A stretch of DNA of 33,103 bases from Nitrospirales bacterium (GTDB taxonomy: Bacteria > Nitrospirota > Nitrospiria > Nitrospirales > UBA8639). The notes beneath the pieces were generated by a model. It had not been told where the DNA came from, did not search any database, and was given only the letters and a program-made list of their open reading frames with translations. Location: contig BQIX01000006.1 in assembly GCA_021604145.1 (NCBI GenBank), positions 1 to 33,103 on the forward strand, written 5' to 3'. A program made the position numbers and the translations under genes. This document shows positions 1 through 33,103 of this stretch, piece by piece. How positions within the stretch are numbered: position 1 is the stretch's first letter; each line of letters opens with the position of its first letter.

Positions 1-1
1 G

Positions 2-940
2 GTCATTGATCTTGAAGGACAAACAATTGCTCAATTGTCTGAGACTATTGGACCGTTGTTTGAGGAAGCTGTCCGGCTCCTTGCTAATTGCTCAGGTCGA
101 GTGATTCTCACGGGTGTTGGGAAGTCTGGTCTCATTGCCCAGAAAATTGCGGCCACGTTAGTCTCAACCGGCACGCCGGCCATTTTCCTCCACGCTGCTG
201 AAGGCATGCATGGAGATATTGGCATTGTGACTAAAGATGATGTGGTGGTGGCGGTTGGAAAATCTGGAGAAAGCGAGGAGTTGGTGACCATCCTACCTTT
301 TGTCCGGCGATTGGGCGCGCGAATTATTTCCATTACCGCGAAAACCGATTCGACCATGGCTCGTATTTCTGACCTTGTACTTATCACACCCATTAAAGAG
401 GAAGCCTGTCCGCTGAACATGGCGCCCACTTCTAGTACGACTGCGGCATTGGTGCTTGGTGATGCTATTGCGATGACTCTCATGAAATTACGAAATTTCC
501 AACCGAATGATTTTGCGCTGTATCATCCTGGTGGACAATTGGGAAAACGGCTCTTATTGACGGTGGGGGACATGATGCGGTCTGGTGCCGCTAACTCCGT
601 GATTTTGATTTCCAGTGATGTGAGGTCAATGCTCTGTGAAATCACGAGCAAACATGCCGGGGCAGTTTCAGTCGTTGATGATCAGAATCGATTGCTTGGA
701 TTTGTGACAGATTTTGATATTCGTCGAGCACTGGAAGGTGGTGGTGATCTTTTTGCCATGACCATTCAAGAGATTATGAATGAAAAGCCATCTTCGATCT
801 ATGAAGATGATATGGCCATTACGGCATTAGAGTTTATGGAGCGGCGAGAACGGCCGATCTCAGTCCTCCCGGTGCTGAATCGACAGGACCGAGTGGTCGG
901 TATGATTCATCTTCACGATCTTGTCGCCAAGGGATTATAA
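2..940 (+). CDS. kdsD: Arabinose-5-phosphate isomerase KdsD, 5'-truncated by the window edge
   Basis: Interconverts D-ribulose 5-phosphate and D-arabinose 5-phosphate in the cytoplasm, the first step of Kdo synthesis for lipopolysaccharide. The frame is open from base 2 and already reads family-like sequence before a TTG at 35, so the true start lies outside the window, with roughly 15-25 residues missing. An N-terminal SIS domain shows GVGKSG, SGESEE, KEEACPL, APTSSTT and HPGGQLG; these carry the Lys, Glu, Glu and His that are functionally important in E. coli KdsD. Two CBS domains follow, with GFVTDFDIRRAL and GMIHLHDLV marking their ends. No truncation at the 3' end. KdsD is well separated from GutQ-type paralogues only by context, so the isomerase activity is near certain but the paralogue assignment is less so. 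It marks the left, lipopolysaccharide-core side of the locus. Confidence 0.93.
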   Translation, partial: VIDLEGQTIAQLSETIGPLFEEAVRLLANCSGRVILTGVGKSGLIAQKIAATLVSTGTPAIFLHAAEGMHGDIGIVTKDDVVVAVGKSGESEELVTILPFVRRLGARIISITAKTDSTMARISDLVLITPIKEEACPLNMAPTSSTTAALVLGDAIAMTLMKLRNFQPNDFALYHPGGQLGKRLLLTVGDMMRSGAANSVILISSDVRSMLCEITSKHAGAVSVVDDQNRLLGFVTDFDIRRALEGGGDLFAMTIQEIMNEKPSSIYEDDMAITALEFMERRERPISVLPVLNRQDRVVGMIHLHDLVAKGL

Positions 941-993
941 ACACGCACCATCCTCTGTCGTTTTCTAATATTGCTTCCAACGTAATCTTCCTG

Positions 994-2259
994 TTGAACC
1001 GTTTCTTTCGAATGATGGCTTTTCCCTCAATGCAGTCAGTGTATCTGTACGGTCTCATGTTCCTAGGGTTTGCCTTATTCTTTGTGCGCCTAAATCATGT
1101 AGCTGAGTATGTGTTTGTTGCTTTAGTCGTTATCTGGATTGCCGAGAAACTCTATACTCGAAACTTTCATTGGCGTTCAACTTTTTTAGATTGGCCACTT
1201 CTTCTTTTTCTTACATGGATTTTTGTTACAGGGTTTTTTGCCGTTGATCCCGAGTATAGTTTCAATGAATGGCGAAAAACCTTACCTCGATTTCTGATTT
1301 TTTGGTTCGTTGTTCAATCCATCACAACCGAAAACCAGGTTCGTTCAGTGCTTTTTGCGAGCTCTCTTGGGTTAGGTGTTTTGAGCCTGATTGAGGTGAC
1401 ATATTACTTCTGGATTGGGGGAGAGCTCTTAGACTTTTCGTTGGTTTGGGGAAGTCGGGCGGGCGATTTGACGGGGAGTAGTCAATGGCTGGGAACCTAT
1501 TTAGTCCTCGGTTTCCCGATTGTCTTTCTTGGTGTGTGGACCGGGCCTGTTGGAAAGCTGCGCGTTGCGTATATCGCCATCTGTACGGTCATGTTGGGAG
1601 CTGTGCTTCTGGTCCACACGAGAGCCACGTGGTTGGCGATTGGCATTGAGTGTCTTGTGCTTGGCGTTCTCACCCTCAATCGTTATTGGCGAGTCCGTGT
1701 GCTCATCCTTATGGCCACTCTTGTTCTTGTCCTTCTGCCCTTCGGTATTGCCAAGCTGTCTTTTTTGACGGATTTGCATGTGGCCAATCCGACGACGCTG
1801 CAATTACGATTAAATACCTGGTGGTTTGCGATTGATCGTATCGTAGATCAACCTATTCTTGGTCTCACGGGGATTGGATATGGGAAGCATAGTTTTAACA
1901 CGGCTTACCCTAATTTAGGGCCAGGATTCCATACGCATATTCATAATATGGTTATTGCGAGGGTTGTTCAACTTGGCCTGCCAGGTCTCGTGTTATTTGG
2001 ATGGATTTTCTGGGTGATTTTACGATGGTCGTATCGAGGGTTTAAGACGTTCTCACATCTGTTTGTCGGGAGACTCTCTCTGACGATTTTGCTTGGGACC
2101 GTTGGGTTGCTTGTAAGAAATTTATTCGACGATATGTTTATTGGTTCGGTTGTCTATGTATTTTGGCTTTTTATTGGGTTGTTCTGGGTAACGCTCAGTC
2201 TTCATGGTATGGGAATTGCCGCTGCCATGAAGCGACCAGAGCTGAGCGAACATCAATAA
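994..2259 (+). CDS. O-antigen ligase / polymerase-like membrane protein (Wzy_C family)
   Basis: Polytopic inner-membrane protein of about 420 residues with some ten to eleven hydrophobic segments. It resembles the O-antigen ligase (WaaL)/polymerase (Wzy) superfamily, which transfers undecaprenyl-linked glycans on the periplasmic face. Seen: the HTRATWLAIGIE segment near residue 210, typical of the Wzy_C domain, and a periplasmic-loop signature containing GIGYGKHSF, FHTHIHNM and a following LGLPGL, which matches the conserved His-Asn plus G-x-P-G pattern. The TTG at 994 gives the longest frame, but neither it nor the ATGs at 1012, 1015 and 1030 has a clear ribosome binding site, so the start is uncertain by up to 12 codons. 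WaaL, Wzy and related transporters cannot be told apart on sequence. As the only such candidate next to kdsD it may ligate the glycan to lipid A-core. Confidence 0.8.
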   Translation: MNRFFRMMAFPSMQSVYLYGLMFLGFALFFVRLNHVAEYVFVALVVIWIAEKLYTRNFHWRSTFLDWPLLLFLTWIFVTGFFAVDPEYSFNEWRKTLPRFLIFWFVVQSITTENQVRSVLFASSLGLGVLSLIEVTYYFWIGGELLDFSLVWGSRAGDLTGSSQWLGTYLVLGFPIVFLGVWTGPVGKLRVAYIAICTVMLGAVLLVHTRATWLAIGIECLVLGVLTLNRYWRVRVLILMATLVLVLLPFGIAKLSFLTDLHVANPTTLQLRLNTWWFAIDRIVDQPILGLTGIGYGKHSFNTAYPNLGPGFHTHIHNMVIARVVQLGLPGLVLFGWIFWVILRWSYRGFKTFSHLFVGRLSLTILLGTVGLLVRNLFDDMFIGSVVYVFWLFIGLFWVTLSLHGMGIAAAMKRPELSEHQ

Positions 2260-2646
2260 GAAATAGCCTATAGTTTATGATGATTGACAGAAAAATCTCT
2301 TAGTCATATGATTTGATATTTATATTTATCATAATTAGCTGTTACTCATCGTATTATTATTTCATTTTCATCCATCCTCACACATGCCCTATCTCTTCAC
2401 CCTTTCGAATGATTCCTTAATTCTTACCTTCGACCTTTGTAGGTTTTATCGTACGCGATGGGGCGTTCTATACGTAAATTTATAGCAATTTTGTTGTCGC
2501 GACCTTGTTCGATGCCTTTCATGATGTGAGGAGGCAGTCATCGATAAAGTATTCATGGTATTTCCCTGAATGGCATTGTCAGTGAGGGTTGCGTAAATAT
2601 GATGAAGACATCATTAGTAATGGGCAGTGAGGGAAGGTGAGACGCA
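2260..2646. other. 387-base intergenic region: promoter and long untranslated leader
   Basis: AT-rich gap with no convincing gene. It holds a near-consensus sigma70 promoter at 2284-2312, which leaves a leader of about 325 bases before the GT4 start at 2647. Small inverted repeats are visible: ATGATG/CATCAT with a 4-base loop at 2599-2614 and CTATA/TATAG further upstream. None is followed by a T-run, so I see no intrinsic terminator. A good ribosome binding site (GGAAGGTGAG, 2632-2641) ends the region. I found no recognisable ops/JUMPstart element. Confidence 0.6.
2284..2312 (+). promoter_or_regulatory. Strong sigma70-type promoter for the glycan operon
   Basis: TTGACA at 2284-2289, a spacer of exactly 17 bases, and TATGAT at 2307-2312. 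This is 6/6 and 5/6 to consensus with optimal spacing. Transcription would start near 2319 and run into the GT4, SDR and initiating-transferase genes. It is the best promoter seen in the window. Not tested experimentally. Confidence 0.65.
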
Positions 2647-3924
2647 TTGCCTGAACACCCTCAGCAAAAGATTAAAGTCGTTCGAGTCATTGCTCGGTTA
2701 AATATTGGAGGGCCAGCAAAGCAAGCAATTTTTTTAACCCACCGACTCAATGGACGATACTTTCAGTCATCACTCATTACGGGGGTCGTAGGTAGCGATG
2801 AAGAGAAGCTTGCCTTTCTTGATTGCGATCAAGATGGTGAGGTTCATGTTCTACCCCAGTTAGGGCGGGAAATATCTTTATGGCAGGATGTTCGCATTTT
2901 CTTTGATCTGTGCAGGATCTTTAAAGCTATTCAACCAGATATTATACATACGCATACGGCCAAAGCTGGGACTCTCGGCCGATTAGCGGCAATGTGTGCG
3001 GGTGTTCCAATTAAAGTGCATACGTTTCATGGTCATGTGTTCAGGGGGTACTTTGGCCCATTCAAGACCAGGCTTTTTATTGTTATTGAGTGGATTTTAG
3101 CGTATTTCACGGATCGCATTGTGGTTTTGAGTGAAAGCCAACGTCGAGAATTAGCTGATGAATTTCATATTGCTCCAAAAGGGAAATTTCAAATCATTCC
3201 ATTGGGCTTCAATTTAGCACCGTTTACATCTTGTAAGTCAATGGACGAGGCGAGGCATGCATTAGCTATGAACTCGAACGCATTTGTTCTTGGGTTTGTC
3301 GGTCGTCTCGTACCCATTAAAAATCCGTCTCTCCTGCTTGATGCCTATTGTCAAGCAGACGGGTATCGGCGACAAACGTCCAAAGAATTTTCAGATTCAA
3401 CATTCGAGCCCTGGTCTGTCATCGTAGCTGGTGGCGGAGAATTACTAGAAGGCTTGCAGTCAACAGTTCAGGCAAATGAACTCTCCGAACGTTTTCTGTT
3501 TTGTGGTTGGCAACATCACGTTGAACAGGTGTATGCCGCAGTAAATGTCGTCGTCCTGACATCGTTAAACGAAGGAACGCCGGTTGCGTTGATTGAGGCC
3601 ATGGCATCCGGTAAACCTTTCATTGCAACGAGGGTTGGTGGAGTCATTGATCTGATGGTTGGCGACGGATCTTTGCTCATGGCTGATAATGGCGGAGTTT
3701 TTACTATCTATCAGAATGGTATTTTGGTGGAGTCTCGAGACGCAACGGGTATGGCTGGTGCGTTGCTTTATCTTGCCTCTCATCTAGAGGAGGCAGAGGC
3801 CATGGGGCGTGTTGGTCGAGAATTCTCCGTGAAGCTGTTTGATGAACAACGATTGATTGGGGATATACGAGGGTTGTATCAGGACCTGCTCGCAGAAAAG
3901 GGCATTCAGTTTGGACTTGTGTAG
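2647..3924 (+). CDS. GT4-family glycosyltransferase
   Basis: Predicted cytoplasmic or membrane-associated GT-B enzyme of 425 residues that moves a sugar from a nucleotide donor to the growing lipid-linked glycan. The N-terminal donor/acceptor loop reads LNIGGPAKQA (about residues 18-27), HTHTAKAGTLGR and HGHVFRGYF are typical acceptor-domain motifs, GFVGRLVPIKNP starts the C-terminal Rossmann domain, and NEGTPVALIEAMASGKP carries the E-x7-E donor-binding motif. The TTG at 2647 is chosen because GGAAGGTGAG ends 5 bases upstream and no ATG precedes the conserved start. Length is normal, though an insertion of about 20 residues (TSKEFSDSTFEPW region) interrupts the domain between the GRL and AGGGEL motifs. 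Donor and acceptor sugars cannot be predicted. First gene downstream of the 2284 promoter. Confidence 0.9.
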   Translation: MPEHPQQKIKVVRVIARLNIGGPAKQAIFLTHRLNGRYFQSSLITGVVGSDEEKLAFLDCDQDGEVHVLPQLGREISLWQDVRIFFDLCRIFKAIQPDIIHTHTAKAGTLGRLAAMCAGVPIKVHTFHGHVFRGYFGPFKTRLFIVIEWILAYFTDRIVVLSESQRRELADEFHIAPKGKFQIIPLGFNLAPFTSCKSMDEARHALAMNSNAFVLGFVGRLVPIKNPSLLLDAYCQADGYRRQTSKEFSDSTFEPWSVIVAGGGELLEGLQSTVQANELSERFLFCGWQHHVEQVYAAVNVVVLTSLNEGTPVALIEAMASGKPFIATRVGGVIDLMVGDGSLLMADNGGVFTIYQNGILVESRDATGMAGALLYLASHLEEAEAMGRVGREFSVKLFDEQRLIGDIRGLYQDLLAEKGIQFGLV

Positions 3925-3982
3925 CATAAGAACTGCTTTGCTAGTGTATGCCAATGCGTGAACGATTTGTGAGGTATTGTCT

Positions 3983-4957
3983 ATGCGCGTGTTGATTACG
4001 GGTGGTGCGGGATTCATCGGGTCTCACTTGGCAGAAGTCTTCTTGGAGCGTGGTGTCGAGGTGTATATCATCGATGATCTCTCGACTGGAAGTGTGGAAA
4101 ACATTGAACACTTACAAGCCAATCCTCGTTTTCATTATTTTTTTGATACCGTGATGAATCGGTTCTTAATGGCTGAGCTGATAGATCGTACCGATTGCAT
4201 CTTTCATTTAGCGGCTGCAGTTGGAGTTCGGCTCATTGTTGAAAGTCCTGTCCGGACCATAGAAACGAATGTCAAAGGCACGGAAATTGTCCTTGATCTT
4301 GCCAGCAAAAAGAAGAAAACAGTTGTAATCGCTTCGACGAGCGAAGTCTATGGCAAATCAAATGCCATTCCGTTTTGTGAGGATGGAGATCTCGTGATGG
4401 GAGCAACCACAAAGGGACGATGGAGTTATGCCTGTTCGAAAGCCTTGGATGAGTTTTTGGCATTGGCGTACTGGAAAGAAAAACAATGTCCGACTATCGT
4501 TGTGAGGTTATTCAATACCGTTGGGCCACGGCAAACTGGGCAGTATGGCATGGTAATTCCTCGATTTGTTCAGCAGGCGCTTGACGGTCAACCGTTAACG
4601 GTTTTTGGGACGGGTCAACAAAGTCGGTGTTTTACATGGGTGGGAGATGTGGTTGATGCCCTTGTTCAGTTAAGTCAGCATTCTGAAGCCGTGGGAGGGA
4701 TCTATAATATCGGGAGTACTCAGGAAGTGAGTATTCACGATCTGGCTCAGCGCGTCAAGGTGATGACAGATTCGCAATCTGACATTATCTTGATGCCGTA
4801 TGATCAAGCTTACGAGTCTGGGTTTGAAGATATGGAGCGCCGCGTGCCGTCTTTACGCAAAATTCAAAAACTAATTGGATATAAACCAACGCGTGATTTA
4901 ACCGGAATTATCGAAGAAGTCATTCAGTATGCCAAGCAAAAGGAATTGAGCTTCTGA
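3983..4957 (+). CDS. NAD-dependent sugar-nucleotide epimerase/dehydratase (extended SDR)
   Basis: Extended short-chain dehydrogenase acting on a nucleotide sugar in the cytoplasm (epimerisation, dehydration or decarboxylation). From ATG 3983 the protein has 324 residues: the NAD-binding GGAGFIG at 7-13, the Thr-Ser-Glu catalytic triplet TSEVYG near 119, and Y149-x3-K153. The substrate loop NTVGPRQTGQYG and the FGTGQQSRCFTWVGDV segment are typical of the UDP-glucose epimerase / UDP-glucuronate decarboxylase branch. ATG 3983 is preferred over the upstream TTG at 3977 because GAGGT (3971-3975) lies 7 bases before it and the Rossmann strand begins immediately. It ends 2 bases before the initiating-transferase start, implying translational coupling. 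The exact reaction is not assignable. Confidence 0.9.
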   Translation: MRVLITGGAGFIGSHLAEVFLERGVEVYIIDDLSTGSVENIEHLQANPRFHYFFDTVMNRFLMAELIDRTDCIFHLAAAVGVRLIVESPVRTIETNVKGTEIVLDLASKKKKTVVIASTSEVYGKSNAIPFCEDGDLVMGATTKGRWSYACSKALDEFLALAYWKEKQCPTIVVRLFNTVGPRQTGQYGMVIPRFVQQALDGQPLTVFGTGQQSRCFTWVGDVVDALVQLSQHSEAVGGIYNIGSTQEVSIHDLAQRVKVMTDSQSDIILMPYDQAYESGFEDMERRVPSLRKIQKLIGYKPTRDLTGIIEEVIQYAKQKELSF

Positions 4958-4959
4958 CA

Positions 4960-6759
4960 ATGATTGAATTAGCAATCTTCTCCGTATCGTTGCTGTTGGC
5001 ATGTTTACTGACTCCAGTTGTGAAAAGGATATCATTAAAGCAGGAGTGGGTGGCCGCACCAAAAGCTGATCGATGGCATCAATTACCAACGGCACTTCAT
5101 GGCGGCGTTGCGATTTATCTGGCGTTTACCGTTCCGCTTATATTTCTAGGGACTTCTCATTCAAAGCTTTGGGTACTTCTCTTTGCCGCCACTCTTATTT
5201 TTATCTTAGGTCTGATTGATGACTTTCATCATTTGAAGCCCTATACCAAGCTGATTGTCCAGATTATTGCCGCCTGTATTATTGTGGCCAATGGTATTCT
5301 CATTGATGTTCCTACGTTTCCATATGTTGGGCTATTTTTAACAATATTTTGGATTGTGGGTATTACTAATGCGTTGAACCTTCTCGATAATATGGATGGC
5401 TTGTCGGTTGGGACGGGTTGTATTGCCGCACTCTGTCTCGCCGTGGCGGGGGTGTTTACTGGCACAACGTTGATGAGTGTCATTGGGTTTGGCCTGGCTG
5501 GAGCCACATTAGGATTTCTCTTTTTTAATTTTTATCCTGCCAAAATTTTCATGGGCGATTCTGGCAGTCTTTTTCTGGGGTTTTCCTTAGCCACGCTGTC
5601 TTTAATGGGAGGGTGGGAACAGGCCACGAATATCTTTTTGAGTTTGCTCGTGCCGGTCTTGGTGTTAGCCGTGCCGATATTTGACACCTCGTTTGTCGCA
5701 TTAGTGCGGTTTTTTAATGGACAAGCCATTTCTCAAGGTGGACGTGACCATACCTCACATCGAATGGTCGCTTTTGGTCTTCCAGAGCGTACAACCGTCT
5801 TATTTTTCTACGCAATGAGCCTCATGTGTGGGGCCATTGCGTTGACTGGTGTAAAATTCAACCTCTTCTATCCTGCAATGCTCGCGATCCTCTTAGTGAT
5901 TATTTTTTGGTATTTTGGGCTTTTTTTAAGCGGAATCGTGTCATATGAGGAACAAGAATTAAAAAAACCCTTGAGCTTTGGTCGCAATGGTTTTGCACTG
6001 AACATGGTATTTTCTCATAAAAGGCAAATCGGTGAAGTGGTGGTGGATTGCGTCCTCATCGGTGTGTCATTTACGTTGGCGTATTTTGTTCGATTTGAAG
6101 GATTACCTGCCTACTACGTCAACGCAATTACGGAATCGCTTCCATTCCTTATCCCCTTGAAGCTTTTTGTGTTTTTTTATTTTGGATTGTATCGAGGAAT
6201 CTGGCGTTATGTAGGCATGCAGGATCTTATTAACATTCTGAAGGCCGTTACCGTCAGTTCAGTGCTCTCTATTGTGGCGATCGCGATGGTGTTTCGGTTG
6301 GAAGGACATGCCCGGTCAGTATTTTTTATCGATTGGATGTTGTTGTTGCTTATGGTTGGAGGTGTTCGTGTTCTCATTCGTTTGATTAAAGAGTACCTTG
6401 GGTCCTGGGTAAAGCCTGAAGGCAAACGCCTACTCATTATGGGGGCGGGAGATGCTGGAGAGATTGCCTTACGAGAAATTCGCAACAATCCAACGATCAA
6501 CTATATGCCCATAGGATTTATTGATGATGACCGAAGTAAACTGGGGCGGGAAATTCATGGTATTCCGGTCATGGGTACACGCATGGAACTCTTGAGTGTC
6601 GTGCAGAAGTATCGAGTTGAAGAAATTCTTGTGGCCATTCCTTCAGCCAATAAAGGTATGCTGGCAAAAATATTACAGGATTGCCGGGAAACTGGTATTT
6701 CGACGCATATACTCTCCCGAAGTAGGAAGCTTGCCTCTGCCTCTGTGGTATCGGCCTGA
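4960..6759 (+). CDS. Fusion: WecA/MraY-type polyprenyl phosphosugar transferase + N-terminal half of CapD/WbpM
   Basis: Residues 1-320 are a polytopic polyprenyl-phosphate N-acetylhexosamine-1-phosphate transferase of the WecA/TagO type: DDFHHLKP at 87-94, NALNLLDNMDGL at 137-148, MGDSGS at 198-203 and the HTSHR histidine cluster at 264-268. It should start the glycan on undecaprenyl phosphate. Residues from about 355 match the N-terminal part of CapD/WbpM/PglF proteins: four membrane segments (360-475) and a Rossmann domain with GAGDAGE at 495-501 and IGFIDDD near 518. The protein stops at 599, where CapD-like proteins would continue with their catalytic SDR domain, which is absent. The stop is a clean TGA with no remnant seen downstream. 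The fused Rossmann part may be regulatory or bind a nucleotide; its function is unknown. The transferase assignment is firm, the sugar is not. Confidence 0.88.
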   Translation: MIELAIFSVSLLLACLLTPVVKRISLKQEWVAAPKADRWHQLPTALHGGVAIYLAFTVPLIFLGTSHSKLWVLLFAATLIFILGLIDDFHHLKPYTKLIVQIIAACIIVANGILIDVPTFPYVGLFLTIFWIVGITNALNLLDNMDGLSVGTGCIAALCLAVAGVFTGTTLMSVIGFGLAGATLGFLFFNFYPAKIFMGDSGSLFLGFSLATLSLMGGWEQATNIFLSLLVPVLVLAVPIFDTSFVALVRFFNGQAISQGGRDHTSHRMVAFGLPERTTVLFFYAMSLMCGAIALTGVKFNLFYPAMLAILLVIIFWYFGLFLSGIVSYEEQELKKPLSFGRNGFALNMVFSHKRQIGEVVVDCVLIGVSFTLAYFVRFEGLPAYYVNAITESLPFLIPLKLFVFFYFGLYRGIWRYVGMQDLINILKAVTVSSVLSIVAIAMVFRLEGHARSVFFIDWMLLLLMVGGVRVLIRLIKEYLGSWVKPEGKRLLIMGAGDAGEIALREIRNNPTINYMPIGFIDDDRSKLGREIHGIPVMGTRMELLSVVQKYRVEEILVAIPSANKGMLAKILQDCRETGISTHILSRSRKLASASVVSA

Positions 6760-6809
6760 CAAACCATCTTGTCATGACTAGCACTCAAAAGATCTTCAAG
6801 GAAATAATC

Positions 6810-6837
6810 TTGACACATGCTCGGATTTATGTTCAAT
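6810..6837 (+). promoter_or_regulatory. Putative promoter of the winged-helix/UpxY genes, overlapped by an operator
   Basis: TTGACA at 6810-6815 (6/6), a 16-base spacer and TTCAAT at 6832-6837 (4/6 to TATAAT). The -10 hexamer lies inside the first of two palindromes (6831-6845), the arrangement expected for repression by steric block. The weak -10 keeps the confidence moderate. Confidence 0.45.
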
Positions 6838-6867
6838 TTGTGAACAAGTAGCGTTCAATATTTGAAC
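6831..6867. promoter_or_regulatory. Two tandem 15-bp palindromes, likely operator pair
   Basis: GTTCAATTTGTGAAC at 6831-6845 and GTTCAATATTTGAAC at 6853-6867. Both are GTTCA-N5-TGAAC with perfect 5-bp arms, and they start 22 bp apart, close to two helical turns, so a regulator would meet both on the same face of the DNA. The first overlaps the proposed -10; the second lies in the early transcribed region. They sit 36 bases upstream of the winged-helix gene, making autoregulation the simplest reading (inference). Confidence 0.65.
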
Positions 6868-6903
6868 GGACAGAAGCATGAGGTCTTTTGTTAGGAGTTT
6901 CGA

Positions 6904-7482
6904 ATGGATAAAGATGGACAACGTGCCCTTATTGTTCTTCAAGAGATTGAGCAAAATCCTATCCTCACGCAGCGCTCACTCTCTCTCAAGCTCGGTATGG
7001 CCTTAGGATTAACGAATCTCTACCTGAAGAGATTAGTACGAAAAGGACATATTAAAGTTACCACGATTCCAAGGAATCGCATTCGCTATCTTCTTACCCC
7101 TCGCGGTATTAAAGAAAAATCACGATTGACCTATGAATATCTCCAATACTCTTTGACCTATTACCGTGATGTTCGGCAAAGACTGAATCAGACGTTGGCG
7201 TATCTGAGTCAGCTAGGTAAAAAACGAATTGTTATTTATGGAGTTGGAGAACTTGCAGAATTTGCTTATCTTGCGCTTCAGGAAAGTGACCTAATCTTGG
7301 TGGGGTTTGTCTCAGACGAGCCTGGTGACAGTTTTCTCTCTTTTCCTTGCGTCAGTCTGAAGTCGCTACAAGATTGGACGTTTGATGCCATTCTGATTAG
7401 CGATCTTGCTCATATCGAAGCAGGTAGAAAAAAACTTCTTGCCTTACGGATACCAGCAGAACACGTGTTTTCGGTTGTCTAG
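6904..7482 (+). CDS. Winged-helix regulator (EPS-associated MarR-like) fused to a Rossmann-like domain
   Basis: 192 residues. Residues 8-72 form a winged helix of the MarR-like type found in exopolysaccharide loci: a scaffold with LTQRSLSLKLGMALGLTNLY as recognition region, then LVRKGHIKVTT and RYLLTPRGIKEKSR as the wing. A helical linker (73-104) follows. Residues 106-192 look like a compact Rossmann-like domain: the strand RIVIYGVGELAE (108-119), then LVGFVSDE (132-139) and DAILISDL (161-168). The known EPS-associated MarR family is only about 100 residues, so the C-terminal half is an extension that could bind a nucleotide, sugar nucleotide or cofactor. AGGAG at 6893-6897 ends 6 bases before ATG 6904. 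It lies downstream of the palindrome pair and upstream of the antiterminator gene. DNA binding is well supported; ligand sensing is inference. Confidence 0.75.
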   Translation: MDKDGQRALIVLQEIEQNPILTQRSLSLKLGMALGLTNLYLKRLVRKGHIKVTTIPRNRIRYLLTPRGIKEKSRLTYEYLQYSLTYYRDVRQRLNQTLAYLSQLGKKRIVIYGVGELAEFAYLALQESDLILVGFVSDEPGDSFLSFPCVSLKSLQDWTFDAILISDLAHIEAGRKKLLALRIPAEHVFSVV

Positions 7483-7493
7483 ATACCGGAATG

Positions 7494-7528
7494 ATTGCTA
7501 ATAGTCAGATGAATGACTATTAGACAAT
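7494..7528. promoter_or_regulatory. Strong inverted repeat (hairpin) between regulator and UpxY genes
   Basis: Perfect 10-bp arms CTAATAGTCA (7498-7507) and TGACTATTAG (7514-7523) around a 6-base loop. They extend by ATTG (7494-7497) pairing with CAAT (7525-7528) across a single bulged A at 7524. The sequence after it has no T-run, so it is not an intrinsic terminator. It could be an RNA structure controlling the UpxY gene, a processing site or a protein operator. Confidence 0.6.
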
Positions 7529-7579
7529 CCGCAGAGATTCAGTGAGGGAAACTTCGAGTGTAAGTGAGAGGGCGAAGCT

Positions 7580-8098
7580 GTGTTTGAAGAACATGCACAA
7601 AATGAGAAATCCATATGTTGGTATGCTCTTCGGACAAAGTCTCGACATGAGAAAATGGTTCGGGAAAGATTAGTGCGCAAGGGAGTAGAGGCCCTCCTCC
7701 CCACAGTCAAGCGGATGAGCCGATGGAAAGATCGGAAAAAAGAAATTGAGCATCCACTCTTTCCCGGATATTGTTTTGTCCGGTTCTCATTAGATGAAAA
7801 GTTGCAGGTTTTGAACATTATCGGAGTTGTGAATATCGTTGGATGTGGCCATCGGCCTGAAGTTATTCCCAATGAAGAGATTTCTTCGCTGAAAGTAGTG
7901 ATGACAAGCTTCCTTCAATATGATCCTCATCCTTATCTGAAAGAAGGTATGAATGTTGAGGTGGTGGATGGGGTATTAAAAGGTGTGCGAGGGATATTGT
8001 TGCAGAAAAGTGAAGGACATCGTTTGGCTGTTGGTGTTCGTTTGATTCAACAAGCTCTTGCTGTCGACGTTAATGCTATGGATGTTATGCCGCTTTAA
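7580..8098 (+). CDS. UpxY/NusG-like specialised transcription antiterminator
   Basis: 172-residue NusG paralogue of the UpxY/RfaH class, which travels with RNA polymerase and prevents early termination in long polysaccharide operons. The N-terminal NGN domain (about 12-110) shows the diagnostic WYALRTKSRHEKMV, LPTVKRMSRWKDRKK and HPLFPGYCFVRF segments. A KOW-type segment follows, LKEGMNVEVVDGVLKGVRGI (about 118-137). The GTG at 7580 is chosen because GAGAGGG (7566-7572) precedes it by 7 bases. Gene position after the initiating transferase and before the 8.3-32 kb biosynthetic genes suggests it acts on the downstream transcript. No ops-like recruitment site could be recognised with confidence. 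Confidence 0.9.
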   Translation: MFEEHAQNEKSICWYALRTKSRHEKMVRERLVRKGVEALLPTVKRMSRWKDRKKEIEHPLFPGYCFVRFSLDEKLQVLNIIGVVNIVGCGHRPEVIPNEEISSLKVVMTSFLQYDPHPYLKEGMNVEVVDGVLKGVRGILLQKSEGHRLAVGVRLIQQALAVDVNAMDVMPL

Positions 8099-8107
8099 CG
8101 TCAATCT

Positions 8108-8136
8108 TTGACGATGCAAAACCCTGTTAGACTAAT
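8108..8136 (+). promoter_or_regulatory. Possible sigma70 promoter before the second SDR gene
   Basis: TTGACG at 8108-8113 (5/6), a 17-base spacer and ACTAAT at 8131-8136 (4/6, lacking the most conserved TA). The -35 also forms the right arm of a short hairpin CGTCAA/TTGACG (8099-8113) at the UpxY stop. A leader of about 130 bases follows, with a small GGCA/TGCC hairpin at 8190-8201. Confidence 0.3.
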
Positions 8137-8269
8137 TCCACTCTGTAATTTATGACTGATTTCGAATGAAATTCAATGAAAACCGTATAGGCAATGCTGC
8201 CGCCGTTATTCTACATATGTTTCTCTCGATTAGTCCTTGTCCTCAAGATTGAAAACGAAGGAGAGTACT

Positions 8270-9274
8270 GTGGATTTAAAGGGAATGAAAGTTTTGGTCA
8301 TAGGTGGTGCAGGATTCATAGGATCCCATGTCATTGATCAACTACTGAAGGAGGATGTCGCGGAAGTTGTGATCTATGACAACTTTGTTCGAGGTAGTCT
8401 AGACAATTTAAGTGAAATATCAAAAGACCCTCGAGCCAAAATTTATGAAGCTGGGGGTGATATCTGCCAGACCGATATTCTTCATTCAGCAATAAAAGGT
8501 ATGGATGGAGTGTTCCACTTGGCTGCTTTGTGGCTTTTACAATGTCATGAGTATCCTCGTGCGGCATTTGATGTGAATGTTAAAGGCACATTCAATGTTC
8601 TCGAAGCATGTGTGCATAATAACATCAAGAGGCTCGTTTACTCTTCATCGGCTTCCGTGTATGGTGATGCGGTAGAAGAACCCATGACGGAAGATCACCC
8701 GTTCAATAACAAGAACTTTTATGGCGCGACAAAAATTGCAGGAGAGGCCATGGTTCGATCGTTCCATTATCGCTATGGGTTACACACCGTAGGTCTTCGC
8801 TATATGAATGTGTATGGTCCTCGTCAGGATTACCGAGGTGCCTATATTGCCGTTATTATGAAAATGCTTGATGCCATCGACAAAGGGCAAGGTCCAACAA
8901 TCTTAGGTGACGGTACCGAGGCATTTGATTTTATTGCCGTAGAGGATTGTGCTCGGGCGAACCTCTGCGCCATGAAGTCTGAGGTGATTGATCGTTTTTA
9001 CAATGTTGGGACAGGAAAGCGGACGTCTTTGAAAGAACTGGCAGAGCTCATTGTGAAGCTCACTGATTGTAAGCTGTCTATTAACTATGCTCCACGAAGC
9101 CAAGCAACGTTAGTCCGAAACCGGATTGGTTCACCAACGCGGGCCAAAGCCGAAATTGGTTTTTCATCGGAAGTCGGTCTGGAGCAAGGCCTTCGAGGTC
9201 TCATAGATTGGAGGAAAAAGCATATGGAAGAAGTCACTCGACGGCGGCTCTTGATTGGAGCACAGAATGCGTGA
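8270..9274 (+). CDS. NAD-dependent epimerase/dehydratase (UDP-glucose/GlcNAc 4-epimerase-like SDR)
   Basis: Extended SDR of 334 residues acting on a nucleotide sugar. NAD-binding GGAGFIG at 12-18, VFHLAAL near 81, the catalytic serine strand SSSASVYGD at 125-133, and Y151-x3-K155 in NFYGATK. NVYGPRQDYRGAY and LGDGTEAFDFIAVEDCA are typical of 4-epimerase relatives such as WbpP. The GTG at 8270 is preferred over TTG 8237 because AAGGAG (8258-8263) lies 6 bases upstream and the conserved fold starts right after. Its last 8 bases overlap the aminotransferase start, so the two are probably translated together. With the aminotransferase and formyltransferase it could supply a keto or epimerised precursor; the actual substrate is unknown. 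Confidence 0.9.
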   Translation: MDLKGMKVLVIGGAGFIGSHVIDQLLKEDVAEVVIYDNFVRGSLDNLSEISKDPRAKIYEAGGDICQTDILHSAIKGMDGVFHLAALWLLQCHEYPRAAFDVNVKGTFNVLEACVHNNIKRLVYSSSASVYGDAVEEPMTEDHPFNNKNFYGATKIAGEAMVRSFHYRYGLHTVGLRYMNVYGPRQDYRGAYIAVIMKMLDAIDKGQGPTILGDGTEAFDFIAVEDCARANLCAMKSEVIDRFYNVGTGKRTSLKELAELIVKLTDCKLSINYAPRSQATLVRNRIGSPTRAKAEIGFSSEVGLEQGLRGLIDWRKKHMEEVTRRRLLIGAQNA

Positions 9275-10412
9275 ACGGAGGAAGATTCAGATTGCCACTC
9301 CAAGTTTAGGTAAAGAAGAATGGCAGGCACTCCAGGAGCCAATTGAAAGCGGGTGGTTGACGCAAGGACCTAAAGTTGCGGCTTTTGAAAAGGCCTTTGC
9401 TCACCATCACAATGTCAAACATGCGTTGGCTGTCACATCTGCAACGACAGGGCTTCACCTCTCACTCGCGGCCCTTGGAATCAAGGCTGGCGATGAAGTG
9501 ATTGTGCCAGCATTTACCTGGGTTGCGACGGCAAATGCTGTTATCTATTGTGGAGGAACGCCGGTTTTTACTGATGTTGACCGAGTAACTTTCAATCTTG
9601 ACATTCAAGATGTTGAACGACGTATCACTTCTCGCACTAAGGCAATCATTCCGGTCCATCTTTTTGGCCTCTGTGCGGATGTCAAGGCGTTGCGAGCAGT
9701 CTTGCGAGCCGATATCTCCATTGTGGAAGATGCGGCCTGTGCGGCGGGTGCGGCATCCCACGATTGTTCTGCAGGGGGATTAGGTGATGTGGGGGTCTTT
9801 TCCTTTCATCCTCGCAAGTCGATTACAACTGGTGAGGGAGGTATGATCACAACGAATAACGATATGTTGGCTGAACGAATAAATCAAATGCGCAATCATG
9901 GTGCGTCTATTTCCGAAGAAGAACGACATCACGGCTCTCGTCCGTACCTACTTCCGGATTTTGATGTTCTTGGATTTAATTATCGCATGACGGATCTTCA
10001 GGGGGCAGTTGGTCTTGTGCAGCTTGGAAAATTAAACAAGTTTATTGATGAGCGCGCTCAGATGGCTGAGGCCTATCGAAACGCCTTGCTCGATATTTCC
10101 TGGCTTCGGCTTCCGGATGAGCCATTAGACGGTCGGCATGCTTGGCAAGCGTTTGTCACCTATGTCAATCCCGACACAGCGCCTCGGCCTCGAAATACGA
10201 TCATGGAAGTCTTGCAGCAACAAGGGATTGCCACTCGTCCGGGTACGCATGCAGTTCACATGTTGGGATATTACCAGAACAACTATAATCTTCACCCTCA
10301 AGATTTTCCTGGCGCGTATGACTGTGCTCAGAACAGTATGGCGATTCCTCTCCACAATCGGATGAGCAAAGAAGATTTCACATATGTCGTGGATGCGCTT
10401 CATCGTCTCTAG
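9267..10412 (+). CDS. DegT/DnrJ/EryC1/StrS-family PLP-dependent sugar aminotransferase
   Basis: Transfers an amino group, normally from glutamate, to a keto-sugar nucleotide. From ATG 9267 it has 381 residues, normal for the family. Seen: TSATTGLHLSL (about 57-67), PAFTWVATANAV (81-92), VEDAACAAGA around D155, and SFHPRKSITTGEGGM with the PLP-binding lysine K184. NYRMTDLQGAVGLVQL is the typical dimer/active-site segment. ATG 9267 lies inside the end of the preceding SDR gene and has TTGGAG (9255-9260) 6 bases upstream, better than reading from TTG 9255. Together with the formyltransferase at 14476 it suggests an N-formylamino sugar, as in formylated Qui4N, Qui3N or perosamine pathways; which one cannot be told. 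Confidence 0.92.
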   Translation: MRERRKIQIATPSLGKEEWQALQEPIESGWLTQGPKVAAFEKAFAHHHNVKHALAVTSATTGLHLSLAALGIKAGDEVIVPAFTWVATANAVIYCGGTPVFTDVDRVTFNLDIQDVERRITSRTKAIIPVHLFGLCADVKALRAVLRADISIVEDAACAAGAASHDCSAGGLGDVGVFSFHPRKSITTGEGGMITTNNDMLAERINQMRNHGASISEEERHHGSRPYLLPDFDVLGFNYRMTDLQGAVGLVQLGKLNKFIDERAQMAEAYRNALLDISWLRLPDEPLDGRHAWQAFVTYVNPDTAPRPRNTIMEVLQQQGIATRPGTHAVHMLGYYQNNYNLHPQDFPGAYDCAQNSMAIPLHNRMSKEDFTYVVDALHRL

Positions 10413-10440
10413 CCCCTAAGTTTTTACGTTTTTAGTATTC

Positions 10441-11505
10441 ATGCAGCAAGATCAGCCTCATCAGCCGTCTCGTCGAGATGTTGACGTTGTCAAACAGCCA
10501 TCCTGGTTGACCGACTTACTAGACATACCATCTCTTCCTTGTGAAGGGGAAGTCGTTGTTATTCGTGGCATCGAAATGATGATGATTCATGGCATCTTGC
10601 GCTCAAAGTCTATTATGTCTGAATCACAAGAGCAAACGAAGAAGACGTTTGGCTTTAAATGGCATCAGCGTAATTCCTTCGAAGGTAATGTGGTTCTTGC
10701 CAATATGCGAGCATGGCTAATCGAACGGTATGGTAATGTTGCTCATGCTGATTGGCTAAGGGAGTATGGTGAAAGTCCGTTGATCTTGGATGCTGGATGT
10801 GGGGCGGCGATGTCGGCACTTGAATTATTTAACGAGGTGCTGGGCAGTGCACGGTATCTCGGCGTTGATATTTCAACGGCTGTCGATGTTGCTTCGGTTC
10901 GATTCGCTGAGCGAGGTCTTTCAGCTGGTTTCGTTCAGTCCGATTTGACTCAGTTGCCTTTTGCTCCTTGTTCGTTTGACATTATTTTTTCTGAAGGCGT
11001 GTTGCATCATACCGATTCGACAGAGCACGCGTTTTTCTCATTAGCGAATCTGCTGAAGCCCGGAGGACGATTTTTATTCTATGTTTACCAAAAAAAAGGA
11101 CCGGTTCGTGAATTTACGGATGATCATATTAGAGCTCAGCTACAAGGTATGACGTCTGAGCAGGCATGGGAGGCCATGGTACCGCTGACAAAGCTTGGTC
11201 AATTATTAGGGGAACTGAATATTGAAATTGATGTTCCAGAACCAATCGATCTCCTGAATATACCTGCTGGGAAGATTGACCTTCAACGATTTTTCTATTG
11301 GCACGTGTGTAAAGCCTATTATCGACCAGACATGATGCTTGATGAGATGAACCACATCAATTTTGATTGGTACGCCCCGCGTAATGCCCATCGTCATACA
11401 ATTGATGAGGTGCGTACATGGTGTGCAAGAGCAGGTTTTACTATTGAACGAGAGCAAGTTCAAGAGGCTGGGATTACCATCATTGGAAAAAAGGATCGCG
11501 TCTAA
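10441..11505 (+). CDS. Class I SAM-dependent methyltransferase with degenerate N-terminal extension
   Basis: Predicted methyltransferase of 354 residues. SAM-binding motif I is LILDAGCGAA (114-123), followed by YLGVDIS (139-145), the acidic strand and a post-motif SEGVLHHTDS plus LKPGGRFLFYVY. The first 60 residues resemble the Trm112-like zinc-ribbon extension that precedes this methyltransferase type in other glycan loci (LLDIP...GI...GILR layout), but only one cysteine remains, so a zinc site is unlikely. No clear ribosome binding site lies before ATG 10441, and internal starts (for example ATG 10615, immediately before the conserved SESQEQTKKTFGFKW) are possible. Probable O- or N-methylation of a sugar or precursor; substrate unknown. 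It ends 2 bases before the AsnB-like gene. Confidence 0.82.
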   Translation: MQQDQPHQPSRRDVDVVKQPSWLTDLLDIPSLPCEGEVVVIRGIEMMMIHGILRSKSIMSESQEQTKKTFGFKWHQRNSFEGNVVLANMRAWLIERYGNVAHADWLREYGESPLILDAGCGAAMSALELFNEVLGSARYLGVDISTAVDVASVRFAERGLSAGFVQSDLTQLPFAPCSFDIIFSEGVLHHTDSTEHAFFSLANLLKPGGRFLFYVYQKKGPVREFTDDHIRAQLQGMTSEQAWEAMVPLTKLGQLLGELNIEIDVPEPIDLLNIPAGKIDLQRFFYWHVCKAYYRPDMMLDEMNHINFDWYAPRNAHRHTIDEVRTWCARAGFTIEREQVQEAGITIIGKKDRV

Positions 11506-11507
11506 TT

Positions 11508-13403
11508 ATGTGTGGGATTGCTGGATGTATCCACCTCAACGGAAGGCCACTTTCACCAGTAATCTTAAAGAAGATGACTGACTCGATTGCACATCGAGGT
11601 CCAGATGGTGAGGGGCATTGGATTGAGGGAAATGTGGGATTAGGCCACCGGCGGTTAGCGATTATTGACCCATCTCCTGCCGGACACCAACCCATGATCT
11701 CTGCCGATCACCGGTATGTCCTTACTTACAACGGCGAAGTATATAATTTTCGTGAATTGCGAAGTGAACTCGAGGTGCTTGGTTACTGGTTTCGTTCACG
11801 AACGGATAGTGAAGTGGTGTTGTACGCGTTTGCGGCTTGGGGGATAAAGGCCTTGGATCGATTAAATGGAATGTTTGCACTGGCCTTATGGGATCGAAAA
11901 GAAAATTCACTTGTGCTTGCAAGAGATCGTTACGGAATTAAGCCATTATATTATGGGTATCGGGGACAAACCTTGCTTTTTGGTTCAGAGCAAAAAGCGA
12001 TCTTAGCCTTTCCAGATTTTCAATCAACGTTGGATAAGGCGGCGCTTCTAGAATACTTTACATTCCAAAATATTTTTACTGACCGAACATTGTTAAATGA
12101 AATTAAGCTTCTGCCTGCTGGTCGGTATGCTGAATTGAAATTAAAGAATGAATATCCATCTCTCCAGTCAACTCAGTATTGGGATTTCAACTTTCGTGAG
12201 CCCGAAAACCCTGCTGAGACTCAAGAGTATCGTGAAGAGTTAGATCGGCTGTTTGAACAGGCGGTCAATCGGCAATTGGTTTCTGACGTGGAATTGGGAA
12301 CCTATCTCAGCGGTGGCTTGGATTCCGGATCGATCACTGCGGTGGCTGCACGATCCAATCCGTATATTAAATCGTTTACATGCGGTTTTGATCTGAGTTC
12401 TGCTTCCGGGATCGAATTGGGTTTTGATGAACGTGTGAAAGCTGAAGCGATGTCCGCTCGCTTCAAAACCGAACATTATGAAATGGTTCTAAAGGCTGGA
12501 GACATGGAACGTTGTTTGTCGAAAGTTGTCTGGCATATTGAAGAGCCTCGCGTGGGACAGAGTTATCCTAATTACTATGCTGCGCAACTTGCCAGCAAAT
12601 TTGTCAAAGTTGTGCTTTCAGGTGCGGGAGGAGATGAGCTTTTTGGTGGATATCCCTGGCGTTACTACCGGGCAACGATGTGCAATGATTTTGAACACTA
12701 CATCGAACTGTATTACAGTTTTTGGCAGCGCCTGATTCCCAATAAACTCATGGCGAAAGTCTTTGCTCCAATTTGGGATGATGTCAAAGATGTCTGGACT
12801 CGCGATATTTTTCGAGAGGTTTTTCGAACCCATGAGACTCATCTTGATTGTCCGCAAGACTACATCAATCATTCTTTGTATTTCGAAACCAAAACCTTTT
12901 TGCATGGTTTGCTTACTGTCGAGGATAAATTAAGTATGGCTCATGGTCTTGAAACGCGAGTTCCCTTTTTAGACAATGATTTGGTGGACTTTGCGATGAA
13001 ATGTCCTGTGAATCTTAAGCTTAACAATTTAGCGGAAGTCGTGCGTATCAATGAGAACGAACCGGGAAGTAAGCAGGGGATATATTTTCAGAAAACGAAA
13101 GACGGAAAACAGATCCTTCGCGATGTCATGCGACGATACATTCCTGCTGAAATTGCAGATGCAGTAAAGAAGGGGTTTTCCTCTCCAGATGCAAGTTGGT
13201 TTCGTGGTGACAGTATTCAATACGTTAAACGTGTGCTTTTTGATAACAAAGCAACAATTTATGATTTACTAGATCGACGGGAGGTGCAGCGCTTAGTTCA
13301 GGAACACTTAGATGGAGGAAAGAATCGACGTCTTTTGATTTGGTCCCTCATTTACCTAGAGATGTTCCTATCGGAGAGCTGTTCGTTGAAGTCGAAATTA
13401 TGA
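11508..13403 (+). CDS. AsnB-like glutamine-dependent amidotransferase 1
   Basis: 631-residue enzyme of the glutamine-hydrolysing asparagine synthase type. Class II glutaminase domain with nucleophile C2 (MCGIAG), HRGPDGEG (29-36), GHRRLAIID and YNGEVYNFREL. The synthetase domain has the ATP-pyrophosphatase loop SGGLDSGS (268-275), LSGAGGDELFGGY, EDKLSMAHGLETRVPFLD and KKGFSSPDASWF. In polysaccharide loci such enzymes (WbpS type) are proposed to turn uronic acids into uronamides, so a sugar carboxylate may be the acceptor rather than aspartate (inference). The ATG lies 2 bases after the methyltransferase stop, and the stop TGA overlaps the next ATG as ATGA. Closest alternative: a true biosynthetic asparagine synthetase, less likely here. 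Confidence 0.88.
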   Translation: MCGIAGCIHLNGRPLSPVILKKMTDSIAHRGPDGEGHWIEGNVGLGHRRLAIIDPSPAGHQPMISADHRYVLTYNGEVYNFRELRSELEVLGYWFRSRTDSEVVLYAFAAWGIKALDRLNGMFALALWDRKENSLVLARDRYGIKPLYYGYRGQTLLFGSEQKAILAFPDFQSTLDKAALLEYFTFQNIFTDRTLLNEIKLLPAGRYAELKLKNEYPSLQSTQYWDFNFREPENPAETQEYREELDRLFEQAVNRQLVSDVELGTYLSGGLDSGSITAVAARSNPYIKSFTCGFDLSSASGIELGFDERVKAEAMSARFKTEHYEMVLKAGDMERCLSKVVWHIEEPRVGQSYPNYYAAQLASKFVKVVLSGAGGDELFGGYPWRYYRATMCNDFEHYIELYYSFWQRLIPNKLMAKVFAPIWDDVKDVWTRDIFREVFRTHETHLDCPQDYINHSLYFETKTFLHGLLTVEDKLSMAHGLETRVPFLDNDLVDFAMKCPVNLKLNNLAEVVRINENEPGSKQGIYFQKTKDGKQILRDVMRRYIPAEIADAVKKGFSSPDASWFRGDSIQYVKRVLFDNKATIYDLLDRREVQRLVQEHLDGGKNRRLLIWSLIYLEMFLSESCSLKSKL

Positions 13404-14479
13404 ATAATCGTAACGTCGTCGAGGCTTCATTTCGCGAAAATATCAGACTAGAGCGATTAGTGCGTTCGGCTGTAGCTCGTATGGCTTTAGATTTGACAGG
13501 TATTCGAGTCTTGACTGAAGCTGCCACAGGGCCATACGCCGCGACGGTAGCTCTTGCTGCCCTTGCTGGTGCGGACGAAGTATGGGCTATTACGCGAAAT
13601 TCTCAGTGGGGATATGCTTCGGAAATAATTAACAATATTGAATATTTTCTGGAACGTATCGGAGTCCAACAATGTGTCCATTTTATCGATGGTGATTCTA
13701 GCATGGCACCATCTGGTTGTGATCTGGTGACTAATTTAGGTTTCGTCCGTCCAATCGACAGGGTTGTGATCTCTAAGCTTAGCCATAGCGCGGTTGTAGC
13801 CTTAATGTGGGAGCCCTGGGAGTTTAGACCTGGAGAAATTGATCTTGAGGCTTTACACCAAGAGGATATACCTATTATTGCAACGGCAGAGCAGCATGCT
13901 GAAGTTCGAACATTTGACTATATCGGACCAACCATTGGGCGGCTTTTGCTAGAAGAAGGAGTAGAAATTGTCCGCTCGCGTTTACTCTTGGTCGGTTCTG
14001 ATCCATTTGGAGAATCCGCAGCGACTTGGCTTGCGGCGGCAGGGGCGAGTGTCGTGCGTGCTTCGCCAATGGATTGGGGCAGAGTGGCGATTGAAGCTCG
14101 AAATGTCGGGAACGGGTTTGATTCGCTTGTTCTAGTTGAACATCGTGACCATCGTATGATCATTGGTTCTAAAGATGAGCGGGCATTAGCTGTGCTCGCG
14201 AAGGATGGTGTGCCAATCATTCGTTTATGCGGGGTAGTGGATTCGGAGATTATCCGGGGAAGTGGTTGTACCATTTCTCCGGATGTTGCTATTCGAGCTG
14301 GATCTATGACGGTGACGACGGCTTATGCAGGGAGTCGGCCGGTGGTAGATTTACATGCAGCAGGCCTTAAAGCTGGATCGATTGTCGTGAGGGCAAGACA
14401 GCAGGGACAATCAAGCCAGGAGGCGGTTGCCGCTGCTATCGCCAGCGGGTATGGTTTAGCAATGGAGTCTGTAGAATGA
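13400..14479 (+). CDS. Uncharacterised protein with two Rossmann-like halves
   Basis: 359 residues from the ATG that overlaps the AsnB stop (ATGA, 13400-13403); an upstream frame start at 13340 would lie deep inside asnB and is not needed. I do not recognise a named family. The N-terminal half has a Rossmann-like strand-turn-helix in LTEAATGPYAATVALAALAG followed by ADEVWAITRNSQWGYA. The C-terminal half has a second nucleotide-binding-like stretch LLLVGSDPFGESAATWLAAAG and VVRASP, reminiscent of NAD-binding two-domain dehydrogenases and of S-adenosylhomocysteine hydrolase. The TAYAGSRPVVDLHAAGLKAG end also looks substrate-binding. No classical GxGxxG is intact. It is translationally coupled to AsnB upstream and to the formyltransferase downstream, so it probably acts in the same modification pathway. 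Function unknown. Confidence 0.6.
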   Translation: MNNRNVVEASFRENIRLERLVRSAVARMALDLTGIRVLTEAATGPYAATVALAALAGADEVWAITRNSQWGYASEIINNIEYFLERIGVQQCVHFIDGDSSMAPSGCDLVTNLGFVRPIDRVVISKLSHSAVVALMWEPWEFRPGEIDLEALHQEDIPIIATAEQHAEVRTFDYIGPTIGRLLLEEGVEIVRSRLLLVGSDPFGESAATWLAAAGASVVRASPMDWGRVAIEARNVGNGFDSLVLVEHRDHRMIIGSKDERALAVLAKDGVPIIRLCGVVDSEIIRGSGCTISPDVAIRAGSMTVTTAYAGSRPVVDLHAAGLKAGSIVVRARQQGQSSQEAVAAAIASGYGLAMESVE

Positions 14480-15408
14480 AAATTGCGATAGTTGGCCGAT
14501 CTCGATGGCTATTGAATACCGCAACGACGCTCGCGAAGGCTGGGCACCAAATTGTCAGCGTCGTCACAGCCAAGGCGGAGCCATTTTATCATTGTGAGCC
14601 TTCTGATTTTGAACGAATGGCGTCAGAAATTGATGCAGATTTTCTTGGCATTGTTAAGTTAAGTAATCGTGATGTGCGTGAACGTATTAGATCGTCAGGT
14701 GCCGAACTTGCTGTTTCAATCAATTGGCCTACTATCGTTAATGAAGAGGTCATAAGATTATTTCCCAGGGGGATCATGAATGCTCACTGCGGTGATCTTC
14801 CTCGTTATCGAGGCAATGCTTGTCCAAATTGGGCTATTCTTAACGGTGAGGACAGTCTCGGTTTATGTGCTCATATGATGGAGCCAGACGAAGTTGATGC
14901 AGGAGCAATTGTCTTAAAAGATCATTTCAAGTTAGAGCCTTCGACCTATATCGGCGATATCTACGCATGGTTGGATGGCCGTATTCCGACCCTTCTTATG
15001 GAGGCGGTCAACGGTTTGGAGCAGAGCACCCTGGTGCCGACCTTGCAACCGGTTGACCCATCTTTGGCCTTGCGCTGTTACCCACGTCTGCCAGAGGATG
15101 GTCGCATTGACTGGCGTCAAAGTGAGAAAATAGTATGTCGGTTAGTTCGCGCTTCTTCGCGCCCGTTTGAAGGAGCGTTTAGTTATTTTGGAAACATGAA
15201 GAAAGTGACGATATGGCGTGCCAGTCCCTATGTGCATGAGCAGCCATTCTGTGCCGTGCCTGGGCAAGTTTTGTTGCGGGTAGAGGGAGATCCAGTTATT
15301 GCTTGTGGCCAGGGTGCACTTCGCCTTGAGGATATTGAAGTCGATAGTCTTGCTTCTGCTGAAACGAAGAAAATGATTGGTGCTTCATTGCGCCAACGTC
15401 TTTATTGA
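14476..15408 (+). CDS. Formyltransferase (N10-formyl-THF-dependent, sugar N-formyltransferase-like)
   Basis: 310-residue protein of the methionyl-tRNA formyltransferase superfamily. The catalytic Asn-His-Asp triad is intact: N102 and H104 in MNAHCGDLPRYRG and D141 in DEVDAGAIV, with NACPNWAILNG between them as in the formyl-THF binding region. The C-terminal part (about 205-310) looks like the shorter C-terminal domain, which is variable in sugar formyltransferases. Since an fmt gene would be chromosomal housekeeping, location inside a glycan locus beside an aminotransferase favours formylation of an amino sugar. The start ATG overlaps the previous stop as ATGA (14476-14479). It ends at 15408, just before a small gene. 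Confidence 0.85.
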   Translation: MKIAIVGRSRWLLNTATTLAKAGHQIVSVVTAKAEPFYHCEPSDFERMASEIDADFLGIVKLSNRDVRERIRSSGAELAVSINWPTIVNEEVIRLFPRGIMNAHCGDLPRYRGNACPNWAILNGEDSLGLCAHMMEPDEVDAGAIVLKDHFKLEPSTYIGDIYAWLDGRIPTLLMEAVNGLEQSTLVPTLQPVDPSLALRCYPRLPEDGRIDWRQSEKIVCRLVRASSRPFEGAFSYFGNMKKVTIWRASPYVHEQPFCAVPGQVLLRVEGDPVIACGQGALRLEDIEVDSLASAETKKMIGASLRQRLY

Positions 15409-15410
15409 AC

Positions 15411-15680
15411 ATGAGTATCCACAGTCTTAAAAAGTTGGTCACTAAAAAACTGACAGAATCGTTTGAGGAGCAATGGGATCGGGATCGCCCCACGCGTTTC
15501 GAAGTGGTAGAGTGGGGAGAGAAAGTTGGATTGCTACTCTTTGCTCAAAAGTCCGACGGGAATTGGAGTTTGATTCATGACGAGCCTCCCATCTATCTCG
15601 AAACAGAAGTAGATGTCGACGATCTTCTAGCAAGAGCCTTATCGATCTTTCTGATGAAACATCCAGAGTGGTTGCGTTGA
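15411..15680 (+). CDS. Small conserved-context protein of unknown function (89 aa)
   Basis: An 89-residue frame (MSIHSLKKLVTKKL start) fills the gap between formyltransferase and radical SAM genes. It is hydrophilic, with a basic N-terminus, a middle beta-rich part (FEVVEWGEKVGLLLFAQKS, then SLIHDEPPIYLETEVD) and a helical C-terminus (LLARALSIFLMKHPEWL). TTG 15405 overlaps the preceding TGA and would add two residues; ATG 15411 lies 2 bases after the stop and is preferred, though no ribosome binding site is evident. I recognise no family. A partner for the radical SAM enzyme, in the way PqqD partners PqqE, is conceivable from position only; I see no PqqD-like signature. Confidence 0.55.
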   Translation: MSIHSLKKLVTKKLTESFEEQWDRDRPTRFEVVEWGEKVGLLLFAQKSDGNWSLIHDEPPIYLETEVDVDDLLARALSIFLMKHPEWLR

Positions 15681-15710
15681 TGCTGCGTTTGAAGGTGAAG
15701 GAGGAGTTCT

Positions 15711-16838
15711 ATGTTTGCTCGTAAGACAAAACTTGTTGCTGATATGTTGTATAAGCGGCCAAAAGGTTGGAAGTCTTTGCTCTGGAATTCATCTATGGCG
15801 CAGTTGAAGCGCTCTGGTCCTCTCATGGCACCAGTCCACATATCTATTGAACCGACCAATGCCTGCAATGCCCGGTGTCCCGTCTGTGAGACTGGTAAGG
15901 GTGACATGCAACGCAAGACCGGTTTTCTTGATGAGGATCTCTATAAGGAATTTATCGATAATGTTGCTCCGACGACGGCGGTGTTGCTCTACTACTTCAT
16001 GGGAGAACCTTTTATGCATCGTTCTTCCTATGACATGATTCGCTATGCTCGTGATAAAGGTATCTATGTCGAGAGTTGTACCAATGGCGATTTTGTTGAT
16101 CCTGAAGGCGTTATTTATTCAGACATTAACAAAATCTCTTTCCAATTAGGCGGAATGGACAATGCCACTCATCAGCGCTACCGGATTCGCTCCAAACTTG
16201 ATAAAGCGGTTGGAAATTTAGAGCGCTTACTTGACCTTCGGAGAAAGCACCGTAACTCATCTGTCGAAGTGGAAGTGGGTTTTATCGTGATGCGTCATAA
16301 TGAGGAACAGGTAGATGATTTTTTGAAATGGGCCAAGGAAATTGGTGTTGATCGTGCTAGCGTAATTGATCCTTGTGCTCGTAATATGATGGAAGCACAT
16401 GCCTATCTCCCCAAAAATAAAAAGTATTGGTTTTATGACGAAGAGGCGTTTGCACAAGGTATTCTTAGACCAAAAAAAATTCCTCAAAATGAATGCGTCT
16501 GGATTTGGAATTCCATCCAGCTTAATTGGGATGGAACGGCTGTCCCGTGCTGTCGAGATACCAATGGAGTCCTCCCATTTGGCAATGTCTTTGACAAAGG
16601 AATTAATGCTATTTTCAATGGTGAGGCAGCCACGGATTTCCGTCATCAATTATTACAGAGACAAGGAGACATATCCATTTGCAAACTGTGTTCAGGATAT
16701 GGACTACCTCAGTTGCAACATACGAATCCTGCCGGGTTTACCATTCAACGCCATACGATTAATGATGGGGACATTCCCAGTCATGATGAGGCGATTGCTA
16801 ACGCGCAGAACACACTTCTTTCAATTAGTCGCAAGTAA
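15711..16838 (+). CDS. Radical SAM enzyme with SPASM-type C-terminal cluster
   Basis: 375 residues. The radical SAM [4Fe-4S] motif is CNARCPVC (C52, C56, C59), preceded by ISIEPTN. The YYFMGEPF, YVESCTNGDFVD and KISFQLGGMD segments follow the usual TIM-barrel order. The C-terminal auxiliary-cluster region has C262, C280, C281, C324 and C327, with LNWDGTAVPCC and GNVFDKGINAIF typical of SPASM proteins. These enzymes modify peptides or small molecules and occur often in glycan loci with unknown substrates. AAGGAGG (15698-15704) gives a strong ribosome binding site 6 bases before the ATG, stronger than for its neighbours. The gene is complete. Substrate unknown; a sugar-nucleotide or lipid-linked sugar modification is one possibility. 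Confidence 0.88.
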   Translation: MFARKTKLVADMLYKRPKGWKSLLWNSSMAQLKRSGPLMAPVHISIEPTNACNARCPVCETGKGDMQRKTGFLDEDLYKEFIDNVAPTTAVLLYYFMGEPFMHRSSYDMIRYARDKGIYVESCTNGDFVDPEGVIYSDINKISFQLGGMDNATHQRYRIRSKLDKAVGNLERLLDLRRKHRNSSVEVEVGFIVMRHNEEQVDDFLKWAKEIGVDRASVIDPCARNMMEAHAYLPKNKKYWFYDEEAFAQGILRPKKIPQNECVWIWNSIQLNWDGTAVPCCRDTNGVLPFGNVFDKGINAIFNGEAATDFRHQLLQRQGDISICKLCSGYGLPQLQHTNPAGFTIQRHTINDGDIPSHDEAIANAQNTLLSISRK

Positions 16839-16857
16839 GAACTGAGCTAAGACGCAG

Positions 16858-18405
16858 ATGTGGGACAACTTTATGTTGCAAATACTATTTGCAACAACAA
16901 TAGTCACTGTTGCGTATATACGTTGGCTCTTTTTACGCGCCTCGACGAACGAATCGGTTGACCATTATTATTGGATTCTCGCAGCCACGGCTTACCGTGA
17001 ACAACGTGGTTTTCCTGTTCGTATACCCGATAAATTCCTGCTTGAGGATGAGCGTCAGTTCTATCCTCCAGGTTTTGGAATCCTTTTAGCTCTTTTCTCT
17101 GATACGTTCTTGCGTAGTTCTCGCAGCGTGATGATCGTCATCGGTATCGACATGGCGACGCTTGCGGTTCTTATCAGTTTTGCACTTGCAATCGGGTTGT
17201 CAATGACGAGTATTGTGGTACTAATTACCGTGTATGGCCTTGCGCCAGTTCTTGTGGCCTACAACACGCAACTGACGTCCCGAGGCCTGGGCAACTTGTT
17301 TTTAGTCGTCAAACTTCTTGCTGAAGTTGCGGCGGTTTCAACCATGGGGGCGGCGGCAGCCGTTCTTTGGCTTATTGCTATTGTGGCAACCGCTGCCGTA
17401 ATCATGACCCACAAAATGACCACGCAGTTTATGCTGATTCTCTGGCCGATTTGGTCTTTTGCCCTTGGCGCAGGCAACCTGGTTTGGATGGCGATGCTTA
17501 TGCCTTTGTTCGGGGGCGGTCTCGCTGCGCTCATCACTGGACCCGCATTTCATCGCATGCAATGGTTAACGCATTGGGATATCGTCACATTTTGGAATAG
17601 GAACTGGCCCCAATTGGGGGCACATCAGTTTCGCCAATCGCCTATTTATGGGGATGTCGATGGGCTGAGTCCGATAGCCTTTCATCAATCAGGGATGAAA
17701 GGTGTGGTATCCCATGCAACTTTTATCATTGGGTATGTGCCGGCTGCATTGGTACTTCCATTGACCTTAGTATTTGCCCCAGAGCCGCCTTTGTGGCTGA
17801 TGACGTGGCTTGCCGCGGCTATACTTATTTCTGTTATGACGCTCTATGTGCCATTTTTGAAATGTTTAGGCGGTGGGCATTTGTATTTGTTCAATTCGGT
17901 TGCACCTGCCGCCTTATGGTGGGGCATGCTGTTTGCTCAGCCCACTTCGACCATTTTTGTTGCTTTTACCCTAGCAATGTTGGCAACAGGGGGTAGCCTC
18001 TTTCTCGGCTGGCGTAAACGCAACGCACGCATCCTGGATAGACAGGACGCTCTGACGGCTCTCATTGCAAGACTGAATACTTGTCCAGCAGGACGGGTCG
18101 CGAGTTATCCGGCTACGGCATGCGAACGAATTGCTCTTGAAACATCGCATGCGGTGTTATGGGGTGGTCATGGTCTAGGATTTAGAGACCTCGAACCACA
18201 TTGGCCGGTGGTACGCATGCCTTTGCGCGAGGCATTTAATGCCTACGATATTACATATGCCGCTCTCGATACGAGTTGGTGGCCGGAAGGGGAAGATGTG
18301 CTTGCTCAAGCGTCTGGAGACTTCAACCCTGAGCGGTTTAAGGGGTGGCGATTTTATAAGCTAGGAAATACATGTCCAGTTTCGAGCCCTGCCAATTCAA
18401 AGTAA
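16858..18405 (+). CDS. Polytopic membrane protein, GT-C glycosyltransferase-like
   Basis: 515-residue integral membrane protein with roughly ten to twelve hydrophobic segments. The first loop holds ESVDHYYWILAA, whose acidic-aromatic pattern matches the D-x-Y-Y-type first periplasmic loop of GT-C enzymes that use polyprenyl-phosphate sugars. The C-terminal part (about 390-515) is a soluble domain. ATG 16858 starts it; ATG 16873 is an alternative, with no strong ribosome binding site at either. Nearest reading: transferase of a sugar from polyprenyl-P in the periplasm, or a Wzy-like protein. Its base composition is slightly higher in GC than that of the neighbouring genes. Tail overlaps the next gene by 34 bases. 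Confidence 0.65.
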   Translation: MWDNFMLQILFATTIVTVAYIRWLFLRASTNESVDHYYWILAATAYREQRGFPVRIPDKFLLEDERQFYPPGFGILLALFSDTFLRSSRSVMIVIGIDMATLAVLISFALAIGLSMTSIVVLITVYGLAPVLVAYNTQLTSRGLGNLFLVVKLLAEVAAVSTMGAAAAVLWLIAIVATAAVIMTHKMTTQFMLILWPIWSFALGAGNLVWMAMLMPLFGGGLAALITGPAFHRMQWLTHWDIVTFWNRNWPQLGAHQFRQSPIYGDVDGLSPIAFHQSGMKGVVSHATFIIGYVPAALVLPLTLVFAPEPPLWLMTWLAAAILISVMTLYVPFLKCLGGGHLYLFNSVAPAALWWGMLFAQPTSTIFVAFTLAMLATGGSLFLGWRKRNARILDRQDALTALIARLNTCPAGRVASYPATACERIALETSHAVLWGGHGLGFRDLEPHWPVVRMPLREAFNAYDITYAALDTSWWPEGEDVLAQASGDFNPERFKGWRFYKLGNTCPVSSPANSK

Positions 18406-19625
18406 AAGGCATGACTTCTCGCTCATTGCTATTTATTTCAAGTTCAGATTGGGATGCTCTGGTGACGAAGGGTGTGACAGATATGCTATTAGAACGTTCG
18501 GAAGGTGGGTATTTCTCAAAAGTCATATCGGTCCATCCTCTGGCTCATAATAGTCGTACCATTCCTATAGCCCAAAATCATGATTTGATTGAATTTGGGT
18601 TCGATGCTTTTCCTGGCGGTAAGTCGAGTCGACTATTACGCCATGTTTATGCGCCGCTCTATATTCTGAAGGCAGCATGGGAAATTCGTCGTCTCATTCG
18701 AATTCACAGTATTGACATTGTTCGAGCAAGTGACCCGTATTGGGCGGCATTATGCGGTTGGCTTGGTAGCGTAGGAATGAGTGCGAACTTTTGTATTTCA
18801 ATCCATGCAGATTGGGATCATTTTTACAGCCTTGATCCACAATTTGGAGCTCCGAAGATTCTAGGAATGCGGTTTCTTGCCAAGGTGCTCGAGTCGTTTT
18901 TGCTGAAAAGGGCGAAATGTGTTCTCTGTATCCGTAAGTCGTTGTTTGCATATGCGGAACGGTCAGGTGCCCGGTCTGAACAATTGCGTTATATCCCCCA
19001 TGGAGTAGATCTTGAGTACTTTCAAGAAGCGCCTCCTAGACCGAATGGCCTTCCTCAGGGGCGAAAGCTTGTGGTATTTGCAGGGCGTTTGTCCCGGCAA
19101 AATTATGTCGATGATGTGCTTGCTGTTGCTCAATACTTAGCTCCTAGAGGAGACTCAGTGGTTGTGTTTGCGGGAGGTGGACCTGAAGAAGATCGGTTGA
19201 AACATGTGGTGAGTCACAATCCTGATCTTGCACACACGGTATATTTTACGGGATTTGTATCCCGTGAGTCGGTCATCGCCCTGCGTTTTTCGGCTACCGT
19301 AAACCTCGTCCCTATGGGAGGATACAGCTTGATCGAAGCTTGTGCGTCTGGACGTCCGACTGTGGCTTACGATGTGCAATGGCATTCCGAGTTAATCGAG
19401 GATCAGTGCTCAGGCCTGTTGCTGTCAGAAGGAGATGTGTCGGGGCTTGCTCGTGCGGTTGAGTCCTTACTCAATGATCCGCGATGGGCCGACGAAATAG
19501 GTGCGGTTGGTCGAACGCGTGCGTTTAATCTGCATAACCTGAAAACAGTGTATGAAATTCGGTCAGCGGTGTATGCTGATATGATCAATACAGGATCAGG
19601 ACAAGAGTGCTTTACACGTTTTTGA
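18372..19625 (+). CDS. GT4-family glycosyltransferase
   Basis: Predicted GT-B glycosyltransferase of 417 residues. HGVDLEYFQ (about 213-221) marks the inter-domain hinge, VVFAGRLSRQNYVDDVLAVA starts the C-terminal domain, FAGGGPEEDRL is the donor pocket, and GGYSLIEACASGRPTVAYD is the equivalent of the E-x7-E motif with only the second glutamate retained. The start at ATG 18372 overlaps the preceding gene by 34 bases with AGGA 5 bases upstream; ATG 18411, immediately before RSLLFISSSDWDAL, is an alternative that would remove 13 residues. Acceptor and donor unknown. Lack of the first glutamate is seen in some active members, so it is not called inactive. Confidence 0.85.
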   Translation: MSSFEPCQFKVKGMTSRSLLFISSSDWDALVTKGVTDMLLERSEGGYFSKVISVHPLAHNSRTIPIAQNHDLIEFGFDAFPGGKSSRLLRHVYAPLYILKAAWEIRRLIRIHSIDIVRASDPYWAALCGWLGSVGMSANFCISIHADWDHFYSLDPQFGAPKILGMRFLAKVLESFLLKRAKCVLCIRKSLFAYAERSGARSEQLRYIPHGVDLEYFQEAPPRPNGLPQGRKLVVFAGRLSRQNYVDDVLAVAQYLAPRGDSVVVFAGGGPEEDRLKHVVSHNPDLAHTVYFTGFVSRESVIALRFSATVNLVPMGGYSLIEACASGRPTVAYDVQWHSELIEDQCSGLLLSEGDVSGLARAVESLLNDPRWADEIGAVGRTRAFNLHNLKTVYEIRSAVYADMINTGSGQECFTRF

Positions 19626-19759
19626 AAATTACCTTGCGACTCTGAGACGATTGTCTGTGCAGGAACCCATAGGTGTTTGCTGGTCTGCTATAGGATAAAT
19701 CAGGTGAACAGACTTCATTGTTCGATTAATGGTATTGATGCTTCACAGAGAGAGTCTTT

Positions 19760-20551
19760 GTGATAGTCAAAGAGTCTCGGCGTTTTCCATTCGGGAAAAA
19801 CTGGGAACATTTCCTTGAGCTTTTAGATGACGCTCGTGTCGAAGAGGCCAAAAAGTCACTCCAAACGATGTTAGAGATTCAGGAATTTCGCAACAAAAGT
19901 TTTTTAGATGCTGGATCCGGCAGTGGTTTGTTTTCATTGGCTGCTAGAATGCTCGGTGCGTCTGTTTTCTCATTTGATTTTGATGAGGAAGCTGTGGCTT
20001 GTACCAAAGCCCTTCGTCGTCAATTTTTTCCGGATGACTTTGAATGGAAAATTCAACGTGGTGATGTCCTAGATCAAGAATTTCTCAATTCTATCCAGAC
20101 CTATGATATTGTCTATAGTTGGGGAGTGCTGCATCACACTGGGGCCATGTGGACTGCCCTTGAAAATATTGCGGCTCTCGTGAATGTTGAAGGTTATTTA
20201 TATATTGCGATTTATAATGATCAAGGTTTGATTTCGCGCTATTGGCACAAGGTCAAGGAGATCTACAACACCAATTCGGTAGGGAAAATGTTGATGCTTT
20301 GTGTGCATATGCCCTATCTTTACGGTCTTCGCCGATTAGTTCGAATGATCCAAGGCCGCGATAAAGTTCCAAGAGGAATGGATTTATGGCGAGATATGGT
20401 GGATTGGTTAGGTGGTTTTCCATTTGAAGTGGCTAAGCCAGAAGAAATCATTCGTGTCTTTACATGCCGTAGCTTTCGATTGGTTGCATTAAAGACGTGT
20501 GGAGGCCGTCATGGTTGTAACGAGTTTGTGTTTCGCAAAGAAAAATTGTAA
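19760..20551 (+). CDS. Class I SAM-dependent methyltransferase
   Basis: 263-residue methyltransferase. Motif I LDAGSGSGLFSLAA, then VFSFDFDEEAV (ribose-binding acidic residue) and DIVYSWGVLHHTG as the post-II region are clear. After the core, a long C-terminal part is moderately hydrophobic. The GTG start at 19760 is taken because the frame begins there without an upstream ATG and a purine-rich AGAGAGAG stretch lies just before; it is less certain than the core. A 134-base gap separates it from the preceding gene, in which I see no obvious promoter. Likely O-methylates a sugar of the locus; substrate not predictable. Confidence 0.85.
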   Translation: MIVKESRRFPFGKNWEHFLELLDDARVEEAKKSLQTMLEIQEFRNKSFLDAGSGSGLFSLAARMLGASVFSFDFDEEAVACTKALRRQFFPDDFEWKIQRGDVLDQEFLNSIQTYDIVYSWGVLHHTGAMWTALENIAALVNVEGYLYIAIYNDQGLISRYWHKVKEIYNTNSVGKMLMLCVHMPYLYGLRRLVRMIQGRDKVPRGMDLWRDMVDWLGGFPFEVAKPEEIIRVFTCRSFRLVALKTCGGRHGCNEFVFRKEKL

Positions 20552-20616
20552 CTATGATCACGAACGAAGACTGTAAATTGCGCAATAGTGATACGTAGCA
20601 AAAGACTTCAAGAAAT

Positions 20617-20655
20617 CCGACAACTTCTCAAGACTTGTCTGAATGTTGTTGTCGG
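20617..20655. repeat. Inverted repeat in the gap before the next methyltransferase
   Basis: CCGACAAC (20617-20624) and GTTGTCGG (20648-20655) form perfect 8-bp arms with a 23-base loop in a 205-base intergenic region. A short CAAG-A-CTTG palindrome lies inside the loop. No T-run follows directly, so a terminator is not supported. It may be a regulatory stem or chance. Confidence 0.4.
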
Positions 20656-20756
20656 AATCCGAGAAAGCGAAAAAACAAAATTTTTGAGAGAATAGTGTAT
20701 TTTCTGTTTTTGAGATGTGGTCATATCCACGTTGATCCACCTATAGATTGAGAACA

Positions 20757-21545
20757 ATGAGCAGTGAATCAATTCGAAAGAAAGTTGCTGAAGGTGATGC
20801 CTGGTACACTGAAAGTCAACACCTTTCCCAATTGGGTTCTCCCGGAGGTAGGTGGGCGTTGGAGTGGCGATGGGGGCTATTTGGTCATATCCTCGATCAA
20901 TGGTTGATGCGCAAGAATAGCCAGGATAGACTGCCATCTCCTCTGCAGGTCCTTGATGCAGGCTGTGGTGATGGCATCAACATTAAGGTGTTGCACGATC
21001 TATTATCCCGACGCAATATTTCTGTTGAGATAGTGGGTTGCGATTATAACAACTTACGGTTGAATCGTGCCTCCCAAGATCGTTCCCATCGCATACTGGA
21101 AGTCGATCTTCGAGCTATTCCCTTTCCTCATGAATCATTTGATGTTGTCTTGTGTAGTCATGTTCTCGAGCATATTCATGATGATGTGATGGCCATGAGG
21201 GAACTTTCCCGTATCATTCGACGGACGGGGCTCGTAATCATTGCAGTTCCGAATGAAGGGTGTCTTTTGGCGAAGCTTCGTAATCATGTCGTACAGCCTT
21301 CTATCCTACGGACAACCGATCATTGTCAGTTTTATACAGCTAAGATCCTGATGGAACGTGCAGAACAGGCAGGGTTGCTGCCTGTAGGTCGTGTCGAACG
21401 TGAGGGAGTTTTTCTACCGCATCTCGGTCTATATAGTCGCCTGCGTGAGACAAGACTTGGACGTTTTCTCATTCCACATGCGACTCGAATCCTGCCAAGC
21501 CAAGCTGCGGGGCTGGTGGCGGGGTTTAGGGTATCGTCGATATAA
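20757..21545 (+). CDS. Class I SAM-dependent methyltransferase (Methyltransf_11 type)
   Basis: 262 residues from ATG 20757. Motif I VLDAGCGDG, IVGCDYNN (acidic residue), AIPFPHESFDVVLCSHVLEHI and the VIIAVPNEGC strand identify a Methyltransf_11-type enzyme. A TTG at 20748 would add three residues but has no better ribosome binding site. The C-terminal part carries FLPHLGLYSRLRETRLGRFL. Independent from the methyltransferase just before it, with little sequence in common outside the SAM motifs. The target could be sugar hydroxyls; unknown. Confidence 0.85.
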   Translation: MSSESIRKKVAEGDAWYTESQHLSQLGSPGGRWALEWRWGLFGHILDQWLMRKNSQDRLPSPLQVLDAGCGDGINIKVLHDLLSRRNISVEIVGCDYNNLRLNRASQDRSHRILEVDLRAIPFPHESFDVVLCSHVLEHIHDDVMAMRELSRIIRRTGLVIIAVPNEGCLLAKLRNHVVQPSILRTTDHCQFYTAKILMERAEQAGLLPVGRVEREGVFLPHLGLYSRLRETRLGRFLIPHATRILPSQAAGLVAGFRVSSI

Positions 21546-21616
21546 CGTGGCATAGCTTATTCAAGGATCAAGAGAAAAATATCATTCCTGGAAGATCTTG
21601 CGATGGAATTACACTT

Positions 21617-22645
21617 ATGATCGAAATTGTAGATCTGACACCTGATTGTGAGTCTAAATGGAATAAGTTTATCGAAACACATCCAGATGCACTTCTTTAC
21701 TATGGACTCGACTATCGCGATTTTCTTGCTAATATCGTTGGAGGAAAGACTCGGTATCGCTTGGCACTTGAAAATGGGGTGGCCGTTGGCGTTCTTCCTA
21801 TTATTGAGCGAGACGGCCCCTATGGTCGTGTGCTTAATAGTCTGCCCTTCTTTGGTAGTTATGGCTCACCTCTTGCCAGAGATTCGGATGTATTTCGTGT
21901 ATTGATGCTCGATTGGGGCGAAATTACGGATGGGCGTGATATTGCGGCTGCAACGATGATCATGAATCCATTGGCAGGGTTGGTGCCGTCTGATATTCCG
22001 TTTGATGTTGATGATCATCGTACTGGTCAATTCACGACTCTGCCGTCAAGTGTTAATGCCGAGGCGGCCATCCTGGATGCAATCGATAGTACGGCTCAAC
22101 GTAATATTCGACGCGCACGACAGGCTGGCGTGATTGTTGAGGAAGACGCGAATGCGCTTCCATTTCTGGAGTCTATTCACCGCGCTAACATGGCTGAGAT
22201 TAGTGGGCTAGCTAAGCCACCATCATATTTCTCTACCATCCCTGCGAGTTTCCGTTACGGAAAGGATTGGCGCCTCTATGTGGCCAGTAAAGATGGCGTT
22301 CCAGTTGCGGCGGTTCTCCTGTTCTATTTTCAAGGCGTCGTGGAATATTTTACTCCTGCGATTACGTCAGACGGTCGGAAATGTCAGGCAACGGCCCTGA
22401 TCCTCCTGGTTGCAATGGTCGCAGCTTCTGAGCGTGGCTATCGTATGTGGAATTGGGGGGGGACTTGGCCGGATCAGGACGGTGTCTTTCGATTTAAGCG
22501 CAAATGGGGTGCCAATGCTCGACCCTATCGCTACTTCGTTCGTATTCGAAATCAGGACCTATTAAAAGCAACACGTTCCGATTTGCTCGCATCGTATCCC
22601 TGGTTCTATATTTTGCCGTTTCGGCTTCTTGCCGAGGTGGATTGA
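21617..22645 (+). CDS. FemAB/GNAT-fold acyltransferase-like protein
   Basis: 342 residues with the signature of the FemAB-like GNAT family often found in exopolysaccharide loci: an N-terminal GNAT-like half with YYGLDYRDFLAN and GPYGRVLNSLPFFGSYG, and a second half ending in MWNWGGTWPDQDGVFRFKRKWGA, the typical C-terminal motif. Such proteins transfer amino acids or acyl groups from aminoacyl-tRNA or acyl-CoA; those in glycan loci are proposed to acylate sugars. ATG 21617 is the first start of the frame; the upstream signal is weak. A 71-base gap precedes it. No missing parts seen. The acyl donor cannot be deduced. Confidence 0.82.
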   Translation: MIEIVDLTPDCESKWNKFIETHPDALLYYGLDYRDFLANIVGGKTRYRLALENGVAVGVLPIIERDGPYGRVLNSLPFFGSYGSPLARDSDVFRVLMLDWGEITDGRDIAAATMIMNPLAGLVPSDIPFDVDDHRTGQFTTLPSSVNAEAAILDAIDSTAQRNIRRARQAGVIVEEDANALPFLESIHRANMAEISGLAKPPSYFSTIPASFRYGKDWRLYVASKDGVPVAAVLLFYFQGVVEYFTPAITSDGRKCQATALILLVAMVAASERGYRMWNWGGTWPDQDGVFRFKRKWGANARPYRYFVRIRNQDLLKATRSDLLASYPWFYILPFRLLAEVD

Positions 22646-22673
22646 TTTGTCTATAAAATTGGAGCGCAACGAC

Positions 22674-23300
22674 ATGGACGATACGTTCAATGTATCTCTT
22701 GATAAGATTAAGAGCTTTATGGATGACACGCTCGAAAAGCATGGCACGACTTCGCTAGGCGTTGGTTGGCGTTCTCGCGAGAACCAATTTCTTCGCTTTG
22801 ACCAATTTTCTTATCTTTTTAAGGATTGCTCAGAGCCATTTTCAATCAATGATCTGGGTTGTGGACTCGCGGGGTTTTTTGAGTGGACCAAGGAACGTGG
22901 ACTCCCAGTGTCGCACTATATTGGATACGATATTTCCGAACATATGATTGCGCGCGCGCAGGCTTTGCATTCTACCAAAAATGCACGTTTTGTGAGGGCG
23001 GAGAAACCAACGGATATGGCCGACTTCTCTGTTTGTTGCGGGATCTTCAATACTCGTCTGAACGAGAGCGATGAGGTCTGGACCCGGTACATGCGAGAAG
23101 TTGTGTATGCACTCGCAAAGACAAGCCGAAGAGGACTTGCATTTAACTCGCTCTCAAGTTATGTGGATTGGCGTGAATCTCATCTATTTTATGCGGATCC
23201 AGCCGAATGGTTTACCTGGTGTAAGACGAATATTTCTAAGAAAGTCACGCTTCTCCATGATTCGCCATTATACGAATGGACGATGGTTATTCGTCTTTAA
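22674..23300 (+). CDS. Small class I SAM-dependent methyltransferase
   Basis: 208 residues from ATG 22674, shorter than the other methyltransferases here. Motif I NDLGCGLAGFFEW and the acidic IGYDISEHMI strand are clear, followed by FSVCCGIFNTRL and GLAFNSLSSYVDW. GGAG (22661-22664) lies 9 bases before the ATG; TTG 22629 would start 15 residues earlier within the preceding gene and lacks support. It begins 28 bases after the FemAB-like stop. The narrow gap (9 bases) to the following glycosyltransferase suggests one transcript. Substrate unknown. Confidence 0.75.
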   Translation: MDDTFNVSLDKIKSFMDDTLEKHGTTSLGVGWRSRENQFLRFDQFSYLFKDCSEPFSINDLGCGLAGFFEWTKERGLPVSHYIGYDISEHMIARAQALHSTKNARFVRAEKPTDMADFSVCCGIFNTRLNESDEVWTRYMREVVYALAKTSRRGLAFNSLSSYVDWRESHLFYADPAEWFTWCKTNISKKVTLLHDSPLYEWTMVIRL

Positions 23301-23309
23301 GCAAATACG

Positions 23310-24500
23310 ATGCGTATTCTTCTCATCGATTTTGCATATCAAAATATCAATCGAACGGTCATGCTTTGGCCGCTTGCCTGGCGGGAGGTTGGCGAGGTCA
23401 TTCGGTTTGGCCCAGGACATGTGAGTGATGAGGATTGGAAAGCCGGCCTTCGTCCATTCCTAAAAAAGCATGGCCGTTTCGATGTTATTGTTGCGGCTGA
23501 GCTTCTCGTATCGGCGCTCACGTATGAGAAAGAACCTGACCATGTGATCCGGTCAGTTGACAACACGTACGAGTGTCCGTTCGACCTGTCCGGTGCTATT
23601 GAGGGTTGTCGGCGAGTTTTCGATGAGTTTGTCGAAAGCCACGGGATCAGGATAATCTCGATGTTGGAATTCGATTCGTACAACATGCATCCGAGTCATA
23701 AAGATCGGATCCAAAAGCACGATTTTTTCGTCATTGGTTGGGGTAAGGAATTCGTGCGGCCCAAATCCACAATAAGCGATTTACATCGTGAAAGTTTTGG
23801 CTCTCGTGTCAATGATCATTGGTGGGATTTCATCAACGCAAATTCTCACCGTGTAATCTCGTCAGCGGCAATGATCTCTGAAAGTGAGTTTTGCTGGAGT
23901 AGGCTCGATTATCGTCAACAGCGATGGGCTGTACAGGGAGCGCGTTACGCTGCCAGACAAGAAGCGCGACTTCATCTTAGAAAAGCAGGAATACCCTGGA
24001 CAGGGCTCATGCTCGTGGACATGATTTCGATTATCAATAGAATTAACTCGAAAGCCTTACGCTGGCCTTCTGTCCGTAATTTTCTTAACCATAGCTGGGA
24101 TCAGGGTTTTCGCACTTCCCGTTATGCTTTTACCTGTGGTTCAGCGTTGGGCTTCCCAATTCGGAAGTATTTTGAGATACCAGCTTCAGGTACCGTACTT
24201 GCGGCCCAACCATCGAACGGATTTATGAACCTCGGGTTTCGGGACAAAGTGAATGCTGTGGTCACCACACCAGAAACGATTGTCGAGATTGACGCATGGT
24301 TACAGGCAAATCCTGCCGATGCGCAGCTCATCGCATCCGCTGGGCAGGAACTTGTTTGGGCTCGCCATACGGTGAGGGCAAGGGGTGAGCAATATGCTCG
24401 GGCGATCGAAGCCATTGCCGGTCGGCGTTTCTCTGGTTCTGGCTGGGAAGATGGAGAGTTTAAAATTATCGAGAAGCCGATAGAGACTGAGGTCCAATGA
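23310..24500 (+). CDS. Glycosyltransferase-like protein (Glyco_trans_1_2/CgeB-like C-terminus)
   Basis: 396 residues. The N-terminal half has a Rossmann-like beginning (MRILLIDFAYQ) and IIVAAELL-like strands; the C-terminal half carries RYAFTCGSALGFPIRKYFEI, then PASGTVLAAQPS, FRDKVNAVVTTPETIVE and HTVRARGEQY. That order of a Glu in KYFEIPASG, then donor-side helix and terminal histidine/arginine matches the Glyco_trans_1_2 (CgeB-like) family of GT-B glycosyltransferases. Support is by motif pattern only; it lacks the E-x7-E of the GT4 enzymes nearby. Stop overlaps the ABC gene start as ATGA (24497-24500). Acceptor unknown. Confidence 0.65.
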   Translation: MRILLIDFAYQNINRTVMLWPLAWREVGEVIRFGPGHVSDEDWKAGLRPFLKKHGRFDVIVAAELLVSALTYEKEPDHVIRSVDNTYECPFDLSGAIEGCRRVFDEFVESHGIRIISMLEFDSYNMHPSHKDRIQKHDFFVIGWGKEFVRPKSTISDLHRESFGSRVNDHWWDFINANSHRVISSAAMISESEFCWSRLDYRQQRWAVQGARYAARQEARLHLRKAGIPWTGLMLVDMISIINRINSKALRWPSVRNFLNHSWDQGFRTSRYAFTCGSALGFPIRKYFEIPASGTVLAAQPSNGFMNLGFRDKVNAVVTTPETIVEIDAWLQANPADAQLIASAGQELVWARHTVRARGEQYARAIEAIAGRRFSGSGWEDGEFKIIEKPIETEVQ

Positions 24501-26290
24501 TGGCAGAACTTCGCTTTCTCATTATTGACGCGTGGCGCGTTTTTGGGGTTAGGGTTCTGGTTCTTGTTACGTTGTTAGTTATTAGTGGACTTCTTGAGGG
24601 AATTGCGATCACCGTGGCCTTGCCGTTACTTGGTTCACTTGGTGTGTCGGGGGCTGAGAATCAAAGTGGTTTTAAGGCTTTTCTTGCTGACATTCCTTCT
24701 GCGTTAGGGTTACCTGAAGGCCCGCTCGGTGTAGGTATTTTAATGCTTGGATTCATCCTACTCAGCGTGATTGCCTTCTTGGCACAGGCCCGCCTCGCCG
24801 CGACTCTTCAAGTAGAATACGTTGTGCGTTGGCAAACGAAGCTCTTTGAAGCTTCAATTCGTTCCGATCTCGCCTTTTTGAGCGAACGGCGGGGAGGAGA
24901 TGTGGTCTCGGCTCTCGTGGCCGAAGTGAATCGGGTGAACGGGGCGTTCTACCATACCTGTCTTGTTGTGACAGCAATAATCAACCTTGTGATCTACCTG
25001 ACTCTCGCCTTGCTGATTTCGCCAATCGTGAGTTTGGCTGTCGTGGTGTTGGGAGCATTGCTGTTTCTCACGACACGCCCGTACCTGGTTCGTGCTTATG
25101 GGTACGGCAGAGCCATTACTCGGGCCCAGGCTGATGTTCAGTCGTTGGCAAGCGAGTACATTTCTACTGTGAAGCTCGTCAAGGCTGCTGTTGCAGAAGG
25201 TGTGTCGGTTGAGCGTTTCTCAACCGCGGCTAATCAGCTTGCTTCGTTCTATTTTAAAAATTCGTTTGACATGCAGAAAGCGAAGGCAGTGTTCGAGTTT
25301 GGAGGTGCTGCAGGTATCGCGAGTCTACTGATTGTGGGACCACTAATCTTTTCCGTCGACGTGGCGACCTTACTGGTTGTGTTGGCATTATTCGTACGGC
25401 TTTTGCCACGTGTCACTGCTTTACAGCAGGGCATTCAAGCTCAAAATTCGTTGTTACCTGCTTTGGGAAATTTACGTGCTATCTTGAAAAATGCAAATGA
25501 TCTAGCAGAGCCTGTCGATGAGCTGCCACTCCCTGTCGGTATTGCTAACAGCGCACCGGAAATTGTCTTTCGGTCGGTTACGATTCAACGTGGTGATAGA
25601 TCTGTATTGAAAAATGTCAATCTTGTGGTCCCGGCCGGCCGTATTGTTGCTTTAGTGGGGCCCACTGGTTCTGGTAAATCGACGCTTGCAGATGCAATTC
25701 TCAGATTGGTGTCTGTGGGCCGTGGTGAGATACAAATTAGCGGGCACGACCTTTATGCCCTACCGCTTCCAACCTGGCGTCGTGCCATTGGTTATGTGGG
25801 CCAAGACACGTCTCTTTTAGCCGGAACCATTGCCGATAATGTGCGCTTTGGCAATACCATCGCTGACTCGGCGATCGATATGGCTCTCACTCGTGCGGCG
25901 GCTCAGTTTGTACAAGACCTTGATACAGGAAAATCAACTATGGTTGGCGACCGCGGAGCGAGACTGTCAGGGGGAGAGCGGCAGCGTTTGGGGCTTGCCC
26001 GCGCACTTGCTGTTCCACGTCTCCTCTACGTCCTTGATGAAGCAACGAGCGCCCTTGATGCGGAAACAGAGGCACAGGTGGTTGAGACCATGGAGTCGCT
26101 CTCTGGTAAGGCGACTGTGCTTATCATTGCGCATCGTTTCTCTGCTGTTCGCAATGCCGATCTGATCTATGTGATCGAAGATGGTCGGGTGGTAGAATCC
26201 GGTAACTGGAGTGAGCTGGATAAACCAGGTCACCGTTTTCACCAATTGAAAGAACTCCAAAACATGACTGCCGCAAATGTGAACGTGTGA
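24497..26290 (+). CDS. Fused ABC exporter / lipid-linked glycan flippase (MsbA/PglK-like)
   Basis: 597-residue half transporter, probably a homodimer in the inner membrane. An N-terminal ABC membrane domain with about six segments (16-305) precedes a nucleotide-binding domain: Walker A GPTGSGKST (388-396), Q-loop Q436, signature LSGGERQR (490-497), Walker B LLYVLDEATSALD from 509 and H-loop H546. All ATPase residues are present. Single-chain exporters in glycan loci (PglK type) flip undecaprenyl-diphosphate-linked oligosaccharides, and MsbA flips lipid A, so this is the only flippase candidate in the window; no Wzx or Wzm/Wzt pair was found. The ATG overlaps the previous stop as ATGA. Substrate assignment is inference from context. 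Confidence 0.9.
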   Translation: MMAELRFLIIDAWRVFGVRVLVLVTLLVISGLLEGIAITVALPLLGSLGVSGAENQSGFKAFLADIPSALGLPEGPLGVGILMLGFILLSVIAFLAQARLAATLQVEYVVRWQTKLFEASIRSDLAFLSERRGGDVVSALVAEVNRVNGAFYHTCLVVTAIINLVIYLTLALLISPIVSLAVVVLGALLFLTTRPYLVRAYGYGRAITRAQADVQSLASEYISTVKLVKAAVAEGVSVERFSTAANQLASFYFKNSFDMQKAKAVFEFGGAAGIASLLIVGPLIFSVDVATLLVVLALFVRLLPRVTALQQGIQAQNSLLPALGNLRAILKNANDLAEPVDELPLPVGIANSAPEIVFRSVTIQRGDRSVLKNVNLVVPAGRIVALVGPTGSGKSTLADAILRLVSVGRGEIQISGHDLYALPLPTWRRAIGYVGQDTSLLAGTIADNVRFGNTIADSAIDMALTRAAAQFVQDLDTGKSTMVGDRGARLSGGERQRLGLARALAVPRLLYVLDEATSALDAETEAQVVETMESLSGKATVLIIAHRFSAVRNADLIYVIEDGRVVESGNWSELDKPGHRFHQLKELQNMTAANVNV

Positions 26291-26512
26291 GCACAAACAT
26301 ACCGTCACTCAGAGGGCTGTCGGTTTCTCGACGCCGTGGAGCCTCTTTAAATTTAACTACTGCCGTTTTTATATACGCTTCCCTTGCTTAGCGATTATCA
26401 GTTGTTCATATTGGTGATCGATTATTTGATCTCTCTGCTAGCGGGGGATACTGAATTCTCATTGATCTATGCATAATGTACTCCCTTGGGTTTTTTTAAG
26501 TATACGTAAGCG
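26291..26512. other. 222-base intergenic region, no gene seen
   Basis: Lies between the ABC exporter and the next GT4 gene. A CATAAT (26472-26477) resembles a -10 hexamer but has no matching -35. A T-run at 26491-26497 follows CTCCCTTGGG, but the 3-bp arms with a 2-base loop cannot fold, so I do not call a terminator. Confidence 0.4.
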
Positions 26513-27670
26513 ATGTCTCGTATTCTTATTGTAGGTCCTCGCCTTGAAATTGGGGGGACCGAACGCCATCTCGAGCAGATGTTGCCTGCACTTCAAAATC
26601 GAGGCGTCGATATGCATCTGCATGTCATGGAACGCGGTGGACCACTGGAGGAGCGCATCTTATTAGCCGGTGTGCCCATCGAAGGTGCCAAGGCAGGGCT
26701 TTCGCGAATGACGAGAAGTTGGGAAGTGATTCGAAGACTTGTGGTGCGCATAAAAAGATTGAAGCCAGATCTGGTTCATATGTTCCTTCCTGAACCGGTA
26801 TTACTTGGCTCACTTGCAGCGGAAATTTCCCAACATCGTCGTCGGATTATTAGTCGTCGATCACTCGCACATTATCGAAAAGCATATGTTGGACTTAGCG
26901 CTCTTGAAATGTTTATCAATAAAAGAACGAGTGCCTTGCTGGGGAATTCAATGGCCGTCGTTCAGGAGTTACGAGTTGAATGTGGTAGATCTTCCGATAT
27001 CGGACTGATTCCGAATGGAGTTTCAATTCCTCCTGTCTGTGATGAAAGTACGCGTGCGAGTCGACGTGCGGCAATTGGGATACCTTCGGATGCGTTAGCG
27101 ATTGTGATCATTGCAAACCTCTTGCCCTATAAAGGGCATGTGGACATGATTAAGGCGATTAGGTTAGTGAAGCACGATCTTCCTCATCAGTGGAGATTAG
27201 TGTTAATTGGTCGTGACGAGGGATACGGCGTCAGACTTAAAGAGTTAATTAAGTCTTATCACCTTGTCAATCATGTCGTGTATCTTGGCACACGTCACGA
27301 TGCGGCAGATCTGGCTGCTGCTTGTGATATAGCGGCCCTGCCATCACATCAGGAAGGTTCATCAAATGCCTTACTTGAAATGTTTGCTCGTGGGTTGCCA
27401 GTGATTGCAACCGCTATTGGTGGAAATCTTGAGGCGATTGAAAATGGCAAGAACGGTTTATTAGTTCCAGTTGCTGAGCCAGATCTGCTTGCTCAAGCCA
27501 TGATCCAATTAGTAAAAAGTCCACAGTTAGCTGCAACTCTTGGAGAGACGGCGCGTCATACAGCTGCATCACGATATGGCATTGAAGAGATGATTAACCG
27601 GTATGAGCGGTTATATTGTAATTGTACATCCGTGGGCGTGGTTCCCATCCAGGAAATCATTGATGGCTAA
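26513..27670 (+). CDS. GT4-family glycosyltransferase
   Basis: 385-residue GT-B glycosyltransferase. The N-terminal donor/acceptor loop is GPRLEIGGTERHLEQML (8-24), the hinge has LIPNGVSIP, IIANLLPYKGHVDMIKAI opens the C-terminal domain, LIGRDEGYG follows, and SHQEGSSNALLEMFARGLPVIAT carries the E-x7-E motif. Complete, with normal length. ATG 26513 is the first start; its ribosome binding site is weak. It sits after a 222-base gap, which may mark a separate transcription unit. Donor unknown. Confidence 0.9.
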   Translation: MSRILIVGPRLEIGGTERHLEQMLPALQNRGVDMHLHVMERGGPLEERILLAGVPIEGAKAGLSRMTRSWEVIRRLVVRIKRLKPDLVHMFLPEPVLLGSLAAEISQHRRRIISRRSLAHYRKAYVGLSALEMFINKRTSALLGNSMAVVQELRVECGRSSDIGLIPNGVSIPPVCDESTRASRRAAIGIPSDALAIVIIANLLPYKGHVDMIKAIRLVKHDLPHQWRLVLIGRDEGYGVRLKELIKSYHLVNHVVYLGTRHDAADLAAACDIAALPSHQEGSSNALLEMFARGLPVIATAIGGNLEAIENGKNGLLVPVAEPDLLAQAMIQLVKSPQLAATLGETARHTAASRYGIEEMINRYERLYCNCTSVGVVPIQEIIDG

Positions 27671-27971
27671 ACCATATTTCGTGGGCTATGGTGAGATAGC
27701 GACGTTATCGTAATACTCTCTTGTCGCGTTTATACTTTGACCCATTGAATTCATCTTGGCAATCCTGGGGTTTGAAGCTAAGTAGGTCAGTTACTGTTTG
27801 ACTCGCCCTTGTATGCTTCTCCATGATGTCAACGTCTTGATGAAGAAGATACAAGACTGCTCGACAATGCAATGATACGTCCTAACTAATGCTTTCTCGT
27901 TCTGAAAATTGAGACGTTGTTTGTCACATTCTGGTCATTCAACTGATTAAAGATTTTATCTCGCAGTCACT
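27671..27971. other. 301-base intergenic region, no gene or clear signal
   Basis: No open reading frame with support, no hairpin with a T-run and no paired -35/-10 of good quality. A TATACT and a TTGACC occur but are not spaced as a promoter. The length is unusual for this otherwise compact locus and may hold an unrecognised promoter or the remains of recombination. Confidence 0.4.
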
Positions 27972-29408
27972 ATGCTCTTCTCTTCTACAGAAAACAGAGT
28001 TTCTACCTCAAGACGTCTCGTCTTAGCTGGAATTGTCTTTTTTATCTATTCATTAAGCGCTAGTGCCACCATTCAATTATATATTATTCCGAATATATTT
28101 CCACAGTTTGATTTAGGAGACGGTTTAATCATTTTAGATTCGTCGGGGTTCAATCAGTTGGCCAAAGCAAAGGCACTCGAGATTAAGGAGCAGGGATGGA
28201 AAGCATGGGAGTTGCGTCCGCAAAATATTTCTCCTGTGGGAATTGCATCAATTTTTTATGCACTGTGGAGTCCTAAGCCTTTTAGTCTCTTGCCATTAAA
28301 CTCGTTTGTGCATGCCATGAGCGGATGTATAGTTCTCTGGCTGTTAAGTCATTTATTTTCCAATCGATCGGCCATTATAGGAAGTGCGCTATTTATTGTT
28401 AATCCTGCGGCCATGGAGTGGGTAGCGCACATTCATCGCGACGGAATATTTATCCTGGGAAACCTGCTGGTGTTAGTCTGTGTTGTACAATTATACAGAG
28501 GGTTGGAGTTGTTCAATGTCATGACAATGACATGGGGACTATTGGGAGGTGTATTAGGGACCTGTTTGGTGTGGGTGGCTCGGCCTTATTGGGTACCGGT
28601 ACTCTTAGTCTTTGTGATGTTTGGAATAGTGTTTGTCAGTACCGTATTTTTTTTTACTCGAGATGTAACCCTGGCCAAGTCCGGCCAGTTTCTATGTTTT
28701 ATTATTTTTTCAATGAGCTGTGTGGTGTTTCAGGTGTGGTTTATAAAACATTATGGCTTCCAATTTACGAAATTCCCACAGGAGGAATCCTCAATCAAGT
28801 TGAAAAAAACACTAGATGAGTTGAATCGCGATAGTGAAAATGACCTGAACGTTGCTATCCCAAGTGCCAATGGGATAATGGCTTTATCCTGGGAACGAAC
28901 GTCGTGGCTTCCATATGAAGTTGAGGCTAAGTTCTATCAGATGGCTAGAGCCAGGCAAGGGTTTTTGTGGGCAGGCGGTAATACTGTTATTGATACGGAT
29001 GTGACTCTAGATTCAGTTGGAGATTTTTTCATTTATTTTCCAAGAGCACTTCAAATTGGCTTGCTAAGCCCTTTTCCTGAATTATGGCAAGGTGTAGGGA
29101 GCACACCGTCCATGACCTTAGCAAGAAAGGTCACAGGCATTGCTACTTTAGTTTTTTATGTTTGTCTTATAAGTGTATTAATGGGAATCATTTTGTATAG
29201 ACGAGTGCCAATATTATGGCTCATATTGATGTTTTCTCTCATGGGTGTTCTGGTATGGACGTATATTTGTCCGAATATAGGAACCTTGCTTCGGCTCCGG
29301 GCAGGGTTTTATATGTTACTTATTACCTTTGGTGCGGCCAATATGGTGGAAATGGTATCGGTATGGCTGAGTAAACGACAACGTCACGAAATCACACATT
29401 ACTCATAG
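27972..29408 (+). CDS. Polytopic membrane protein, possible Wzy-like or GT-C-like
   Basis: 478 residues with about nine to ten hydrophobic segments and one large hydrophilic loop (about 260-345) containing TKFPQEESSIKLKKTLDEL. Near residue 150 the short motif EWVAHIHRDGIFILG sits between membrane segments, like the charged motifs of glycan polymerases or GT-C transferases. No named family is recognised. The gene looks AT-richer than those around 22-26 kb. ATG 27972 has no clear ribosome binding site. As the only second large membrane protein downstream of the flippase it may be the polymerase of the locus (inference); the protein at 994 is the competing candidate. Confidence 0.6.
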   Translation: MLFSSTENRVSTSRRLVLAGIVFFIYSLSASATIQLYIIPNIFPQFDLGDGLIILDSSGFNQLAKAKALEIKEQGWKAWELRPQNISPVGIASIFYALWSPKPFSLLPLNSFVHAMSGCIVLWLLSHLFSNRSAIIGSALFIVNPAAMEWVAHIHRDGIFILGNLLVLVCVVQLYRGLELFNVMTMTWGLLGGVLGTCLVWVARPYWVPVLLVFVMFGIVFVSTVFFFTRDVTLAKSGQFLCFIIFSMSCVVFQVWFIKHYGFQFTKFPQEESSIKLKKTLDELNRDSENDLNVAIPSANGIMALSWERTSWLPYEVEAKFYQMARARQGFLWAGGNTVIDTDVTLDSVGDFFIYFPRALQIGLLSPFPELWQGVGSTPSMTLARKVTGIATLVFYVCLISVLMGIILYRRVPILWLILMFSLMGVLVWTYICPNIGTLLRLRAGFYMLLITFGAANMVEMVSVWLSKRQRHEITHYS

Positions 29409-29442
29409 TTTCTCATAGAATGTACAGACAAAGACCATTCTT

Positions 29443-30285
29443 ATGAACGAAAAAAATCAGAATGTCGATTATGATGTTGTGTCGGATTTTGGCGATGAGT
29501 GGAAAGCGTTCGATCAGAGTGATCTTTCGGATGCAGAACGAAAACAGCAGTTCGACGCGTATTTTTCCATTTTCCCTTGGGATCGAATTGCTTCTGATGC
29601 CATAGGATTCGATGCTGGGTGTGGCACCGGCCGATGGGCTCTGTTAGTCGTAGCCAGAGTCGGGCATTTGCATTGTGTTGAACCATCTGTCGCCATTGAT
29701 GTCGCGAAAAGAAATCTAGAGGGGTATTCGAATTGTAGTTTTCATCGGAAGACGATCAGTGATATGCCGTTTCCCGATAATTCTATGAATTTTGGGTTTT
29801 CTTTGGGAGTCTTACATCACATGCCTGACACACAACAAGGTATTCGTGATTGTGTGGCTAAATTAAAGCCTGGTGCTCCCTTTCTTGTATATTTATATTA
29901 TGCGTTTGATAATCAGCCTGTCTGGTTTCGACGGTTGTGGACCATGAGTGATGTTGGACGACGGGTTATTTCACAATTACCCTATTGTGCGAAGTATGTT
30001 GTCTCTCAACTCATTGCGCTATTCGTGTATCTACCCCTAGCTAGAATAGCTAATGTTTTCAAAAAAATGGGCGTTAATGTTCATAGTTGGCCTTTAAGTA
30101 TCTATGGAGATAAATCATTTTACTCAATGAGAACAGACGCACTGGATCGTTTTGGCACGAAACTAGAGAAACGATATACCAAAGAGCAAATCCTAGTTAT
30201 GATGGAACGAGCTGGTCTTCAGGACGTGGTCTTTAGTTCCTCAATGCCATATTGGTGTGCGGTGGGTTTCAAGTGTCAGGAATGA
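29443..30285 (+). CDS. Class I SAM-dependent methyltransferase
   Basis: 280 residues. A short N-terminal segment (VDYDVVSDFGDEWKAFDQ) is typical of methyltransferases found beside AsnB-like enzymes in glycan loci. Motif I is IGFDAGCGTGRWALLV, LHCVEPSVAI holds the acidic residue, and MPFPDNSMNFGFSLGVLHHM is the post-motif region; LKPGAPFLVYLYY follows. The C-terminal 90 residues are partly hydrophobic and end in SSMPYWCAVG. The pair with the AsnB gene downstream (119-base gap) repeats the order of the 10441 and 11508 genes, which may reflect a paired modification. Target unknown. Confidence 0.85.
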   Translation: MNEKNQNVDYDVVSDFGDEWKAFDQSDLSDAERKQQFDAYFSIFPWDRIASDAIGFDAGCGTGRWALLVVARVGHLHCVEPSVAIDVAKRNLEGYSNCSFHRKTISDMPFPDNSMNFGFSLGVLHHMPDTQQGIRDCVAKLKPGAPFLVYLYYAFDNQPVWFRRLWTMSDVGRRVISQLPYCAKYVVSQLIALFVYLPLARIANVFKKMGVNVHSWPLSIYGDKSFYSMRTDALDRFGTKLEKRYTKEQILVMMERAGLQDVVFSSSMPYWCAVGFKCQE

Positions 30286-30404
30286 CAGTCAATGTCGATT
30301 CCTATTAAAGCTTTTGTTGTTAAGAAACGAACACCTCACCTCCTTTCTTTCTGACTATTTTCTATCAACGTAACATCGAAGTCCTGAAAGGGTGAATCCG
30401 ACCT

Positions 30405-32318
30405 ATGTGTGGAATAGTCGGCCGATTTAATTTTCATTCTCATGAGCCGGTGTCGGCTGAATTGATGAAGGGCATGGCGAAGCTATTAGCTCATCGTGGT
30501 CCAGATGGAGAGGGTGTGTACATTGATGGGTCTGTAGGTCTTGGACATCGTCGTTTATCTGTCATCGATTTAACGCAGGCTGGGCATCAGCCCATGAGCA
30601 GCAGAGCTGGAAGCGTGTGTCTCACATTTAATGGCGAGATCTATAACTTTCGGGAATTGAAATCGGTTCTCGAGGAGCGGGGCCACCAATTTCGATCACA
30701 GAGTGATACCGAGGTTATTTTAGAGGCATATCTCGAATATGGTGTGAAATGTGTCGAGCATTTACGAGGCATGTTTGCGTTTGCGATTTGGGATGCACGA
30801 GAACGACGTTTGTTTTTGGCGCGGGATCGAGTTGGTAAAAAACCGCTCTACTATTGGTTAGATAAGGATGGGATTGCGTTTGCTTCTGAGCCTAAATCCT
30901 TCTTGGCTGACCCTGGGTTTGACCCTGCTCCCTCCCTCGAAGCCATCTCCCATTATCTCACCTATCAATATGTGCCAAGTCCTTGGTCAGCCTTTCAAGG
31001 TGTTCAGAAACTTCAGCCCGGACATGTGCTGATCGTTGAACAGGGGAACGTGCGAACCGAACGGTATTGGAAACTTGCATATGACCAAACGTTTCGAGGC
31101 TCGGATGATGATGCCTCTGATGAGCTTTATCAGAAGCTTTTGGCGGCCACGAAATGTCGGTTGATCAGCGATGTGCCGTTGGGGGCTTTTCTCAGTGGCG
31201 GCATTGATTCGAGTGTGATTGTCGGTCTGATGGCTGAACTCGGGAGTATGCCTTTAAAAACATTTTCGATTGGGTTTGAGCAAGAGAAATATAATGAACT
31301 GCCATTTGCTCGTGAAGTAGCCGAAAAGTTTGGAACAGAGCATCAAGAATTTGTGGTGAATCCCGAGCCTGTTAAAATTTTCCCGCTATTGACCTGGCAC
31401 TACAATGAACCATTTGCCGATTCTTCAGCTATTCCGTCACTGTATTTGGCAGAGATGACGCGACAGCATGTGACCGTGGCCCTTAATGGCGATGGTGGAG
31501 ATGAAAATTTAGCAGGGTATGATCGATATGTGGCTACCGTCTTAAGTCATCGATATGATCAATTGCCGAATTTCTTGAGAAAAGGAATTGAAAAAACTGC
31601 TGGATATTTACCTGACGCCAAAGAGTCGAAGACCTTGAGTAGTCGAATCAAACGGTTGGCTTCAGGATTATCGTATTCTCCCTATCAACGATATATGTTA
31701 TGGATGGCACACTTTGATCACGAATTAAAGACTGAACTATGCACGAAGGAGTTTTTGGAAAAATCAGGTGGAAACAACTCATCCGAGATTCTCGTCGATG
31801 CCTTTGAACAATCCAATGCAAGAGATCTCATGACGAAAACACTGGATGTGGATGTTCAGACGTATTTACCGAATGACTTGTTGGTGAAAGTTGATGTGGC
31901 GACGATGGCATATGGATTAGAAGCCCGTTCGCCATTTCTTGATCATCAGGTGATGGAGTTTTGCGCAAGTTTACCGGCTGCCATGAAACTACGAGGGACG
32001 GTGAAAAAGTTTATTTTAAAGAGGGCGGCTAAAAAACTTTTACCATCCAATATTTTGAATAGACCCAAAATGGGGTTTGGTGTGCCGATTGACCATTGGT
32101 TGCGAAATGAATTACGGGAGATGGCCTATGACATCTTGTTGTCTCCTCGAGCGATAAAACGGGGATATTTTAATGCGTCAGTAGTCAAACGGCTGTTGGA
32201 TGAACATGTGAAAAAAGAACGAGCGTGGCAGTATCAAATTTGGAATTTGCTTATACTGGAATTGTGGTTTCGAATGTTTATTGATGGTGAATGGAAACTA
32301 CGGTATCAGGTCACGTAA
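30405..32318 (+). CDS. AsnB-like glutamine-dependent amidotransferase 2
   Basis: 637 residues, asparagine-synthase family. Glutaminase nucleophile C2 in MCGIVG, HRGPDGEG (30-37), GHRRLSVID, FNGEIYNFREL; synthetase domain with SGGIDSS (264-270), ALNGDGGDENLAGYDRY, KVDVATMAYGLEARSPFLD and PKMGFGVPIDHW. The Asp-Asp and glycine motifs needed for adenylation are intact, although the GGDE loop reads GGDENLAGY rather than the commoner LFGGY. AAAGGGTGA before the ATG gives a ribosome binding site at an unusually long spacing. Differs clearly from the 11508 enzyme, so it is not a recent duplicate. Could be true asparagine synthetase or a sugar uronamide-forming enzyme; context favours the latter weakly. 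Confidence 0.88.
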   Translation: MCGIVGRFNFHSHEPVSAELMKGMAKLLAHRGPDGEGVYIDGSVGLGHRRLSVIDLTQAGHQPMSSRAGSVCLTFNGEIYNFRELKSVLEERGHQFRSQSDTEVILEAYLEYGVKCVEHLRGMFAFAIWDARERRLFLARDRVGKKPLYYWLDKDGIAFASEPKSFLADPGFDPAPSLEAISHYLTYQYVPSPWSAFQGVQKLQPGHVLIVEQGNVRTERYWKLAYDQTFRGSDDDASDELYQKLLAATKCRLISDVPLGAFLSGGIDSSVIVGLMAELGSMPLKTFSIGFEQEKYNELPFAREVAEKFGTEHQEFVVNPEPVKIFPLLTWHYNEPFADSSAIPSLYLAEMTRQHVTVALNGDGGDENLAGYDRYVATVLSHRYDQLPNFLRKGIEKTAGYLPDAKESKTLSSRIKRLASGLSYSPYQRYMLWMAHFDHELKTELCTKEFLEKSGGNNSSEILVDAFEQSNARDLMTKTLDVDVQTYLPNDLLVKVDVATMAYGLEARSPFLDHQVMEFCASLPAAMKLRGTVKKFILKRAAKKLLPSNILNRPKMGFGVPIDHWLRNELREMAYDILLSPRAIKRGYFNASVVKRLLDEHVKKERAWQYQIWNLLILELWFRMFIDGEWKLRYQVT

Positions 32319-32342
32319 TTTCAATGATAATCGAGTGAAATT
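32317..32342. terminator. Possible terminator-like inverted repeat between convergent asnB and metG
   Basis: AATTTCA (32317-32323) and TGAAATT (32336-32342), 7-bp arms with a 12-base loop, starting inside the stop codon of the amidotransferase. T-rich sequence occurs about 15-25 bases further on, not directly after the stem. AU-only pairing is weak, so this is a tentative call. Confidence 0.25.
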
Positions 32343-32377
32343 GGTTGTCGGTTGTGTTTATTTTTAACCTGCTCCGT

Positions 32378-33103
32378 TTACTTAATCTTGCTTCCCGGTG
32401 AAGCTTCTTCATTCAATGTGAGTAAGCCCAACACCTCCTTGTCTCCTGCTGCTAAAACCATCCCCTGAGATTCCACGCCCATCAGTTTTGCCGGTTTCAG
32501 ATTGGACACGACCACAATCGTTTGTCCAATTAATTGTTCGGGTTCGTATTTCTTACCGATTCCTGCCACAATTTGCCGTCGTTCACTCCCGAGGTCCACT
32601 TGAAGTTTTAAGAGTTTATTCGATTTTGGCACTCGCTCGGCTTCAAGAACCTTCCCCACTTTAAGCTGGACTTTCATGAAGTCTTCAATCGAAATTTGTT
32701 CTTCAATCGAAGTCCCTGTCTCCTCATTACGAATCTCGTTCTTTGAATCGACCGTTGATGCCTGTTCAACGGGGTGCATTTCCTGATTGATCACATTCTT
32801 TTCCTTTTTTATCGTTGTGGCATCAATTCTTGGGAACAGGGCTTGTCCTTTTTGGACCGTTGTTCCAATAGCAAGGTCTCCCCAGGTAATTTTTTGAAAA
32901 AGGAGCGGACGGGAGAAGTCTAATGATAATCCCAACTGTTCATTCATGTTTTGTGCTGTGGATGGCATAAAGGCGGCGTTAGCGAGGCACAAAAATCGTA
33001 AGGTCTCAGCAGCATTGTATAAGACCGTATGCAGGCGTTCTTGTTTGGCAGGATCTTTGGCTAAAACCCAGGGTGCAGTCTTATCAATATATTGATTCCC
33101 TAA
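32378..33103 (-). CDS. metG: Methionyl-tRNA synthetase, C-terminal part only (window edge)
   Basis: The minus-strand frame is open to the last base, so its N-terminal part lies outside. The 241 residues present start with the anticodon-binding helices (YIDKTAPWVLAKD, LYNAAETLRF), continue through an acidic linker and end in the EMAPII-like tRNA-binding domain: IEDFMKVQLKVGKVLEAERV, LVVVSNLKPAKLMG-like segment and SQGMVLAA. This is the long form of MetRS, which charges tRNA-Met in the cytoplasm. The apparent TTG start at 32992 is internal to the real protein. It converges on the glycan genes and forms the right boundary of the locus; it is housekeeping and unrelated to glycan synthesis. Confidence 0.95.
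   Translation of the reverse strand, partial: LGNQYIDKTAPWVLAKDPAKQERLHTVLYNAAETLRFLCLANAAFMPSTAQNMNEQLGLSLDFSRPLLFQKITWGDLAIGTTVQKGQALFPRIDATTIKKEKNVINQEMHPVEQASTVDSKNEIRNEETGTSIEEQISIEDFMKVQLKVGKVLEAERVPKSNKLLKLQVDLGSERRQIVAGIGKKYEPEQLIGQTIVVVSNLKPAKLMGVESQGMVLAAGDKEVLGLLTLNEEASPGSKIK

Follow-up and report, generated by a model that had tools for sequence, protein, structure and literature searches.

A 2020 study of RfaH evolution states that, within this group of proteins, detailed knowledge of recruitment exists for Escherichia coli RfaH alone (PMC7593976). RfaH requires a hairpin in ops that is closed by the C3:G8 pair (PMC5995543), and the UpxY factors of Bacteroides exert their action in the leaders that precede upxY (PMC7819879). 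GCGAAGC forms an extraordinarily stable minihairpin with a Tm of 78 °C, and GNA and GNNA loops in general share this stability (PMC4686876). For the EPS-associated MarR family (TIGR04176, MarR_EPS), a short literature search returned no study. The Nitrospirales locus described here contains a MarR_EPS-like regulator (REG), a 24-nt ops-like element and a UpxY-family antiterminator. We consider it moderately probable that these form a two-layer switch heading a surface-glycan operon, in which REG would repress its own promoter and UpxY would be loaded at the ops-like element.

The window, by which we mean the whole stretch of 33,103 nt that was analysed (contig BQIX01000006.1, assembly GCA_021604145.1), carries a long surface-glycan gene cluster. 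A polyprenyl-phosphate sugar transferase ORF (positions 4960–6759) precedes the REG promoter and is followed along the DNA by the promoter with two palindromes, REG, a hairpin, the 24-nt element and upxY. An earlier, sequence-only reading of this DNA had proposed a control unit of four elements in a row; all four are confirmed, but the 24-nt element at 7559–7582 had been missed. The sugar transferase ORF fuses a WecA-like Glycos_transf_4 domain with a CoA_binding_3 domain, an unusual combination, and its second domain is similar to the C-terminal domain of REG. The glycan cluster also includes two asparagine-synthase-like genes (11508–13403 and 30405–32318) that are 32% identical. The Nitrospirales MAG G002 (JAJDBM010000036) belongs to the same genus as the window genome and encodes a REG that is 81% identical. 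Because related genomes share ancestry, the locus and genome counts given below are raw counts and do not represent independent events.

The REG promoter is composed of a −35 element, TTGACA (6810–6815, forward strand), and an extended −10, TGT-TCAATT (6830–6838, forward strand), separated by a 17-bp spacer. The TG lies at 6830–6831 and the −10 hexamer, TCAATT, at 6833–6838, inside the first operator. The match of the −10 to consensus is weak, which explains why a generic promoter scan did not report this promoter, and the promoter call is based on conservation: most REG homologues have TTGAC(T/A) at an equal distance from the palindrome, the T preceding the palindrome is kept in 29 of 32, and the −35 (TTGACT) and extended −10 stand at a fixed distance in homologues, with the −10 inside the palindrome. 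The two palindromes, O1 (GTTCAATTTGTGAAC, 6831–6845) and O2 (GTTCAATATTTGAAC, 6853–6867), both on the forward strand, are exact GTTCA-N5-TGAAC sequences with start positions 22 bp apart, and are the sole exact copies in the window. Both the paired palindromes and a TTGACA promoter with its −10 inside an operator are therefore as originally described, apart from the weakness of the −10.

The palindrome was looked for within 150 bp upstream of the start in REG homologues from Nitrospirales and other phyla, those outside the order having been collected by related-locus and TIGR04176 searches. This comparison, which the sequence-only reading had proposed as a check, bears out the operator assignment. 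The palindrome is present upstream of all 28 long REG homologues in the order, 32 of 44 long homologues outside it and 19 of 31 short MarR_EPS relatives. In an unbiased count over all 10,240 palindromes (a 5-mer, a gap of 0–9 and the reverse complement), GTTCA with a gap of 5 ranks first in each homologue set, and nearly all other types that occur at three or more loci represent this site in shifted or inner form. A second operator within the order is found only in G000, G002 and G004; pairing at 22–23 bp is special to this genus, and pairs with other spacings recur elsewhere. Autoregulation of REG, as had been proposed, is strongly supported by the conservation of the operator and the position of the −10 within it. 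Autorepression is the natural reading of the promoter–operator geometry, since the operator overlaps the −10.

The genome to which the window belongs holds seven copies of the palindrome, of which two are O1 and O2 and the remaining five all lie inside ORFs. It is therefore most likely that REG represses no operon but its own, and a wider regulon of the palindrome in this genome was ruled out on the same grounds. Outside the order, many long REG genes have their ATG start codon within the right operator half-site (GTTCANNNATGAAC, position −9; loci L121, L137, L139, L140, L142, L143, L145–L147, L150, L153 and L154), and the same arrangement is seen in the short-form loci L100, L104 and L108. 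This placement would suggest either a leaderless mRNA or a wrongly assigned start.

REG (6904–7482, forward strand, 192 aa) consists of a MarR_EPS-like winged helix, a long helix and a Rossmann-like domain. The winged helix matches HTH_24 (E = 1.2e-7; 31.6 bits compared with a cut-off of 21.9), as expected for the MarR superfamily, and residues 8–96 match TIGR04176 at 69.4–70.8 bits, which is below the cut-off of 88. An AlphaFold2 model based on six sequences (mean pLDDT 89, pTM 0.63) predicts the winged helix, the long helix and an α/β domain, in agreement with the earlier description of a winged-helix protein with an added Rossmann-like domain. The best Foldseek match to this model is 2g6t (87 columns), followed by the MarR proteins MepR, HcaR and MarR. 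The 2g6t columns most likely correspond to the C-terminal domain of REG, for which a profile search likewise gives a weak match to 2g6t.

This C-terminal domain (residues 105–192; 7216–7482, forward strand), delineated with AlphaFold2, Foldseek and hhalign, has a putative ligand-binding or regulatory role. It has no Pfam match among the families shown, and a phmmer search of REG against the PDB gave no meaningful match. Alignment with hhalign indicates a distant likeness to the CoA_binding_3 domain encoded at 4960–6759 (probability 71%). Conservation of the glycine motif is not strict, with GTSEFAE or GTNELAE in relatives; residues ~115–119 (G/S/T/N, E, A, E) and Asp161 are well kept. The Rossmann-like domain may serve as a metabolite sensor.

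With 192 residues and an α/β domain, REG does not fit the short form of MarR_EPS, which has about 105 positions and no further domain. The contrast drawn earlier between REG and the short family is only partly correct, since the long form is common elsewhere. In a TIGR04176 search of the phylum of G118, matches above the cut-off are mostly short frames and those below it mostly frames of ~190–230 codons; given this split by both score and frame length, we take the long form to be a widespread sibling family of MarR_EPS. In the class of G099, scanning with TIGR04176 at E ≤ 1e-20, too strict a threshold, found nothing. More divergent REG-like proteins (21–27% identity) form a second group, represented by L029 (G067), G069, G071, G087 and G094; L029, the one divergent locus that was read, lacks the palindrome. 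Homologues 43–49% identical to REG, with the operator present, are found at L032, L033 and L035 in MAGs labelled Omnitrophota, Methylomirabilota and Syntrophobacteria, and reflect either transfer between phyla or misbinned contigs.

The gene product encoded at 7580–8098 (forward strand, 172 aa) is a UpxY-family transcription antiterminator with a NusG domain and RfaH relatives in the PDB. It scores 113 bits against NF033644 (cut-off 100), confirming the UpxY antiterminator that had been placed after the hairpin, and 87.2 bits against RfaH (TIGR01955), below the cut-off of 144.5. UpxY is the next gene after the long form of REG in 37 of 72 loci compared with none of 31 after the short form, although in some of these 31 the available downstream sequence is shorter than 1.2 kb. 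The 37 loci comprise 22 of 28 in the order, 14 of 40 long loci in the phylum of G118 and one of four other long loci (L032–L035). This adjacency, together with the 24-nt element upstream of UpxY, supports and sharpens the original idea of a sensor coupled to antitermination. In L005 (G085), two small genes resembling a nucleotidyltransferase/HEPN pair by appearance lie between REG and UpxY, and more UpxY-like fragments are found downstream. In L013, L022, L023 and L025, from related genomes, a gene resembling an S23-type four-helix bundle is located between the 24-nt element and UpxY, and is reduced to a remnant in L025.

The ops-like element, TGTAAGTGAGAGGGCGAAGCTGTG (7559–7582, forward strand), ends in the GTG start codon of UpxY and contains, on the non-template strand, the candidate minihairpin motif GCGAAGC with its GNA loop (7572–7578, forward strand). 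The element is found in nearly all REG–UpxY gaps that were compared side by side. A search with its 23-mer at up to three mismatches identified 34 copies in 30 of the 98 genomes of the order, compared with two for a reversed control; shuffles of the window gave none. An alignment of 30 copies shows 87–100% conservation from position −1 to 21 with one exception, the freely varying A/G at the centre of GCG(A/G)AGC. UpxY follows within 700 nt on the same strand for 26 of the 34 copies and REG lies within 1 kb upstream of 24. UpxY is present in 29 of the 30 element-bearing genomes compared with 27 of the 68 genomes that lack the element (Fisher 2.7e-8).

The exact core occurs in 59 of 396 genomes of the phylum, mostly in the order (control, 6), and 28 of 30 sites that were read lie just upstream of UpxY. 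The core (AGAGGGCGAAGCTATG) is also located at the UpxY start in a genus that lacks REG, and just upstream of UpxY in G089. Other copies are separated from UpxY by inserts (G050, G079, G085 and G087), occur where UpxY is elsewhere (G067:C178 and the second copy in G068) or head glycan operons where UpxY is not adjacent (G092, G095, G006 and G018); the G006 copy precedes genes for a sigma-54 activator, Poly_export and Wzz, and G018 has ORFs of equal lengths. Within the phylum but outside the order there are few matches, among them L232 (same class), which precedes UpxY, and inspection by eye of 15 REG–UpxY intergenic regions outside the order, nearly all outside the phylum, revealed no element. 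In L003 (G004), a decayed-looking copy (ACTGTCAGGGAGAGGGTAAAGCTTTG) follows REG with no adjacent UpxY. Taken with its placement, the pattern of conservation indicates that the element is probably a UpxY recruitment site.

The 12-nt segment GGCGAAGCTGTG aligns without gaps to ops (GGCGGTAGCGTG) and is identical at positions 1–4 and 10–12. The centre differs, so that ops itself is matched at only 7 of 12 positions. The flanking consensus-pause bases are in register without a gap, with GG at one end and TG at the other, and the leader position at polysaccharide operons is that of an ops-like element. Alignment of the full element to the JUMPstart 39-mer, which we take to include CTGTTAAG, gives p = 0.002–0.012 against mononucleotide shuffles. 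A primer in PMC4384082 confirms the 3′ part of JUMPstart, but reads CTGTAAAG at the place of CTGTTAAG.

In the element, C3:G7 and G2:C8 pairs could close a GNA loop that contains no T, and variation among the inner bases falls mainly on the N of GNA. ViennaRNA with DNA parameters predicts no stable fold for the 12-mer (0 kcal/mol); the minihairpin proposal is based on the published measurements of GCGAAGC oligonucleotides. The ops-contact residues of RfaH are partly shared by these UpxY proteins, with His20 replaced by Gln or Arg and Arg73 variable. Because several contact residues differ, the RfaH–ops contacts are not simply transferable.

The 24-nt element overlaps the start of upxY, and the possibility that it is no more than the ribosome-binding site and start region of that gene (AGAGGG, spacer and GTG/ATG), kept for translation, has to be weighed. 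AGAGGG lies 7 nt ahead of the GTG/ATG and the last base is G in all 16 copies placed at a UpxY start. Since the Shine–Dalgarno sequence and start codon overlap the element in many loci, translation explains part of its conservation. However, at least 22 contiguous bases are conserved, including the spacer and ~8 bases upstream of the Shine–Dalgarno sequence, and the main free position is the loop base. Copies also exist away from the UpxY start, behind inserts, in loci with UpxY elsewhere and in glycan operons with no adjacent UpxY. In these displaced copies the 22-mer is retained but the G of the start codon is often gone (8 of 18, compared with 0 of 16 at the UpxY start; Fisher 0.003), a test that is conditional on the limit of three mismatches in the element search, which more diverged displaced copies would escape. 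The displaced copies argue that a ribosome-binding site is not the whole explanation, and we regard translation as an unlikely sole cause. It is less likely still that the element is the target of REG or of another factor, such as an RNA-level regulator or small RNA, rather than of UpxY. Its position directly after REG in 23 of 28 loci of the order, in two of which UpxY has moved away (G067:C178 and G068), would fit such a target, but the core stands just upstream of UpxY in G089 and in the genus that lacks REG, the conserved REG operator differs in sequence and an Rfam search gave no match.

The remaining alternatives concern the sequence between REG and the element, and REG itself. The hairpin at 7498–7523 (forward strand), which the sequence-only reading had counted as part of the control unit, is real: its 10-bp stem is perfect, the predicted DNA folding energy is −6.3 kcal/mol (z = −5.0) and in G002, of the same genus, the arms are identical with a changed loop. 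A controlling (attenuator) role between REG and UpxY is nevertheless very improbable, as the hairpin has no T-tract and is missing in G004, also of the same genus, and in other genera; in those other genera the 24-nt element persists. It was rejected as a conserved part of the unit and is a local feature. Terminators are found in only 2 of 23 REG–element intervals (0.45 expected), which argues against a general attenuator. For the proposed switch this is a point against, as these intervals offer UpxY no consistent terminator to overcome. REG could also be an activator, or a ligand-free nucleoid-like autoregulator whose Rossmann-like domain is only a dimerization module. The long helix of the AlphaFold2 model could dimerize, the role in ligand binding is putative and relatives do not strictly preserve the glycine motif. 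We give this reading a low but real chance: the overlap of operator and −10 favours repression, and residues ~115–119 and Asp161 are kept more than a plain dimer module needs.

The operator and the element are conserved, hold their positions and are associated with REG and UpxY; from these features we infer how the two-layer switch might operate. In the first layer, REG would act as a MarR-type autorepressor, a dimer on GTTCA-N5-TGAAC covering the −10 and thereby silencing REG, upxY and the downstream genes. Release of REG would follow a signal reaching the Rossmann-like domain, for which a nucleotide sugar or a dinucleotide is a possible candidate. The steps after initiation are modelled on RfaH and Bacteroides UpxY. 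RNA polymerase would pause at the ops-like element behind REG, where the non-template strand would expose the GCGAAGC minihairpin for binding by UpxY, and UpxY would stay on the polymerase and allow read-through of the long operon. Positive feedback would follow from the position of upxY directly behind the element. More tentatively, and somewhat short of a probable reading, Nitrospirales may possess a lineage-specific ops, composed of a pause and a GC-GNA-GC minihairpin, that recruits a UpxY-type NusG paralog, with a ligand-binding autorepressor of the long MarR_EPS form gating initiation.

A UpxY-family factor outside Proteobacteria and Bacteroidota is thus accompanied by a near-invariant candidate site that is directly testable in vitro. 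If the proposal is true, the principle of a pause plus a DNA hairpin is used by a different paralog with a different loop. The analysis also assigns an operator to the EPS-associated MarR family and delimits the long sibling of that family, which travels with antiterminators.

Compared with MarR_EPS (TIGR04176), REG shares the winged helix over residues 8–96 and the upstream GTTCA-N5-TGAAC operator, but scores below the cut-off and carries a Rossmann-like extension of about 85 residues; UpxY adjoins only the long form. The extension has a GxGxxxE...GFxDD pattern similar to that of the N-terminal Rossmann-like domains of sugar enzymes (CoA_binding_3/PglD), but differs from them in having no Pfam match. 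The UpxY proteins of Bacteroides capsule operons (NF033644) resemble the one described here in family, for which it is over the cut-off, and in their place at the head of a glycan operon that is presumably controlled. In contrast to Bacteroides, no UpxZ is seen adjacent, and UpxY is preceded by a conserved ops-like element and, before it, an autoregulator of the MarR type. With E. coli RfaH and ops, the locus has in common a NusG paralog, polysaccharide operons and a short element in the leader that has identical pause bases at its flanks and in which a small non-template hairpin is possible. It differs in that UpxY falls below the RfaH cut-off, several ops-contact residues are changed, and a GNA triloop takes the place of the GGTA loop with its flipped T (T6) in ops.
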